Source: Devosia sp. (GTDB taxonomy: Bacteria; Pseudomonadota; Alphaproteobacteria; Rhizobiales; Devosiaceae). From it: a stretch of 64,000 bases of DNA. Shown one piece after another: positions 1 through 64,000 of this stretch. Position 1 is the stretch's first letter; each line of letters begins with the position of its first letter. Under the pieces are notes generated by a model that saw only the letters and a list, made by a program, of their open reading frames with translations, did no database searches and was not told the DNA's origin. The translations under genes were made by a program, and so were the position numbers. The stretch spans positions 1 through 64,000 of the forward strand of contig NZ_JACZKG010000012.1 in assembly GCF_014860165.1 (NCBI RefSeq). The letters run 5' to 3'.

Positions 1-90
1 CCCCGCAAGGGGGAGGGAGGTCGACTGGGATTCCGGGAAAAAGCCTTTGGCCGGCTGATGTTAGCCCTCCCTTAGTAATCCCGTCTTAGC

Positions 91-675
91 ATGCGCGCGG
101 GAATGCATGGAGCTGGCATGAGAGCCGCCGCCTATGTTGTCGGGCCTTTGGACGGGCCGGGCGCAGCATTGATGGATATGGCACGCCGGCTGAGCTTTTC
201 GGCCGTGTTGCCATATGGCGGCGTGGCGCAGGCCGAGCAGCAGGCCAACCGCACGCCGGTCTGCTTCTTTCTGTTCGCGGCGGTCCCCGATGTCGGCACG
301 CTACGCGGCGTGGCCGAGGCGATCCGGTTCTGCCCGAGCCGGCGCGTTCGCTTTTCGCCACTGATCTATTTTTCCGAGAGCCCGTCGATCGACACGATCA
401 CGCGCTGCATCAATATGGGCTTTGACGATGTCATCACCATGCCGTTCACGCGGACGCGGCTGATGGAGCGCATCGACCGGCAGATCGGGCAGAGCCACAT
501 CTATTATGAGACGCCGGGCTATTTCGGCCCCGATCGCCGCGACCGCGTCACCGGCCCCAGCCGCGCCGCCGAAAGCCGCATCGGCGGCCAGTTTCGCCGC
601 CTCGAAATCGTGCGCAACCTGCTGACCGGGATCAATGTGGTGCGGGACGACCTCTATGCGGCGCCCGCCGGCTGA
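91..675 (+). CDS. Degenerate receiver-like (CheY-like) domain protein
   Basis: 194 aa ORF; alpha/beta pattern and 'INMGFDDVITMPFTRTRLMERI' resemble the C-terminal half of a receiver domain; acceptor Asp and conserved Lys not evident. Exact start uncertain. Confidence 0.6.
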   Translation: MRAGMHGAGMRAAAYVVGPLDGPGAALMDMARRLSFSAVLPYGGVAQAEQQANRTPVCFFLFAAVPDVGTLRGVAEAIRFCPSRRVRFSPLIYFSESPSIDTITRCINMGFDDVITMPFTRTRLMERIDRQIGQSHIYYETPGYFGPDRRDRVTGPSRAAESRIGGQFRRLEIVRNLLTGINVVRDDLYAAPAG

Positions 676-798
676 GATTCGGGCTGCGGCACTATTGCAA
701 CGTTGCAGAAGTGTTCGGAAAACGTTTCCACCCGCTATTTCCCGGATCACAGATTTCGCATAGTCTCGTGGGTACTGATTTCGCGAGTAGTTTCAGCC

Positions 799-1974
799 AT
801 GAGATTCGGCATCGATTTGCCGCCCCAGATCAAGGTGTTCGGGGCGTTTTTCATTTATTCGTTTTGCATGGGCAGCCTTTATCCGCGCCTGCCCGCCATC
901 CAGCAGGCCATGGGCGTGGGCGAGGGCGCCCTGGGGCTGGCGCTGATCGGCGCCGCCTTCGGCACGCTGATCTCGCTGACCTTTGCCGGCCCGATCATCG
1001 AGCGCATCGGCTATCGCCGGACGCTGCTGACGGCGATCCCGCTGCTGTCGGTATTCTACGCCATTTCGGCATGGGCCCAGGGGCCGGTGATGTTCTTCCT
1101 GCTGCTGGTGCCGGTGGGGCTGACCATTGGCTGCATCGAAATCATCATCAATCTCGAGGCCGACCGGGTCGAGCATGCCATCGGCCGCCGGATCATGAAC
1201 CGCGCCCATGCCTTCTGGAGCTTCGGCTTCTTCTCGGCCGGCATGGTGGGGTCCCTGGTGGCCCAGACCGGGCTGTCGCCGCAATGGCACCTGGCCATCA
1301 TGGTGCCCATCGTCGCCGTCATCGCGCTGGTTCTGCTGGGCCGCTACGAGCCGGCCGAGCACCGCAGCGGCGGCAGCACCGATGCCGCCCCGCGCTTTGC
1401 CCGCCCCACCGGGGCGATCCTGATACTGGTGGGCGTCTGCCTTTCCGCCATGATCCTTGAAGGCGCCGGCATCGATTGGTCGGCCATCTATATGCGCGAC
1501 GAGTTCGACGCCGCCCCGTTCTGGGCCGGCTTCGCCGTCGCCCTGGGCGCTGGTGCGCAGGCGGTGACACGGTTCTTCGCCGATGCCTTCGTCGAGCGCT
1601 GGAGCCCGGCGGTGGTGGCGCGCGGCCTGCTGGCCATTTCGGGCCTGGGTGCGCTGCTGGTGTTCTTCACGCCGGTGTGGTGGCTGGCCTATGTCGGCTT
1701 TGCCCTGATCGGCGTGGGCACCAGCGCGCTGTTTCCGCTGGCCATGTCGGCGGCGGCGCAGCGCACCGACCGTCCCGCTGCCGTCAATGTCGCAGCGCTG
1801 GCGCAGATCTCGTTCGTGTCCTTCCTGCTGGGACCGCCAATGCTGGGTTATATTGCCGAGCATTTCGGCATTCGCTGGGCCTTTGGCGTGGGCATTCCGC
1901 TGGTGATCCTGGGCCTGCTGATGGCCGATGCCGTTGGCACGCGCCGGCAGGCGCAACCGGTGCCTGCCGAATGA
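799..1974 (+). CDS. MFS transporter (YbjJ/FucP-like), paralog 1
   Basis: Hydrophobic 12-TM-like protein; 'GAFFIYSFCMGSLYPRLPAIQ' and 'EGAGIDWSAIYMRD' shared with the downstream paralog; internal ATG at 799 preferred over ORF start 703. Confidence 0.85.
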   Translation: MRFGIDLPPQIKVFGAFFIYSFCMGSLYPRLPAIQQAMGVGEGALGLALIGAAFGTLISLTFAGPIIERIGYRRTLLTAIPLLSVFYAISAWAQGPVMFFLLLVPVGLTIGCIEIIINLEADRVEHAIGRRIMNRAHAFWSFGFFSAGMVGSLVAQTGLSPQWHLAIMVPIVAVIALVLLGRYEPAEHRSGGSTDAAPRFARPTGAILILVGVCLSAMILEGAGIDWSAIYMRDEFDAAPFWAGFAVALGAGAQAVTRFFADAFVERWSPAVVARGLLAISGLGALLVFFTPVWWLAYVGFALIGVGTSALFPLAMSAAAQRTDRPAAVNVAALAQISFVSFLLGPPMLGYIAEHFGIRWAFGVGIPLVILGLLMADAVGTRRQAQPVPAE

Positions 1975-3158
1975 AAATCGCCCCGCAATACCGCATCTAT
2001 GCGTGCTTCTTCCTGTTCGCCTTCGCATTGGGCGCGCTGCTGTCGCGCATGCCTGACCTGCAGACCCATCTCGATGTCAGCGAGAGCCAGCTCGGCCTCA
2101 CCATCATCGGCATGTCGATCGGCTCGCTGATCTCGCTGACCTTCTCGGCGCCGCTGATCGACCGCATGGGCTCGCGCTTCACCGCCTTCGTCACGGTGCT
2201 GGGGACGGCGACGATCTACGCCCTCATCCCCTGGCTGCCCTCCGCCGTGGCGGTGTTTGTGGCGCTGTTCTTTGCCGGCCTGCTGGCCGGCGCGCTCGAG
2301 ATCAATCTCAATGTCGAGACCGACCGGCTGGAGGCCCAATATGGCCGCAGCTACATGAACCGCGCCCATGGCAATTGGAGCCTGGGTTTCTTCATCACCG
2401 CCCTGCTCGGCGCCTCGCTCCGGCAGGCTGGCATGTCGATGCAGCTCCATCTGGCCATTGCCGTGGGCGCGGTATTCGTCATCGGCATCTGGATGATGAG
2501 CGGCATGGTCAATGCCCCGCACCGCCCCAACATGCATACCGGCGACACGCCGCGCATCGCCTTCCCCAACTGGGGCCTGCTGCCGCTTTGCCTGATCGGC
2601 ATTGCCGCCTTCCTGGTCGAGGGCGCCGGCATCGACTGGTCGGCGATCTACATGCGCGACGTGTTTGCGGTGGAGCCGTTCATCGGCGGGCTGGGCCTGA
2701 CGCTGTTCTCGGGCTTCATGGCGGCAACGCGCCTGTTTGCCGACCCCATCGTCGAACGCTTCGGGCCACGGCACACAGCCATCAGCCTGCTGACGCTGGC
2801 GGCAATCGGTGCCCTGGCGGTCGGCCTTGCGCCGGTGCCGTGGGTGGCGCTGCTCGGCTTTGCGCTGCTCGGTATCGGCTGCTCGGCGGTCTATCCGCTG
2901 GCGGTATCGGCGGCGGCACAGCGCACCGACCGGCCGAGTGCGGTCAATGTCGCGGCGCTGGGACAGGTGACGTTCATCGTGTTCTTCCTTGCCCCGCCCT
3001 TGCTCGGCTTCGTGGCCGAGTATCTGGGCATTCGCAATTCGTATCTCATCGTGCTGCCGGTGATCCTGGTCGGGCTTGTCGCCAGCCGGGCGCTGGGTAC
3101 GCGCAAGCTCGACATGCCGGCGGGCCTGCCGCCGGAACCGGCGACGCCGCACGGCTGA
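1971..3158 (+). CDS. MFS transporter, paralog 2
   Basis: ATGA overlap with previous gene; starts MKIAPQYRIYACFFLFAFALGALLSRMPDLQ; strongly similar to paralog 1. Confidence 0.87.
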   Translation: MKIAPQYRIYACFFLFAFALGALLSRMPDLQTHLDVSESQLGLTIIGMSIGSLISLTFSAPLIDRMGSRFTAFVTVLGTATIYALIPWLPSAVAVFVALFFAGLLAGALEINLNVETDRLEAQYGRSYMNRAHGNWSLGFFITALLGASLRQAGMSMQLHLAIAVGAVFVIGIWMMSGMVNAPHRPNMHTGDTPRIAFPNWGLLPLCLIGIAAFLVEGAGIDWSAIYMRDVFAVEPFIGGLGLTLFSGFMAATRLFADPIVERFGPRHTAISLLTLAAIGALAVGLAPVPWVALLGFALLGIGCSAVYPLAVSAAAQRTDRPSAVNVAALGQVTFIVFFLAPPLLGFVAEYLGIRNSYLIVLPVILVGLVASRALGTRKLDMPAGLPPEPATPHG

Positions 3159-3161
3159 GCC

Positions 3162-3623
3162 ATGGAGGACCTGCCCCCCATCGTTGACCTGCGCCAATCG
3201 GCCACCGCCCTCAGGGTACAGCGCGGGGTGATGCGCATGCTGCGGGAGCGGCATGACATGGCCTGCTATGCCGAAGTGCCGCTGGCCAATGGCAGACGGG
3301 CGGATGTGCTGGCGGTGGGGCCCAAGGGGGAGATCTGGATCATCGAGATCAAGTCGAGCCTGATCGACTTCCAGGTCGACCGCAAATGGCCGGAATACCG
3401 GGAATTTTCCGACAAGTTCTTCTTTGCCAAGCCGCCGGAGCTGGAGGCGGAAATCTTCCCCGAAAGCGAGGGACTGATCGTTGCCGACGGCCATGACGGC
3501 GCCATTTTGCGCGACAGTCCGGATACGCCGCTGGCGCCGGCCCGGCGCAAGACGCTGATGCTCAAGCTGGCGCGGCTCGGCGCCGACCGTATCCACATCC
3601 TGATGGACCCCGGTCCCAAGTGA
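3162..3623 (+). CDS. mmcB: MmcB family DNA repair protein (putative endonuclease)
   Basis: 153 aa; restriction-endonuclease-like core 'ADVLAVGPKGEIWIIEIKSS', family motif 'DFQVDRKWPEYREFSDKFFFA'. Confidence 0.85.
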   Translation: MEDLPPIVDLRQSATALRVQRGVMRMLRERHDMACYAEVPLANGRRADVLAVGPKGEIWIIEIKSSLIDFQVDRKWPEYREFSDKFFFAKPPELEAEIFPESEGLIVADGHDGAILRDSPDTPLAPARRKTLMLKLARLGADRIHILMDPGPK

Positions 3624-3628
3624 GTTCC

Positions 3629-4771
3629 ATGCCCATTGTCCGCTGGCGCATCGTGGCGCTGTTCTTCGTGCATGCGCTGACCGTCGGCGCCATCCACACG
3701 CGCATCCCCGACGTGCAACTCCAGATCGGGCTGAGCGAGGCCCAGCTCGGGCTGGTGCTGATGGGCCAGCCGCTCGGGGCGCTGTCGATGTTCCTGTTTT
3801 CGAGCCGGATCATCGAGCGCTTCGGTCCTCGGCTGGTCATTCTCGCTCTGCTGCCGCTGGCCGCGGTGAGCGCGGCGCTGGTGACGGTCATGCTCAACCC
3901 GGTGGCAATGTTCGTGCTGCTGGCCTTCAACGGCGTCAGTTTCTCGCTCACCAATATTGCCATCAATGTGGAGGCCGACCGCATCGAGGCCGCCTCGGGC
4001 GCGCGCATCATGAATACATGCCACGGTGTGTGGAGCGTCGGGTTCCTGCTGACGTCGCTGCTGGGCGCGGCCCTGCGCGGACTCGATGTCGCCGCGGCGG
4101 TGCATCTGTGGCTGCTGGCGCCCGTCGTCATCGGAATGATGCTGCTGGTGGTGCTGCCCATGCCAATAACGCCGCCGCGCGCCCATGCCGGCGACAACAG
4201 GCGGCGCCTCGCCTGGCCGACATTGGCAACCATGGGCCTGGTTGCCTTCGGCCTGGGCGCGGGGCTCACCGAAGGCGCGGCGCGCGCCTGGTCCATCATC
4301 TACCTGCGCGACAGTTTCGAGGTCGCCGCCTGGGTCGAGTCGCTGGCGCTGCCGGCCCTGCTCGCCACCATGGCGCTGGGGCGGCTCTTGGCCGATCGCT
4401 TCATCGATCGCCATGGGCCGGTGCGGGTTGCCCGCGTGCTGGCAGCCATTGCCATTGCCGGCATGGTGCTGCTGGTGGCGTCGCCCAATGCCTGGACAGC
4501 GCTGGCGGGTTTCGGGCTGGTGGGTATCGGCATCTGCGTGCTCTATCCGCTGATGCTGTCGGCCGCGGCGCGGCTGGGCGATCGGCCGGCCAGCCAGAAC
4601 GTGGCCGCGACGACGCTGATCTTCCAATTGGTCAATCTGGGTGCGCCGGTGCTGATCGGCGCCATGGCGCAGGGTTTCGGCATCCGCATGGCCTTCGCGA
4701 TGCTGCTGCCGCTGCTGGCGCTGACCTGGGCCATGGCGGGAAAACTGGCGCCGAAGGCTACCCCCTCCTGA
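3629..4771 (+). CDS. MFS transporter, paralog 3
   Basis: MPIVRWRIVALFFVHALTVGAIHTRIPDVQ; 12-TM pattern; similar layout to paralogs 1 and 2. Alternative GTG start at 3620 overlaps the mmcB stop. Confidence 0.83.
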   Translation: MPIVRWRIVALFFVHALTVGAIHTRIPDVQLQIGLSEAQLGLVLMGQPLGALSMFLFSSRIIERFGPRLVILALLPLAAVSAALVTVMLNPVAMFVLLAFNGVSFSLTNIAINVEADRIEAASGARIMNTCHGVWSVGFLLTSLLGAALRGLDVAAAVHLWLLAPVVIGMMLLVVLPMPITPPRAHAGDNRRRLAWPTLATMGLVAFGLGAGLTEGAARAWSIIYLRDSFEVAAWVESLALPALLATMALGRLLADRFIDRHGPVRVARVLAAIAIAGMVLLVASPNAWTALAGFGLVGIGICVLYPLMLSAAARLGDRPASQNVAATTLIFQLVNLGAPVLIGAMAQGFGIRMAFAMLLPLLALTWAMAGKLAPKATPS

Positions 4772-4775
4772 CGCC

Positions 4776-6429
4776 CTACTCGTCGAAGCTCTGGCTCTCG
4801 ACCGGGGTGATGGGCGTCGCGATGGGCGGAGGCGTGGGCGTGGCGCCCAGGATGTCGAGCTCCTTCTGCAGGGCCCGCATGATGGCCAGCTTTTCCGCCT
4901 CGGATCCGGCCTGAAGGCGCTGGCTGAGCCGGATGGAGAAATCCGAATAGGCATTGTGCCAGTCCGAATGCACCTGCAGCGGATCGATGCGCGGGACTGC
5001 CGCCTGCACCTTGGCGGTGATTCCGGCCGCAGTGAGTTCGAAATAGTCGTCCAGCAGCGGCAGGATCACCTGATCGCCGCCAACGCCCAGGGTGATGATG
5101 GCGGCGCGCAAGGCCGCCCGCTCCTCGTCTTCGCCATGGGTCAGGAAGATGGCGCCATGGGCGGGCAGGCGCTCCTTGATCCAGGTCATCAGCTCGGAAT
5201 GATCGGCATGGGCCGAGTAATTGCCCAAGGAGCGAATCTGGGCGCGGATGGGCACCAGCGTGCCGTGGATGCGCGCTTCCCTGGCGCCGCTGAGAATGAC
5301 GTGCCCCAAGGTGCCCGGCGCCTGGTAGCCGACGAAGAGCACGGTGGCATTGCCGCGAATGAGGTTGTTGCGAAGGTGGTGCTTGATGCGCCCGGCATCG
5401 GCCATGCCGGACGCACTGATGATGATGGCGCCGCCGCGGATGGAATTGATGGCCTTGGATTCCTCGACGCCCTCGACGATGCGGAAGCGGGGATCGTTGA
5501 ACAGCTCATCGGCGCCCAGTTCGACGTCGTCGAACATTTTCGCATATTTGCGATAGACGCCGGTGACCTTGCTGGCGAGGGGCGAGTCGAGGAAGACCAG
5601 GCGCGGATCGATCTCGCCTGATTTGATGAGGACGCCGATGTCATGCAGCAACTCCTGGCTGCGCTCGACGGCAAAGGCGGGGATGACCAGATTGCCACCA
5701 CGCCCCAGGGCAGTGTTGATCTCCTGCTTGAGCGCGGCGCGGCGCTGGGCCAGCGTATAATCCTCGCGCTCGCGCCCGCCATAGGTGCTCTCGCAGAGAA
5801 TGTAGTCGAAGCCGGCGGGGCCTTCGGGCTCGTTGTAAAAGACCTTTTCATCGGGCCCGATATCGCCCGAGAACAAGAGGCGCATGGTCTTGTCGCCATC
5901 CTTCACCTCGACCTCGATCGAGGCCGAGCCGATGATGTGGCCCGCATTCCAGTAGCGGGCGCGCACGCCGGGGCCGGGCTCGATCCATTCGCCATAGGCG
6001 CAGGTGTTGCGATGGGCCAGCGCCTCCTCGGCATCCTCCATGGTGTAGAGCGGCTTGGCGGGCTCGTCGCCGCGCCGCGCCTGCTTCTTGGTGGCCCGCT
6101 CGGCTTCCGATTCCTGAATGCCGGCGCTGTCGGGCAGCAGATATTCGAGCAGGCCCGAGGTCGGCTCGGTCATCCACATGGGCCCGCGCCAGTGCTCGCG
6201 ATAGAGTTTTGGCAACAGGCCCGCATGGTCGATATGGGCATGGGTGAGCAGCAGGAAGTCGATGCCCTTGGGGTCGAAGGGGGTGGGCTTGAGATTGAGC
6301 TCGCGGACGCTGCGATTGCCCTGGAACAGGCCGCAATCGACGAGGAACTGACCCTGCGGGTGCACGATGCGATAGCAGGAGCCGGTAACCGTGCCCGCCG
6401 CGCCGTGGAAGTGAAGGGTGACGGTCATG
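4776..6429 (-). CDS. MBL-fold metallo-hydrolase / RNA-specificity (beta-CASP) exonuclease-type protein
   Basis: 'THAHIDHAGLLPKL', 'FSGDIGPDEK', 'SAHADHSEL' metal-binding motifs; start MTVTLHFHGAAGTVTGSCY. Confidence 0.88.
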
Positions 6430-6523
6430 GGCTGGTTCCTCTGGTTTTGTTGTTGAGCCAGAGTAACGCTTTGGCATTGCGGCGAAAGAGGGGATATGAC
6501 CCCGCGCCCTAACCGACGCGCGA

Positions 6524-6621
6524 TGTCATCCCGGCGAAGGCCGGAATCCATGCGGCGAGCGACGATTGGCTGGATGTGGCGGGTAACCACGGATATGGAT
6601 TCCGGCCTTCGCCGGAATGAC
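6524..6621 (+). repeat. REP-like inverted repeat pair
   Basis: gtcatcccggcgaaggccggaatccat ... atggattccggccttcgccggaatgac, ~27-nt arms, intergenic. Confidence 0.85.
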
Positions 6622-6644
6622 ACCGCGGGTTGGCCGCACCCGGC

Positions 6645-7196
6645 CTACCGCGGGGCGCGCTTGGCCAGGATGCGCTGCAGGGTGCGGCGGTGCATGTTGA
6701 GGCGGCGCGCGGTCTCGGAGACATTGCGGTCGCACAGTTCATAGACGCGCTGGATATGTTCCCAGCGGACGCGGTCGGCCGACATCGGGTTTTCCGGCGG
6801 CTCGGGCTTGTCCTCGCCGGTGGCGAGCAGGGCGTTGATGACGTCGTCGGCATCGGCGGGCTTGCTGAGATAGTCGATGGCGCCCAGCTTCACGGCGGTG
6901 ACGGCGGTGGCGATATTGCCATAGCCGGTCAGCACCACGGCGCGAGCATCGGGGCGCCTGGTGTGGAGGGCCGAGACCACTTCGAGGCCGTTGCCGTCCT
7001 CAAGGCGCAGGTCGACCACCGCATAGGCGGGCGGGCGTTCCGCCACGGCGGCAAGCCCTTCGGCGACCGAGCCGGCAATGCGGACATCGAAGCCGCGGCG
7101 CGCCATGGCGCGCTCGAGGCGCTGGAGGAAGGCCGCGTCGTCATCGACAAGCAGCAGGCTGGGGTCGGTGGCCAGGAGGTCTTCGATCGTGCTCAT
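6645..7196 (-). CDS. actR: ActR/PrrA/RegA family redox response regulator
   Basis: Receiver 'LLLVDDDAAFL', 'AVVDLRLEDGNGLEV', C-terminal HTH 'RVYELCDRNVSETARRLNMHRRTLQRILAKRAPR' typical of RegA/ActR. Confidence 0.92.
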   Translation of the reverse strand: MSTIEDLLATDPSLLLVDDDAAFLQRLERAMARRGFDVRIAGSVAEGLAAVAERPPAYAVVDLRLEDGNGLEVVSALHTRRPDARAVVLTGYGNIATAVTAVKLGAIDYLSKPADADDVINALLATGEDKPEPPENPMSADRVRWEHIQRVYELCDRNVSETARRLNMHRRTLQRILAKRAPR

Positions 7197-7270
7197 GGGG
7201 TTTCACATAAGGCTTTGAGCGGGAAAGGTCAAAATGTACGGGGAACTCGGAACGTCCCCCCAAATACTGC

Positions 7271-7375
7271 GGCCGGCGCCCCTCCCCCTTGAGGGGAGAG
7301 TTGGGGAGGGGTGATTCAGTGGATCACTTGCCGGACCCCCACCCTCGATTCCTCCCCTCATGGGGGAGGGAAGGC
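7271..7375. repeat. Intergenic C/G-rich inverted repeat
   Basis: cctccccttgaggggagag ... ctcccctcatgggggaggg between actR and actS. Confidence 0.6.
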
Positions 7376-7387
7376 AGACTGATGGCT

Positions 7388-8725
7388 CTAGCCCTCCGCC
7401 TCCACCGAACTCCGTGGCCAGACGATGCGCACCCGAGCGTGGCCGTCGGCGGCGATATTCTCGAAGGCCAGGCGGGCGCCGGTGCGCTCGAGCAGGGTCT
7501 TGGCGATGAAGACGCCCAGGCCCAGGCCGCCGGGCTTGCTGGCATCGGGCCCGTGCGGATCGCGGGGGCGGCTGGTGAGATAGGGTTCGCCCAGCCGGGC
7601 AATCAGCTCGGGCGCGAAGCCGGGGCCGTCATCGGTGATCGAGACCGAGACGGCTTCAAGATCCCAGGCCGCCTCTATCCGCACCGAGCTGCGGGCGAAA
7701 TCGGTGGCGTTTTCGATCAGGTTGCCCAGGCCGTAGAGCAGGCCGACGCTGCGCTGGAACACCGGGGCCGGACCGGCCGCCCGTTCGTAATAGAACAGGA
7801 TCGCCTTGCCACGGCCCTCATGTGGGCGGGCGACTTCGGCCAACAGGTCGGTCAGCGGTACGGCGGCAAAGGGATCGCCGCCTTCGCTGCCGAGGTTGCG
7901 CAGCTTGGCGAGGATGGCGCGGCAGCGGGCCGCCTGCTCGATGATGAGCTCGACATCGTCGGCCAGGTCGCTGCCCGGCTCGGCTTCGGCGCGCATTTCC
8001 TTGGCCGCCAGGGCAATGGTGGAGAGCGGGGTGCCCAGCTCGTGGGCGGCGGCGGCGGCGAGGCCATCGAGGGCCGAAAGCTGCTCCTTGCGCGAGAGGG
8101 CCAGTTCGGTCGCCGCCAGCGCGTCGGCGATCTGGCGGGCGTCATGGGCCACGCGATTGGTATAGGCGGAGATGAAGACCACGCCGCAGATGATCGAGAC
8201 CCAGATGCCGATGACATAGATGCGGTTGAAGACGATGGTCTCGCCCGGCGCCCAGGGTAGCGGCAGGTGCCAGACCGAAAGGGCCGAGGCGATCAGGGCG
8301 GCCAACAGGGCGATGAGAAACGATGCCCGCTGCGGCAGCGTGGTGGCCGAGACAGAGACCGGCGCCAGCAGCAACAGCGAGAAGGGGTTCTGGAGGCCAC
8401 CGGTCAGCGCCAGCAGCCCGCCCAGCTGCAGCAGGTCGAAGGCGATCTGGCTCGCCGCCGACAGCGAGGTCGGCCGATAGGCGGCGCCGAGCTTCAGCAC
8501 CAGCCAGAGATTGAGGCCGGCCGACAGGCCGATCAGCGCGAAGCATTCGAGCAGCGGCAGCGGAAAGCCGAGGCCGAAGGCAACAAAAAGCACGCCTATG
8601 GCCTGTCCGCCAACGGCGAGCCAGCGCAGCAGCACCAGGGTTTGCAGGCGCAGCGGCCGCCAGGTGGAGGGCAATGGCAGGCCGTCGGCCTGGGTCATGG
8701 TCATTTTTGGGCCCTTCCGGGGCAT
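7388..8725 (-). CDS. actS: ActS/PrrB/RegB family redox-sensitive sensor histidine kinase
   Basis: 6-TM N-terminus with 'GGLQNPF' quinone-binding-type motif, H-box 'AAAAHELGTPLSTIAL', Cys in 'QAARCRAIL', ATPase 'DDGPGF', 'GGLGLGVFIAKTLLERTGA'. Confidence 0.92.
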   Translation of the reverse strand: MPRKGPKMTMTQADGLPLPSTWRPLRLQTLVLLRWLAVGGQAIGVLFVAFGLGFPLPLLECFALIGLSAGLNLWLVLKLGAAYRPTSLSAASQIAFDLLQLGGLLALTGGLQNPFSLLLLAPVSVSATTLPQRASFLIALLAALIASALSVWHLPLPWAPGETIVFNRIYVIGIWVSIICGVVFISAYTNRVAHDARQIADALAATELALSRKEQLSALDGLAAAAAHELGTPLSTIALAAKEMRAEAEPGSDLADDVELIIEQAARCRAILAKLRNLGSEGGDPFAAVPLTDLLAEVARPHEGRGKAILFYYERAAGPAPVFQRSVGLLYGLGNLIENATDFARSSVRIEAAWDLEAVSVSITDDGPGFAPELIARLGEPYLTSRPRDPHGPDASKPGGLGLGVFIAKTLLERTGARLAFENIAADGHARVRIVWPRSSVEAEG

Positions 8726-8849
8726 AAGTCGGTCGCCCCATAGTGAGGCAAAAACTTCATTTCAAGGCCAAATATCGACAGGCACAGCATTGATCCCACC
8801 CCAGCGCGGGCCACCTAAGGGTCATCGTGACTGGGAGAATGAAACCGAA

Positions 8850-9335
8850 ATGACCACAGCAATCATCAAACCTCAATGGTCCCCGCTGACCATCGCCCTC
8901 ATGGTTTTGGGCTTTATCGTCTTCTGGCCGCTCGGCCTCGCCGTCCTGGGCTACATCCTGTGGGGTGAAAAGTTCGGCGGCTCGCCCGAAAAGGCCCAGG
9001 CCTACTGGAACAAGGGCAAAGCCTGGTGCAGCTCGAACAAGCATGCACATCGCGGCTGGCACAACAGCAACAGGAGCTACGGCATGAATTCGAGCGGCAA
9101 TGCAGCCTTTGACGAATACCGGGCGGAACAGCTCAAGCGCCTCGAGGAAGAACGTGCTCGCCTCGACGCCGAGATCGACGCCTTCCACGAATATATGGCC
9201 AACCTCAACAAGGCCAAGGATCGGGAAGAGTTCGATCGCTTCATGAATGAGCGCCGCGGTTCGCGCCAGGGCTATACCGAGCCCAGCAAAGACAATGGCG
9301 ACCAGAACAACAATGGCTGGGGCAATAACGGCTAA
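8850..9335 (+). CDS. DUF2852 domain-containing membrane protein
   Basis: N-terminal TM segment 'TIALMVLGFIVFWPLGLAVLGYILWGEKFGG' then charged coiled coil; matches remembered DUF2852 layout. Confidence 0.75.
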   Translation: MTTAIIKPQWSPLTIALMVLGFIVFWPLGLAVLGYILWGEKFGGSPEKAQAYWNKGKAWCSSNKHAHRGWHNSNRSYGMNSSGNAAFDEYRAEQLKRLEEERARLDAEIDAFHEYMANLNKAKDREEFDRFMNERRGSRQGYTEPSKDNGDQNNNGWGNNG

Positions 9336-9395
9336 GCCCAGCCCTACTTCCGCCTGCCTCCCTCCCTGAAGCCGGTCGTTTCCCAACGACTGAAC

Positions 9396-9423
9396 TGGCG
9401 CCCCGCAAGGGGCGCCATTTTTG
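9396..9423 (+). terminator. Rho-independent terminator
   Basis: TGGCGCCCC gcaa GGGGCGCCA followed by TTTTT. Confidence 0.85.
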
Positions 9424-9545
9424 CTGGGAGTTCCTGGACCGACAACGGCGGGCCCCACCCCACCAGGGAGGTGCCGTCCTGTGGTCGGGGGAGTCATCGT
9501 CGCAATTTCCGGCTACAATAACAGGGCGATTCCCCCCGAGCCCAG

Positions 9546-10283
9546 ATGAACCTGTTCTTCCGCGCCAAGCCGAAAATTCCAGCCAGCACCGTCATCGAGA
9601 TCGATGGCGGGCCGGTGACGGTCACCGTGCGGGTCAATGCGCGGGCGCGCAGCTATCGGCTGTCGCTGCCCCATAGCGGCGGGCCGGTGCTGACGCTGCC
9701 GCCGCATGGCAAATGGAGCGAGGCCGAGGCCTTTCTAGCTCGCCACCGCAACTGGCTGGCCGCGCGCCTCCACCGGGCACCGCAGGCGGGCCGTTTCGGC
9801 GATGGCGGCACGGTGCCACTGCGCGGCGTCGACCACCGCATCATCGGCACGGGCAAGTTGCGCGGCCGGGTCGAGGTGGCGGACGATGATGGCCAGCCGG
9901 TGCTGCTGGTGCCGGGCGATGCGGCGCATCAGGCGCGGCGATTGACCGACTGGCTCAAGGAGGAGGCGCAGGCGGACCTTTCGGCACGCACCGCCATCCA
10001 TGCGGCGCGGTTGGGCGTGACGGTGAAATCGGTCAAGATGCGCAGCCAGGCCAGCCGCTGGGGCTCATGCTCGTCATCGGGCAATATCAACTACAACTGG
10101 CGGCTCATCCTGGCGCCGCCCTTCGTGCTCGATTATGTCGCTGCCCATGAAGTGGCGCATCTGGTGGAAATGAACCACTCGGCGGCCTTCTGGGCGACGG
10201 TGAAACGCACCCTGCCCGACATGGAAAAGGGCCACGCCTGGCTCAAGGCACATGGCCGGCAGTTGATGGCGCATGGCGCCTAG
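9546..10283 (+). CDS. YgjP-like M48-type metallopeptidase domain protein
   Basis: 'SRWGSCSSSGNINYNWRLILAPPFVLDYVAAHEVAHLVEMNHSAAFW' (HExxH zincin). Confidence 0.88.
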   Translation: MNLFFRAKPKIPASTVIEIDGGPVTVTVRVNARARSYRLSLPHSGGPVLTLPPHGKWSEAEAFLARHRNWLAARLHRAPQAGRFGDGGTVPLRGVDHRIIGTGKLRGRVEVADDDGQPVLLVPGDAAHQARRLTDWLKEEAQADLSARTAIHAARLGVTVKSVKMRSQASRWGSCSSSGNINYNWRLILAPPFVLDYVAAHEVAHLVEMNHSAAFWATVKRTLPDMEKGHAWLKAHGRQLMAHGA

Positions 10284-10340
10284 CCTCACAGCTGCGTGAG
10301 GCTCTCGCCTCGCCCTCCACTGCCGGCCTAGAACCGGCCC

Positions 10341-10679
10341 ATGCAGCGTCTGGCGACTCTCATCGTGCTGATCTTTGCCTTTGCTTCCCTCGCCGGGGCA
10401 ACGACGGCGCATGCCCATCGCTATGTCAGCACGCCCATCGTGGTGCTCAACCATGTCGACGCCGACAACCAGTCCATTCCGGTGGTGGTGGCAGTCCAGC
10501 GCGGCCAGATCGACCTGGGCTCGGGCATCATGATGCCCTGCGGCCCGCACCAGGCGATACCGGTCGCGGTGATGCAGCTGCCAGCGGGCGCACCTACTGC
10601 CGGCGTTCCGCCGGGCGCCGATGAAGCGGTGCCGGACTGGTCCGGGGCCGGACCGCTGCGGCCACCCAGACAGGCCTGA
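10341..10679 (+). CDS. Hypothetical secreted protein
   Basis: 112 aa with predicted Sec signal (MQRLATLIVLIFAFASLAGATTAHA). Confidence 0.5.
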   Translation: MQRLATLIVLIFAFASLAGATTAHAHRYVSTPIVVLNHVDADNQSIPVVVAVQRGQIDLGSGIMMPCGPHQAIPVAVMQLPAGAPTAGVPPGADEAVPDWSGAGPLRPPRQA

Positions 10680-10739
10680 CGACACACCTCTCCCGATCCT
10701 TTCTCTCTTACAGCCCCCTTGCGGGGCCAAGGATGTTTC

Positions 10740-11426
10740 ATGTCGTCTATTGTTTCTGCGTCCCTGCCGCGCCGTGCGGTGCTGGCAGGTCTATCAAGCC
10801 TGGGCGCCCTTGCCCTGGCCGGCTGCGCCACCACGGCCAGCCCGCCGCCCGTCGTCCCGGCCGGGCCGGTACGCCACGCCGTGCCGCCCGATGTGCTGGC
10901 CATGTATGCCGCCCGGCCCGAGGAGGACTATCCCGTGCCCGCGGCGGACATTGCGATGATCGACCCGCTCTACTGGCGGCAGGAGATCGACAATCCGACC
11001 GGTCAGGCGGCGGGAAGCGTGGTGGTCGATACGACCAGCTTCTTCCTCTACTGGACCATGCCGAACGGGCGAGCCATGCACTATGGCGTCGGGCTGGGCC
11101 GGGCGGGCTTTGAATGGAGCGGCGAGGGCCATATCGCCTATAAGCGCAAATGGCCGGTCTGGACCCCGCCCAGGGAGATGGTCGACCGGCAGCCGGAGCT
11201 GGAAATCTACCGCAATGGCCAGCCGCCGGGCCTGCTCAATGCGCTGGGCGCCCGCGCCCTCTATATCCACCAGGGCAACCGCGACACGCTCTATCGCGTG
11301 CATGGCACGATGGATGTCGCCACCATCGGCAAGGCCGTATCGAGCGGCTGCGTGCGGCTGCTGTTCCAGGATGTGATGGACCTTTATGAGCGGGTGCCCA
11401 GCGGCAGCCCGATCCTCGTGATCTGA
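10740..11426 (+). CDS. L,D-transpeptidase (YkuD) lipoprotein
   Basis: Signal/lipobox 'LALAGCATT'; 'IHGNRD...YRVHGT...SSGCVRLLFQDVMDLYERV' catalytic motif (SxGCxR). Confidence 0.9.
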   Translation: MSSIVSASLPRRAVLAGLSSLGALALAGCATTASPPPVVPAGPVRHAVPPDVLAMYAARPEEDYPVPAADIAMIDPLYWRQEIDNPTGQAAGSVVVDTTSFFLYWTMPNGRAMHYGVGLGRAGFEWSGEGHIAYKRKWPVWTPPREMVDRQPELEIYRNGQPPGLLNALGARALYIHQGNRDTLYRVHGTMDVATIGKAVSSGCVRLLFQDVMDLYERVPSGSPILVI

Positions 11427-11432
11427 AACGGA

Positions 11433-11461
11433 AAGGCCGCCCGGTGGGCGGCCTTTTTTTG
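11433..11461 (+). terminator. Rho-independent terminator
   Basis: AAGGCCGCC cggt GGGCGGCCTT followed by a T run. Confidence 0.88.
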
Positions 11462-11480
11462 TCGGGAGACGGTGCCGGCG

Positions 11481-14138
11481 CTAGTTCTGCTGGTCGCCGA
11501 AGATCAGGTCCATCAGCGTGCGCTGGCTGCGCTCGTTTTCGATGGGCACCGGCTGGCCGATAGCGGCCGGCGGCTGCATCTGGGCCGGGGCGCTGGGCAC
11601 CCAGACCTGCTGGCCGGTGGCCGGATCGACCACCAGGATCATGGGCTGGCCAGTCGCGGGGTCGATCGGCGCCTGGCCGACGCCATTGCTCTGCGGCTGC
11701 AGTGGGAAGCCGGTGACCGGATCGATCGCCTGCGGCTGGACGACCTGGCCGACCGGCATGCCGGTCGCGGGATCGATCTGGACGCCATTGGCATCCACCA
11801 GCATGGCGCCGGTATTGTTGATGGGCATGCCCGTGGCCGGGTCGATCTGGGCGCCGACCACGGCGCCGGTGGCGGGGTCGATCATCTGGCCGGTCTGGAT
11901 GGGCTGCTGGGGAGCCGCCTGCGCCGCCGTGGCCGGCACATACTGGCCGGTCGCCGGATCAAGCTGCATCAACTGGCCGGTGGCCGGATCGACCGTGGTC
12001 TGCACCGGCGCGCCGGTGCCGGCATCGACATATTGCGTCATCGGCTGGCCGGTCGCCGGATCGATGGCCACCTGGCCGGTGGCTGGATCGATCACGGGCT
12101 GGGCCACCAACTGGCCGTCATAGCTGCCGCCGGGAATCTGGGCGACCTGCTTGCCGGCATGGGCCTTGGTCATGAATTCGGACCAGATGGCGGCCGGCAC
12201 ATTGCCGCCCGACAGGGTGGTCTTGGTATCATCGTCATTGCCCAGCCATACGCCGGTGACCATGGCCGCGGTATAGCCGACGAATAGCGCGTCACGCGCG
12301 CTCTGGGAGGTGCCGGTCTTGCCGGCAAACTGCCAGCCACCCAGATTGGCGCCCTTGCCCGTCCCCACCTCCACGGCGGTTTTGAGCATGTCGTTCATCT
12401 CGGCCAGGATATTGGGCGCGATGACGCGACCCGGGCCGGCATCGGAGGCCTGATAGAGCACCTCGCCGGATTTGGACGAGATGGAGGTGATCACGTTGGG
12501 GATCACGCCCATGCCGCCATTGGCGAAGGGCGCATAGGCGCTGGTGAGCTCGAGCAGGTTCACTTCCTGGGTGCCCAGCGCGATGGAGGGCACGGCGGTC
12601 AGCGGCGAGGAAATGCCCATGCGGGTCGCCACGTCGATCACCGCCTGCGGGGTGACGTCGATGGCCAGACGGGCCGCAATGGTATTGAGCGAATAGGCAA
12701 GGCCCTGACGTAGCGTCACCGTGCCGGCATATTTGCCGGAGGCATTGCGCGGGCTCCAGCCATTATATTCGAACTGGGCGTCTTCGGCCAAAGTGTCGGG
12801 CGTATAGCCCTTTTCCATGGCGGCCATATAGACGAAGGGCTTGAAGGTCGAGCCAGGCTGGCGCTTGGCCGTGACGGCGCGGTTATACTGGCTGGCCTGG
12901 TAGTCGACGCCGCCCACCATGGCACGCACGGTGCCGTCGACATCCATGGCCACCAGCGCGCCCTGGCTGAAGCCGCGCTTGGGGCCTTCGGAGGCGACGA
13001 GTTCCTTGACGATGAACTCGGCATCCTTCTGCATCTTGAAATCGATGGTGGTCTGTACCACCACGTCATCCTTGATCTCGCCGATATAGGCGGTCATCAG
13101 GCTTTCCACCCAATCGGCCACGTAGTCTTCGGAGCCCGCGACACGAGTGCGCACGGACTGGCTGGGGTCGATCTGGGCCGCAGCGGCCTCTTCAGGCGTG
13201 ATGAAGCCATCGCGCGCCATGGCGTTGAGCGACAGGCGCTGACGCTCGATGGCACGTTCCGGGTTGGACTTGGGATTATAGGCCGATGGCGCGGGCAGGA
13301 TGCCGGCCAGCATGGCCGCCTGGCCCAGCGACAGATTGCGCGCAGAAATGCCGAAATAGGTCTGCGCAGCCGCCTCGATACCCGTTGCCCCGGCGCCGAA
13401 ATAGACGCGGTTCATATAGAGTTCGAGGATTTCTTCCTTGGTGTAGTTCTGCTCCAGCCAGACCGCGAGAATGGCTTCCTGCACCTTGCGGCCCAGGGTC
13501 TGGTCGGGGGTGAGGAAGAGGTTCTTGGCCACCTGCTGGGTGATGGTGGAGGCGCCGCGGGTGACGTCGCCGGCCTGCACCGATTCAATCGCCACCGAGA
13601 TCAGGCCCAGCGGATCGACGCCGAAATGCTGCATGAAGCGGCGGTCTTCGGAAGCGATGATGGCCGCCGGGACGTAGTAGGGCAATTCGCGATAGGTGAT
13701 GGCCTCGCCGCCAGTGGCGCCGCGATTGGAAATCAGGCTGCCATCGGCCGCCAGGATGCGGATGTTGGGCGGGCGATCGGGAATGGCCCAGGTATTGGAC
13801 GAGGGCAGTTGCGCGCCGTAATAGACGATGACGCCGATGACGGCGATGCCGCCCCACAGGCAGGCGACGAAGCCCCACCAGAGCAGGCCCATCAGGAAGC
13901 CGCCGCGGCGCGAGCGCTTCTTGCGGGCCGGTTGGGCCTTGCCGCGACGCGGCGCCTTGGGTGGCTTGCCGCCGCCCGATCCGCCGCTGCCGACACGTTC
14001 ATCGGCCACCGAGAACGGCATGGACTGGCCCAGAGTGGGCTCCACGCGCTGGCCCTTGCCGCGCGCCTCTGCCTTGGGTTTGCTGCCCTTGCCCGGCTGG
14101 CTGCCAACGCGGTCATCGGCGGAAATGCGAAAATCCAT
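11481..14138 (-). CDS. Class A penicillin-binding protein (transglycosylase/transpeptidase) with C-terminal DPATG repeat tail
   Basis: GT51 'SEDRRFMQHFGVDPLGL', 'GASTITQQVAKNLFL'; transpeptidase 'KRQPGSTFKPFVY', 'SLNTIA', 'KTGTSQSARDALFVGY'; start MDFRISADDRVG chosen inside the 907-aa ORF. Confidence 0.93.
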   Translation of the reverse strand: MDFRISADDRVGSQPGKGSKPKAEARGKGQRVEPTLGQSMPFSVADERVGSGGSGGGKPPKAPRRGKAQPARKKRSRRGGFLMGLLWWGFVACLWGGIAVIGVIVYYGAQLPSSNTWAIPDRPPNIRILAADGSLISNRGATGGEAITYRELPYYVPAAIIASEDRRFMQHFGVDPLGLISVAIESVQAGDVTRGASTITQQVAKNLFLTPDQTLGRKVQEAILAVWLEQNYTKEEILELYMNRVYFGAGATGIEAAAQTYFGISARNLSLGQAAMLAGILPAPSAYNPKSNPERAIERQRLSLNAMARDGFITPEEAAAAQIDPSQSVRTRVAGSEDYVADWVESLMTAYIGEIKDDVVVQTTIDFKMQKDAEFIVKELVASEGPKRGFSQGALVAMDVDGTVRAMVGGVDYQASQYNRAVTAKRQPGSTFKPFVYMAAMEKGYTPDTLAEDAQFEYNGWSPRNASGKYAGTVTLRQGLAYSLNTIAARLAIDVTPQAVIDVATRMGISSPLTAVPSIALGTQEVNLLELTSAYAPFANGGMGVIPNVITSISSKSGEVLYQASDAGPGRVIAPNILAEMNDMLKTAVEVGTGKGANLGGWQFAGKTGTSQSARDALFVGYTAAMVTGVWLGNDDDTKTTLSGGNVPAAIWSEFMTKAHAGKQVAQIPGGSYDGQLVAQPVIDPATGQVAIDPATGQPMTQYVDAGTGAPVQTTVDPATGQLMQLDPATGQYVPATAAQAAPQQPIQTGQMIDPATGAVVGAQIDPATGMPINNTGAMLVDANGVQIDPATGMPVGQVVQPQAIDPVTGFPLQPQSNGVGQAPIDPATGQPMILVVDPATGQQVWVPSAPAQMQPPAAIGQPVPIENERSQRTLMDLIFGDQQN
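11600..12110 (-). repeat. Coding repeat array (xDPATGxx units)
   Basis: Nine DPATG plus DPVTG, DAGTG and a degenerate VDANG unit; DNA shows repeated ctggccggt(g/c)gccggatcgat. Confidence 0.9.
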
Positions 14139-14422
14139 CAAGCAGACCCTGAAATCTGGTGCCTTTTGCGCGCTTCTAGCCTGTTTGCTCCCGCTGGGAA
14201 ACAAGAGGTTAGCAAGCGGTTAAGGCTGATACCGACCGGCCGATGGGCGCGGCATCCCTGCCGAGGCGCTGCCCACCCGATCACAGCTATGCTTCTCAGG
14301 GGCAATTGTGGCCGGTTTATGAGGCGTTTGGCGGGTTTTGCGGCGGTGTTGCGGAGGCGTCACAGCCTTGTCCGGGGACGACGGAGGCGCTATGTGCGCC
14401 CCTCCGCCAGTGAAAGTTCGCC

Positions 14423-14953
14423 ATGTCCTTCCGCCTCGCCGCGCTCCTGATCGCCCTGCTCACCGGCCCGGCCATGGCGGATGACCGCGCGATATTGAAC
14501 GAGGCGTTCGACGCCGCCATCGCCACATTCGAGGCCGCGCGCCCGGCGCTGGTCGAAACCGAAATGGGGGTCCATGTCGCGGCCTATCGCGATGCGCTGA
14601 CGCTGCAGCAGTTCCAATCCGGCCATTGGGGCGGCAGGGTGACGCTCGATCCGGATATCCGCGATACCTCGGATGGCTCCTGCAGCCGCTTTGCCGCCTT
14701 CGTCCGCATCCCGCCGGAGAATGGCGTGGTGCGCCTGGTGTTCTGCCCGCAGTTCTTTTCTGATGGCGCCGACGGGCTGCGCGAGCTGACGGTACTGCAC
14801 GAAATGGTCCATGTCGTCGCCGGCCCCGACGAATGCCAGGCCATGGCCTTTGCCGCCAGGGTCGAGCAGGCGGCGACAGGGACATTTACGCCGGTGGACG
14901 CCTATTGGCAGGCCAGCGGGTGTGAGGGATCCGGGTTTCGGTTGCCGGAATAG
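14423..14953 (+). CDS. Hypothetical secreted protein with HExxH-like motif
   Basis: Signal peptide MSFRLAALLIALLTGPAMA; 'TVLHEMVHVVAG' zincin-like. Confidence 0.65.
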   Translation: MSFRLAALLIALLTGPAMADDRAILNEAFDAAIATFEAARPALVETEMGVHVAAYRDALTLQQFQSGHWGGRVTLDPDIRDTSDGSCSRFAAFVRIPPENGVVRLVFCPQFFSDGADGLRELTVLHEMVHVVAGPDECQAMAFAARVEQAATGTFTPVDAYWQASGCEGSGFRLPE

Positions 14954-14995
14954 TCCGCCGGACGACGGCTCCCTCGCCCCTGAGGGGAGAGGTAA

Positions 14996-16018
14996 TTACC
15001 GCCAGCCGAGTGCCGGTGCGACCAGCTTCAGGATGCTCTCGATGACATGGGCATTGTAGGCCACGCCGAGCTGGTTGGGCACGGTCAGCAGCAGGGTGTC
15101 GGCTTCGGCGATTGCCTCGTCCTTGGCCAGGTCACGGATCAGCACATCCGGCTCGCCGGTATAGCCACGGCCGAAGACAGCGCGCTTTTCCGGCTCGATA
15201 TAGCCGAACTGGTCTTCCTCGGGCCGGCCGGTGCCGAAATAGGCGCGGTCCATGTCGTTGACGATGGCAAAGATCGAGCGGCTGACCGAGACGCGAGGTT
15301 GCCTCGCATGCCCGGCTTCCTTCCAAGCCGCCCTAAAGGCGCGGATCTGTTCGGCCTGCTGGATGTGGAAGGGCTTGCCGCTCTCGTCGAATTTCAGCGT
15401 CGAGCTTTGGAGGTTCATGCCGAGCTTGGCGGCCCAAACGGCGGTGGCGTCGGTCGCGGCACCCCACCAGATGCGGTCGCGCAGGCCTTCGGAATGCGGC
15501 TCGAGCCGCAAGAGACCCGGAGGATTGGGGAACATCGGGCGCGGATTGGGCTGGGCAAAGCCCTGGCCCTTGAGCGCTTCGAGATAGATTTCGGCATTGG
15601 TGCGCGCCATGTCGGCATCGGTCTGGCCTTCGGCGGGCACATGGCCGAAATAGCGCCAGCCGTCGATCACCTGCTCGGGCGAACCACGACTGATGCCCAG
15701 CTGGAGGCGGCCTCCGGAAATAAGGTCGGCAGCCCCCGAATCCTCAGCCATGTAGAGCGGGTTCTCGTAACGCATGTCGATTACGGCCGTGCCGAGTTCG
15801 ATCCTGCTGGTCTTGGCCCCGGCGGCGGCCAGCAGCGGAAAGGGCGAGGCCAACTGGCGGGCAAAGTGATGCACGCGGAAATAAGCGCCATCGGCCCCCA
15901 GTTCCTCGGCGGCCACGGCCAGGTCGATGGACTGCAGCAGCGCATCGCCGGCCGAGCGGGTGCCCGATTGCGGCGAGGGCGACCAGTGGCCGAAAGAGAG
16001 GAAACCGATCTTTTTCAT
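14996..16018 (-). CDS. LLM class (luciferase-like) flavin-dependent oxidoreductase
   Basis: MKKIGFLSFGHWSPSPQSGTRSAGDALLQSIDLAVAAEELGADGAYFRVHHFARQLASPFPLL; bacterial luciferase-like fold signature. Confidence 0.88.
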   Translation of the reverse strand: MKKIGFLSFGHWSPSPQSGTRSAGDALLQSIDLAVAAEELGADGAYFRVHHFARQLASPFPLLAAAGAKTSRIELGTAVIDMRYENPLYMAEDSGAADLISGGRLQLGISRGSPEQVIDGWRYFGHVPAEGQTDADMARTNAEIYLEALKGQGFAQPNPRPMFPNPPGLLRLEPHSEGLRDRIWWGAATDATAVWAAKLGMNLQSSTLKFDESGKPFHIQQAEQIRAFRAAWKEAGHARQPRVSVSRSIFAIVNDMDRAYFGTGRPEEDQFGYIEPEKRAVFGRGYTGEPDVLIRDLAKDEAIAEADTLLLTVPNQLGVAYNAHVIESILKLVAPALGWR

Positions 16019-16216
16019 GTGACGCGCCTGATGTGGTTGGTGGCAACGCGCCACGCTGTTCAAGACTTAGCTATGCCGCCGCCGCCACGCAACCAAGCCC
16101 GTTATGCGGAACGCATCGTTCAGGCGGGTGAACGATGCCATGCAGGCGGCGTGGAATCGGTGACAAAGGTGCAGCGCGAGCGTAGGCTGGAGGTCCATCG
16201 CAAACCGGGCTGAACA

Positions 16217-17086
16217 GTGTTTCGACTTGTCGGGCTGACCTTGGTTGCCATAACGGCGTTCGCGGCCAATTCCGTACTGGCCCGCCTGGCGCTGGGGTCG
16301 GGGACGACCGATGCGGGTCTCTATACCGGTGTGCGCCTGATCTCGGGAGCGCTGGTCTTGATGGGCCTTGTCTCGCTCCGCCCGCAGGGATTGCGCGCGG
16401 TGCTGGGTGCCGGAAGCTGGGCGGGCGCTGGCGGGCTATGCGCCTATGCACTGGCCTTTTCTTTCGCCTATGTCGCCCTCGGCGCCGGGACCGGGGCGCT
16501 CATCCTGTTTTCCAGCGTGCAATTCACCATGCTGGGCTGGAGCATGATCAAGGGTGAGATGCCGGGGCCGCTGGAATGGCTGGGTATCGGCCTGGCGCTT
16601 CTCGCCTTCGGCTTTCTCGTGTGGCCCGGCCTCACGTCGCCCGAGCCGCTGGCGGCGGGGCTGATGGTGGTCGCCGGCATCAGCTGGGCCGTCTATTCGC
16701 TTGTCGGCCGGGGGTCCAGCAGTCCCCTGCTCGATACAGCCGCGAACTTCCTGCGCAGCGTGCCTCTGGCCCTGCTGCTGATCGGCCTTGGCCTGCTCCA
16801 GCCACTGGGCGACTGGCAGGGTCTGGCATGGGCCATATTGTCGGGCGCCGTGGCCTCGGGACTTGGCTATGCGGTTTGGTATTCCGCCCTGCCTGGGCTG
16901 CAGCGCAAGCAGGCGGCCATCGTGCAGCTGAGCGTTCCTGCCCTGGCAGCGCTCGGCGGCGTTCTCTTCCTGCAGGAGACGCTGACAACGCGCTTGCTGC
17001 TCTGCAGCGCTGCCATTCTGGGCGGCGTATTGCTGGCTATCGTGGCCAGTGAAAGGCGCCGCCGGACCGGCGCCTCGCCTGCATAG
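16217..17086 (+). CDS. DMT/EamA family transporter
   Basis: Two 5-TM repeats; GTG start; 'SGAVASGLGYAVWYSALPGL'. Confidence 0.88.
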   Translation: MFRLVGLTLVAITAFAANSVLARLALGSGTTDAGLYTGVRLISGALVLMGLVSLRPQGLRAVLGAGSWAGAGGLCAYALAFSFAYVALGAGTGALILFSSVQFTMLGWSMIKGEMPGPLEWLGIGLALLAFGFLVWPGLTSPEPLAAGLMVVAGISWAVYSLVGRGSSSPLLDTAANFLRSVPLALLLIGLGLLQPLGDWQGLAWAILSGAVASGLGYAVWYSALPGLQRKQAAIVQLSVPALAALGGVLFLQETLTTRLLLCSAAILGGVLLAIVASERRRRTGASPA

Positions 17087-17091
17087 GCCAA

Positions 17092-19581
<2,490 letters not shown>

Positions 19582-19648
19582 CTAGCGGAACGGGGGTATA
19601 TCCCCAAGCAAAATGGCCGTTTGATGGGCGTTTGCGGGGGATTGAAGG

Positions 19649-20761
19649 CTAGTCCTTATGCAGCCGTCCATCGCGCACCGTCACCGTCTGCGCCCGTTCG
19701 CCGAGCGCCTCGAACAGCACCCGGTCGGTGCCAGTCAGGAAGCACTGCGTCCCCAGCCCGTCGAGGGCGGAAAACAGCGCCCGACGACGGTCGGGATCGA
19801 GATGGGCAGCGATCTCATCGAGCAGCAGGAAAGGCGTGATCGAGGTCCGCAGCCGCACCAGCCGCGCATGCGCCAGGATCAGGCCGATGAGCAGGGCTTT
19901 CTGCTCCCCGGTCGACCCCAGGGCGGCCGGCATGGCCTTCTGGGCATAGGTCACTTCGAGGTCGACCCGGTGTGGTCCAGATATGGTGCGCCCGGCCGCC
20001 CGATCAACCCCGCGACTGGCCCGCCAACTCTCGGCCAGCGCAGTTTCGAGCGCCGCCGAGGAGGCCGGTTCGGCGCCCGGCTCGAAGAGCGGCGTCAGCG
20101 CCAGGTGGGCGGCGGGAAAACTGCCGTCATCAAGGCTCTGCTCGATCAGCGCCTGCAGATGGGCGAGGCTGTCCGACCGCGCCAGGTGGATGGATGCGCC
20201 CAGCTCGGCCAGTTGCGCCTCGACGGCATTGAGCCAGGCGGGATCGCCCTGGTCTTCGAGCAGGCGATTGCGCTGCCGCATGGCCTTCTCGTAGTCGCCC
20301 ACCGAGGCGGAATGGGACGGGATGAGCGTCGTCACCAGCCGGTCGAGGAAGCGCCGCCGGTCGCCGGCGGGACCGGAAAACAGGCCATCCATCGATGGCG
20401 TGAGCCAGAGCACGCGCAGATAGTCGCTCATCGCCTCGATGGAGCGGGCATTGGCGCCGTTGATGCGCACGCGCCGGCCACCATCGGGCGACGCACCGGT
20501 GCCGATATCGGCGGGGCCGTCATCGGTTTCCACGGTCGCCGCCACCGCCCAGCCGATATCGGAGCCCTGCGCCTGCAGGGTCTCGAAGCTGGCGCCGCGC
20601 AGGCCCCGACCGGGGGAGAGGACCGAGATGGCCTCGAGCAGGTTGGTCTTGCCGGCGCCATTGGGCCCGGTGAGGACGACGTGGCGGGAATCGAGATCAA
20701 GCGCTGCCGCGGTGTAATTGCGGAAGGCCGTGAGGCGGAGGCGGGAGAGGTGGCGGGTCAT
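19649..20761 (-). CDS. recF: DNA replication/repair protein RecF
   Basis: 'RLTAFRNYTAAALDLDSRHVVLTGPNGAGKTNLLEAIS', 'LLLDEIAAHLDPDRR'. Confidence 0.97.
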   Translation of the reverse strand: MTRHLSRLRLTAFRNYTAAALDLDSRHVVLTGPNGAGKTNLLEAISVLSPGRGLRGASFETLQAQGSDIGWAVAATVETDDGPADIGTGASPDGGRRVRINGANARSIEAMSDYLRVLWLTPSMDGLFSGPAGDRRRFLDRLVTTLIPSHSASVGDYEKAMRQRNRLLEDQGDPAWLNAVEAQLAELGASIHLARSDSLAHLQALIEQSLDDGSFPAAHLALTPLFEPGAEPASSAALETALAESWRASRGVDRAAGRTISGPHRVDLEVTYAQKAMPAALGSTGEQKALLIGLILAHARLVRLRTSITPFLLLDEIAAHLDPDRRRALFSALDGLGTQCFLTGTDRVLFEALGERAQTVTVRDGRLHKD

Positions 20762-20778
20762 GCTGGCATAGTGCCTTT

Positions 20779-20911
20779 GGAAGGCCCCCTCACCCGCCCT
20801 TCGGGCGACCTCTCCCCCAGAGGGAGAGGTAGTACTGCGGCAGCCTCGATGCCCTCTTCACCTCTCCCTTCGGGGGAGAGGTCGGCGCGTAGCGCCGGGT
20901 GAGGGGGCCTT
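20779..20911. repeat. Intergenic inverted repeat (CTCTCCC family)
   Basis: aaggccccctcacccg...cctctcccccagagggagagg ... cctctcccttcgggggagaggtcg...cgggtgagggggcctt. Confidence 0.85.
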
Positions 20912-20936
20912 TTCTTGGTCAGAGCTTGCAACAGCC

Positions 20937-22058
20937 TCAGACGCGCATCGGCATCAGGACGTACAGCGCGCGTGTCTCGCCGTCGTCGCGGACCAGGGTG
21001 GGCGAGCCGGCGTCGTTGAACATGAAGACGGCGTTATCGGAGCGGATCTGGCCGATGATGTCGAGCAGGTAGCGGGCGTTGAAGCCGATCTCGAAGCCGT
21101 CGGTGTCGAAATCCACCGCCAGTTCCTCGCTGGCCGTGCCATGATCGGGATTGGTGACCGAGAGTTCGAGCAGGCCATCCTTGGCTTGGAGCTTGACGGC
21201 CTTGCCGCCCCGGTCCGAGGCAATGGTGGAGACGCGGTCGACGGCGGTGGCAAAGCTGGCGCGGTCGACATTCATCTGCTTGTCGTTGTTCTTGGGCGTC
21301 ACCCGGTCATAATCGGGGAAGGTGCCTTCGATGAGCTTGCTGAGCAGCACGACCGAGCCGACGGTGAAGCGGATCTTGGTGTCGGAGACTTCCACCGAAA
21401 CGTCGCCTTCGGCGCCGTCGAGCAGCTTCTGGACTTCGCCCACGGTCTTTTTGGGCACGATGATGCCGGGCATGCCCTTGGCGCCTGCGGGCGCCTCGAT
21501 CTCGGCGCGGGCCATGCGGTGGCCGTCGGTGGCGACGGCGCGCAGCACCGTGCCGACATTGCTCACCTCGACGGTGTGGAAATAGATGCCGTTGAGATAG
21601 TAGCGCGTCTCCTCGTTGGAGATGGCGAACTGGGTGCGCTCGATCAGCTCACGCAGGGCGGAAGCAGGCATGGAGAATTCGTGCCCGAAGCTGCCAGATT
21701 TCAGGTCGGGAAAGCTGTCGGGGCTGAGGCAGGCCAGGTTGAAGCGCGAGCGGCCGGAGGTGAGCACCATGTTCTCGCCGCCATCGGTCTCGAGCCGCAC
21801 TTCGGCGCCGTCGGAAAGCTTGCGGACGATTTCGTAGAGCGTGTGGGCCGGAACCGTGGTGGTCCCTGCGGTCGAGACCATGGCCGGAATGGATTCGGTC
21901 ACTTCGATGTCAAGATCGGTGGCCCGCAGCTCGACCTTGTCGTCGCCGGCCTTGAACAGCACGTTGGCCAGGATGGGATAGGTATTCCGCCGCTCGACCA
22001 CGCGATGCACATGGCTCAGCGACTTGAGCAGATGATTGCGTTCGAGCGTGACTTTCAT
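20937..22058 (-). CDS. dnaN: DNA polymerase III subunit beta
   Basis: MKVTLERNHLLKSLSHVHRVVERRNTYPILANVL ... ALYVLMPMRV. Confidence 0.98.
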   Translation of the reverse strand: MKVTLERNHLLKSLSHVHRVVERRNTYPILANVLFKAGDDKVELRATDLDIEVTESIPAMVSTAGTTTVPAHTLYEIVRKLSDGAEVRLETDGGENMVLTSGRSRFNLACLSPDSFPDLKSGSFGHEFSMPASALRELIERTQFAISNEETRYYLNGIYFHTVEVSNVGTVLRAVATDGHRMARAEIEAPAGAKGMPGIIVPKKTVGEVQKLLDGAEGDVSVEVSDTKIRFTVGSVVLLSKLIEGTFPDYDRVTPKNNDKQMNVDRASFATAVDRVSTIASDRGGKAVKLQAKDGLLELSVTNPDHGTASEELAVDFDTDGFEIGFNARYLLDIIGQIRSDNAVFMFNDAGSPTLVRDDGETRALYVLMPMRV

Positions 22059-22098
22059 GCGGTAACTTCCCTGGCACTACGCGGCTGCGCTTGGGCAG

Positions 22099-22119
22099 CA
22101 AAAACCCCGGCAAGCCGGG
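22099..22119 (-). terminator. Terminator-like hairpin in dnaN leader
   Basis: Minus strand CCCCGGC tt GCCGGGG TTTTT, 40 nt before the dnaN ATG. Confidence 0.65.
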
Positions 22120-22270
22120 GATGGACATTTACAATTTGTGCACGGATTAGCAAGGGCGAGACCGGTATCGGCGGCAGGAAATCCCCGACTTCGGCGCCCG
22201 ACGCATTGTGTCGCCGGCGGGCAAGTTCGACTAGAGTCGCGCCAGCAGCATTGAACAGCAGGAGAGCATA

Positions 22271-23122
22271 ATGGCCGAGAGTTTTGCAGCCGGTGGAATT
22301 GCGGTGATCACCGGGGGCGCCAGCGGGATCGGCCGGGCCGCCGCGCGCCGGGCCGCACAGGCGGGCATGCGAATTGCCCTGGTGGACGTCAATGCCGGCA
22401 AGCTCGCCGCTACCGCCGCCGAACTGGCGGAAATAGTGGGGAACGACAATATCCTCACCAGCACGGCCGATGTGGCCGATCCGTCCGCCATGACCGCGCT
22501 GGCGCGTCAGGTCGAGTCCCGCTGGGGCAGCCCGACGCTGCTGATGAACAATGCCGCCGCCTTCGTGGCGGGCGGCGCAGGGGGCATTCTCGATCCGGTC
22601 GAAAACTGGCAGCGCCTGTTTGCGGTCAATGTGTTGGGCATCGTCAACGGCGTGCAGGCCTTCCTGCCCGGCATGCTGGCCGCGGGCGGGCCCGCGGTGA
22701 TCGTCAATACCGGTTCCAAGCAGGGCCTGACCAACCCACCCGGCAACCCGGCCTATAATACATCCAAGGCGGCGGTGAACGCCTATACGCAGAACCTGGC
22801 GCGCGACCTGCGCGAACGGGAGGACAGCCAGGTAACAGCCCATCTGCTGATTCCGGGCTGGACCACGACCGGCGATGCCGAGCACCGCAAGGGCGCCTGG
22901 CTGCCCGAGCAGGTCATCGATTTCATGGACTCTGCCATCGCGCGCGATGGTTTCTTCATTCTCTGCCCGGATGACGAGACGCCCAACGAAACCGACCACA
23001 AGCGGATATTGTGGAATGCGCTCGATATCATCGAGGACCGCCCGGCCTTGTCGCGCTGGCATCCGGAGTGGAAGGAGCGGTTTGCCGAGTTCATGGAGCG
23101 GGATCTGGTGAAGGGGCAGTAA
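22271..23122 (+). CDS. SDR family NAD(P)-dependent oxidoreductase
   Basis: 'VITGGASGIGRAAARRAA', 'NNAAAF', 'YNTSKAAVNAYTQNLARDL' (YxxxK). Confidence 0.92.
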   Translation: MAESFAAGGIAVITGGASGIGRAAARRAAQAGMRIALVDVNAGKLAATAAELAEIVGNDNILTSTADVADPSAMTALARQVESRWGSPTLLMNNAAAFVAGGAGGILDPVENWQRLFAVNVLGIVNGVQAFLPGMLAAGGPAVIVNTGSKQGLTNPPGNPAYNTSKAAVNAYTQNLARDLREREDSQVTAHLLIPGWTTTGDAEHRKGAWLPEQVIDFMDSAIARDGFFILCPDDETPNETDHKRILWNALDIIEDRPALSRWHPEWKERFAEFMERDLVKGQ

Positions 23123-23137
23123 GCCGCCGCCGCAATT

Positions 23138-23266
23138 CCTCTCCCCATCGGGGAGAGGTGGCTCGGCGAAGCCGAGTCGGTGAGGGGGAATCCGTCCCCT
23201 CTGATCAGTCCGAGAGAATCCCCCTCATCCGGCGCTGCGCGCCACCTTCTCCCCGATGGCGAGAAG
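23138..23266. repeat. Intergenic inverted repeat (CTCTCCC family)
   Basis: cctctccccatcggggagaggtggc...gtgagggggaat ... atccccctcatccggcgctgcgcgccaccttctccccgatgg. Confidence 0.8.
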
Positions 23267-23287
23267 AATTGGGGCAGAGCGCCGGCC

Positions 23288-24742
23288 CTATTCCTCCAGC
23301 ATGCGCTTCAGCAGTTCGATTTCCTGGGCCAGCTCGACATCGTCCTTGATCATCTGTTCGACCTTGCGCACCGAATGGAGCACGGTGGTGTGATCGCGGC
23401 CGCCGAAGCGCCGACCGATTTCGGGAAGCGAGCGCGAGGTCAGCGCCTTGGCCAGGAACATGGCGATCTGGCGCGGGCGCACCACGTCGCGCGAGCGGCG
23501 GGCCGAGAGCAGTTCGTTGCGCGGCACCTTGTAGTGGCGGGAGACGATCTTGAGGATGTCCTCGATGCGGACGCGGCGTGCTTCGCGCGAGCGGATCAGG
23601 TCGCCCAGGGTCTTTTCGGCCAGCGGCACGGTGATGAGTTCACCGGTCAGCTGGTTGGCGGCGACGAGGCGGTTGACGGCGCCGTCGAGGTCGCGGCCAT
23701 GGCTGACCACGGCACGGGCGACATAGTCGATGACCGGCGTGGGAAAATGCATGCCATAGCGGGTCGCCGACTGTTCGGCCCGGCGCTGCACGATGGCGCG
23801 GCGCAGGTCGAGATCGAAGCCGGAAATCGGCACCACCAGGCCTCCGGAAAGCCGCGAGCGAATGCGCTCGTCGAGCATTTCGAGATCGCGCGGCGGCGCG
23901 TCGCCGGCCACCACCACCTGCTTGGCGCCAGTGAGGAGGGTGCCGAGGGTGTGACCGAATTCGGTGGCCGACTTGCCCTGCAGGAACTGCATGTCATCGA
24001 TCAGCAGCAGGTCGACGCGACGCAGCCAGTCCTTGAAGCCGAGCGCCGACTGGCGCTGCACGGCGGCAATGAAGTGGTACATGAAGTGGTCGGCCGTCAG
24101 GTAGACGATGTTCTTGCTCGGATCGGCCGACTGCACCTGATGGGCAATGGCGTTGAGCAGGTGCGACTTGCCCAGTCCGACCGTGGAATGGATATAGACC
24201 GGGTTGAAGGTCACGGTGTTGTTGGTCACCGCCTGGGCGATCTGCCTGGCCACGCCCAGCGCCATCTCATTGGCATCGCCGGGCACGAAGCTGTCGAAGG
24301 TCATGCGCGGATCGATGGCGCTGCCGGCCAGGGCATCGCCCTTGGCGGCGGAATTGTCGCGCACGAGGCGTGGCTGGCTCACCGGATGGGGGGTGGCAGG
24401 GGCCATGGCGCCTGCGGACTCGGCTGATGGGGCCGGCTCGGCCGCCACCTGAGTCAGGCGCGGACGGGCCTGGCCATTGACGCGCAGCGTCACCTGGATG
24501 CGGGCCACCTCCTCGGCATCCAGGCGGAAGGCCTCGAGAATGCGATCGGCATAATTGGACTGCACCCAGGAGCAGAGAAAGCGCGTGGGGGCAGACAGAT
24601 GCACCACGTCCTCAACGATTTCCTCGAGTTCGAGGCGGGCGAACCAGGAGGCAAAGACATCCTCGCCGACTCCGGCCTTGAGGCGGGCGCGCACCCGGTT
24701 CCAGAGTTCGCGCTGACCTTCGGAGGTGTCGGAGCTGATCAT
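23288..24742 (-). CDS. dnaA: Chromosomal replication initiator protein DnaA
   Basis: 'YIHSTVGLGKSHLLNAIAHQ', 'LLLIDDMQFLQGK', C-terminal 'GGRDHTTVLHSVRKVEQMI'; alternative upstream start at 24847. Confidence 0.97.
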   Translation of the reverse strand: MISSDTSEGQRELWNRVRARLKAGVGEDVFASWFARLELEEIVEDVVHLSAPTRFLCSWVQSNYADRILEAFRLDAEEVARIQVTLRVNGQARPRLTQVAAEPAPSAESAGAMAPATPHPVSQPRLVRDNSAAKGDALAGSAIDPRMTFDSFVPGDANEMALGVARQIAQAVTNNTVTFNPVYIHSTVGLGKSHLLNAIAHQVQSADPSKNIVYLTADHFMYHFIAAVQRQSALGFKDWLRRVDLLLIDDMQFLQGKSATEFGHTLGTLLTGAKQVVVAGDAPPRDLEMLDERIRSRLSGGLVVPISGFDLDLRRAIVQRRAEQSATRYGMHFPTPVIDYVARAVVSHGRDLDGAVNRLVAANQLTGELITVPLAEKTLGDLIRSREARRVRIEDILKIVSRHYKVPRNELLSARRSRDVVRPRQIAMFLAKALTSRSLPEIGRRFGGRDHTTVLHSVRKVEQMIKDDVELAQEIELLKRMLEE

Positions 24743-25574
24743 GACAGGTTTTTCGCCTTTAATCGTGAGGAGTGTGGAAGAGGGATTGGCTTGGCTCCAA
24801 TCGTCCCTTCCCGCCGTAACCTGTCGCATCATCGTGAAGTGCCCCATTCTGTTCGATCCGTCCGGCCCGCAAAGCTCGGATGGTATTGTCTGCCCTGTTG
24901 CCCTGCCCAGAACTCATGTCCTTTGGTCATGGCTTCGCCCTTGGCGCCCTTATGCGGACGCACTTGCTCTGTCCGGTGGCGCGCCACCGGCTTTCGTCCT
25001 AGTCTTGTCGTGAACTCGCCCCGGCCGCGCCGAAGGCCTTACTGAACCGCGACGGTCTCGATCGGACCGGCCGCCAAACTCGCTGCCAACACAACCTCTA
25101 CCGAAATGATCGGCATTACCGCCGCCGAAAAACTGAAATCCAACGCCCCGAAAATGACCCCGTCAGCCACGCCGGGACACTCGTTTTTGGTGTCCGTTTT
25201 CCCGGCTGACGAGATTACTTTAGAGGGACGATTTTGGGCCCGCAACCGTGGAATCTGCAAAATGAGGGCTTGACTCCGAGGATGTCATTTTTGCTTCCGG
25301 GAGCCCGCCAAAGTGCCTCAAAGCAAGGGTCTGTGACTCAACGCAGATTCGGAACCTTAGCCCCGCCGGCATGGTCAAAATTTTATTTCCGCAAGGCCCC
25401 GTTTTTCCCGCGGAGTACCGTTTCGCGGCGACCGGGAGAATGTGCGTTCTTTGGCTAACTACCTGAAAGCAAACATACAAATTGCCGCCAGCTAGTCTGT
25501 CGGGATTTGTCGCCCGACCGTCACACCCGTGACATTAAGTCGTCATCCCGGAAAAACCATGCCCGCTACCATAC

Positions 25575-25600
25575 AAAGAAAAAGGCTCCCGTGGGAGCCC
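25575..25600 (-). terminator. Rho-independent terminator of rpsT
   Basis: Minus strand GGCTCCC ac GGGAGCC TTTTTCTTT. Confidence 0.88.
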
Positions 25601-25646
25601 AATTCATCGCCTAGCCGGCGCCTGATGGCGCCGTCGCGCGGGTCGA

Positions 25647-25913
25647 TCAGACGCTGAGCGCCTTGACCCGGTTATTGAGGCGGCTGACCTTGCGGGCGGC
25701 CAGGTTGGCATGGACAATGCCCTTGGTCGCGGCGCGGTTGATTTCGGGCTCGGCAGCCTTGAGGGCGGCCATGGCAACGGCGTGATCGCCGGCCACGATG
25801 GCTTCCTCGACCTTGCGGATGAAGGTGCGCACGCGCGAACGACGCGACTTGTTGACCGCGGTGCGGGCTTCGATCTTGCGGGTAGCCTTCTTGGCTGACG
25901 GCGTATTGGCCAT
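25647..25913 (-). CDS. rpsT: 30S ribosomal protein S20
   Basis: [39 protein letters not shown]. Confidence 0.97.
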
Positions 25914-26123
25914 AACGGTCCTCTTGGCGTCCAACCGGCCGGTTGCGCGCTTGTCGCGCAGCAGTCGTCCGGGATGAAATGAAATCGGCGGCAATCGACA
26001 GCCGCCAAGTTGCGCGGTCTATAGGGGAAGTCAGGGGGAGCGTCAACTGGATTCAGGGGGTGGGGCAGCTATGCGCAGCCGCTCCTTTCCAGCGGGGCGG
26101 CCGAGCTGCCCACCCCCAGAGCG

Positions 26124-26212
26124 CGTCACCCTCGGGCCTGACCCGAGGGCTCTGCACTAATCGATTGAGCAGCAAGTATAGGGCGCTCGGGTCAAGCCCT
26201 GACGTGACGATC
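26124..26212. repeat. REP-like imperfect inverted repeat, copy 1
   Basis: cgtcaccctcgggcctgacccgaggg ... gctcgggtcaagccctgacgtgacgat; same family as 31568-31655. Confidence 0.8.
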
Positions 26213-26235
26213 CAGTTGGTCATGGCACCGGGGTG

Positions 26236-27123
26236 TCACGGCGCCTTCTGGCAGACCGGGCAGAAGAAGGTCGAGCGCCCGGACTGCACGATGCGCTCGA
26301 TGGTACCGGTACAGAGCGGCGTCGGGCAGGGTTGGCCTTCGCGGTCATAGACGGCAAAGCGGTGCTGGAAATAGCCCGAGCCACCTTCGGCATTACGGAA
26401 GTCCCTGAGGGTGGAGCCGCCCACCTCGATGGCTTCCACCAGCACCTGGCGTACCGCATGGGCCAGATCCTCGAGCGCCGTCTTGGGCTTGCCCTTGGCT
26501 GTCACCAGCGTGCCGGCCAGAACGGTGGGCAGGATATGGCTGCGGTGCAGCGCCTCGGCGACATAGATATTGCCCAGACCCGCCACCACGCGCTGATCGA
26601 GCAGCGCCGCCTTGATGGGGGCCTTCTTGCCCTTGAAAGCGTCCGCCATTTCATCGGCATTGAAGTCGTTGCCCAGGGGCTCGGGGCCAAGGTCCTTGAG
26701 ATAAGGGCTATCGGCCACATCGTCATAAAGGTCGACAAAACCGAAGCGGCGCGGGTCGGCATAGATCAGGTGGCTCCGGCCATGGCCGGGGTGGGCGATG
26801 TCCCAGACCATATGGTCATGCTTTGGTTCGGTGCCGGGCTCATAGTAACGTGGCGGCTTGTCGATACCGTGCTCGGCAAAGCGCCACGAGCCGGTCATGC
26901 CCAGATGGCTGAGCACGGTCTTGCCATTGGAGAGGGCGATCAGCAGGTATTTGGCCCGCCGGCTGACCGAAACGATGTTCTGGCCCTCGAGGGCCTGCGG
27001 CAGGCCCTGGGGGAAGGGGAAACGCAGGTCCTTGCGGTTGAGCGTGACCTTGTCGATGCGGGCGCCGACCAGCCAGGGTTCGAGGCCGCGCCTGACGGTT
27101 TCGACCTCGGGCAATTCGGGCAT
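26236..27123 (-). CDS. mutM: Formamidopyrimidine-DNA glycosylase
   Basis: MPELPEVETVRRGLEPWLVGARI ... zinc finger 'CPTPLCTGTIERIVQSGRSTFFCPVCQ'. Confidence 0.97.
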   Translation of the reverse strand: MPELPEVETVRRGLEPWLVGARIDKVTLNRKDLRFPFPQGLPQALEGQNIVSVSRRAKYLLIALSNGKTVLSHLGMTGSWRFAEHGIDKPPRYYEPGTEPKHDHMVWDIAHPGHGRSHLIYADPRRFGFVDLYDDVADSPYLKDLGPEPLGNDFNADEMADAFKGKKAPIKAALLDQRVVAGLGNIYVAEALHRSHILPTVLAGTLVTAKGKPKTALEDLAHAVRQVLVEAIEVGGSTLRDFRNAEGGSGYFQHRFAVYDREGQPCPTPLCTGTIERIVQSGRSTFFCPVCQKAP

Positions 27124-27240
27124 GTTTTGGCCTCTTTACCTGTGCGACTTTGTGCCATGGCAAAGCCGGGTTGGGTTGAATATGGTGCGCCCCGATAGAG
27201 AGCCTATCGACGCAATATCAAAATGGACAGGGCGATAGCC

Positions 27241-28005
27241 ATGACCGACGCGCAGGAAACCACGCATTTCGGCGAACAGACCGTGGCCATGGATGACAAG
27301 CAGGGCATGGTCAATGCCGTGTTCCACGGCGTCGCCGATCGCTACGACCTGATGAACGACCTGATGAGCGGCGGGATCCACCGCATCTGGAAGGATGCGA
27401 TGGTCAACGACCTGGCCCCACCCAAAGCCGGCTCGCGGCCCTGGCGGGTGCTCGATATGGCCGGCGGCACCGGCGATATCGCCGAGCGCATCATCAATGC
27501 CTCGGTGGGCTATGCGGAAGTGGTGGTCTCGGACATCAATTCGGACATGCTGCGGGTGGGGGCCGAGCGGGCGAAGGGCTGGCGCTATCCGGCGCAGGCC
27601 AGCTTCGTTGAGGCCAATGCGGAGGAGTTGCCCTTCGCCGATGACAGCTTTGACGCCTATACGATCGCCTTCGGCATCCGCAACGTGCCGCGCATCCAGA
27701 AGGCGCTCAATGAAGCCCATCGCGTGCTCAAGCGCGGCGGGCGTATCCTGGTGCTGGAATTTTCCCAGGTCGACGTGCCGGGCCTCGATGCGGTGTATCG
27801 CGTCTTCTCGGATCGGGTCATTCCGCCCATGGGCAAGCTGGTCACCGGCGATGCGCAGCCCTACCAGTATCTGGTGGAATCGATCCGCAAGTTCCCCAAT
27901 CCGCAGGCCTTTTCGGCCATGCTGACGACCGCCGGTTTCAAGCGGGTCAAGCACACCCCCTTTTCGGGCAATATCGCCACGCTGTTTTCGGGGTGGAAGA
28001 TTTAG
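27241..28005 (+). CDS. ubiE: Ubiquinone/menaquinone biosynthesis C-methyltransferase
   Basis: '[26 protein letters not shown]', '[13 protein letters not shown]', 'AFGIRNVP'. Confidence 0.96.
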
Positions 28006-28008
28006 CCA

Positions 28009-29565
28009 ATGATCATCGGGGCCTATTTCCGCCTGATCCGGGCCGGCTACGTGCTGGCGCGCGAAGGCGCGCTGTCCATACCGGGCGAACTGCCCCCCGC
28101 GCTGGCGCCGCTGCGTTTCGGCATCTGGCTGGGGCGGCTGGTCGAGCGGCCCAGCGTGCGCAAGACGGGCCATGTCGAGCGCCTCAACCGGGCGCTCAAC
28201 CGGCTGGGCCCCACCTATGTCAAATTCGGCCAGACGCTGGCAACCCGGCCCGATGTGGTCGGCGCGACCATCGCCAATGACCTAGCGGGCCTCCAGGACA
28301 AGATGGAGCCGTTCGATGCGGCCCTGGTGCCTGGCATCCTGGCGGCGGCGCTCGACGACAAGGCGGCCGAGCTGACCGAGCTTTCGCCGCCCGTGGCCGC
28401 CGCCTCGATCGCGCAGGTGCACAAGGCGCGGCTGAAGCCCGCCAATGGCCTGCCGCGAACCGTGGCGGTCAAGGTGCTGCGGCCCGGCGTCGAGACGCGC
28501 TTCCGCTCCGATATCGAGAGCTTCTATGCCGCGGCGCGCCTCGCCGAAGGCCTGGTGCGCTCGACCCGCCGGCTGCGGCCGACCGAAGTGGTCGAGACAC
28601 TGGACCGCTCGGCCCGGCTCGAACTCGACCTGCGGCTCGAGGCGGCGGCCATTTCCGAGATGGCCGAGAATATCAAGGACGATACCGGCTTCGTCATTCC
28701 CACGGTCAGCTGGGACCACGTGGCGCAGAATGTGCTCACCACGAGCTGGGTCGATGGCATCCCCATCCGCGAGCATGCAGCGCTCGATGCCGCGGGCATC
28801 GACCGCAAGGCGCTGGCGGCCAAGCTGCTGCAGAGCTTTCTCAAGCACGCCATCCGCGACGGCTTCTTCCATGCCGACATGCATCCGGGCAACCTGTTCG
28901 CCGATCCCCGCACCGGCGACGTGATCGCCGTCGATTTCGGCATTATGGGTCGCATCAACCGCAAGGAGCGGCGGTTCCTCGCCGATATCCTCTACGGCTT
29001 CATCACCCGCAACTATCGGCTGGTGGCCGAGCGGCACTTCGATATCGGCTATGTGCCCAAAGATCAGTCGATAGATGATTTCGCCCTGGCCATCCGCTCC
29101 ATCGGCGAGCCACTGCATGGCCGCACGGCCTCCGACATTTCCATGGCCCGCGTGCTGGGGCAGCTGTTTGCCATCACCGACCTCTTTTCCATGCAGACCC
29201 GCCCCGAGCTGGTGCTGCTGCAGAAATCGATGGTGCTGGTTGAGGGTGTCGCGCGGGCGCTCGATCCCGATCTCGATATCTGGACGGTGGCGGAGCCCGT
29301 GGTCGGCGACTGGCTGCGCAAGGAAGCGGGACCGCTGGGGCGGATCGAGGACATCAAGGATCATTTCAAGGTCATTGCCGAGGCGGCCGGCCGGCTACCT
29401 GTGATTGCCGCGCAGGCCGAGCTGGCGCTGGCCGATTATCACGCGGGCAAGATGCGGCCGCAGGGCGACGGGCTGATGCGCTGGGCGATCCTGGGCCTGA
29501 TCGGCGTCACCGGGCTGACCATGCTGGCATTGCTCTATCGGCTGGCGACCATGCCGTCCTGGTAG
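28009..29565 (+). CDS. ubiB: 2-polyprenylphenol 6-hydroxylase accessory kinase-like protein UbiB
   Basis: ABC1/UbiB motif 'GPTYVKFGQTLATRPDVVG', 'AAASIAQVHKARL', 'HADMHPGNLF', 'VDFGIMGRI'. Confidence 0.96.
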   Translation: MIIGAYFRLIRAGYVLAREGALSIPGELPPALAPLRFGIWLGRLVERPSVRKTGHVERLNRALNRLGPTYVKFGQTLATRPDVVGATIANDLAGLQDKMEPFDAALVPGILAAALDDKAAELTELSPPVAAASIAQVHKARLKPANGLPRTVAVKVLRPGVETRFRSDIESFYAAARLAEGLVRSTRRLRPTEVVETLDRSARLELDLRLEAAAISEMAENIKDDTGFVIPTVSWDHVAQNVLTTSWVDGIPIREHAALDAAGIDRKALAAKLLQSFLKHAIRDGFFHADMHPGNLFADPRTGDVIAVDFGIMGRINRKERRFLADILYGFITRNYRLVAERHFDIGYVPKDQSIDDFALAIRSIGEPLHGRTASDISMARVLGQLFAITDLFSMQTRPELVLLQKSMVLVEGVARALDPDLDIWTVAEPVVGDWLRKEAGPLGRIEDIKDHFKVIAEAAGRLPVIAAQAELALADYHAGKMRPQGDGLMRWAILGLIGVTGLTMLALLYRLATMPSW

Positions 29566-29666
29566 GCACCTTGCCGATTCAATGACTTAACCCTAGATTG
29601 CCGCGCAACGGCCTCGCATGCGGCATGGCCACGAGCTTGGTGACAAGCGACGGAGGCGTCCGTTTC

Positions 29667-30125
29667 ATGGTCGATAGCATACCAATCGAGCTGGTCTGGC
29701 TCGCCCATGGCAAGGGCCTGCCGCTGCCGCGCCAGCAGACGCCGGGCGCGGCCGGACTTGACCTGTCGGCGGCGCTGGCCGCCGATGAGGTGGTCGAGAT
29801 CGCTCCTGGCGGGATAGCAATGATCCCGACCGGTCTTATGATTGCAATACCGCTGGGCTACGAAGCCCAGATAAGGCCGCGTTCGGGCCTTGCGGCCAAA
29901 CACGGCATCACGGTGCTCAATTCGCCCGGCACGGTGGATGCGGACTATCGGGGCGAGGTCAAGGTGCTGCTGATCAACCACGGCGCTGCCCCCTTCGCGG
30001 TGCGCCGGGGCGAGCGCATTGCGCAGATGGTGGTGGCGCCGGTCAGCCGGGTGGTGTTCGAGGAAGTGGAGGCACTTGATGAAACCGAACGTGGCGAGGG
30101 CGGGCATGGCTCGACTGGGCGCTAG
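29667..30125 (+). CDS. dut: Deoxyuridine 5'-triphosphate nucleotidohydrolase
   Basis: '[13 protein letters not shown]', '[36 protein letters not shown]', '[14 protein letters not shown]'. Confidence 0.96.
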
Positions 30126-30822
30126 CCTCCTGGCCGTGCTGGCGTTGGCAGCCCCGGCCATGGCGGGCGACCGCGCACTGGTCGACATCATCGGCTATTC
30201 CGAGGATGCGCGCTATTTTGCCTTCGAGGAATTCGGCATCCAGGACGGCTCCGGCTTTGCCTATTCGAGCATCTATATCGTCGATCTCTCTACCGACTCC
30301 TGGGTGGTGGGGACGCCGATCCGCGAACAGGCCGATGACGAGGGCATCTCGCTCAGCCAGATCCGCGCCGAAGTGCAGTTGCAGGCCGCCGAGGACCTGG
30401 CCGATTTCGGCATCGACAGGCCGGCGGAATATGCGGCACTGCTCGGCGATGGCGCGCCCGATGCGGACGGCAGCAGCTTGCGGTTCGGCTCGCCCGGCTA
30501 TGGCCCCGGCGAAGTGTCCGGCGATTACGAGCTGCGCCTCTCGAGCTTTCCGACCACGGCGGCGGCGCCATGTGCCGAGTGGTTTTCGGTCGATCCCATG
30601 GGCTACCAGTTGGTCATCGCCGACACGGGCGGCGAGCGGCTGATCCATCGCGACGGACCGCTGCCGCGTTCGCGCGGCTGCCCGGTGACCTATCGCATCC
30701 ATGGCGTGGTGCTGCCCTTCAATGCCGGCTCGATCAGCCATGCGGTGGCGCTCATCTCGGTCTATCCGGGCGGTTTCGAAGGGCCTGACCGCCGTTTCAT
30801 CGCGGTGCCGCTTGGCCTCTGA
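30079..30822 (+). CDS. DUF2259 domain-containing secreted protein
   Basis: Signal peptide then '[34 protein letters not shown]', remembered DUF2259 pattern; overlaps 3' end of dut. Confidence 0.75.
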
Positions 30823-31528
30823 CCCGCTCTCACCGGAGGAAACGCGGCGCTATGCGCGCCACCTGGTGCTCAAGGGCATGGGCGGCGCCGGCCAGCAGGC
30901 GTTGAAGCGGGCGCGGGTGCTGGTGGTCGGGGCGGGCGGATTGGGCAGCCCGGCTATCGCCTATCTGGCGGGCGCCGGGGTCGGTACACTCGGAATCGTC
31001 GATCATGACGCGGTGTCGCTGAGCAACCTGCAGCGGCAGGTGATCCATAGCGAGATCGGCGCCAACAAGGCCGAGAGCGCGGGACGCTTTGCCCATGCGC
31101 TCAACCCCCATGTGCAGATCGTCGTTCACGCCGAGCGTATCGAGGCCGCCAATGTGGCAGCGATCATCGCGGGCTATGACCTGGTGCTTGATGGCACCGA
31201 CAACCTGGCGACACGGCGCATTGTCGCCGGGGCCTGCGAGGCACGTGGCCTGCCGCTGGTTTCGGGGGCGGTGTCGATGTTTGACGGGCAAGTGACGGTC
31301 TTTGCCCCCGGGGGGCCGCGCTTTGGCGCGCTCTATCCCCAGGAAGCCGATGATGCCGACCTGCCCAGCTGCGAGGCCACGGGTATTCTCGGGCCGCTCA
31401 CCGGGGTGATCGGCAGCCTGATGGCCATGGAAGCGATCAAGCTCATATCAGGCATCGGCGAGCCGCTGATCGGTCGCGTGCTGACCTATGACGGCCAGGG
31501 TGGGCGGTTCAGCGAGTTTGGGTTTTGA
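30812..31528 (+). CDS. HesA/MoeB/ThiF family adenylyltransferase
   Basis: 'VLVVGAGGLGSPAIAYLAGAGVGTLGIVDHDAVSLSNLQRQVIH', 'DGTDNLATRRIV', 'SCEATGILGPLTGVIG'; TTG start at 30812 inferred. Confidence 0.9.
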   Translation: MASDPLSPEETRRYARHLVLKGMGGAGQQALKRARVLVVGAGGLGSPAIAYLAGAGVGTLGIVDHDAVSLSNLQRQVIHSEIGANKAESAGRFAHALNPHVQIVVHAERIEAANVAAIIAGYDLVLDGTDNLATRRIVAGACEARGLPLVSGAVSMFDGQVTVFAPGGPRFGALYPQEADDADLPSCEATGILGPLTGVIGSLMAMEAIKLISGIGEPLIGRVLTYDGQGGRFSEFGF

Positions 31529-31567
31529 AGGGATCGGACAGACCACCGCGCGCCCTTACCCACCGGC

Positions 31568-31655
31568 CGTCACCCTCGGGCTTGACCCGAGGGCTCTTCA
31601 CTTGCTGAGCCATCGATACGTACAGTGCCCTCAGGTCTAGCCGAGGGTGACGATC
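31568..31655. repeat. REP-like imperfect inverted repeat, copy 2
   Basis: cgtcaccctcgggcttgacccgaggg ... ccctcaggtctagccgagggtgacgat. Confidence 0.82.
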
Positions 31656-31679
31656 GGGTATGGGGTAGATCAGGGGCCC

Positions 31680-32906
31680 TCAGGCGTCCGGGTGCTTGAA
31701 GACCAGAGCCGCATTGGTGCCGCCGAAGCCGAAGGAGTTGGACAGCACCACGCCCAGGTCCACGTCATCGCGGCGCTGGCGCAGGATGGGCATGTCCGCG
31801 AAGGCCGGATCGAGATTTTCGATATTGGCGCTTTCGGCAATGAAGCGGTGTTTCATCATCAGGATCGAATAGATCGACTCATGCACGCCCGTGGCGCCCT
31901 GGCTGTGTCCGGTCAGCGACTTGGTGGCCGAAATGGGCGGGCACTTGTCCTCGTTGCCAAAGAGGGCGCGGATCGCCTCGATCTCGCGCAGGTCGCCCAC
32001 CGGAGTCGAGGTGGCATGCGGGTTTATATAGTCGACCTTGGGGCCGACATTCTTCAATGCCATGCGCATGCAGCGCTCGGCGCCTTCGCCTGATGGAGCG
32101 ACCATGTCGAGGCCATCGGAAGTGGCGCCATAGCCGACCAGCTCGGCCCAGATTTTCGCGCCGCGCGCCTTGGCGTGCTCGTATTCCTCCAGCACCAATA
32201 CGCCGGCACCGCCCGAGATGACGAAACCGTCGCGCGCCGCGTCATAGCAGCGGCTGGCCTTTTCCGGGGTGGCGTTGAAGTCCGAGCTCATGGCGCCCAT
32301 GGCGTCGAACAGGTCTGACAGCGTCCAGTCGAGGTCTTCATGGCCGCCGGCAAAGACGATGTCCTGCTTGCCCAGCATGATCTGTTCCATGGCATTGCCG
32401 ATGCAATGCTTGGACGTCGCGCAGGCGGCGGTGATGGTATAGTTGATGCCCTTGATGCCAAAGGGCGTCGCCAGCGTCGCCGAGGCGGTGGAGCCCATGG
32501 CCTTGGGCACGGCCAGCGGCCCGATGCGCTTGGGGCTCAGATTCTTGCGGGTAATGTCGGCGGCCTCGACAATGGTGCGGGTCGACGCGCCACCCGAGCC
32601 CATGACGATGCCCGTCATGGGGTTGGAGATATCGCTTTGCTCGAGCCCGGCATCTGATATCGCCTGCTGCATGGCCAGGTAGTTCCAGGCCGCGCCCTTG
32701 CCCATGAAGCGGGTGACCCGGCGGTCGAGGATTTCGAACGGATCGAGCCGGGGGTCGCCCTTGACCTGGCTGCGGAAGCCCAGTTCGGCATAGTCAGGCG
32801 CGGTGACAATGCCGGGCTTGGCGGCGCGCAGGCTTGCCGTGACCTCGTCCAGGCTATTGCCGATCGAGGAAATGATACCCATGCCGGTGACGACAACTCG
32901 TCTCAT
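31680..32906 (-). CDS. fabB: Beta-ketoacyl-ACP synthase I
   Basis: [22 protein letters not shown]; '[15 protein letters not shown]', '[18 protein letters not shown]', '[14 protein letters not shown]'. Confidence 0.96.
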
Positions 32907-32981
32907 CTTCGCCTCGCTCCGTCGTATTCCGGGCGCCCTTGAAACGGCGCCTCTTATGCTTGCTTTGCGTTCAGGGCAGAA

Positions 32982-33521
32982 CTACGCCGGCTCGGCGCTT
33001 TTCTGTGCCATCATCTGGCTGTCGGTAAACAGGCCAACGCGCAGGTCCTTGGCTTCGTAGATCACCTTTCCGTCAGCCTTGACCCAGCCATCGGCGATAC
33101 CCAGGGTCAGCCGACCCTTCATCACCCGCTTGAGGTCGATGCCGTATTCGACCAGCTTGACGTCGTCGGTGACCTGGCCGGTGAACTTGATTTCCCCGCC
33201 CAACGCGCGGCCGCGGCCGGGCTGGCCGATCCAGCTCAGGAAGAACCCAGTCATCTGCCAGATGGCATCGAGCCCCAGGCAACCGGGCATGACCGGGTCG
33301 CCGATGAAGTGGCATTTGAAGAACCAGAGGTCCGGATTGACGTCGAGTTCGGCGCGGACTTCGCCCTTGCCATAGGCGCCCCCGGTCTCGGAAATGGAGG
33401 TGATGCGATCAAACATCAGCATGGGCGGGGCCGGCAGGCGGGCATCACCCTGGCCGGGCAGTTCGCCCCGACCATGGGCCAGCAGTTCCTCATACCCAAA
33501 TGCGCTCTGCCGTTCGGCCAT
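32982..33521 (-). CDS. fabA: 3-hydroxydecanoyl-ACP dehydratase/isomerase
   Basis: '[37 protein letters not shown]'. Confidence 0.96.
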
Positions 33522-33704
33522 GCCTGATACCCCTGACAACCCTGTATTGGTCTCGTATAGGCGCACACCAGAGGGGTCAAGTCAGCCCCGATTGACCATT
33601 CGGCGCAAATGCCGGCCTGCGGCAGCCGTGCCGCTTGTGTGAATTTTCCGCCATAGTTATAAGGAAGCCAGCAATTTCCGGCCCTTCCGTCGACCAAGGA
33701 CCCA

Positions 33705-34151
33705 ATGACCGATCGCAACCAGACCGTTCGTGCCATGCCGTCGCGCAAGCCCTGCCTTACGGCGGTGCTGCGCATGGCCGGTCTCCGCCCGACCCGTCAG
33801 CGCGTGGCGCTTGCCGAACTGCTGTTCGGCGGGCCGCATCGCCATGTCAGCGCCGAGCAGCTGCATGGCGAGGCCACCGAGGCCCGGGTCGGCGTATCGC
33901 TGGCCACGATCTACAACACGCTGCACCAGTTCCACGAAGCGGGCCTGCTGCGCGAAGTGGCGGTTGACGCGTCGCGCTCCTATTTCGACACCGACACGTC
34001 AGACCATCATCACTTCTACGTGGAAGACGAGCAGCGGATGATCGACATTCCGGCCTCGTCGGTCGAGTTCGCCTCCCTGCCCGAAGCCCCCCAGGGCATG
34101 AAGGTCAGCCACGTGGATGTCGTCATCCGCGTCCGCAAGGCGCAGGCGTAA
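33705..34151 (+). CDS. irr: Fur-family iron response regulator Irr
   Basis: 'LRPTRQRVALAELLF', 'SLATIYNTLHQFHEAGLLREV', 'DTSDHHHFYVEDEQRMIDI'; divergent from fabA. Confidence 0.92.
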   Translation: MTDRNQTVRAMPSRKPCLTAVLRMAGLRPTRQRVALAELLFGGPHRHVSAEQLHGEATEARVGVSLATIYNTLHQFHEAGLLREVAVDASRSYFDTDTSDHHHFYVEDEQRMIDIPASSVEFASLPEAPQGMKVSHVDVVIRVRKAQA

Positions 34152-34180
34152 GCCTTCTGCCAGATTGAGTCGGTCGTGGC

Positions 34181-34696
34181 TCAGAGCTTGCCGAAGGCGA
34201 CGCCCTTCCAGCCCCAGCCATGCTGCTGCGCCAGCTCGATCAGCGGGTCTTTGATCTCGCTGGTCTCGAAGCGATATTGATAGACCTTGCCCCAGGCGCT
34301 GAGGTCCTCCTTGAAGGCATAGGCGGTGCCGAAGCTCATTTCAGTCTTCTGGCCGCGGAAGGCCTCGGCGCTGAGCGAGAGGGTCGGCACGCCGGCCCGC
34401 CACTCTAACGTCCATTCCTGATCGAGTGAGCGCACCTCGCCCTTGGCCTCGTCGAACTTCATGAGCACCTTGAACACCCTGGTGAGGCTGGCCTTGGCAA
34501 AGATCTCGTACCAGCGCGCATCGACGATTTTCCATTCGGCGACGAGGTCGACGCCTTCAGGGGCGCCATCGCGGATAATAAAGGGCGCGGTGTCGCGATT
34601 GCTGGCCAGCAGGGCCGCGCGCAAGGCGGCTGCCGGCTGCCTGGCGACCCCTGATGGCGCTGGTTTGCTGCCGGTAATCCAATCGAGAAGTCCCAT
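34181..34696 (-). CDS. Hypothetical protein
   Basis: MGLLDWITGSKPAPSG... 171 aa, compositionally normal; no family recognised. Confidence 0.6.
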   Translation of the reverse strand: MGLLDWITGSKPAPSGVARQPAAALRAALLASNRDTAPFIIRDGAPEGVDLVAEWKIVDARWYEIFAKASLTRVFKVLMKFDEAKGEVRSLDQEWTLEWRAGVPTLSLSAEAFRGQKTEMSFGTAYAFKEDLSAWGKVYQYRFETSEIKDPLIELAQQHGWGWKGVAFGKL

Positions 34697-34798
34697 GTCC
34701 AGCCCCTCCCGCAGGCTAAATCGCCAACCGTGCCGGTGACAGCAGCGGCCGCATCGCCCATATTGCGGGCCGAACGACATCTGCCGCAAGGGTGGTCA

Positions 34799-35635
34799 AT
34801 GAGCCAAAAGGTCAGTCTCAACGCCTATTTCGAGCGAATCGGCTTTGCCGGTTCGATCGCCCCGACCTTGGCGACACTCGAACTCATCCACGCGCTGCAT
34901 CCGGCAGTGATCCCCTTCGAGAATCTCAATCCCCTGCTGGGCCTGCCGGTTAACCTCGACCTGCCCAGCATCGAGAAGAAGCTGCTGACCGAGAAGCGTG
35001 GCGGCTATTGCTTCGAGCACAACCTGCTGCTGATGGCGGTGCTGCGCGAACTCGATTTTTCCGTGCGCGGCCTGGCGGCCAGGGTCGTCTGGTTTGATCC
35101 CACCGCCATCGACCGGCCGCCGACGCATATGCTGCTGGCCGTCGATATCGGCGGCGCGAGCTATGTCGCCGATGTCGGCTTTGGCGGGCTGACGCTGACA
35201 GCGCCGCTCAAGCTCAAGGCCGAAGCCGAGCAACCCACACCGCATGACACTTTCCGCCTGACCGGCGGCGAACCGGACTGGACGCTGGAGGCTCGGATCG
35301 AGGGGGAGTGGAAGCCGCTCTATGTCTTCGACACCATCGAGCACAGCCCCGATTACTATGAGGCGCCGAACCTCTCCCTGTCGACCGACCCCGATTCGCG
35401 TTTCCGCACAGAGCTGCGGGCGGCGCTGTCGCCGCCGGGCAAGCGGCTGGCGCTGCGCAACAACCGCTTCACCACCCATATTGCCGGCGAGCCATCCGAG
35501 AGCCGGCTGCTGACCAGCGTCGCCGAATTGCGCGAGCTGCTGTCGGGCACGTTCGGCATCCAGTTGCCCCCGGCCGGACTGCTCGACCCCAGGCTCGAAG
35601 TCATCCTCGCCGATGCCGGGGTCACCGAGGTCTAG
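34799..35635 (+). CDS. Arylamine N-acetyltransferase
   Basis: 'IPFENLNPLLG', catalytic 'KRGGYCFEHNLLLMAVL', 'TAIDRPPTHMLLAVDI', 'YVADVGFG' (Cys-His-Asp triad). Confidence 0.93.
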   Translation: MSQKVSLNAYFERIGFAGSIAPTLATLELIHALHPAVIPFENLNPLLGLPVNLDLPSIEKKLLTEKRGGYCFEHNLLLMAVLRELDFSVRGLAARVVWFDPTAIDRPPTHMLLAVDIGGASYVADVGFGGLTLTAPLKLKAEAEQPTPHDTFRLTGGEPDWTLEARIEGEWKPLYVFDTIEHSPDYYEAPNLSLSTDPDSRFRTELRAALSPPGKRLALRNNRFTTHIAGEPSESRLLTSVAELRELLSGTFGIQLPPAGLLDPRLEVILADAGVTEV

Positions 35636-36232
35636 ATGGCACCCGTCCATGTCGACCCGGCAAAAGTGCGCGAATTTGCCAGCAAGGATGCCTTCTACGA
35701 CTGGCTCGCCGAGAACCACGACAGCGAGGATGAGGTGTGGATCCGCATCTTCAAGAAGGGCAGCGGCATAGCCAGCATCGACGCGGTGCAGGCCATCGAC
35801 GTGGTCCTCTGCTGGGGCTGGATCGACGCTATCCGCAAGGGCTGGGACGACGTTTCCTTCGTGCAGCGCTATACCCGCCGCGGCAGGAAGAGCGCCTGGA
35901 GCGACATCAACAAGGCCAATGTCATCAGGCTGATCGAGGAAGGCAAAATGACCGAGCATGGCCTTGGGCATGTCGAGCTGGCCAAGGCCGATGGCCGTTG
36001 GGATGCCAGCTATCGCACCACCATGGACCCGCCCGAGGACCTGCTGTCGGCGATCGAGGCGAGCGCCAGGGCCAGCGAATTCTACCGCACGCTGACCGCG
36101 CAGAACCGCTTCGCCCTGACATATCGCGTCATCGCCCTCAAGACCCCGGCCGCGCGGGCCCGCAAGATTGATGGTTTTGTCGAGATGCTGGAGAAGGGCG
36201 AAACGATCTATCCGCAGAAGGCCAAGGGATGA
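35636..36232 (+). CDS. YdeI/OmpD-associated family protein
   Basis: 'SEDEVWIRIFKKGSG', 'DVVLCWGWIDAIRKGWDDVSFVQRYTRRGRKSAWSDINK'. Confidence 0.88.
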   Translation: MAPVHVDPAKVREFASKDAFYDWLAENHDSEDEVWIRIFKKGSGIASIDAVQAIDVVLCWGWIDAIRKGWDDVSFVQRYTRRGRKSAWSDINKANVIRLIEEGKMTEHGLGHVELAKADGRWDASYRTTMDPPEDLLSAIEASARASEFYRTLTAQNRFALTYRVIALKTPAARARKIDGFVEMLEKGETIYPQKAKG

Positions 36233-36771
36233 TGGGCACCTGGGTGGCTTTCCTGCGCGGCATCAACCTGGGCAAGCGGCAGGTCAAGATGGCCGAGCTC
36301 AAGGCCTGCCTTGAAGCGGCTGGCTTTTCCAACATCAAGACCGTCGTGGCCAGCGGCAATGTGCGCCTCGAAGCCGAGGGGAAGGCCGAGGCGATAAAGA
36401 CGAAGCTGGAGCAGGCCATCGCGGCCCGGTTCGGCTTTGCGGTAGGCGTGGTGCTGCGCTCGGAAGCCGAGCTGACCGAAATGCTGGCCGGCCACCCCTT
36501 CGGCACGCTCGACCCCAAGGCCGATGTCACCCGCCATGTGCTGATGTTCGACCAGAAGCTGCCATCGGGCATGACGCTGGCCGATCGCCCCGGCCATACC
36601 GAAATCCTGCGCATCGATGCCAGGGACATCTATATCGCCGGCTACCGGCAGCCCAATGGGCGCTATACCGAAGGCGTGGAAGAAGTGCTCAAGCCCCTCT
36701 ATGCCAGGCTGGACAAGGGTGTGCTCGACACGATGCGCAACTGGAACACGATAGAAAAGATGCTCGCATGA
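36229..36771 (+). CDS. DUF1697 domain-containing protein
   Basis: 'WVAFLRGINLGKRQVKMAELKACLEAAGFSNIKTVVASGNVRLEAEG'. Confidence 0.9.
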   Translation: MMGTWVAFLRGINLGKRQVKMAELKACLEAAGFSNIKTVVASGNVRLEAEGKAEAIKTKLEQAIAARFGFAVGVVLRSEAELTEMLAGHPFGTLDPKADVTRHVLMFDQKLPSGMTLADRPGHTEILRIDARDIYIAGYRQPNGRYTEGVEEVLKPLYARLDKGVLDTMRNWNTIEKMLA

Positions 36772-37703
36772 TCACTGTCTTCGGCTCGACCAATCTCGAC
36801 CAGATCGGCACTGTCAGCCGCCTGCCCAAGCCGGGCGAGACGGTGGCCGGGGGGACCTTCTCGATGGCCGCGGGCGGCAAGGGCGCCAACCAGGCGCTGG
36901 CCGCGCGGCGCGCGGGCGCCAGCGTGCGCCATGTCTCGGGCGTGGGCAGCGATGCCTTTGCCGACCTGGCGCTGGCTCTGCTCAAGGCCGATGGGGTGGA
37001 CCTTTCGGCCATGAAGGTGGTGGAGGGCGCCACCGGCATTGCCATGATCTTCGTGGACAGCCAGGGCGAGAATGTCATCGCCATCCTGCCGGGCGCCAAT
37101 GGCGCCATGACGGCTGCTGATGCGGATGCGGCGCTGAAGGGGCTCAGCGGCGGGGTCATGCTGGTGCAGCAGGAAATTCCGCAGGCAGCGACCGAGCGGG
37201 CGCTGGACCTGGCGCGCGCGCAGGGCATCATCGCCATCCTCAACACCGCGCCGTTCCTCGACAGCACGGCGGCGCTGGCGCCCAAGGCGGCAATCCTGAT
37301 CGCCAACGAAACCGAATTCGCCCTGCTGACCGCCAGCGGCAGCGGGCTGACCGCCAGCGGCAGCGGGCTGACCGGCCGCGGCATCGCCGAACTCGACGCC
37401 GCCATGGGTGACTGGGCAGCCAGGCACAACCAGACCGTCATCGTGACGCTGGGCGGCGATGGCGCGCGCGCCGTCACGGCCACGGGCCAGCTCATCAGCG
37501 TGCCGGCGCTGCCGATCAAGCCGGTCGATACCGTAGGCGCCGGCGACACCTTCTGCGGCTATCTGGCTGCCGGGCTCGATGCCGGCCTCGACCTCGAAAG
37601 CGCCATGAAGCGCGCCGCGGTTGCAGCCAGCCTCGCCTGCCTCAAGCCGGGCGCGCAGCCGGCCATTCCGACGGCCGCCGAGGTCGAACAGGCGATGAAG
37701 TAG
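36768..37703 (+). CDS. Ribokinase-like PfkB carbohydrate kinase
   Basis: 'VFGSTNLDQIGTVSRLPKPGETVAGGTFSMAAGGKGANQALAARRAGA', 'DTVGAGDTFCGYLAAGL'. Confidence 0.93.
   Translation: MITVFGSTNLDQIGTVSRLPKPGETVAGGTFSMAAGGKGANQALAARRAGASVRHVSGVGSDAFADLALALLKADGVDLSAMKVVEGATGIAMIFVDSQGENVIAILPGANGAMTAADADAALKGLSGGVMLVQQEIPQAATERALDLARAQGIIAILNTAPFLDSTAALAPKAAILIANETEFALLTASGSGLTASGSGLTGRGIAELDAAMGDWAARHNQTVIVTLGGDGARAVTATGQLISVPALPIKPVDTVGAGDTFCGYLAAGLDAGLDLESAMKRAAVAASLACLKPGAQPAIPTAAEVEQAMK
37326..37367 (+). repeat. 21-bp in-frame tandem duplication in ribokinase gene
   Basis: ctgaccgccagcggcagcggg x2 (LTASGSG LTASGSG), plus partial third copy ctgacc. Confidence 0.95.
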
Positions 37704-37713
37704 GCTCTTCACC

Positions 37714-38598
37714 TCAGCTTTCCCGGAACCCCTCAGCGACTGCCGCGATGAAGGCCGAGACCCGGCGCGGCACCAGGTGGCGGGAGGAATGGAGGGTGTG
37801 GATGGGCAGGGTCGGCAGCGACCAGTCGCCCAGGATCCGCACCAGCGCGCCATTCGCCAGGTCGTCGCTGACCAGATCGAGCGGCAGATAGACGATGCCC
37901 GCGCCGTCGATGGCCATGGCGCGCTGGGCTTCGCCATTGTCGATCTCGATGCCGCCGCCCACCTCCACGGTCAGCGGCGCCCCCGTCGCATCCTGGAAGG
38001 TCCAGCGATTGCGCGGGATGAGGTTGAGATTGAGAATGCAGCGGGCCCGCTCTAGGTCGGCTGGATGGCGCGGCGTGCCGTGCCGCGCCAGGAAATCCGG
38101 CGAGGCGCAGCAGGCGAAGCGGTAGGTGCCGACACGCCGCGCCAGCATCGATGACGATGGCAGTGTCCCGATGCGCACCGCCAGATCGAAGCCCTCGGCG
38201 ATCAGATCCACCCGCCGGTCGGTCAGGCTCATCTCGAAGATGATGCCGGGATGGGCGGCGGTGAAGCGCGCGATGATGGGCGGCAGCCGGCGGATGCCGA
38301 CCGTGGTGGGAGCCGTCAGCCGGATGCGGCCGCTCAGCGGCCCCGATGTGGATATGTCCGCCAGCGCCTCGGTCGCGGCGATGACCGCCTCGGCCCGGCC
38401 GAGGAATTCCTGGCCGGCCTCGGTCAGCCGCTGGCTGCGGGTGGTGCGCTCGATCAGCGCGGCGCCGTATCGTTGCTCCAGCCCCTGAATGCGCCGCCCC
38501 ACCATGGCCGGCGACAGGTTGAGCTGGCGGGCCGCCTTGGCAAAGCTGCCGATCCGGGCGGCGGCGATGAAGGTGCGCAATTCGTCAAGTTCGGCCAT
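37714..38598 (-). CDS. LysR family transcriptional regulator
   Basis: 'MAELDELRTFIAAARIGSFAKAARQLNLSPAMVGRRIQGLEQRYGAALIERTTRSQRLTEAG'. Confidence 0.94.
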   Translation of the reverse strand: MAELDELRTFIAAARIGSFAKAARQLNLSPAMVGRRIQGLEQRYGAALIERTTRSQRLTEAGQEFLGRAEAVIAATEALADISTSGPLSGRIRLTAPTTVGIRRLPPIIARFTAAHPGIIFEMSLTDRRVDLIAEGFDLAVRIGTLPSSSMLARRVGTYRFACCASPDFLARHGTPRHPADLERARCILNLNLIPRNRWTFQDATGAPLTVEVGGGIEIDNGEAQRAMAIDGAGIVYLPLDLVSDDLANGALVRILGDWSLPTLPIHTLHSSRHLVPRRVSAFIAAVAEGFRES

Positions 38599-38701
38599 TC
38601 GATACTTATGTGCAATTATGTTCGCACCAGACAAGCAATTCTCTTTGGAATTGGCAAGGCGCATTTTGTGGTCATCGCATTCAACCCGACGGAGACTTCC
38701 A

Positions 38702-39331
38702 ATGACCACAATCGCAATCATCGGCCTGGGCAATATGGGCAAGGGCCTGGCCAAGCGCCTGGCCGGCCGCAGCAACCTGGTGCTGGCGTCGCGCGACAAA
38801 GCCGCCGCCACAGCCTTTGCCGCCACCCTGCCGGCCGGCGTGACAGTGCTCGACCAGGACGCGGCCATTGCCAAGGCCGACATCGTGGTGCTCGCCCTGC
38901 CCTATGCGGCGGCGCTGGAGGCTGCCGCCAATCCGGCGCTGGCTGGCAAGGTCGTGCTCGACATCTCCAACCCGGTAAAGGCGGATTTCTCGGGCCTCAC
39001 CATCGGGCATACCACCTCGGCATCCGAGGAGCTGCAGGCCGCCGCCCCCGGCGCCAAGGTGGTCAAGGCCTTCAACACCATCTTTGCCAGCCTCTTCGAC
39101 CTGCCCGCCACCCAGACCGCCGCCATCCCGGTCTTCGTGGCCGGCAATGACGAGGCTGCCACTGCGGTGGTTGCCGAGGTCGTGACCCTTGCCGGCTTTG
39201 CCGCCGAACAGACCGGCAGCCTCGACGCCGCCCGCCTCCTCGAGCCGCTCGGCATGCTCAACATCCGCTTTGGCTATGGCCTGGGCCACGGCACCGGCAT
39301 TGCCCCGGCATGGACGAAACTGGCGGCTTGA
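38702..39331 (+). CDS. NADPH-dependent F420-reductase-like NAD(P)-binding protein
   Basis: 'IAIIGLGNMGKGLAKRLA', 'VVLDISNPV', 'KVVKAFNTIFA'; divergent from the LysR gene. Confidence 0.88.
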   Translation: MTTIAIIGLGNMGKGLAKRLAGRSNLVLASRDKAAATAFAATLPAGVTVLDQDAAIAKADIVVLALPYAAALEAAANPALAGKVVLDISNPVKADFSGLTIGHTTSASEELQAAAPGAKVVKAFNTIFASLFDLPATQTAAIPVFVAGNDEAATAVVAEVVTLAGFAAEQTGSLDAARLLEPLGMLNIRFGYGLGHGTGIAPAWTKLAA

Positions 39332-39350
39332 GCCGCACCCGTACTGACGC

Positions 39351-39382
39351 GTGCAGAAGCGGATCACCGCCCGCTTCTGCAC
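39351..39382. terminator. Perfect hairpin between convergent genes (possible bidirectional terminator)
   Basis: GTGCAGAAGCGG atcaccgc CCGCTTCTGCAC; no T run. Confidence 0.45.
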
Positions 39383-39390
39383 ACAGGGCG

Positions 39391-40323
39391 TCACTCTTCC
39401 AGACGGCTGAGAAAGCTGCCGTGGACCCAGCCGGTTCTGCCATCTGCGATCTCGATGCCGTACCAGGAGCCTGACATCCTCGTTGGAACTACGGTGGTCC
39501 CGCCAGCGATCTGGGTAAGGACGGTGGCGCTTGCTGCAGGTGCCGCCCGCACATTCAGCGCGTTGGCGGTTACCCTGAACCGGGGGAATGCCGACGCTTC
39601 CTGCCTGGTGCCGACGGGAACATTGCCGTCGTCCGTACCTCCCCCGGCAAGATGGCATCCGGCAAGGAGCACCAGAAAGCCGGAGACAATGAGCCACCCG
39701 ACCCGATAGTTTCGTTTGGAGGACCGCCTGTTTGCAGCGGCATGCGGCCTCTCCACTTGCAGGGCTTCCGGGGGTCTCACGGCGGGGAGCATGTCATCGC
39801 TGGGCCACATCACCCCGCCCTGGCGCAGGCTGGCGCGCCACAGCTTTTTCCGAGCATCGGCCGGCTCAAGATGCCGGTACTTGCCACCGGAGAATTTGGG
39901 CCAATCCAACGCCAGCCCCACCTTCACCAGCTCAGCGGCCAGATCGCGGCCATCAGGCAGAAAGCACTGCGCGACGAGGCGGTCATAGGACATTTCGGGC
40001 TTGATATGGGCCGTCACCGTCTGGCCCTTGCACAGCTTCACCAGGGTCCATTTCGACTGCTGGCCCCAGGGATGATCCAGTTCAGGCGCGTCGATTCCGG
40101 CGAGCCGAATGTGCATTTTGTCGATAACGATGGTGTCGCCGTCGACTACCCAACACCGGCCCCTGACGATGGTTTCCGGGGGCGGCTCCTGGTTCGGCTG
40201 CACGACGACGATCCGCATCTCGCGCGGAATGGAGCGGTCCGGTGGGCGCATCGGCGCACTCCACCGGGGCTGTGGCGGCCCCGGCGCCTTCATTACCTTC
40301 ACCAAAAGCCGGAATAGTCGCAT
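39391..40323 (-). CDS. Thermonuclease (SNase) domain + internal lipobox-like TM + SH3b domain protein
   Basis: 'VVDGDTIVIDKMHIRLAGIDAPELDHPWGQQSKWTLVKL' (SNase); 'VGWLIVSGFLVLLAGC'; 'VTANALNVRAAPAASATVLTQI...GWVHGSFLS' (SH3b). Confidence 0.88.
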   Translation of the reverse strand: MRLFRLLVKVMKAPGPPQPRWSAPMRPPDRSIPREMRIVVVQPNQEPPPETIVRGRCWVVDGDTIVIDKMHIRLAGIDAPELDHPWGQQSKWTLVKLCKGQTVTAHIKPEMSYDRLVAQCFLPDGRDLAAELVKVGLALDWPKFSGGKYRHLEPADARKKLWRASLRQGGVMWPSDDMLPAVRPPEALQVERPHAAANRRSSKRNYRVGWLIVSGFLVLLAGCHLAGGGTDDGNVPVGTRQEASAFPRFRVTANALNVRAAPAASATVLTQIAGGTTVVPTRMSGSWYGIEIADGRTGWVHGSFLSRLEE

Positions 40324-40423
40324 GCCCCTCCCCCAAGGGTCGCGGTAGTATTCATACCGCCGCACAAGACTTGACCTAAAACGGCCTCCAGCAAAAGGGC
40401 CGCAACGGCCTGCGACCTGTCCA

Positions 40424-40457
40424 CAAAGCAAAAGCGGGCCTCTCGGCCCGCTTTCTA
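40424..40457 (-). terminator. Terminator hairpin downstream of infC
   Basis: AAAGCGGGCC tctc GGCCCGCTTT, T-rich flank on the minus strand. Confidence 0.8.
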
Positions 40458-40478
40458 AACTCTCAAACCGGCAAACCC

Positions 40479-41015
40479 TTACTTGGGCGCCAGGACCATG
40501 ACCATTTGCCGGCCTTCGGAGCGCGGCTGGCTTTCGACCTTGGCCACGGGGTCCATCTGTTCGCGGACCTTGATGAGCAGCTGCATGCCCAGTTCCTGGT
40601 GCGCCATTTCGCGGCCGCGGAAGCGCATGGTGACCTTGACCCGGTCGCCATCATCGAGGAAGCGCTGCACGGCCTTCATCTTGGTCTCGTAGTCGTGCGT
40701 GTCGATATTGGGACGCAGCTGGACTTCCTTGACCTCGATCACCTTCTGCTTCTTGCGCGCCTCGGCAGCTTTTTTCTGCGCGGCATACTTGAAGCGGCCG
40801 AGGTCCAGCATCTTGGCGACCGGCGGCACGGCATTGGGAGAGATCAGAACAAGGTCCAGCCCCTGTTCCTGGGCTTCCGCGAGCGCCGCTCGGGTGTTGA
40901 CGACACCCCGGTTCTCGCCTTCAGCATCGATGAGTTGCACATCGGGGCTGGTGATATCTTCGTTAGAGGGCGGCCCATCTTTTTGGGGCGCGACGGGTCT
41001 CATGGGACGACGAAT
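40479..41015 (-). CDS. infC: Translation initiation factor IF-3 (probable ATT start)
   Basis: '[55 protein letters not shown]'; SD AAGGA 9 nt upstream of ATT at 41015; first ATG is at 41003. Confidence 0.92.
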
Positions 41016-41194
41016 GGCAAAGGATCCTTGCGTTGTTGAGCCGGGTGGTGAAATCGCGCATAAAATCGTGTTACGCGACGCATAAGTCAACTGGCAAAAC
41101 GCCAGAAAATCCGGCCTGTTGCGCCATTGAAACGCCGTGATCGCCGCGCCGGGCCAACATGGCTAACGCTCGGTGTCACCCGACGGGAAGTTCC

Positions 41195-41971
41195 ATGACC
41201 ATATCACCTCCAAACAGCTTCCGCATCCCCGTCGGCACCGGCGCTGCCGGGCGTGACATTGCCGTCGAGCAGCGCCCGGGCCGAGCGCCCGGCATGTTCT
41301 GGCTTGGCGGCTTCCGCTCCGACATGGCCGGCAGCAAGGCGATGGCGCTCGACGCGCTGGGCGCCGAACAAGGCCTCTGCGTCACCCGCTTTGATTATTC
41401 CGGCCATGGCATTTCCGGCGGCGACTTCAACGAGGGCACCATCAGCCGCTGGCTGGAAGAGGCCGAGGTGGTGTTCGCCGCCACCAGCGGCCCGCAGATC
41501 ATCGTCGGATCGTCCATGGGCGGCTGGCTGGCGCTGCTGCTGGCCCGCGCCCTGCTGCGCCGCGGCAGCCATGCGCATGGGCTGGTGCTAATCGCGCCGG
41601 CGCCTGACATGACGCATGAGCTGATGCTGCCCGGTTTCACGCCGGCAGAACACGAATCGCTGCAAAACAACGGCTATATCGACCAGCCGAGCCAATATTC
41701 CGAGACCCCCTATCGCATCACGCGCGCGCTCATCGAGGACGGCGCGCAGCACCTGCTGTTTGGCGGCGTCATCGAGACCGGCTGCCCTGTCACCATCCTG
41801 CAGGGCGGGCAGGACCCCGATGTGCCGCCGGCCCATGCCATCAAGCTGGTGACGCATATCCTGCATGATCCGGTGACGCTGACGCTGATCCCGGACGGGG
41901 ACCATCGCCTGAGCCGCGACGAGGATCTGGCGCGGCTGAAGGAAGCGGTGATGCGGATGGTGGAGGGGTGA
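41195..41971 (+). CDS. Alpha/beta hydrolase
   Basis: 'FDYSGHGISGGDF', nucleophile elbow 'IVGSSMGGWLALLLA', 'GDHRLSRDED'. Confidence 0.92.
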   Translation: MTISPPNSFRIPVGTGAAGRDIAVEQRPGRAPGMFWLGGFRSDMAGSKAMALDALGAEQGLCVTRFDYSGHGISGGDFNEGTISRWLEEAEVVFAATSGPQIIVGSSMGGWLALLLARALLRRGSHAHGLVLIAPAPDMTHELMLPGFTPAEHESLQNNGYIDQPSQYSETPYRITRALIEDGAQHLLFGGVIETGCPVTILQGGQDPDVPPAHAIKLVTHILHDPVTLTLIPDGDHRLSRDEDLARLKEAVMRMVEG

Positions 41972-42005
41972 CTTCACCTCTCCCTTCGGGGAGAGGGGAA
42001 GAGGC

Positions 42006-42665
42006 CTATCCCCGCGTCTGCAACCTGCTCTTCTGCACCCCATCCGCATCGAAATTGTCGGGGCTCAGCCAGCGTTCGTATTCCGCCCGCATGGCCGGCC
42101 ACTCGCTGTCCAGGATCGAGAACCAGGCGGTGTCGCGATTGACGCCCTTCATGATCATGTCCTGCCGGAACACGCCTTCGAACTGAAAACCGAAGCGTCT
42201 TGCTGCCGCCTTGCTGGGCTCGTTGCGGTCATTGCATTTCCATTCGAAGCGCCGATAGCCCAGGTCATCGAAGGCATGGCGGGCGAAGAGGAAAAGCGCC
42301 TCGGTTGCCAGCGGCGTGCGCGCCATGGGCAGGCCCCAATAGATGCCGCCGATCTCGACCGAGCCATGCTCGGGCCGGATGCGCATCCAGCCCTGCTGGC
42401 CGACCGCCTTGCCGCGCGCCTTGTCGATGACGGCGACATAGATCGGATCGGTCTCGGTTTTGGCCTTCTCGATCCGGGCCTCCATCTCGGCAAGGCTTCC
42501 GGGCGCATTGCTGAACAACCAGCGATAGCGCTCGACCCCGCCGGGCATGGTCGAAACCTCGTAGAGGTCGGTCGCATGTTTTTGGTCAATCGGCTCGAGC
42601 CGCACATAGCGGCCCTCGAGAACGATGCGTTGGGGGGCGGATTTGGCGGGCTGCGGCGCGCTCAT
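42006..42665 (-). CDS. GNAT family N-acetyltransferase
   Basis: RimJ/RimL-like 'VEIGGIYWGLPMARTPLATEALFLFARHAFDDLGYRRFEWKCNDRNEPSKAAARRFGFQFEGVFRQ'. Confidence 0.94.
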   Translation of the reverse strand: MSAPQPAKSAPQRIVLEGRYVRLEPIDQKHATDLYEVSTMPGGVERYRWLFSNAPGSLAEMEARIEKAKTETDPIYVAVIDKARGKAVGQQGWMRIRPEHGSVEIGGIYWGLPMARTPLATEALFLFARHAFDDLGYRRFEWKCNDRNEPSKAAARRFGFQFEGVFRQDMIMKGVNRDTAWFSILDSEWPAMRAEYERWLSPDNFDADGVQKSRLQTRG

Positions 42666-43534
42666 GCCTGTTCCTTCAGATAAATGGCGGCGAGCCCTTC
42701 CCGGTAGGTGGGGTAGAGCAGTTCGATACCCAGCGCCTGCTTGATGGCGGCGTTGGAGACGCGCTTGTTGTCGGCATAGAAGCTTCGCTGCATCGGGGTC
42801 ATTTCGGCCGTTTCAAACGGAATCTCGGGCGGCGGTTCGATTCCCAGCATCGCCGCTGCATGGGCGATCACCTCCTGCGGCGGCGCCGGTTCGTCATCGC
42901 CCAGGTTGAAGGTACCGTCGAGCCGCGCCGCGGCTGCCAGCGCGGTCACCCGTCCGATATCGTCGACATGAATGCGGTTGAACACCTGGCCCGGCTTGAC
43001 CACCCGCCGGGACGTTCCGTCCCGCAGCTTGTCGAAGGTCGAGCGGCCCAGGCCATAGATGCCGGCAAGCCGCAGAATCGTCAGCGGCAGGCCGCGCTGT
43101 GCCGCATAGTCGCGCCAGGCCTGCTCGGCCAGCACGCGGCGGTCGGAGCGCTCGTTGCGCGGCACCAGGGGCGCCGATTCATCGATCCAGGCGCCACCGA
43201 AATCCCCATAGACCCCGACGGTGGAATAATAGCAGAGCCATTCAAGATTGGTCGCCGCATCGAGATCGGCGCGGTGATGGAGCAGCGCCGAATCGCCATC
43301 GGGGCCCGGTGCGATGGACAAGATGACATGGCTGGCGTCGCGCAGGCTGGGGCCGAGCGTGGCGCCCGGTGCGGTGCCGTCGAAGACATGGGCATCGATT
43401 CCGCCGCGCGCCAGCATCTGGGCCTTGTCGGCGGTACGAACGGTGCCCGAAATGCTAACAGCGTGTGAACCAATTCGCAGGTTTGTTACAGCCGCCTGCG
43501 AGGAAAAACCCAGGCCGAAGAAGAAGGCGTGCAT
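42662..43534 (-). CDS. NAD-dependent epimerase/dehydratase-like (extended SDR) protein
   Basis: 'FFFGLGFSSQAAV', 'YYSTVGVYGDFGGAWIDESAPL', 'LRLAGIYGLGRSTFDKL', 'NRIHVDDIGRV'. Confidence 0.87.
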   Translation of the reverse strand: MHAFFFGLGFSSQAAVTNLRIGSHAVSISGTVRTADKAQMLARGGIDAHVFDGTAPGATLGPSLRDASHVILSIAPGPDGDSALLHHRADLDAATNLEWLCYYSTVGVYGDFGGAWIDESAPLVPRNERSDRRVLAEQAWRDYAAQRGLPLTILRLAGIYGLGRSTFDKLRDGTSRRVVKPGQVFNRIHVDDIGRVTALAAAARLDGTFNLGDDEPAPPQEVIAHAAAMLGIEPPPEIPFETAEMTPMQRSFYADNKRVSNAAIKQALGIELLYPTYREGLAAIYLKEQA

Positions 43535-44673
43535 CAGATATCCCCGGTCCATTCCAGCGCAACCGAGCTATCGCCTTCCCGCGCCAGATAGGCAAGTCTG
43601 AGACTGTCGGCCCGCTCCGGCGCCAAACGCCGCAGCGCCCAAATCGCCGCCCCGCGTACCACCGGCTCGTCGGCATCGAGCCGCGCCTCGACCAGCGGGA
43701 CGAGTGCCGGATCGCCGGAATTGCCGATGGCGATCAGGACGTTGCGCAGGAAGCGGGCCAGGCCGATGCGCTTGATAGGCGAGCCGACGAACAGGCTGCG
43801 GAACCCGGCATCGTCGAGTTGCACGAGGTCTGCCAGAGCTGGCCGCTCCAGCTCCGGCCGCGCGCGGAGCCTCGCTTCGCGGCTGACCGAGGCGAACTTG
43901 TTCCATGGGCAAACGGCCAGGCAATCGTCGCAGCCATAGATGCGATTGCCCATCGGGACGCGAAACTCCAATGGAATCTGGTCCTTATGCTCGACCGTGA
44001 GATAGGCGAGACACCGCCGCGAATCGAGCTGGAAGGGTGCGGGGAAGGCACTGGTGGGGCAGATATCGAGGCAGCGCGTGCAGGTGCCGCAGCTTTCCGG
44101 AAGGGGCTTGTCGCCGGGCAGGTCGGCCGAAGTCAGGATCGCCCCCAGGAACAGCCAGGAGCCGAAGTCGCGGCTGACCAGAACCGTATGCTTGCCCTGC
44201 CAGCCCAGCCCCGCCGCCTCGGCCAGCGGCTTTTCCATCAGGGGGGCGGTATCGACGAAGACCTTGACCTCGGCGCCGGAGCGGCGCGCGAGCAGGCCGG
44301 CAATATCCTTGAGCTTGCCCTTGATGATCTCGTGATAGTCGCGGTTGCGGGCATAGACCGAGATGGTGCCAAGGGACTTTTCGCCCAGGATGGCGAGCGG
44401 ATCGGTCTCGGGGCCGTAATTGATGCCCAGCACGATGACCGATCTTGCCGCGGGCCACATGCCCTGGGGGCTGCCGCGGCGATCGGCGGTCTCGGCCATC
44501 CAATCCATGTCGCCATGCCAGCCGGCAGCCAGGGCGGCGTTGAGCTTTGCGGGCAAGTCGGGGCGGGCATCGGCCGGGGCGATGCCGAAGCTGTCAAAGC
44601 CAAGCGCCGCGGCGCGGGCGCGCAGTTCGGCGACGAGGGTTTCGGGGTCGACGGGGGCACTTGCCATCTTCAT
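43534..44673 (-). CDS. queG: Epoxyqueuosine reductase
   Basis: 'SCGTCTRCLDICPTSAF', 'YGCDDCLAVCPWNKFA' 4Fe-4S motifs; start at 44673 preferred because 44682 falls in an inverted repeat. Confidence 0.95.
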   Translation of the reverse strand: MKMASAPVDPETLVAELRARAAALGFDSFGIAPADARPDLPAKLNAALAAGWHGDMDWMAETADRRGSPQGMWPAARSVIVLGINYGPETDPLAILGEKSLGTISVYARNRDYHEIIKGKLKDIAGLLARRSGAEVKVFVDTAPLMEKPLAEAAGLGWQGKHTVLVSRDFGSWLFLGAILTSADLPGDKPLPESCGTCTRCLDICPTSAFPAPFQLDSRRCLAYLTVEHKDQIPLEFRVPMGNRIYGCDDCLAVCPWNKFASVSREARLRARPELERPALADLVQLDDAGFRSLFVGSPIKRIGLARFLRNVLIAIGNSGDPALVPLVEARLDADEPVVRGAAIWALRRLAPERADSLRLAYLAREGDSSVALEWTGDI

Positions 44674-44674
44674 C

Positions 44675-44764
44675 CGGGTCATTCCCGCGCAGGCGGGAAT
44701 CCCTGTTTAGGAGGGGCGAACGAACACCGCAAACGGAGATTCCCGCCTGCGCGGGAATGACCCG
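44675..44764. repeat. REP-like inverted repeat
   Basis: cgggtcattcccgcgcaggcgggaat ... attcccgcctgcgcgggaatgacccgg. Confidence 0.9.
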
Positions 44765-44772
44765 GTGAGTTG

Positions 44773-45450
44773 CTAGAAATCGAGGTCCGCATAGCCCTTG
44801 TGCGGCGGCATAGCCACGACGCGGTCGTTGAGCAGGGTGCGGAAGGCAGGGCGCGACTTGATGCGGGAATACCAGTCGCGGGTTTCCCCGGCCTTGCCCC
44901 AGTCGATGTCGCCCAGATAGTCGAGCGTGGACAGATGCGCCGCCAGGGCAAAATCGGCCAGGGTCAGGCTGTCGCCGGACAGCCAGGAGCGGGTGGCAAA
45001 CAGCCAGTTGAAGTAGAGCATGTGCTCGTTCAGGTTCGCCTTGGCCACGCGCAGCACGGCCGGATCGGGCGTGGCGCCCTTCTGGTCGCGCTTGACGATC
45101 TTTTCCTCGAGCACATAGCGGGTGACTTCGTCATTGAGCTTGAAGATCACCCATTCGATCAGCCGCCACATCTCGGCGCGCGGCCCCGGCTCGACCGGGA
45201 TAAGACCGGTGACGACGCTGGGGGTATAGAGATCCTCGATGGTATGGATATTGGCGAGCAGGCCGACAATGGGCTGGTCGTCGTCACCCAGGAAGATGGG
45301 CAAGGTGGCGGCGGGGTTGATCTCAAGCAACTCTGCCGTGCGCAGCCAGGGCTTGATCTCCTCCATGTCCAGCGGCACACCGTATTCGGCACACATCAGC
45401 CGGATGAGGCGCGAGGCGGGATCGAGGGGATGGTGCAGCAGGCTCGGCAT
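44773..45450 (-). CDS. Glutathione S-transferase family protein
   Basis: 'SRLIRLMCAEYGVPLDM', 'LLEINPAATLPIFLGDD', C-terminal helical 'SLTLADFALAAHLSTLDYLGDI'. Confidence 0.92.
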   Translation of the reverse strand: MPSLLHHPLDPASRLIRLMCAEYGVPLDMEEIKPWLRTAELLEINPAATLPIFLGDDDQPIVGLLANIHTIEDLYTPSVVTGLIPVEPGPRAEMWRLIEWVIFKLNDEVTRYVLEEKIVKRDQKGATPDPAVLRVAKANLNEHMLYFNWLFATRSWLSGDSLTLADFALAAHLSTLDYLGDIDWGKAGETRDWYSRIKSRPAFRTLLNDRVVAMPPHKGYADLDF

Positions 45451-45557
45451 ATGGACGCTCGTCTCTTCTTGCGGTTGCCGGGGCTGCTTGGCGCTGTGGG
45501 CGAACAGCGCTAGAGCTTGCCAGATATACAGCCCGCCTGACTGAATTAGGGGATCAA

Positions 45558-46370
45558 ATGAACGCCGATCAAGGTCTTTTTGTGCCGCTGATCCTTGGAA
45601 TTCTCGAAGGGCTTACCGAATTCCTGCCGGTGAGCTCCACCGGGCACCTGCTGCTGGCCGGCCATTTCTTCGGGCTGACCCAGCCGACGACATTCGTGGT
45701 GCTGATCCAGCTGGGGGCCATCCTGGCCGTCATCACCGTCTATTTCGCCAAATTGGGCATGCTGATCCGCGATGCGCTGACGGGCAAGGCCTATGCCTGG
45801 CAGTTCGCGCTGTCGGTGATCCTGGCCTGCCTGCCCGCGGTCGTGGCGGGCGTGTTGCTGCGGGATTTCATCCAGGGGGATCTGTGGGAATCGGCTGCCC
45901 TGATCTGCTGGACGCTGCTGATCGGCGGCATCGTCCTGCTGGTTGTCGACCGGCTGCCACTCGCCCCGAAATATGACGATATCTACCAGTTTCCCTGGCA
46001 TCTGGCCCTGATCGTGGGCCTGTTCCAGATGCTGAGCCTCGTTCCCGGCGTGTCGCGCTCGGGGGCGACAGTGGTGGGTGGCATGCTGTTTGGCGCCAGC
46101 AAGCGCGCGGCGGCGGAATTCACCTTCTTCATCGCCCTGCCGATCATGGTCGGCGCCTTCGGCTACGACCTCTACAAGAGCCGTGACCTGATCGACAGCT
46201 CCATCGCCCTCAATGTCGCCATCGGTTTTGCCGCCGCCTTCATCGTCGGGGCGCTGGTGGTGCGGTACCTGCTGGGCTTTGTCAGCAAATACGGCTTCGC
46301 CCCCTTTGCCTGGTGGCGCATCGTGGTGGGCATTGCCGGGCTGGTGGCAATCTACGCCCTGGGTCGGTAG
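45558..46370 (+). CDS. uppP: Undecaprenyl-diphosphate phosphatase
   Basis: 'LGILEGLTEFLPVSSTGHLLLAGHF', 'LVPGVSRSGATVVGGMLFGASKRAAAEFTFFIALP'. Confidence 0.97.
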   Translation: MNADQGLFVPLILGILEGLTEFLPVSSTGHLLLAGHFFGLTQPTTFVVLIQLGAILAVITVYFAKLGMLIRDALTGKAYAWQFALSVILACLPAVVAGVLLRDFIQGDLWESAALICWTLLIGGIVLLVVDRLPLAPKYDDIYQFPWHLALIVGLFQMLSLVPGVSRSGATVVGGMLFGASKRAAAEFTFFIALPIMVGAFGYDLYKSRDLIDSSIALNVAIGFAAAFIVGALVVRYLLGFVSKYGFAPFAWWRIVVGIAGLVAIYALGR

Positions 46371-46406
46371 CTTTCTTGCCTCTCCCCTTGGGGAGAGGTG
46401 AAGGGC

Positions 46407-47030
46407 TTACTGCTCGAGCGGCTTGTAGGTCGCCGGGATGGAGAAGAAGGCGCGCGGGATTTCCACGTCCTTTTCCACGTCATAGAGTGAGAAGGTCAGC
46501 TCGGCGCCTGACGGCTCGACCAGGCTCCACTGGGCCAGTTCCTTGGTGTCGGTCCCGAAGATCAGCGATACCTGCACCGTGCCGGCGACGGTCTCGTCGA
46601 TCACTGTGATGGCCATGTAGCCATCGGACGTAGTGACATCGACGACATTGGCATTGAGCAGGTCGATCTTGTCGCCGAGGAACTGGCGCAGCGGGATCGA
46701 GTCCTGCGGATAGGCGTAATAGGTCTCGTCGCGCCGGTTGAGCACGTAGAAGCCGCGCCCGATCGAGACGATTTCCTCGCGGCTGGGCGGCGCGTAGCGG
46801 AAAGCGATCTTGTCGGGCCGCTCGAGGAAGAAGGTGCCTTCGGACCGCCCGCCATTGGTGTCGATCTGGAGGAACCGGCCAACCATGGTACGAATGGCTG
46901 AATTATGCGCGCCGATATCGGTGATGAGCTGCTGTTCTTCGGGCGTCAGCGCCCGGTCGAGGGCCCAGGCGGGAACGCCAAGGGCAAAGGCGGCGGAAAG
47001 GCCGAGCAGCAGGGCATCGCGGCGAATCAT
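46407..47030 (-). CDS. LolA-like outer membrane lipoprotein carrier family protein
   Basis: Signal peptide; 'GRFLQIDTNGGRSEGTFFLERPDKIAFRYAPPSREEIVSIGRGFYVLNRRDETYYAYP'. Confidence 0.87.
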   Translation of the reverse strand: MIRRDALLLGLSAAFALGVPAWALDRALTPEEQQLITDIGAHNSAIRTMVGRFLQIDTNGGRSEGTFFLERPDKIAFRYAPPSREEIVSIGRGFYVLNRRDETYYAYPQDSIPLRQFLGDKIDLLNANVVDVTTSDGYMAITVIDETVAGTVQVSLIFGTDTKELAQWSLVEPSGAELTFSLYDVEKDVEIPRAFFSIPATYKPLEQ

Positions 47031-47129
47031 GGAGGAAGGTCCCCGACTATTGGTTGGTTATAGGCTAACCTAGAAAGCAATTGCGGCAACAGGTGGTTCC
47101 CACCGTTCAGCTGCCATACAGCTAATGCC

Positions 47130-47450
47130 ATGAGGGAGATGACGATGGCGCGATGGAAATGGGTTGGTTTGGTTATGCTGACGGGGACCGTGCCGGCGAT
47201 GGCGGCGCTGCCGCCGCACTACCAGCGACAGGATGAACTCGAAGCCATTATCGGGCATGTGGTCGAGGAATTCGGCATCGATCACCCCATCGAGTCCATC
47301 ATGATGAAGGGCACCGACTTCTATGACGTCATCAGCGGCGCGTGCCGCATGGAGGTGGTCATCGTCGACGTGCCGCCGGCGGCCGGGGCCGAGCCGATGG
47401 CCGGCCCGCGCCAGTTCGCTGTCGAATCCGGCCCCTTGGTCTGCGAGTAG
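47130..47450 (+). CDS. Hypothetical secreted protein
   Basis: 106 aa with signal-like N-terminus; start could be 47145. Confidence 0.55.
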   Translation: MREMTMARWKWVGLVMLTGTVPAMAALPPHYQRQDELEAIIGHVVEEFGIDHPIESIMMKGTDFYDVISGACRMEVVIVDVPPAAGAEPMAGPRQFAVESGPLVCE

Positions 47451-47535
47451 GGTTCGGAGCGCCACGCGAGACGCCGGACAAAACGAATGCCCCGGCACTC
47501 GGGCCGGGGCTCGGATGTTCTGATGCCCGTCGGCG

Positions 47536-50262
47536 CTAATAGCCGTCGGCGTTATTGCCGACCAGGATTTCGCGCTTGCCGGCGTGGTTGGCCTGGGAGA
47601 TGACGCCTTCGCGCTCCATGCGCTCGATCAGGGTCGCAGCCTTGTTGTAGCCGATGGCGAGGCGCCGCTGGACATAGGAGGTGGAGGCCTTCTTGTCTGA
47701 CAGCACGATATGGACTGCCTTGTCGTAGAGTTCGTCGCCCGAACCGGCATAGTCGTCGCCGCCCGAGGCACCGTCGCCGCCGAATTCGCCGCCTTCGTCT
47801 TCCTCCTCGGTGATCGAATCGAGGTAGTCGGGCTGGCCCTGGCTCTTGAGATGGGCCACCACGGCCTCGACTTCGCTGTCGGCCACGAAGGGGCCGTGCA
47901 GGCGCTTGGTGCGGCCACCCGAGGCCATGTAGAGCATGTCGCCATTGCCCAGCAGCTGCTCGGCGCCCTGCTCGCCCAGAATGGTGCGCGAATCGATCTT
48001 GGACGTCACCATGAAGGAGATGCGCGTGGGGAAGTTGGCCTTGATCGTGCCGGTGATGACGTCGACCGAGGGGCGCTGGGTGGCGGTAATGATATGGATG
48101 CCGGCGGCACGGGCCATCTGGGCGAGGCGCTGGATGGCACCTTCGATGTCCTTGCCGGCCACCATCATCAGGTCGGCCATTTCGTCGACGATGACGACGA
48201 TATAGGGCAAGGGCTCGAGATCGAACTCTTCGCTCTCGAAGATTGCCTCGCCGGTCTCGCGGTCAAAGCCGGTCTGCACGGTGCGGGTGATGACCTCGCC
48301 CTTGGCCTTGGATTCGGTGACGCGCTGGTTGAAGCCGTCGATATTGCGGACGCCGATCTTGCTCATCTTGCGATAGCGATCTTCCATCTCGCGCACGGCC
48401 CATTTGAGCGCCACCACCGCCTTTTGCGGATCGGTGACGACGGGGGTCAGCAGATGCGGGATGCCGTCATAGATGCTCAGTTCCAGCATCTTGGGGTCGA
48501 TCATGATCATGCGGCACTGCTCGGGCGTCATCTGGTAGAGCAGGCTGAGGATGAAGGTGTTGATACCCACCGACTTGCCCGAGCCGGTAGTGCCGGCGAT
48601 CAGCAGATGCGGCATGCGCGCCAAGTCGGCGATGACAGGCTCGCCGCCAATGGTCTTGCCCAGGCAGATGGGGAGCTTGCCCTTCATCTTCTCGAAATCG
48701 GAAGAGGCCAGCATTTCGCGGAAATAGACGGTTTCGCGGACCTGGTTGGGCAGCTCGATGCCGATGGCATTGCGGCCGGGCACCACGGCGACGCGGGCGG
48801 AGATGGCGCTCATCGAGCGGGCGATATCGTCGGCCAGCGAAATGACGCGGGATGATTTGATGCCCGGGGCCGGTTCGAGTTCGAACAGGGTGACCACCGG
48901 GCCGGGGCGGACATTGATGATGTCGCCCTTGACGCCGAAATCGCTCAGCACTTCCTCGAGGCGCCGTGCCATGGCTTCGAGCCGCTCGGGCGCATGCTCG
49001 GGCGACGGGCCAAGATGCTTGGGCTCCGACAGCAGGCTCAGCGGCGGCAGCTCGAAGCCGCCGGGCTCATCGAGGAAGGAGGCCTGGGCCTCGCGCATCA
49101 TGCGCTGGCCGGGCACCGGGCGGGGCGCTGGGGCAGCGACGCGGGGCTTGGCCGGATCGACCGGGTGGAAGCGCGAATCGCCGCGCTGCTGGTGACTGGG
49201 TATGGGCGCCGACGGGGCATCGGGCACAAAGGGGATGTCGTCCTCGGCCTCATCAGGGTAGTCGAGTTCGGTATCGTCGTAGCTGGGCCGGGCATTGATG
49301 CGGGGCGAGATTTCAGGCTCGGCCGCGAAGGCCGGTTCGACGGGGGCGTGAATACGGCGCGCTTGGGGCGGGGCGACGGAGGGCTCGCGCCGTTCGGCCA
49401 CAGGGCCGTGACCATCCAGGCTCGGCTCGACCTCGTCGTCGCGCCAGCTGGCGGTCTCGGCGGCCCGACGCTCGGCATGGTTGGCGCGGGCGCGGCGGAA
49501 CGCGGTGCGCAGCGAATAGCCGGTATGGACGACGGCGCCGAGCACGATATCGACGATCGGGTTGGTCTCGGGCTCATCAGCTTCGACCGGGGCGGCAGCG
49601 CCCTTGCGACCGGCGGCGGCTGACGCGGGCTTGCGCGGGCCTGTCGGCACCGCGGTGCCCAGGCCCATGGCAATCCAGAAGGCGGCAGTCGCCGGAATGG
49701 CAATGATGATGGCAAACAGCACCGCGGTCACCGCCTGCGGCGCTTCGCCGGTGACGAGCGCGGCCAGTCCGACAAAGCCGTTACCAATGAGGCCGCCAAG
49801 GCCAGTGGGCAGCGGCCAGCTTGCCGGCATGGCAACGAAGGAGAGCACGCCCGCGAGCAGCAGCGTGGCGGCGATCCAGGCCAGCGAGCGCAGGCCCATA
49901 TGGCTGGGCATGCGGCGACGGGCGAAGGCCCAGCCCCACAGAGCGGGCGGCACCAGCAGCGCCAGCGCGGCAAGGCCAAAGACCTGGAATAGCGCATCGG
50001 CGATGGCTGCGCCGGGAAAGCCCAGCCAGTTGGCCGGTGCCTTGGATGTCGCATAGGAGAAGCTCGGATCGTCCACCGACCAGGAGGCGAGAGCGACCAG
50101 GCAGATGCCGACGAGGCCGAGCAGCACCAGACCCACCACGCGCACCGGAATGCGAATCGCCAGAGCCGGCGGCGGCACCGGAGCGGTCCTGGTGGCGCCG
50201 GCGCGCGAGCGCTGCGGCACGGAGCGGATTTCGTCAAGCACTGGCGAGGGAGAACTGGGCAT
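47536..50262 (-). CDS. ftsK: DNA translocase FtsK
   Basis: 4-TM N-terminus; '[27 protein letters not shown]', '[11 protein letters not shown]', gamma domain '[30 protein letters not shown]'. Confidence 0.97.
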
Positions 50263-50369
50263 GGGCGAACTCAATACTTGCCCGGCTGAGACCGGGCCCA
50301 CATTGCCGCCATGCTAGAGCGATCGGGTTAACCCAAGGCTAACCATGGGTGTTGGGAGGGGCCTCTTTA

Positions 50370-50488
50370 CCTCTCCCTTCGGGGAAAGGTCGGAGCGAAG
50401 CGACGGGTGAGGGGCCTTTTCTCGGCTCGATGTTGGGGGAAGGCCCCTCACCCGACCCAATAGGTCGACCTCTCCTCCGAAGGGAGAG
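50370..50488. repeat. Intergenic inverted repeat (CTCTCCC family)
   Basis: cctctcccttcggggaaaggtcg...gggtgaggggcctt ... aaggcccctcaccc...cgacctctcctccgaagggagagg. Confidence 0.85.
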
Positions 50489-50490
50489 GT

Positions 50491-50526
50491 GAAGAAAGAA
50501 ACGGCCCGCTTCCGGAGAAGCGGGCC
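50491..50526 (-). terminator. Rho-independent terminator distal to amtB
   Basis: Minus strand GGCCCGCTT ctccgg AAGCGGGCC GTTTCTTTC. Confidence 0.85.
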
Positions 50527-50571
50527 AGGGGGACCGCGCGGGTCGCGAGGGAGAGCGTGCCGCGGGTAAAG

Positions 50572-50665
50572 ACGTTGATCGTGGAGTGCGGCCCGTGCAG
50601 TTTTGCGAGTGGGAAGCCTCTGTGGCGGGCCAAGAGGGGCACGAGCCGCACGCCACGATCAACGT
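50572..50665 (-). repeat. Long inverted repeat in amtB 3'UTR
   Basis: 27-nt arms (50572-50598 and 50639-50665) with two mismatches, 40-nt loop. Confidence 0.92.
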
Positions 50666-50734
50666 TCGCATGATCCTTGAGTCGACCATGCGAGGGAGAG
50701 GCGGGCGGCGCGGACGCCGCCCGGAAAGTCGGAC

Positions 50735-52096
50735 TTAGTTGTAGGCGCGTTCGCCGTGGCTCGAGAGATCCAGGCCATCGCTTTCGCTCGATTCGGGGAC
50801 GCGGGCGCCGCCGAAGATGGCCTTGACGATGAGCATGGCGACCAGGGCAACCACACCCGACCAGACCACGGCGATGCCGACGGCAGTGAGCTGGATCATG
50901 AACTGGCCAGTGATCGAGTATTCCTCGGCAACGCCCAGCGGATAGCCGCCGAGGCCGGGAGCGGCAACGATGGCGGTGCCCAGGGCACCGACGATACCGC
51001 CGACACCATGGATGCCGAACACGTCGAGGCTGTCGTCATACTTGAGCATGGGCTTGAGGTTGACGACTGCCCACAGGCAGACGATGCCGGCAACGGCGCC
51101 GAGCACGATGGCGCCACCGATACCGGCAAAGCCGGCAGCAGGGGTGATGGCCACGAGGCCGGCAACGGCACCCGAGACAGCGCCCAGGGCCGAAGCATGG
51201 CCGCGGGTGACCTTTTCGCCGATAGCCCAGGCCAGGGCCGCAGCAGACGGCGCCAGGATGGTGTTGATCAGGGCGACGGCAGTCAGCGAATTGGCCTCAA
51301 GGTTGGAGCCGGCGTTGAAGCCGAACCAGCCGAACCACAGCATGCCGGCACCGACAAAGGTCCAGACCAGGTTGTGGGGAGCGATCGGCTCCTTCATGTA
51401 GCCCAGGCGCGGGCCAAGCACGATGGCGGCGACGAGTGCGGCCACACCGGAATTGATGTGAACCACGGTACCGCCGGCGAAGTCATAGGCGCCCATGCCG
51501 AACAGCAGACCAGGGCCGGCCCAGACCATGTGGGCGATCGGCAGATAGGAGAAGGTGAACCAGATGGCGAGGAACGTCAGCAGCGCGCCGAACTTCATGC
51601 GCTCGGCGATGCCGCCGACGATGAGGGTGGCAGTGATGCAGGCGAAGGTCATCTGGAAGGCCACGAACACCATTTCAGGCAGCTCGAAACCAGCCGAGAA
51701 GGTGGCGGCGGTGGATTCGAGCGTGACGCCCGACAGGAAGAACTTGGAGAAATCGCCGATGAAGGCCGAGAGGCCGCCTTCGGTGGGGCCGGCAAAGGCC
51801 AGCGAGTAGCCGTAGGCAACCCAGAGGATGGCGATCAGCGAGAAGCCGAGGAACACCTGGGTCAGCACCGAGAGGATATTCTTGGCGCGGACCAGGCCGC
51901 CATAGAACAGGGCGAGGCCCGGCACGGTCATGAAGATCACGACCATGGTGCAGACCATCATCCAGGCGGTGTCACCCTTGTCGACAACGGCCGCGGCTTC
52001 TTCAACGACGGGCGCGGCAGCGTCCTGGGCAAATGCGGGCAGGGCCAGCAGGAGGGAGGCGAGTGCGACGCTTCCCAAAATCTTTGACGTCTTCAT
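50735..52096 (-). CDS. amtB: Ammonium transporter
   Basis: 'DTAWMMVCTMVVIFMTVPGLALFYGGLVRAKN', 'FDFAGGTVVHINSGVAALVAA', 'GIHGVGGIVGALGTAI'. Confidence 0.97.
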   Translation of the reverse strand: MKTSKILGSVALASLLLALPAFAQDAAAPVVEEAAAVVDKGDTAWMMVCTMVVIFMTVPGLALFYGGLVRAKNILSVLTQVFLGFSLIAILWVAYGYSLAFAGPTEGGLSAFIGDFSKFFLSGVTLESTAATFSAGFELPEMVFVAFQMTFACITATLIVGGIAERMKFGALLTFLAIWFTFSYLPIAHMVWAGPGLLFGMGAYDFAGGTVVHINSGVAALVAAIVLGPRLGYMKEPIAPHNLVWTFVGAGMLWFGWFGFNAGSNLEANSLTAVALINTILAPSAAALAWAIGEKVTRGHASALGAVSGAVAGLVAITPAAGFAGIGGAIVLGAVAGIVCLWAVVNLKPMLKYDDSLDVFGIHGVGGIVGALGTAIVAAPGLGGYPLGVAEEYSITGQFMIQLTAVGIAVVWSGVVALVAMLIVKAIFGGARVPESSESDGLDLSSHGERAYN

Positions 52097-52117
52097 CTGT
52101 TTTTCTCCCGATGACGC

Positions 52118-52456
52118 TTAGAGGGCAGCCGCGCCGGTTTCACCGGTACGGATACGGGTGACGGCAAGCAGATCGAGCACGAAGATCTTGCCATCGCCGA
52201 TGCGACCGGTCTGGGCGCTGTCGCGGATGGCGGTGCTCACGGCATCGGCGAGCGCGTCATCAACGGCGATCTCGACCTTGAGCTTGGGCAGGAAGTGCAC
52301 GGCATATTCGGTGCCGCGGTAGATTTCCGAATGCCCCTTCTGGCGGCCATAACCCTTCACCTCGGTCACGGTCATGCCGTGAACGTCGAGTGAGTTGAGA
52401 GCCTGGCGAACCTCTTCGAGGCGTGATGGCTTGATAATTGCGATCACCAGTTTCAT
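52118..52456 (-). CDS. glnK: P-II family nitrogen regulator
   Basis: MKLVIAIIKPSRLEEVRQALNSLDVHGMTVTEVKGYGRQKGHSEIYRGTEYAVHFLPKLKVEIAV; directly upstream of amtB. Confidence 0.97.
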   Translation of the reverse strand: MKLVIAIIKPSRLEEVRQALNSLDVHGMTVTEVKGYGRQKGHSEIYRGTEYAVHFLPKLKVEIAVDDALADAVSTAIRDSAQTGRIGDGKIFVLDLLAVTRIRTGETGAAAL

Positions 52457-52718
52457 GTGAGCCCCTTTGCGCTTGGCGCTTGTCTGGAATGGCAAACTAG
52501 ACTCAAGCGCCGTGCCAGTTGGACAGCACCCCTAAAATCCGCATGAATTCAAAGGGTTAACGATTTGAAAATCGATCCTGCGCGTGCGGCCCAACCGAAA
52601 TGCGTAATTATTGTGCATTTCTGGACCGAGTTGAACAAATATGAAGCAGCGCCGCGGCGATCCGCGCGCTTGCGCAAAACGACAGCAGGACCACAATAGA
52701 ACTCCAAGGAGACCGGAG

Positions 52719-53936
52719 ATGAGTGAGCAGGCCTATGACGTGCTGATCGTCGGCGGTGGCCCAGTGGGGCTGACGCTGGCCCTGGCACTGGTGCAGTCGG
52801 CAAGGGGCATCCGTGTGGGCCTCGTCGACCGGCGGCCGCTTTCGGTGCCGCGGGACGCGCGCGCCTCGGCCATCGCCGCCGGCGTGCGGCGCGTCTTCGA
52901 GACGCTGGGCGTGTGGCCCGGCATGGCGGGGGCGGCGCAACCGATCACCACGATGCGCATCACCGATTCGGGCCAGGGTGATATTTCGCGGCCCCTGTTC
53001 CTCACCTTCGACGGCGATATCGCACCGGGCGAGGCCTTTGCCCACATGGTACCCAACAGCGTCAGCGCGCAGGTGCTGCTCGACGCTGTGGCCGATAAGA
53101 TCTCGGTCATCGCACCGGCAACGATCAGCGGCTATACCGTCGAGGGCGGGGCAGCCCGCCTGATGCTGGACGCTGGCCGCATCCTGACTGCGCCGCTGCT
53201 GGTTGCCGCCGATGGTGGGCAATCCGCGCTGCGCGGCATGGCGGGCATCGGCGTCATCGCCCACGACTATCAACAGACCGGGCTGGTCACCACTATCGGC
53301 CATGAACTGCCCCATAACGGCGTGGCCTATGAGCATTTCCGCCCCGCCGGACCCTTTGCCAGCCTGCCGCTGCCAGGCAATCGCTCTTCGCTGGTCTGGA
53401 CCGAGAGCCGGGAGGCGGCGCCACGATTCCTCGCCATGGAGCAGGCGCAACTGGCCCGGGAGATCGAGGCGGTGATGGGCTCGACGCTGGGCGCGGTGAC
53501 GGTGGAGGAAAAGCTGATGGGCTTTCCGCTCCGGCTGCAGATCGCGCGCGAATTCGTCGCCCCGCGGCTGGCGCTGGTGGGCGACGCGGCCCATGTGGTT
53601 CATCCCATTGCCGGCCAGGGCCTCAATCTGGGCCTCAAGGATGTGGCGGCTTTGGCCGAAGTGGTCATCGAGGCGATCCGCCTGGGGCTCGACCATGGCA
53701 GCGACGACGTGCTGGGCCGCTACCAGAGCTGGCGCCGGCTCGATACATCGGCCATGGCCGCGATGACCGACGGACTCAACCGGCTCTTTTCCAACGACCT
53801 GGCGCCGGTGCGCGCCTTGCGCGATTTCGGCCTGGGCCTGGTGGATCGAGCCGGCCCTATCAAGTCGGCGCTGATCCGCACCGCTTCGGGTGTCTCGCCC
53901 AGCGGTCCGAGGCTGCTGAGCGGTCTGCCGATCTGA
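52719..53936 (+). CDS. UbiH/UbiF/VisC/COQ6 family FAD-dependent hydroxylase
   Basis: 'DVLIVGGGPVGLTLALAL', 'LALVGDAAHVVHPIAGQGLNLGLKDVAALAEV'. Confidence 0.94.
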   Translation: MSEQAYDVLIVGGGPVGLTLALALVQSARGIRVGLVDRRPLSVPRDARASAIAAGVRRVFETLGVWPGMAGAAQPITTMRITDSGQGDISRPLFLTFDGDIAPGEAFAHMVPNSVSAQVLLDAVADKISVIAPATISGYTVEGGAARLMLDAGRILTAPLLVAADGGQSALRGMAGIGVIAHDYQQTGLVTTIGHELPHNGVAYEHFRPAGPFASLPLPGNRSSLVWTESREAAPRFLAMEQAQLAREIEAVMGSTLGAVTVEEKLMGFPLRLQIAREFVAPRLALVGDAAHVVHPIAGQGLNLGLKDVAALAEVVIEAIRLGLDHGSDDVLGRYQSWRRLDTSAMAAMTDGLNRLFSNDLAPVRALRDFGLGLVDRAGPIKSALIRTASGVSPSGPRLLSGLPI

Positions 53937-53939
53937 GCC

Positions 53940-54152
53940 ATGGTCCGCTTCGATTCCAGCGCCATCTGGCGAGCGGAATATGACCCGGACGAGCAGTTGC
54001 TGCAGCTGTGGTTCACGGGCGATGCGCTGCCCTATGGCTATCGCCACGTCCCCGAGGATGTGTTCGACGAACTCTGTGCCGCCGATTCGCAGGGCCGGTT
54101 CTTCGCCGCCCATGTCCGCGACCGCTACGAGGTCATTCCACCTCCTGAATGA
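53940..54152 (+). CDS. KTSC domain-containing protein
   Basis: 70 aa 'FDSSAIWRAEYDPDEQLLQLWFTGDALPYGYRHVPEDVFDELCAADSQGRFF'. Confidence 0.85.
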   Translation: MVRFDSSAIWRAEYDPDEQLLQLWFTGDALPYGYRHVPEDVFDELCAADSQGRFFAAHVRDRYEVIPPPE

Positions 54153-54155
54153 CGG

Positions 54156-54398
54156 CTAATGGCCGTCCTTGAGGTCGGGCAACTCCCGCAACGCTTCCGG
54201 CTCGACGGTGCGGGCCTCGTCGAGACTGAGCAGGGGCACGCCATTGACGACGGGGAAGGCCAGGCGCGCCGCCACCGAGATCAGTTCGGTCCGGTCGGCG
54301 GAGAGCATCAGCCGCGTCTTGGTCAGCGGACAGACCAGCATTTCGAGCGTCTTCACATCAAGGACATGACGCGGATTGACCGATGGCGCCTGGCTCAT
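54156..54398 (-). CDS. Trm112 family protein
   Basis: 'LDVKTLEMLVCPLTKTRLMLSADRTELISVAARLAFPVVNGVPLLSLDEAR'. Confidence 0.9.
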   Translation of the reverse strand: MSQAPSVNPRHVLDVKTLEMLVCPLTKTRLMLSADRTELISVAARLAFPVVNGVPLLSLDEARTVEPEALRELPDLKDGH

Positions 54399-54460
54399 GG
54401 CGGGGTCTCAATTGTCGCGTTTCCGAACCGCAGAACCGTATCCACTTTTGCTGAAAACAC

Positions 54461-55129
54461 TCAATTCAGCGGAGCAGCGCCGCCGCTGCCGCCACGGGCA
54501 ATTTCATATTCGGTCATGGCGATCAGCGTCTCGGCGCGCTGCTCCAGCGTCTGCGCCTCAAGCAGCACCTGCTTTTCGGCTGGACCATAGGGCCCCACCA
54601 TGCAGCAGAAATTGACGAGGTCGGCAGTGCCGGTGCGCTCGATCTCTTCCCAGTTGAGCTCGATGCTGGCGAATTCGGCATAGTCGCGCATCATGCGGAC
54701 GAAACGCTCGCGATCCACCGCCTCTTCGCCGAAGTCGCGGGTGAAGTCGGTGGCAAAGTCTTCGGCCGAAATCACGCCCTGCCGATAGGGCGTCATGACC
54801 GTGAGTTCATGCACAAGGCGGAAGCGGGAAACGCCTTCGAGGATAATGAAATAGCGCCCCTCGCCGCTTTCCTCGAAATGGGTCAACCGGCCGAGGCAGC
54901 CGATCGACTGCAGCGGGCTGCGACCCTTGGGACTCTCTTCCGACGTGTCCTCGGGCTGGATCAGCCCAACCAGGCGATCGCCGCGGAGGGCCGCGTCGAC
55001 CATTTCGATATAGCGCGGCTCGAAGATGTTGAGCGGGCGGTGCGAGAAGGGCAGCAGCAAGGCCCCGCTGAGCGGGAAGAGCGGCACCGACTTGGGCAAG
55101 TCGGCTGGCGATGCGGGGCGCTTGAGCAT
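54461..55129 (-). CDS. LON peptidase substrate-binding domain protein
   Basis: 'SVPLFPLSGALLLPFSHRPLNIFEPRYIEMVDAAL', 'IGCLGRLTHFEESGEGRYFIILEGVSRFRL'. Confidence 0.94.
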   Translation of the reverse strand: MLKRPASPADLPKSVPLFPLSGALLLPFSHRPLNIFEPRYIEMVDAALRGDRLVGLIQPEDTSEESPKGRSPLQSIGCLGRLTHFEESGEGRYFIILEGVSRFRLVHELTVMTPYRQGVISAEDFATDFTRDFGEEAVDRERFVRMMRDYAEFASIELNWEEIERTGTADLVNFCCMVGPYGPAEKQVLLEAQTLEQRAETLIAMTEYEIARGGSGGAAPLN

Positions 55130-55140
55130 GATGGCGTTCC

Positions 55141-56091
55141 TCAGGAGAACAGGGCAGCCGACAGCATGCGGCGACCCTTGACGGTTGCCGGGTCGCGCGG
55201 ACCCCAGGCATCGAAGAATTCGAGCAGCTTCTTGCGGGCGCCGTCCTCGTTCCAGGTGCGGTCGCGCTTGAAGATGGCGACCAGCGCCTCGGCCGCCTCG
55301 ACCTTGCTGCCTTCGGCATTGAGCGCCAGGGCCAGATCGTAACGGGCCTGGTGATCATCCGGATTGGCCGCGACAGCGGCCTCCAGCGCCGCGGTCTCGC
55401 TGAGATTGGCGGCCTCGCCGAGGAGCCGGATGGAATTGACCAGCGTGGTATAGACCTCGCCCTTTCGTTCGGCTTCGGGGAGCAGGTCGAGCGTGGCCTG
55501 GGCCTGTTCGGCTTCGCCGGCAGCCAGATAGACACGCGCGAGACCGAGCAGTGACGTGGCATGGTCGGGCTGGTGCTGCAGCACCATGCCGAAGATCTGG
55601 GCGGCGCGGCCGAGATCGCCAGCGGTGAGAGCTTCCTCGGCGGCGGCGACGGCTTCGGTTATCTGGGCCTCGATCGAACCTTCGGCAGGCTGCGGCGCCG
55701 GGGCGCCGTCAATGACGCGCTCGGCAAAGCGGCGCACTTCGCCCTCGGGCATGGCGCCCATGAAACCATCGACCGGGCGGCCGCCGGCAAAGGCGAATAC
55801 GGCCGGGATCGACTGCACGCCAAGCTGGCCGGCAATCTGGGGATGCTCATCGATGTTGATCTTGATCAGCCTGATGGCACCGGCCTTCTCGTTGACCACC
55901 TTTTCAAGCGCCGGCGTCAGCTGGCGGCAGGGGCCGCACCACGGCGCCCAGAAATCGACCAGCACCGGCTGGTCGAGCGAAGCATCGATCACATCGGCCT
56001 TGAAGGCCTGATCGCTCGAATCCTTGATCAGGGCGCCAGCAGGAACGGCAGATTGAGGGGCGGCGGCAACGCCGCTAAACGGGGTGGTCAT
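55141..56091 (-). CDS. Thioredoxin-TPR co-chaperone (CnoX/YbbN-like)
   Basis: 'VLVDFWAPWCGPCRQLTPALEKV' with active-site CGPC, then TPR-like C-terminus. Confidence 0.92.
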   Translation of the reverse strand: MTTPFSGVAAAPQSAVPAGALIKDSSDQAFKADVIDASLDQPVLVDFWAPWCGPCRQLTPALEKVVNEKAGAIRLIKINIDEHPQIAGQLGVQSIPAVFAFAGGRPVDGFMGAMPEGEVRRFAERVIDGAPAPQPAEGSIEAQITEAVAAAEEALTAGDLGRAAQIFGMVLQHQPDHATSLLGLARVYLAAGEAEQAQATLDLLPEAERKGEVYTTLVNSIRLLGEAANLSETAALEAAVAANPDDHQARYDLALALNAEGSKVEAAEALVAIFKRDRTWNEDGARKKLLEFFDAWGPRDPATVKGRRMLSAALFS

Positions 56092-56297
56092 GACGGAACG
56101 AGGCCCTTGCAGCTAGGCGAAATCTTGAAGTTCTGGACACTTCTTGCGCCCGCGAACGGTGATGTGACAAGCCCCTCAACCCACAAGGCGGCACTAAGAT
56201 GACGGTCGGGCCAAATTGTGGGTTGCAATCGGACAGGTGATTGGGCATATAGGCGCGCGTCGCCGGACTGCCAAGGCAGTGCGGCAACAAACGGAGC

Positions 56298-56372
56298 GCG
56301 GGTGTAGCTCAGGGGTAGAGCATAACCTTGCCAAGGTTAGGGTCGTGGGTTCGAATCCCATCGCCCGCTCCA
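56298..56372 (+). tRNA. tRNA-Gly (anticodon GCC)
   Basis: GCGGGTG...CCTTGCCAAGG...GGGTTCGAATCCC...CGCCCGC TCCA; complete cloverleaf with encoded CCA. Confidence 0.97.
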
Positions 56373-56395
56373 AATCTCCTCCGGGAGAAACGATC

Positions 56396-56431
56396 AAAAG
56401 GCCAGACGCAAGTCTGGCCTTTCGTTTTTTT
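56396..56431 (+). terminator. Rho-independent terminator after tRNA-Gly
   Basis: AAGGCCAGAC gcaa GTCTGGCCTT tcgTTTTTTT. Confidence 0.93.
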
Positions 56432-56473
56432 GCGACCTGTGGTGGGCTGAGCGGACCGATCCGCGAGGTTGGG

Positions 56474-56878
56474 ATGCAGCGCTTCAAGGTGGACACGATC
56501 GACGCGTTCAACGCGGCCCAGGCGCCCGGCGATCGGGAAATCTGCGACCTGATCCGGGCGGCCATAGCGGCGAACCTGCCAGAGGCAGAAAGCAAGATCT
56601 GGCACGCCCATCCGGTATGGTTTCTCGCCGGCAATCCCATTGTCGGCTATTCCAAGCTCAAGAGCTGCATCCGGCTGCTGTTCTGGAGTGGCCAGTCCTT
56701 CACCGCGTCGGGCCTGGCGCCCGAGGGCACGTTCAAGGCCGCCGAGAAGCGCTACACCGCCCCCGAAGAGGTCGATCCGGCAGAAATTGCCCGATGGGTC
56801 GAAGAGTCCCGGACGGTGCAGTGGGACTACAAGAACCTGATGAAGAAGGGCCGGCTGGAGCGACTGACCCTTCCATAG
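56474..56878 (+). CDS. DUF1801 domain-containing protein
   Basis: 'LPEAESKIWHAHPVWFLAGNPIVGYSKLKSCIRLLFWSGQSF'. Confidence 0.8.
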   Translation: MQRFKVDTIDAFNAAQAPGDREICDLIRAAIAANLPEAESKIWHAHPVWFLAGNPIVGYSKLKSCIRLLFWSGQSFTASGLAPEGTFKAAEKRYTAPEEVDPAEIARWVEESRTVQWDYKNLMKKGRLERLTLP

Positions 56879-56885
56879 GTGCGGT

Positions 56886-57812
56886 TTACGGCAAGATATG
56901 CCCGGCGGCGCGGAACAGGCGGTACCATTCCTCGCGGGTGAGCTGGACATCCGAACCCGCAGCCGAATCCTTGACCCGGCCTGGATTGGTGGTACCGAGC
57001 ACCACCTGAATCTTGGCGGGATGCCTGACGATCCAGGCCACGGCAATGCCGGTGGGCGTCACGCCATATTTGGCGGCGAGGGCATCGATGTCGGCATTGA
57101 GTTCGGGATAATCCTTGTCGCCAAGGAAGACGCCGTCGAAAAATCCCTTCTGGAACGGCGACCAGGCCTGCAGCATCATATTGTTGAGCCGCGAGTAATC
57201 GAGCAGGCCATTGTCGCGCGAAATCGACTGGTCGAGGCCGGCCATGTTGGCGGCAACGCCCTGGGCGAAAAGCGGCGCGTGGGTGATGGAGAGCTGCACC
57301 TGGTTGGCGACCAACGGCTGCTTGACCGCGCTCTTGAGCAGTTCGATCTGCCCCGGCGTGTGGTTGGAGACGCCGAAATGGCGCACCTTGCCTGCGGCAA
57401 CGAGCTGCTCGAAGGCCTCGGCGACCTCTTCTGGCTCCACCAGCGTATCGGGGCGATGCAGCAGCAACAGGTCGAGATAGTCGGTCTTGAGCGCGGCCAG
57501 CGAGCCATCGACGGTGGCCAGGATGTGCTCCCTGGAGAAATCGAAATAGCCCTTGCGGATGCCGACCTTGGACTGGATGACGACCTGATCGCGCTGGGCC
57601 GGGGTCAGCGTTACCGCCTCGCCGAAGCGCTTCTCGCAGAGGTGGCGCTCGCCGCCATAGATATCGGCATGGTCGAAGACGTTGATGCCGGCGTCGCGCG
57701 CAGTACCGACCAGCGTCGCGATCTCGGCATTGCTCATCTTGGAGATGCGCATCAGGCCGAGCACAACGCTGGAGACGGTGCGGCCGGTGTGAGGCAGGGT
57801 ATAGGTTTTCAT
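56886..57812 (-). CDS. Aldo/keto reductase
   Basis: 'GINVFDHADIYGGERHLCEKRFGEAV', 'DYLDLLLLHRPDTLVEPEEVAEAFEQLVAAGKVRHFGVSNHTPGQIELL'. Confidence 0.95.
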   Translation of the reverse strand: MKTYTLPHTGRTVSSVVLGLMRISKMSNAEIATLVGTARDAGINVFDHADIYGGERHLCEKRFGEAVTLTPAQRDQVVIQSKVGIRKGYFDFSREHILATVDGSLAALKTDYLDLLLLHRPDTLVEPEEVAEAFEQLVAAGKVRHFGVSNHTPGQIELLKSAVKQPLVANQVQLSITHAPLFAQGVAANMAGLDQSISRDNGLLDYSRLNNMMLQAWSPFQKGFFDGVFLGDKDYPELNADIDALAAKYGVTPTGIAVAWIVRHPAKIQVVLGTTNPGRVKDSAAGSDVQLTREEWYRLFRAAGHILP

Positions 57813-58011
57813 GATGCTGTCTTTCCGGCGGTTGGTCGCCCAGGATAGCCGCCGCCTGCCCCGCTGGCACCGTCTACTATGCGGATGTCCGGGACCGCCA
57901 AGCGTGGCGGCGACGATTGCCCGTTCGGTTTTTGACCCAGGTCAACGGTGGCGGCGACCACGGCTCTATGTGAGGGTGATACGCAAGATAATACTGCCTG
58001 GAGTTTTGATA

Positions 58012-59178
58012 ATGTCGAGACATGATAGGGGTTTTCCCTTTGCTGGAATGACGCGGCTCGCCCTCGCGGCCGGGTCGAGCCTGAGCTTGCTGATGGTTCT
58101 GGGAACACCCGCCTATGCGCATGTGAAGTGGTTTGCGCCCTATGTGGTGGGTTCGGCGCCCGCCCCCATCACCCAGACGCTGGCAAATGGCTGGTTCTGG
58201 CTCGGCATTGTGCTGGTGCTGGCTTTCCTTGTGGCCACCGTCGTTCTCGAGAAGGGCCCTGTCGGGCTCGGGGTAAGCGGCGCCCTCGACCGGGTCAGCC
58301 TGCCGCTGTGGAACCGGGCAGATGACTTCATGCGCGTGGTCATCGGCGGGTTCTTCGTGGCGATCTTTGCGGTGGGTGGCGTCTATCTGACGCCGGACCT
58401 GCACACGCCGAACGAATGGGTGTCGTGGCTGCAACTGCTCATCGCCATGCTGGTGTTTTCGCGGCGCACCATGCCGCTGGCCGCCGCCGGCATTATAGGG
58501 CTCTGGGTGATTGCGCTGCGCGACTACGACTTCTTCCACCTGCTGGACTATCTGGCGCTTGGCGTGGGCGTAGCCGGCTACCTGGTCCTGGCCGCCAATC
58601 CCAATGGTCGGTTCTACGGGCAGCGCTTTGCCGTACTGCGCTGGGGCGTGGCGATTGCGCTGATGTGGTCGAGCCTGGAAAAGTTCGCCTATGCCGAATG
58701 GTTCTATCCCCTGGTCGAGGAACGTCCCTTCCTGACCTTCGGCATGCCGCGCGACACATTCATCCCCATGGCGGGCGTGGCCGAGTTCACCATGGGCTTT
58801 GGTCTGTTGTGGACGCCCCTGATCCGGCGGCTTTCGGCCATCGCGCTCATCGTCATCTTCACTGCCGCGGTCTATCCGTTCGGTCGCATCGACCTGGTCG
58901 GGCACGCCCTGATCATGGGAACACTGTTCCTGATTGCTGCCGATCCCTCGCCCTCGGGCCTCAAGCTGCAGCGACTGGTACCCAGCATGGGGAGTGTGCC
59001 CGCCGGCCTGCTGGCTGCGCTGGTGGTGATCTGTGGTGCCTATTGGGGCCTGCATGGCCTGTTCTACAGCCAGTCGGCGAACCAGCCCGTGCAGGTTGAT
59101 GCCAATGGTGAACTGCTGACCCACATACCCAATGCCGAGTATCCACACGGCGTGGTGGATTCGGCGCCCCAACCCTGA
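58012..59178 (+). CDS. Multi-pass membrane protein (DoxX-like)
   Basis: About 9-10 hydrophobic segments; 'AIALMWSSLEKFAYAEWFYPLVEERPFLTFG'. Confidence 0.65.
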   Translation: MSRHDRGFPFAGMTRLALAAGSSLSLLMVLGTPAYAHVKWFAPYVVGSAPAPITQTLANGWFWLGIVLVLAFLVATVVLEKGPVGLGVSGALDRVSLPLWNRADDFMRVVIGGFFVAIFAVGGVYLTPDLHTPNEWVSWLQLLIAMLVFSRRTMPLAAAGIIGLWVIALRDYDFFHLLDYLALGVGVAGYLVLAANPNGRFYGQRFAVLRWGVAIALMWSSLEKFAYAEWFYPLVEERPFLTFGMPRDTFIPMAGVAEFTMGFGLLWTPLIRRLSAIALIVIFTAAVYPFGRIDLVGHALIMGTLFLIAADPSPSGLKLQRLVPSMGSVPAGLLAALVVICGAYWGLHGLFYSQSANQPVQVDANGELLTHIPNAEYPHGVVDSAPQP

Positions 59179-59212
59179 ACCCCAAGCCGCCGGGCGCGAT
59201 GTCCGGCGGCGC

Positions 59213-60307
59213 TTAGCTCGCCGGGAGCTCGAGAAACGCCGTCAGCGCTCGTGCGGCCGCCGCCCCTGCCCGGTTGGCGCCGATGGTCGAGGCCGATGGC
59301 CCATAGCCGACCAGATGGACGCGCGGGTCGCGGGCGACCTGGGTGGCCAGGCGTCCGGTCATGGTGATGCCACCGCTCTCCTCACGCAGCTGCAGCGGCG
59401 CCAGATGATCGAGCGCCGAACGGAAGCCGGTGCACCACAGGATCACATCGACATCGAGGCTCCGCCCATCGGCCCAGCGGACGCCTGTGGGCGTGATTTC
59501 GCTGAACATGTCCTGCCGCTGGAGTACGCCGCGTTCGCGCATGGCCAGGATTGCGGGGCTTAGCGGCAGGCCGGTGACCGACACTACCGAATTGGGCGAC
59601 AGGCCGGCGCGGACGCGATCTTCCACCAGTTTCACCGCCGCCCGCCCCGCCTCCTGGTCGAATGGACCCTCGCGAAAACGCGGCGGGGTCCGCGTCACCC
59701 AGGTGGTGCGCGTGACCTGTGATATCTGATCGAGCAGCTGGATGGCCGAAATGCCGCCACCGACAACAAGCACATGCTGGCCGGCGAAATCCTCGGCCGC
59801 GTGGAACTGCTGGGTATGGAGCTGGCGGCCGGTGAAACTCTCGCGGCCGGGATAATCAGGGATAAAGGGTTTTTCCCAGGTACCCGTGGCGTTGATGATG
59901 CCCCGGGCCGAGAACAGGCCGCGATCGCTCTCGACGCGCAGGCGCTCACCGCGGTTGCAGACGACATTGACGCTGGCGGGACGGTGCACGTCCAGCCCGA
60001 AGCGCTCCTCATAGGCGGCGAAGTAATGCGGGACGGCCACGGAGGCGCGCACGCTGGCGTCGCCGCCGGCATTGTCGGCAAAGCTCAGGCCCGGCAGGTC
60101 ATGCACGCGATTGACGGTGGAGAGCGTCAGCGAGGGCCAGCGATATTGCCAGGCGCCGCCCGGCTGCGGGGCACGGTCGAGCACGAGGAAGTCGCGTCCA
60201 GGTTGGAGCCCGAGCTGTTTCAGATGATAGGCCGAGCTCAGCCCGGCCTGCCCGGCGCCGATGACGACGATGTCGAGCTTGAGGGCAAGGCGAGACGAGG
60301 TGTCCAA
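59213..60307 (-). CDS. FAD-dependent NAD(P)-binding oxidoreductase (flavin monooxygenase-like)
   Basis: 'DIVVIGAGQAGLSSAYHLKQLGL', 'HVLVVGGGISAIQLLDQIS', 'DVILWCTGFRSALDHLAPL'; TTG start inferred. Confidence 0.87.
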   Translation of the reverse strand: MDTSSRLALKLDIVVIGAGQAGLSSAYHLKQLGLQPGRDFLVLDRAPQPGGAWQYRWPSLTLSTVNRVHDLPGLSFADNAGGDASVRASVAVPHYFAAYEERFGLDVHRPASVNVVCNRGERLRVESDRGLFSARGIINATGTWEKPFIPDYPGRESFTGRQLHTQQFHAAEDFAGQHVLVVGGGISAIQLLDQISQVTRTTWVTRTPPRFREGPFDQEAGRAAVKLVEDRVRAGLSPNSVVSVTGLPLSPAILAMRERGVLQRQDMFSEITPTGVRWADGRSLDVDVILWCTGFRSALDHLAPLQLREESGGITMTGRLATQVARDPRVHLVGYGPSASTIGANRAGAAAARALTAFLELPAS

Positions 60308-60379
60308 GACTGCTCCAGGCGTTGATTGCACCCCAGATGGGGAATAGCATCGGTCAGAACAAGCCAAGGGGTACACGCC

Positions 60380-60736
60380 GTGGCCAACGAGGTCGATGCC
60401 TGGATGGCGACCTATGACAATCCGATGAAGCCAGTGGTCGAGGCTGTGCGCCGCGTCGTCCTGACCGCCGATCCGCGAATTGGCGAGACCATCAAGTGGA
60501 AGGCGCCGACATTCACCTACAAGGGAAACCTCGCCTCGTTCTTCCCGCGCGCCAAGGCGCATGCCAGCCTGATGTTTCATACCGGCGCCAGCATTGCCGG
60601 CGATTTCCCCTCACTCGAAGGTGGCGAGGCTGTCAGCCGGTTCATGAAATTTGCCAGCCTGGACGAGGTGACCGCCAAGGCACCCGAACTGCAGCGCCTC
60701 GTCCGTGCCTGGTGCGATCAACGCGACGCCGGTTAG
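60380..60736 (+). CDS. DUF1801 domain-containing protein
   Basis: 'AVRRVVLTADPRIGETIKWKAPTFTYKGNLASFFPRAKAHASLMFHTGA'; GTG start. Confidence 0.85.
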   Translation: MANEVDAWMATYDNPMKPVVEAVRRVVLTADPRIGETIKWKAPTFTYKGNLASFFPRAKAHASLMFHTGASIAGDFPSLEGGEAVSRFMKFASLDEVTAKAPELQRLVRAWCDQRDAG

Positions 60737-62988
60737 TCGCGCGCCGCCAGGTGCTGGCCGGTCAGCGAATTCTTCGCCCTGGCCAAGTCGGCCGGCACGC
60801 CCTCGAACTGAACCGTCCCGCCATCCTGGCCGGCGCCCGGACCCAGATCGATGACCCAGTCCGCGCGTGAGATCACATCCAGATTGTGCTCGATGACGAT
60901 GACCGAGGAGCCGGCATCGACCAGCCGGTCGAAAAGGCCGATCAGCGTATCGACATCGTTCATGTGAAGGCCCGTGGTGGGTTCATCGAGCACATAGATA
61001 TTGCCCTCCTTCCCCAGTTCGGCGGCGAGCTTGAGCCGCTGGCGTTCGCCGCCCGAGAGCGTCGAGAGCGGCTGGCCCAAGGTCAGATAGCCCAGGCCGA
61101 CATCGTCGAGGCTGCCCAGAATCTTGGCGATGGCCGCCTCGGTGAAGAAGCCGACGGCGTCCGAGATGCTCATTTCGTAGACGTCGCTGATCGACCTGCC
61201 GCGCAGCTGGTGCTGCAGCACCTCGGCGGTGAAGCGCTTGCCTTCGCAGGTCTCGCAGGTGGTGATCATCGGGTCGAGATGGGCAAGGTCGGTATAGATG
61301 ACGCCCAGCCCGTTGCAGTCCGGGCAGGCCCCCTTGGAATTGGCCGAGAACAAGGCGGCGTCGACGCCATTGGCCTTGGCGAAGGCCTTGCGCACATTGT
61401 CGAGGATGCCGGTATAGGTGGCGGTATTGGAACGGCGCGAGCCCCGCGCCAGGTTCTGGTCGATGATGATGGTGTCGGGATAGGCTGATGGCAGGCAGCC
61501 CTGGATCAGGCTGGATTTGCCCGATCCGGCGACGCCCGAGACGGCGGTCAGCACACCCCTGGGGACGGAGACCGAGACATCCTTGAGGTTGTTGAGGCCG
61601 GCATGAGCGATCCTGAGCTCGCCAGTCGGCTGGCGGACCTTGTCCTTGATCGGCTGATGCTTCCTGATGTGGTTGCCGGTGAGGGTACCTGAGGTCAGGA
61701 GGCCTGCATAATCGCCCTCATAAACCACCTCGCCGCCCTTGCTGCCGGCGAAGGGTCCCATGTCCACCACATGGTCCGCAATGGCGATCATGTCGGGCTT
61801 GTGCTCGACGATCAGCACCGTATTGCCCTTGTCCCGCAGCTGCTGCATCAGCCCGGCCAGCCGGCCGACATCGTGCGGGTGGAGACCCACCGAGGGTTCG
61901 TCGAACACATAGGTGATGTCGGTCAGCGACGAGCCCAGGTGGCGCACCATCTTGACGCGCTGGCTTTCGCCGCCTGACAGGGTCGAGCTCTCGCGGTCGA
62001 GGCTGAGATAGCCGAGGCCGATGGTCACCAGGTTTTCCAGCCGCAGCGCCAGCGCCTCCAGCATCGGCCCCACTTGCGGCGCCTTGATCTGGCGGACCAG
62101 TTCGGCCAGCTCGCTCACCTGCATGGCCGACAGCTCGGCAATGTTGTGGCCTTCCACCTTGCTGCCCAGGGCCGCCTGGTTCAGCCGGGCGCCGTGGCAG
62201 GAAGGGCAGCTGGCGCGGGTGAAGATTTTCTCGTATTCGCGCAGCACATGCGGTTGCAGGCTTTCGGGGTCCTTGCTGCCCAGGCCCTTCTTGAGCTTGG
62301 CGACGACGCCTTCATAGGTGAGGCCGATCTTGCCCACCTTGATCTTGCGGCCGTCATCGAGGTGGAACAGGTTGTGGCGCTCCTCCTCGGTGAACCTGCT
62401 GATCGGCTTGTCCATGTCGAACAGGCCGGAATTCTTGTAGATTTCCCACCACCAGCTATCGACGGCAAAGTCCTTGGGGAGCAGGGCGCCCTGGTTGAGC
62501 GATTTGCTCTCATCGACAACGGCAGACATATCCATCGCCGCCACCTGCCCGATGCCCTCACAGTCCTGACACATGCCGCGCGGATCGTTGTAGGAATAGA
62601 GGCTGGGCGGTCCGAGCCGCGGCTCGGCCAGCCGGGAGAACAATACGCGCAGCATCTGCGCGGCGTCCGTCACCGTCGCCACGGTCGAACGCGAGTTGCC
62701 GCCCAGACGCTGCTGGTCGACGATGATGGCGGCCGAGATGTTCTCGAGCTGGTCGGCATCGGGTTGGCCATAGCGCGGCATGAATTGCTGCACGAAGGCC
62801 GGATAAGTCTCGTTGATCAGGCGCTGACTTTCCGCGGCTATGGTGCCGAAGACCAGCGACGACTTGCCCGAGCCCGACACTCCGGTAAACACCGTGATCT
62901 GGCGCTTTGGAATGTCCAGCGAGACATTCTTGAGATTGTTCTCGCGGGCGCCGCGGATGATGATCGAGCCGTAAAGGGGAGTGGTCAA
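60733..62988 (-). CDS. Compact UvrA-like ABC ATPase (UvrA paralog lacking UvrB-binding region)
   Basis: 'IIIRGARENNLKNVSLDIPKRQITVFTGVSGSGKSSLVFGTI', two signatures 'TLSGGESQRVKM' and 'TLSGGERQRLKL'; TTG start with GAGGA SD. Confidence 0.93.
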   Translation of the reverse strand: MTTPLYGSIIIRGARENNLKNVSLDIPKRQITVFTGVSGSGKSSLVFGTIAAESQRLINETYPAFVQQFMPRYGQPDADQLENISAAIIVDQQRLGGNSRSTVATVTDAAQMLRVLFSRLAEPRLGPPSLYSYNDPRGMCQDCEGIGQVAAMDMSAVVDESKSLNQGALLPKDFAVDSWWWEIYKNSGLFDMDKPISRFTEEERHNLFHLDDGRKIKVGKIGLTYEGVVAKLKKGLGSKDPESLQPHVLREYEKIFTRASCPSCHGARLNQAALGSKVEGHNIAELSAMQVSELAELVRQIKAPQVGPMLEALALRLENLVTIGLGYLSLDRESSTLSGGESQRVKMVRHLGSSLTDITYVFDEPSVGLHPHDVGRLAGLMQQLRDKGNTVLIVEHKPDMIAIADHVVDMGPFAGSKGGEVVYEGDYAGLLTSGTLTGNHIRKHQPIKDKVRQPTGELRIAHAGLNNLKDVSVSVPRGVLTAVSGVAGSGKSSLIQGCLPSAYPDTIIIDQNLARGSRRSNTATYTGILDNVRKAFAKANGVDAALFSANSKGACPDCNGLGVIYTDLAHLDPMITTCETCEGKRFTAEVLQHQLRGRSISDVYEMSISDAVGFFTEAAIAKILGSLDDVGLGYLTLGQPLSTLSGGERQRLKLAAELGKEGNIYVLDEPTTGLHMNDVDTLIGLFDRLVDAGSSVIVIEHNLDVISRADWVIDLGPGAGQDGGTVQFEGVPADLARAKNSLTGQHLAARD

Positions 62989-63095
62989 GGGCAGTCCTCT
63001 TGGTTGGGCCGGAGCCAGACCGACTTTGCGGCAGCTTGCTGACATGACGTGTCAGCGAGCCGATTTTCGACAGCGTGCGCGATATTCAAGCTGGC

Positions 63096-63521
63096 CTAGC
63101 CGACAGACCTGCGGATCAGCGCGGCAAGCATGTCCTCATCTGCCTTGGTGAGCCTGGTCACGGCGAAGGAGGTCGGCCACACCGTGCCATCATCGAGCCT
63201 GGCCGCGTCGTTGAAGCCGAAGCTCGCATAGCGGGAATCGAACTTGCCGGCCGGCGTCAGGAAGCACACCACCTTGCCATCCCCATTGGCCCAGGCCGGC
63301 ATGCCGTACCAGGTCTTGGGAGACAGGTCCGGGGCGTTCTCGCTCACCAGGGCATGGATGCGTTCGGCAATCGCCTTGTCGCTTTCGTTGAGTTCGGCGA
63401 TCTTGGCGAGCAGATCGCCGAGGCCGTCGGCCTTCTTGCCCCTTTTGCGCTCGACCTTGGCATCCTGCATCGCCTCGAGTTCGGCATCCGAAAAGGTCTT
63501 CTTGCTGGTCTTGCTAGCCAT
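63096..63521 (-). CDS. DUF1801-like (YdhG-type) protein
   Basis: 'LSPKTWYGMPAWANGDGKVVCFLTPAGKFDSRYASFGFNDAARLDDGTVWPTSFAV'. Confidence 0.82.
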   Translation of the reverse strand: MASKTSKKTFSDAELEAMQDAKVERKRGKKADGLGDLLAKIAELNESDKAIAERIHALVSENAPDLSPKTWYGMPAWANGDGKVVCFLTPAGKFDSRYASFGFNDAARLDDGTVWPTSFAVTRLTKADEDMLAALIRRSVG

Positions 63522-63556
63522 CAGAATTCTCCCTGTATGGTCTTGGACGTTGCACG

Positions 63557-63979
63557 TCAGTCGAGCCGCGACAGCAGCTCGTCGAGCCGGGTCACGAATT
63601 GTTTCCAGGAGGCCCGGGCGCCCTTGTAGGCAGCGTCCTGATCGGGACGGAATCCGGTCTGCTCCATGCGGATAATGGCGCCCCTCGGCGTCGGCTCGAG
63701 CGTGAAGGTCACCACGCTTTCAAGGCCGAAGGCCTGCCAGGAGTAGGACAGTGATCTGTTGGGCTCGATATCGAGCACCTGGCAATCGACCACAACACTG
63801 ATATCGGGCTGGGGCTGCCGGCTGAAGGTAAACTTCTGGCCCTTTTCCGGCTTGAAATCGGTCTTCATCAGCCATTCCTCGAGCAGGTGCGGCTGCGTCA
63901 GCGCCCGCCAAATCTTTTCCGGCGGATGGGCAACCTCGCGCTCGATGACGACGGTGCGGATGGGCGGTATCTCGGTCAT
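63557..63979 (-). CDS. SRPBCC/AHSA1-domain protein
   Basis: 'REVAHPPEKIWRALTQPHLLEEWLMKTDFKPEKGQKFTFS', 'TFTLEPTPRGAIIRMEQTGF'. Confidence 0.92.
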   Translation of the reverse strand: MTEIPPIRTVVIEREVAHPPEKIWRALTQPHLLEEWLMKTDFKPEKGQKFTFSRQPQPDISVVVDCQVLDIEPNRSLSYSWQAFGLESVVTFTLEPTPRGAIIRMEQTGFRPDQDAAYKGARASWKQFVTRLDELLSRLD

Positions 63980-64000
63980 TGGTCCATCCTCGTGAGCAGA

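Follow-up and report, generated by a model that had tools for sequence, protein, structure and literature searches.

The glnK-amtB operon is typically expressed under nitrogen limitation via NtrC, and the RNA that follows its last gene in a Devosia sp. genome was predicted, from the letters of the DNA, to form three hairpins and was proposed as a candidate source of a nitrogen-linked small RNA. This raises the question of whether a conserved RNA is indeed encoded behind amtB and, if so, how it would act. We examined the locus within a contig stretch of 64,000 nucleotides (the window), where the following features were assigned.

52502..52518, minus strand: sigma-54-type promoter CTGGCACGGCGCTTGAG, 5' of glnK, found by pattern match
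52119..52456, minus strand: glnK, PII protein, its ATG at 52456 set by a tblastn match
50735..52096, minus strand: amtB, ammonium transporter (PF00909)
50703..50722, minus strand: hairpin H1, GGGCGGCG-TCCG-CGCCGCCC, straight after the amtB stop, with no T-run at the window copy
50667..50692, minus strand: extra hairpin GCATGGTC/GATCATGC between H1 and the element, found by folding
50573..50664, minus strand: conserved structured RNA element (EL), composed of P1, a 1x1 mismatch, P2, an apical P3 and a long 3' joining strand
50491..50527, minus strand: intrinsic terminator GGCCCGCTTC-TCCG-GAAGCGGGCC with a T-rich tail (stem 50527-50502)

All three hairpins of the original prediction were found downstream of the amtB stop on the minus strand at the positions it gave, but a fourth, at 50692-50667, had been overlooked; this extra hairpin is absent from the flanks of the other loci inspected. 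The long hairpin has 27-nt arms (50572-50598 and 50639-50665) that match at 93% (25/27) and a 40-nt loop that holds a CCTCT/AGAGG pairing. The folding energy of the hairpin region is −135.8 kcal/mol, compared to a mean of −87.1 (sd 4.5) for shuffled sequences (z = −10.9), and none of the 200 shuffles reached it. The terminator is the sole terminator-like site in 50200-52700. As predicted, the region contains no convincing ORF: an ORF of 116 aa (50339-50689) is unsupported, and the possibility that it represents a small coding gene was ruled out because the length of the element, 83-93 nt in Devosia, shifts by single bases. The genome of the window has one amtB and one copy of the element, and the nearest named amtB outside this genome is that of Devosia nitrariae (79% identity).

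Just downstream of the amtB terminator, at 50368-50490, lies a REP-like palindromic repeat of about 123 nt (CCTCTCCC...GGGAGAGG arms), which has 67 BLAST matches in the same genome on both strands, about 20 of them near full length. Upstream of ftsK, the minus-strand motif TTAGCCTTGGGTTAA (50328-50342) resembles a CtrA half-site pair, TTAA-N7-TTAA, and most of the Devosia loci inspected have a motif of this kind in front of ftsK. Another dispersed-looking repeat (CCATTCGAGC(T/C)TAGCTCTCATGGCC...) is located close to the element in loci L139, L153 and L166.

The element itself spans about 91 nt, and the window copy scores 104 bits against the covariance model of EL. From 5' to 3' it consists of P1 (10 pairs), a 1x1 mismatch, P2 (12 pairs), mostly 0-2 nt, P3, and a joining strand of 15-18 nt. 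Its parts on the minus strand of the window are as follows.

50653..50662, minus strand: P1 5' strand, paired with 50575-50584
50640..50651, minus strand: P2 5' strand, of which the basal GUGC is nearly invariant while the upper part covaries
50617..50637, minus strand: P3 apical hairpin, CCUCUUGG-cccg-CCA(c)AGAGG
50603..50616, minus strand: joining strand CUUCCCACUCGCAA, unpaired and nearly invariant, leading from P3 to P2
50586..50597, minus strand: P2 3' strand
50575..50584, minus strand: P1 3' strand

The P1 sequence has been swapped wholesale between lineages with its pairing retained, and in other genera both the sequence and the length of P3 are changed, again with retained pairing. Only the joining strand stays almost constant; it reads CUUCCCAC(U/G)C(R)C-AA in nearly invariant form in 65 diverse copies; its nearly unchanging unpaired stretch measures 14 nt and is kept across 10 genera. 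The original prediction had drawn attention to the long stem of this hairpin; it overlooked that conservation extends to the loop as well. The element carries a conserved aptamer-like fold, as expected of a riboswitch-type RNA, and a conserved unpaired seed, as expected of a small RNA derived from a 3'UTR.

To judge pairing, we made use of two alignments. In a plain MAFFT alignment, which was not fitted to the model, compensatory changes were observed in 15 of the 22 pairs of P1 and P2, and 96% of the cells pair as compared to 34-49% when the partners are slid. When 65 diverse copies were aligned with the covariance model, an alignment that consequently leans to that model, compensatory changes were found in 22/30 pairs of all three helices, with 94.8% of the cells paired versus 33-46% when slid. 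On the amtB sense strand there are 114 G-U cells versus 27 A-C cells, and the covariance model gives 104 bits in sense versus 39 bits in antisense. The excess of G-U over A-C and the higher sense score show that the molecule that folds is an RNA in the amtB direction.

A lack of conservation among relatives and of compensatory changes in the stem would have counted against the original prediction, but both were clearly observed. Of the 75 genomes of the genus, 69 were matched in a DNA search, over the long hairpin but not over its flanks. A covariance model built on 72 element copies detected the element in 10 of the 16 genera of the Devosiaceae-like family and in 105 of its 136 genomes; kinship among the copies inflates such counts. 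The conserved unit is restricted to the long hairpin, and hairpin H1 and the terminator, which had been named along with it, lie outside. Searches at the level of the order and the class used stricter filters that can miss weak matches: in 398 genomes of the order a single weak match was obtained outside the family (G226, 35.7 bits), and in 385 genomes of the class the element was not detected in the 384 other than the window's own. The G226 match was rejected as a chance palindrome, since both strands score alike and amtB is not nearby. No convincing element was seen near amtB of 13 other bacteria, no plasmid was matched in a plasmid search, and a hit to an 18-nt core on a viral contig was attributed to chance, as the structure is missing there. 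The element matched no Rfam family up to E = 5, five divergent element loci gave no Rfam match up to E = 1, and the open papers searched together with Rfam describe no such RNA for the Devosia group. Apparently, the element represents a previously undescribed RNA family. In one reduced genome (G097, 2.0 Mb) glnK and amtB are broken and the element is without some P2 and P3 pairs; at this locus (L152) the whole glnK-amtB-element unit is apparently decaying together.

The association with amtB is strict. In the loci examined, the core motifs were found just 3' of amtB and on the same strand in 91 of 91 cases, at 83-302 nt from the amtB match (median 106), and none of the searched genomes had an element apart from amtB. 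It is also present behind an amtB paralog of only about 30% identity. The gene downstream of the element varies between ftsK, a second glnK and a second amtB, which indicates that the element is tied to no single downstream gene. Upstream of glnK, the sigma-54-type motif TGGCAY-N5-TTGN was present in 112/112 cases, ending 39-71 nt before the ATG, as compared to 122 matches overall in the 647 kb examined. Expression under nitrogen limitation is expected from this promoter. Based on the present sequence data, the conserved hairpin with its 14-base strand points to a nitrogen-linked regulatory RNA.

In most loci H1 lies within about 10 nt of the amtB stop; its sequence is variable, and it is present both in loci that have the element and in loci that lack it. 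A run of at least five T follows H1 in 5 of the 80 loci with the element versus 8 of the 26 loci without it. Since the T-run is mostly missing in element loci, it is plausible that RNA polymerase reads through H1 into the element. In the loci inspected the element itself has no T-run after it, and in the window a separate terminator lies downstream, so that the element does not qualify as an intrinsic terminator with a stem and U-run of its own. A strict terminator-like hairpin was found downstream of the element in 31/80 loci, which means that the canonical 3' end of an Hfq-type RNA is not shared by all of them. Some loci have no other clear terminator.

Many family members have tandem glnK-amtB-glnK-amtB loci with two very different AmtB paralogs of about 30% identity. 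In loci such as L119, L122, L126, L134, L156, L160, L206 and L210, each glnK has its own sigma-54-type promoter. In one genus (g29; L202, L205 and L220) a second, distant amtB without its own glnK follows the element, and in L202 a short ORF (MSLKDKAKFIDFPAIALVV...) comes after the distant amtB and element. At least one element is present in 79 of 83 classified loci. Where amtB2 is the sole amtB, the element is located behind it in 46 of 49 loci; where amtB1 already has an element, amtB2 has one too in only 4 of 22. Usually, one amtB of a tandem locus keeps the element, and which one does so varies by lineage. On the amtB2 tree, the state behind amtB2 switches between presence and absence of the element at least 10 times, and about 4 of 6 independent pairs go in the opposite direction and almost none in the same direction. 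With these 6 independent pairs, the tree-corrected sign test did not reach significance (median p = 0.125). The distribution suggests that a single element per locus suffices, whichever amtB bears it. Action in trans accounts for this more easily than separate cis elements of the individual amtB genes would, and the tandem loci thus favour an RNA from the 3'UTR that acts in trans rather than one that serves a single amtB in cis. Four loci are element-free, and these retain amtB and H1 and belong to genomes of good completeness, which indicates that the element is not essential.

The genome contains a gene for Hfq, and we also searched for antisense partners of the joining strand. Across the genus, perfect 12-nt complements of this strand at sites other than the element were about as frequent as those of a reversed control. 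A 14-mer search of the window's own genome with 2 mismatches allowed gave no shared target. GTGGGAAG followed by ATG at 3-13 nt was found at 42 sites in three genomes, none of them before a shared gene. Together with the control rate of the 12-mer, this does not support antisense action at translation starts through the joining strand; shorter seeds or sites elsewhere are possible. In some strains CCCUCUUGGC can pair with the glnK ribosome site GCCAAGGGGG over at most 10 pairs. We rejected this as a generic anti-SD likeness because other genera have AAAGGAG and P3 varies. Of the predicted nitrogen-linked small RNA, the structure, the conservation and the nitrogen linkage are thus borne out computationally, but a conserved antisense target was not found.

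Several known RNAs invite comparison. Glutamine riboswitches (the glnA RNA and the downstream-peptide RNA) are structured and linked to nitrogen genes, but they are 5' leader elements, whereas the present element sits 3' of amtB and has no Rfam match. For the same reason of location, and because the downstream gene differs between lineages, it does not fit a classical riboswitch, which would be a 5' leader with an expression platform for the next gene. GlnZ of Enterobacteriaceae is released from the glnA 3'UTR by Hfq and RNase E, and its target sucA has been demonstrated (PMC9731577). Like GlnZ, the element lies in the 3'UTR of a nitrogen-assimilation mRNA and has a conserved core in an otherwise variable RNA, but gene, clade and structure differ and its conserved strand lies inside a long stem-loop. 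NfeR1 of rhizobia (alpha-r14) carries CCUCCUCCC on each of its three hairpins and is made as a separate transcript, under activation by LsrB and repression by NtrC (PMC10746234). It shares with the element an alphaproteobacterial origin, a link to nitrogen and a C-rich unpaired motif that is ultraconserved although the stems displaying it vary. However, the element consists of one conserved hairpin with the motif CUUCCCACUCGCAA within the amtB 3'UTR, has no Rfam match and is without the three CCUCCUCCC hairpins, so it was not assigned to alpha-r14. On the features compared, the element falls outside both GlnZ and alpha-r14 and represents a new family. AbcR1/2 sRNAs have a C-rich unpaired CUCCCA motif (PMC5461406), with which the element has the letters UCCCA in common, but the locus is another and there is no Rfam match. 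As only five letters are shared, this is a weak lead; with the motif CUUCCCAC and no match up to E = 5, the element was rejected as an AbcR member.

How would the element act? Our main reading, to which we assign a probability of roughly 45%, is a Devosiaceae-specific regulatory RNA from the 3'UTR of the glnK-amtB mRNA that acts in trans. The element would be made as the 3' end of a sigma-54-dependent glnK-amtB mRNA, and thus probably under nitrogen limitation. Its rigid P1-P2 stem and capping P3 would hold out the unpaired strand CUUCCCACUCGCAA. Whether freed from the mRNA or still attached to it, the element may use this strand to bind another RNA or a regulatory protein as its partner, and so couple nitrogen status to other functions. 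The interchangeable host amtB, the Hfq gene and the GlnZ precedent support this reading, and it is weakened by the missing conserved target, the non-significant tree test, the terminators in only 31/80 loci and the decay in G097. The main rival is a cis-acting element of the same mRNA, where a protein or small ligand would bind the invariant joining strand and thereby set mRNA stability, localisation or read-through to the next gene, like a riboswitch or a protein site. The confinement of the element to amtB, its ornate fold, the resemblance of the invariant unpaired strand and the invariant basal part of P2 to binding sites, and the lack of a conserved antisense target all agree with this. 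We nonetheless regard it as the less probable, if still tenable, explanation, since most amtB2 of tandem loci are without the element while solitary amtB2 keep it, the downstream gene varies, and the four element-free amtB loci still have H1. It is rather unlikely that the element represents a new class of nitrogen-status sensing RNA, in which the joining strand would bind a metabolite or signalling protein at the 3' end of the message; any one glnK-amtB transcript in the cell may then act as sensor or decoy.

The very stable fold, its position after amtB and the loci without another clear terminator could also reflect a passive 3' end, whose hairpins merely stop RNA polymerase or block 3'-5' exonucleases. 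This we consider improbable, because stability alone leaves the near-invariance of a 14-nt unpaired strand in 10 genera unexplained, H1 and the terminators are free to vary in sequence, the element lacks a subsequent T-run wherever its loci were inspected, and element-free loci exist. Far less probable still is a feature acting as DNA, such as a palindromic repeat, a mobile element or a regulator binding site. The REP-like dispersed palindrome does adjoin the element, and in tandem loci the element lies upstream of the second glnK promoter. However, such palindromes are dispersed whereas the window genome has one element copy, plasmids gave no match and the single viral match was due to chance, P1 differs in sequence between lineages yet remains paired, and the G-U pairs mark one strand; indeed, this strand-specific wobble already contradicts a DNA-level role.

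Taken together, a central nitrogen operon harbours a strongly covarying RNA family that is apparently undescribed. Its nearly invariant 14-nt strand provides a precise handle for a partner search, and the tandem loci are natural experiments on the sufficiency of one copy. If the RNA does act in trans, expression of the ammonium transporter would double as an RNA signal to the cell at large.
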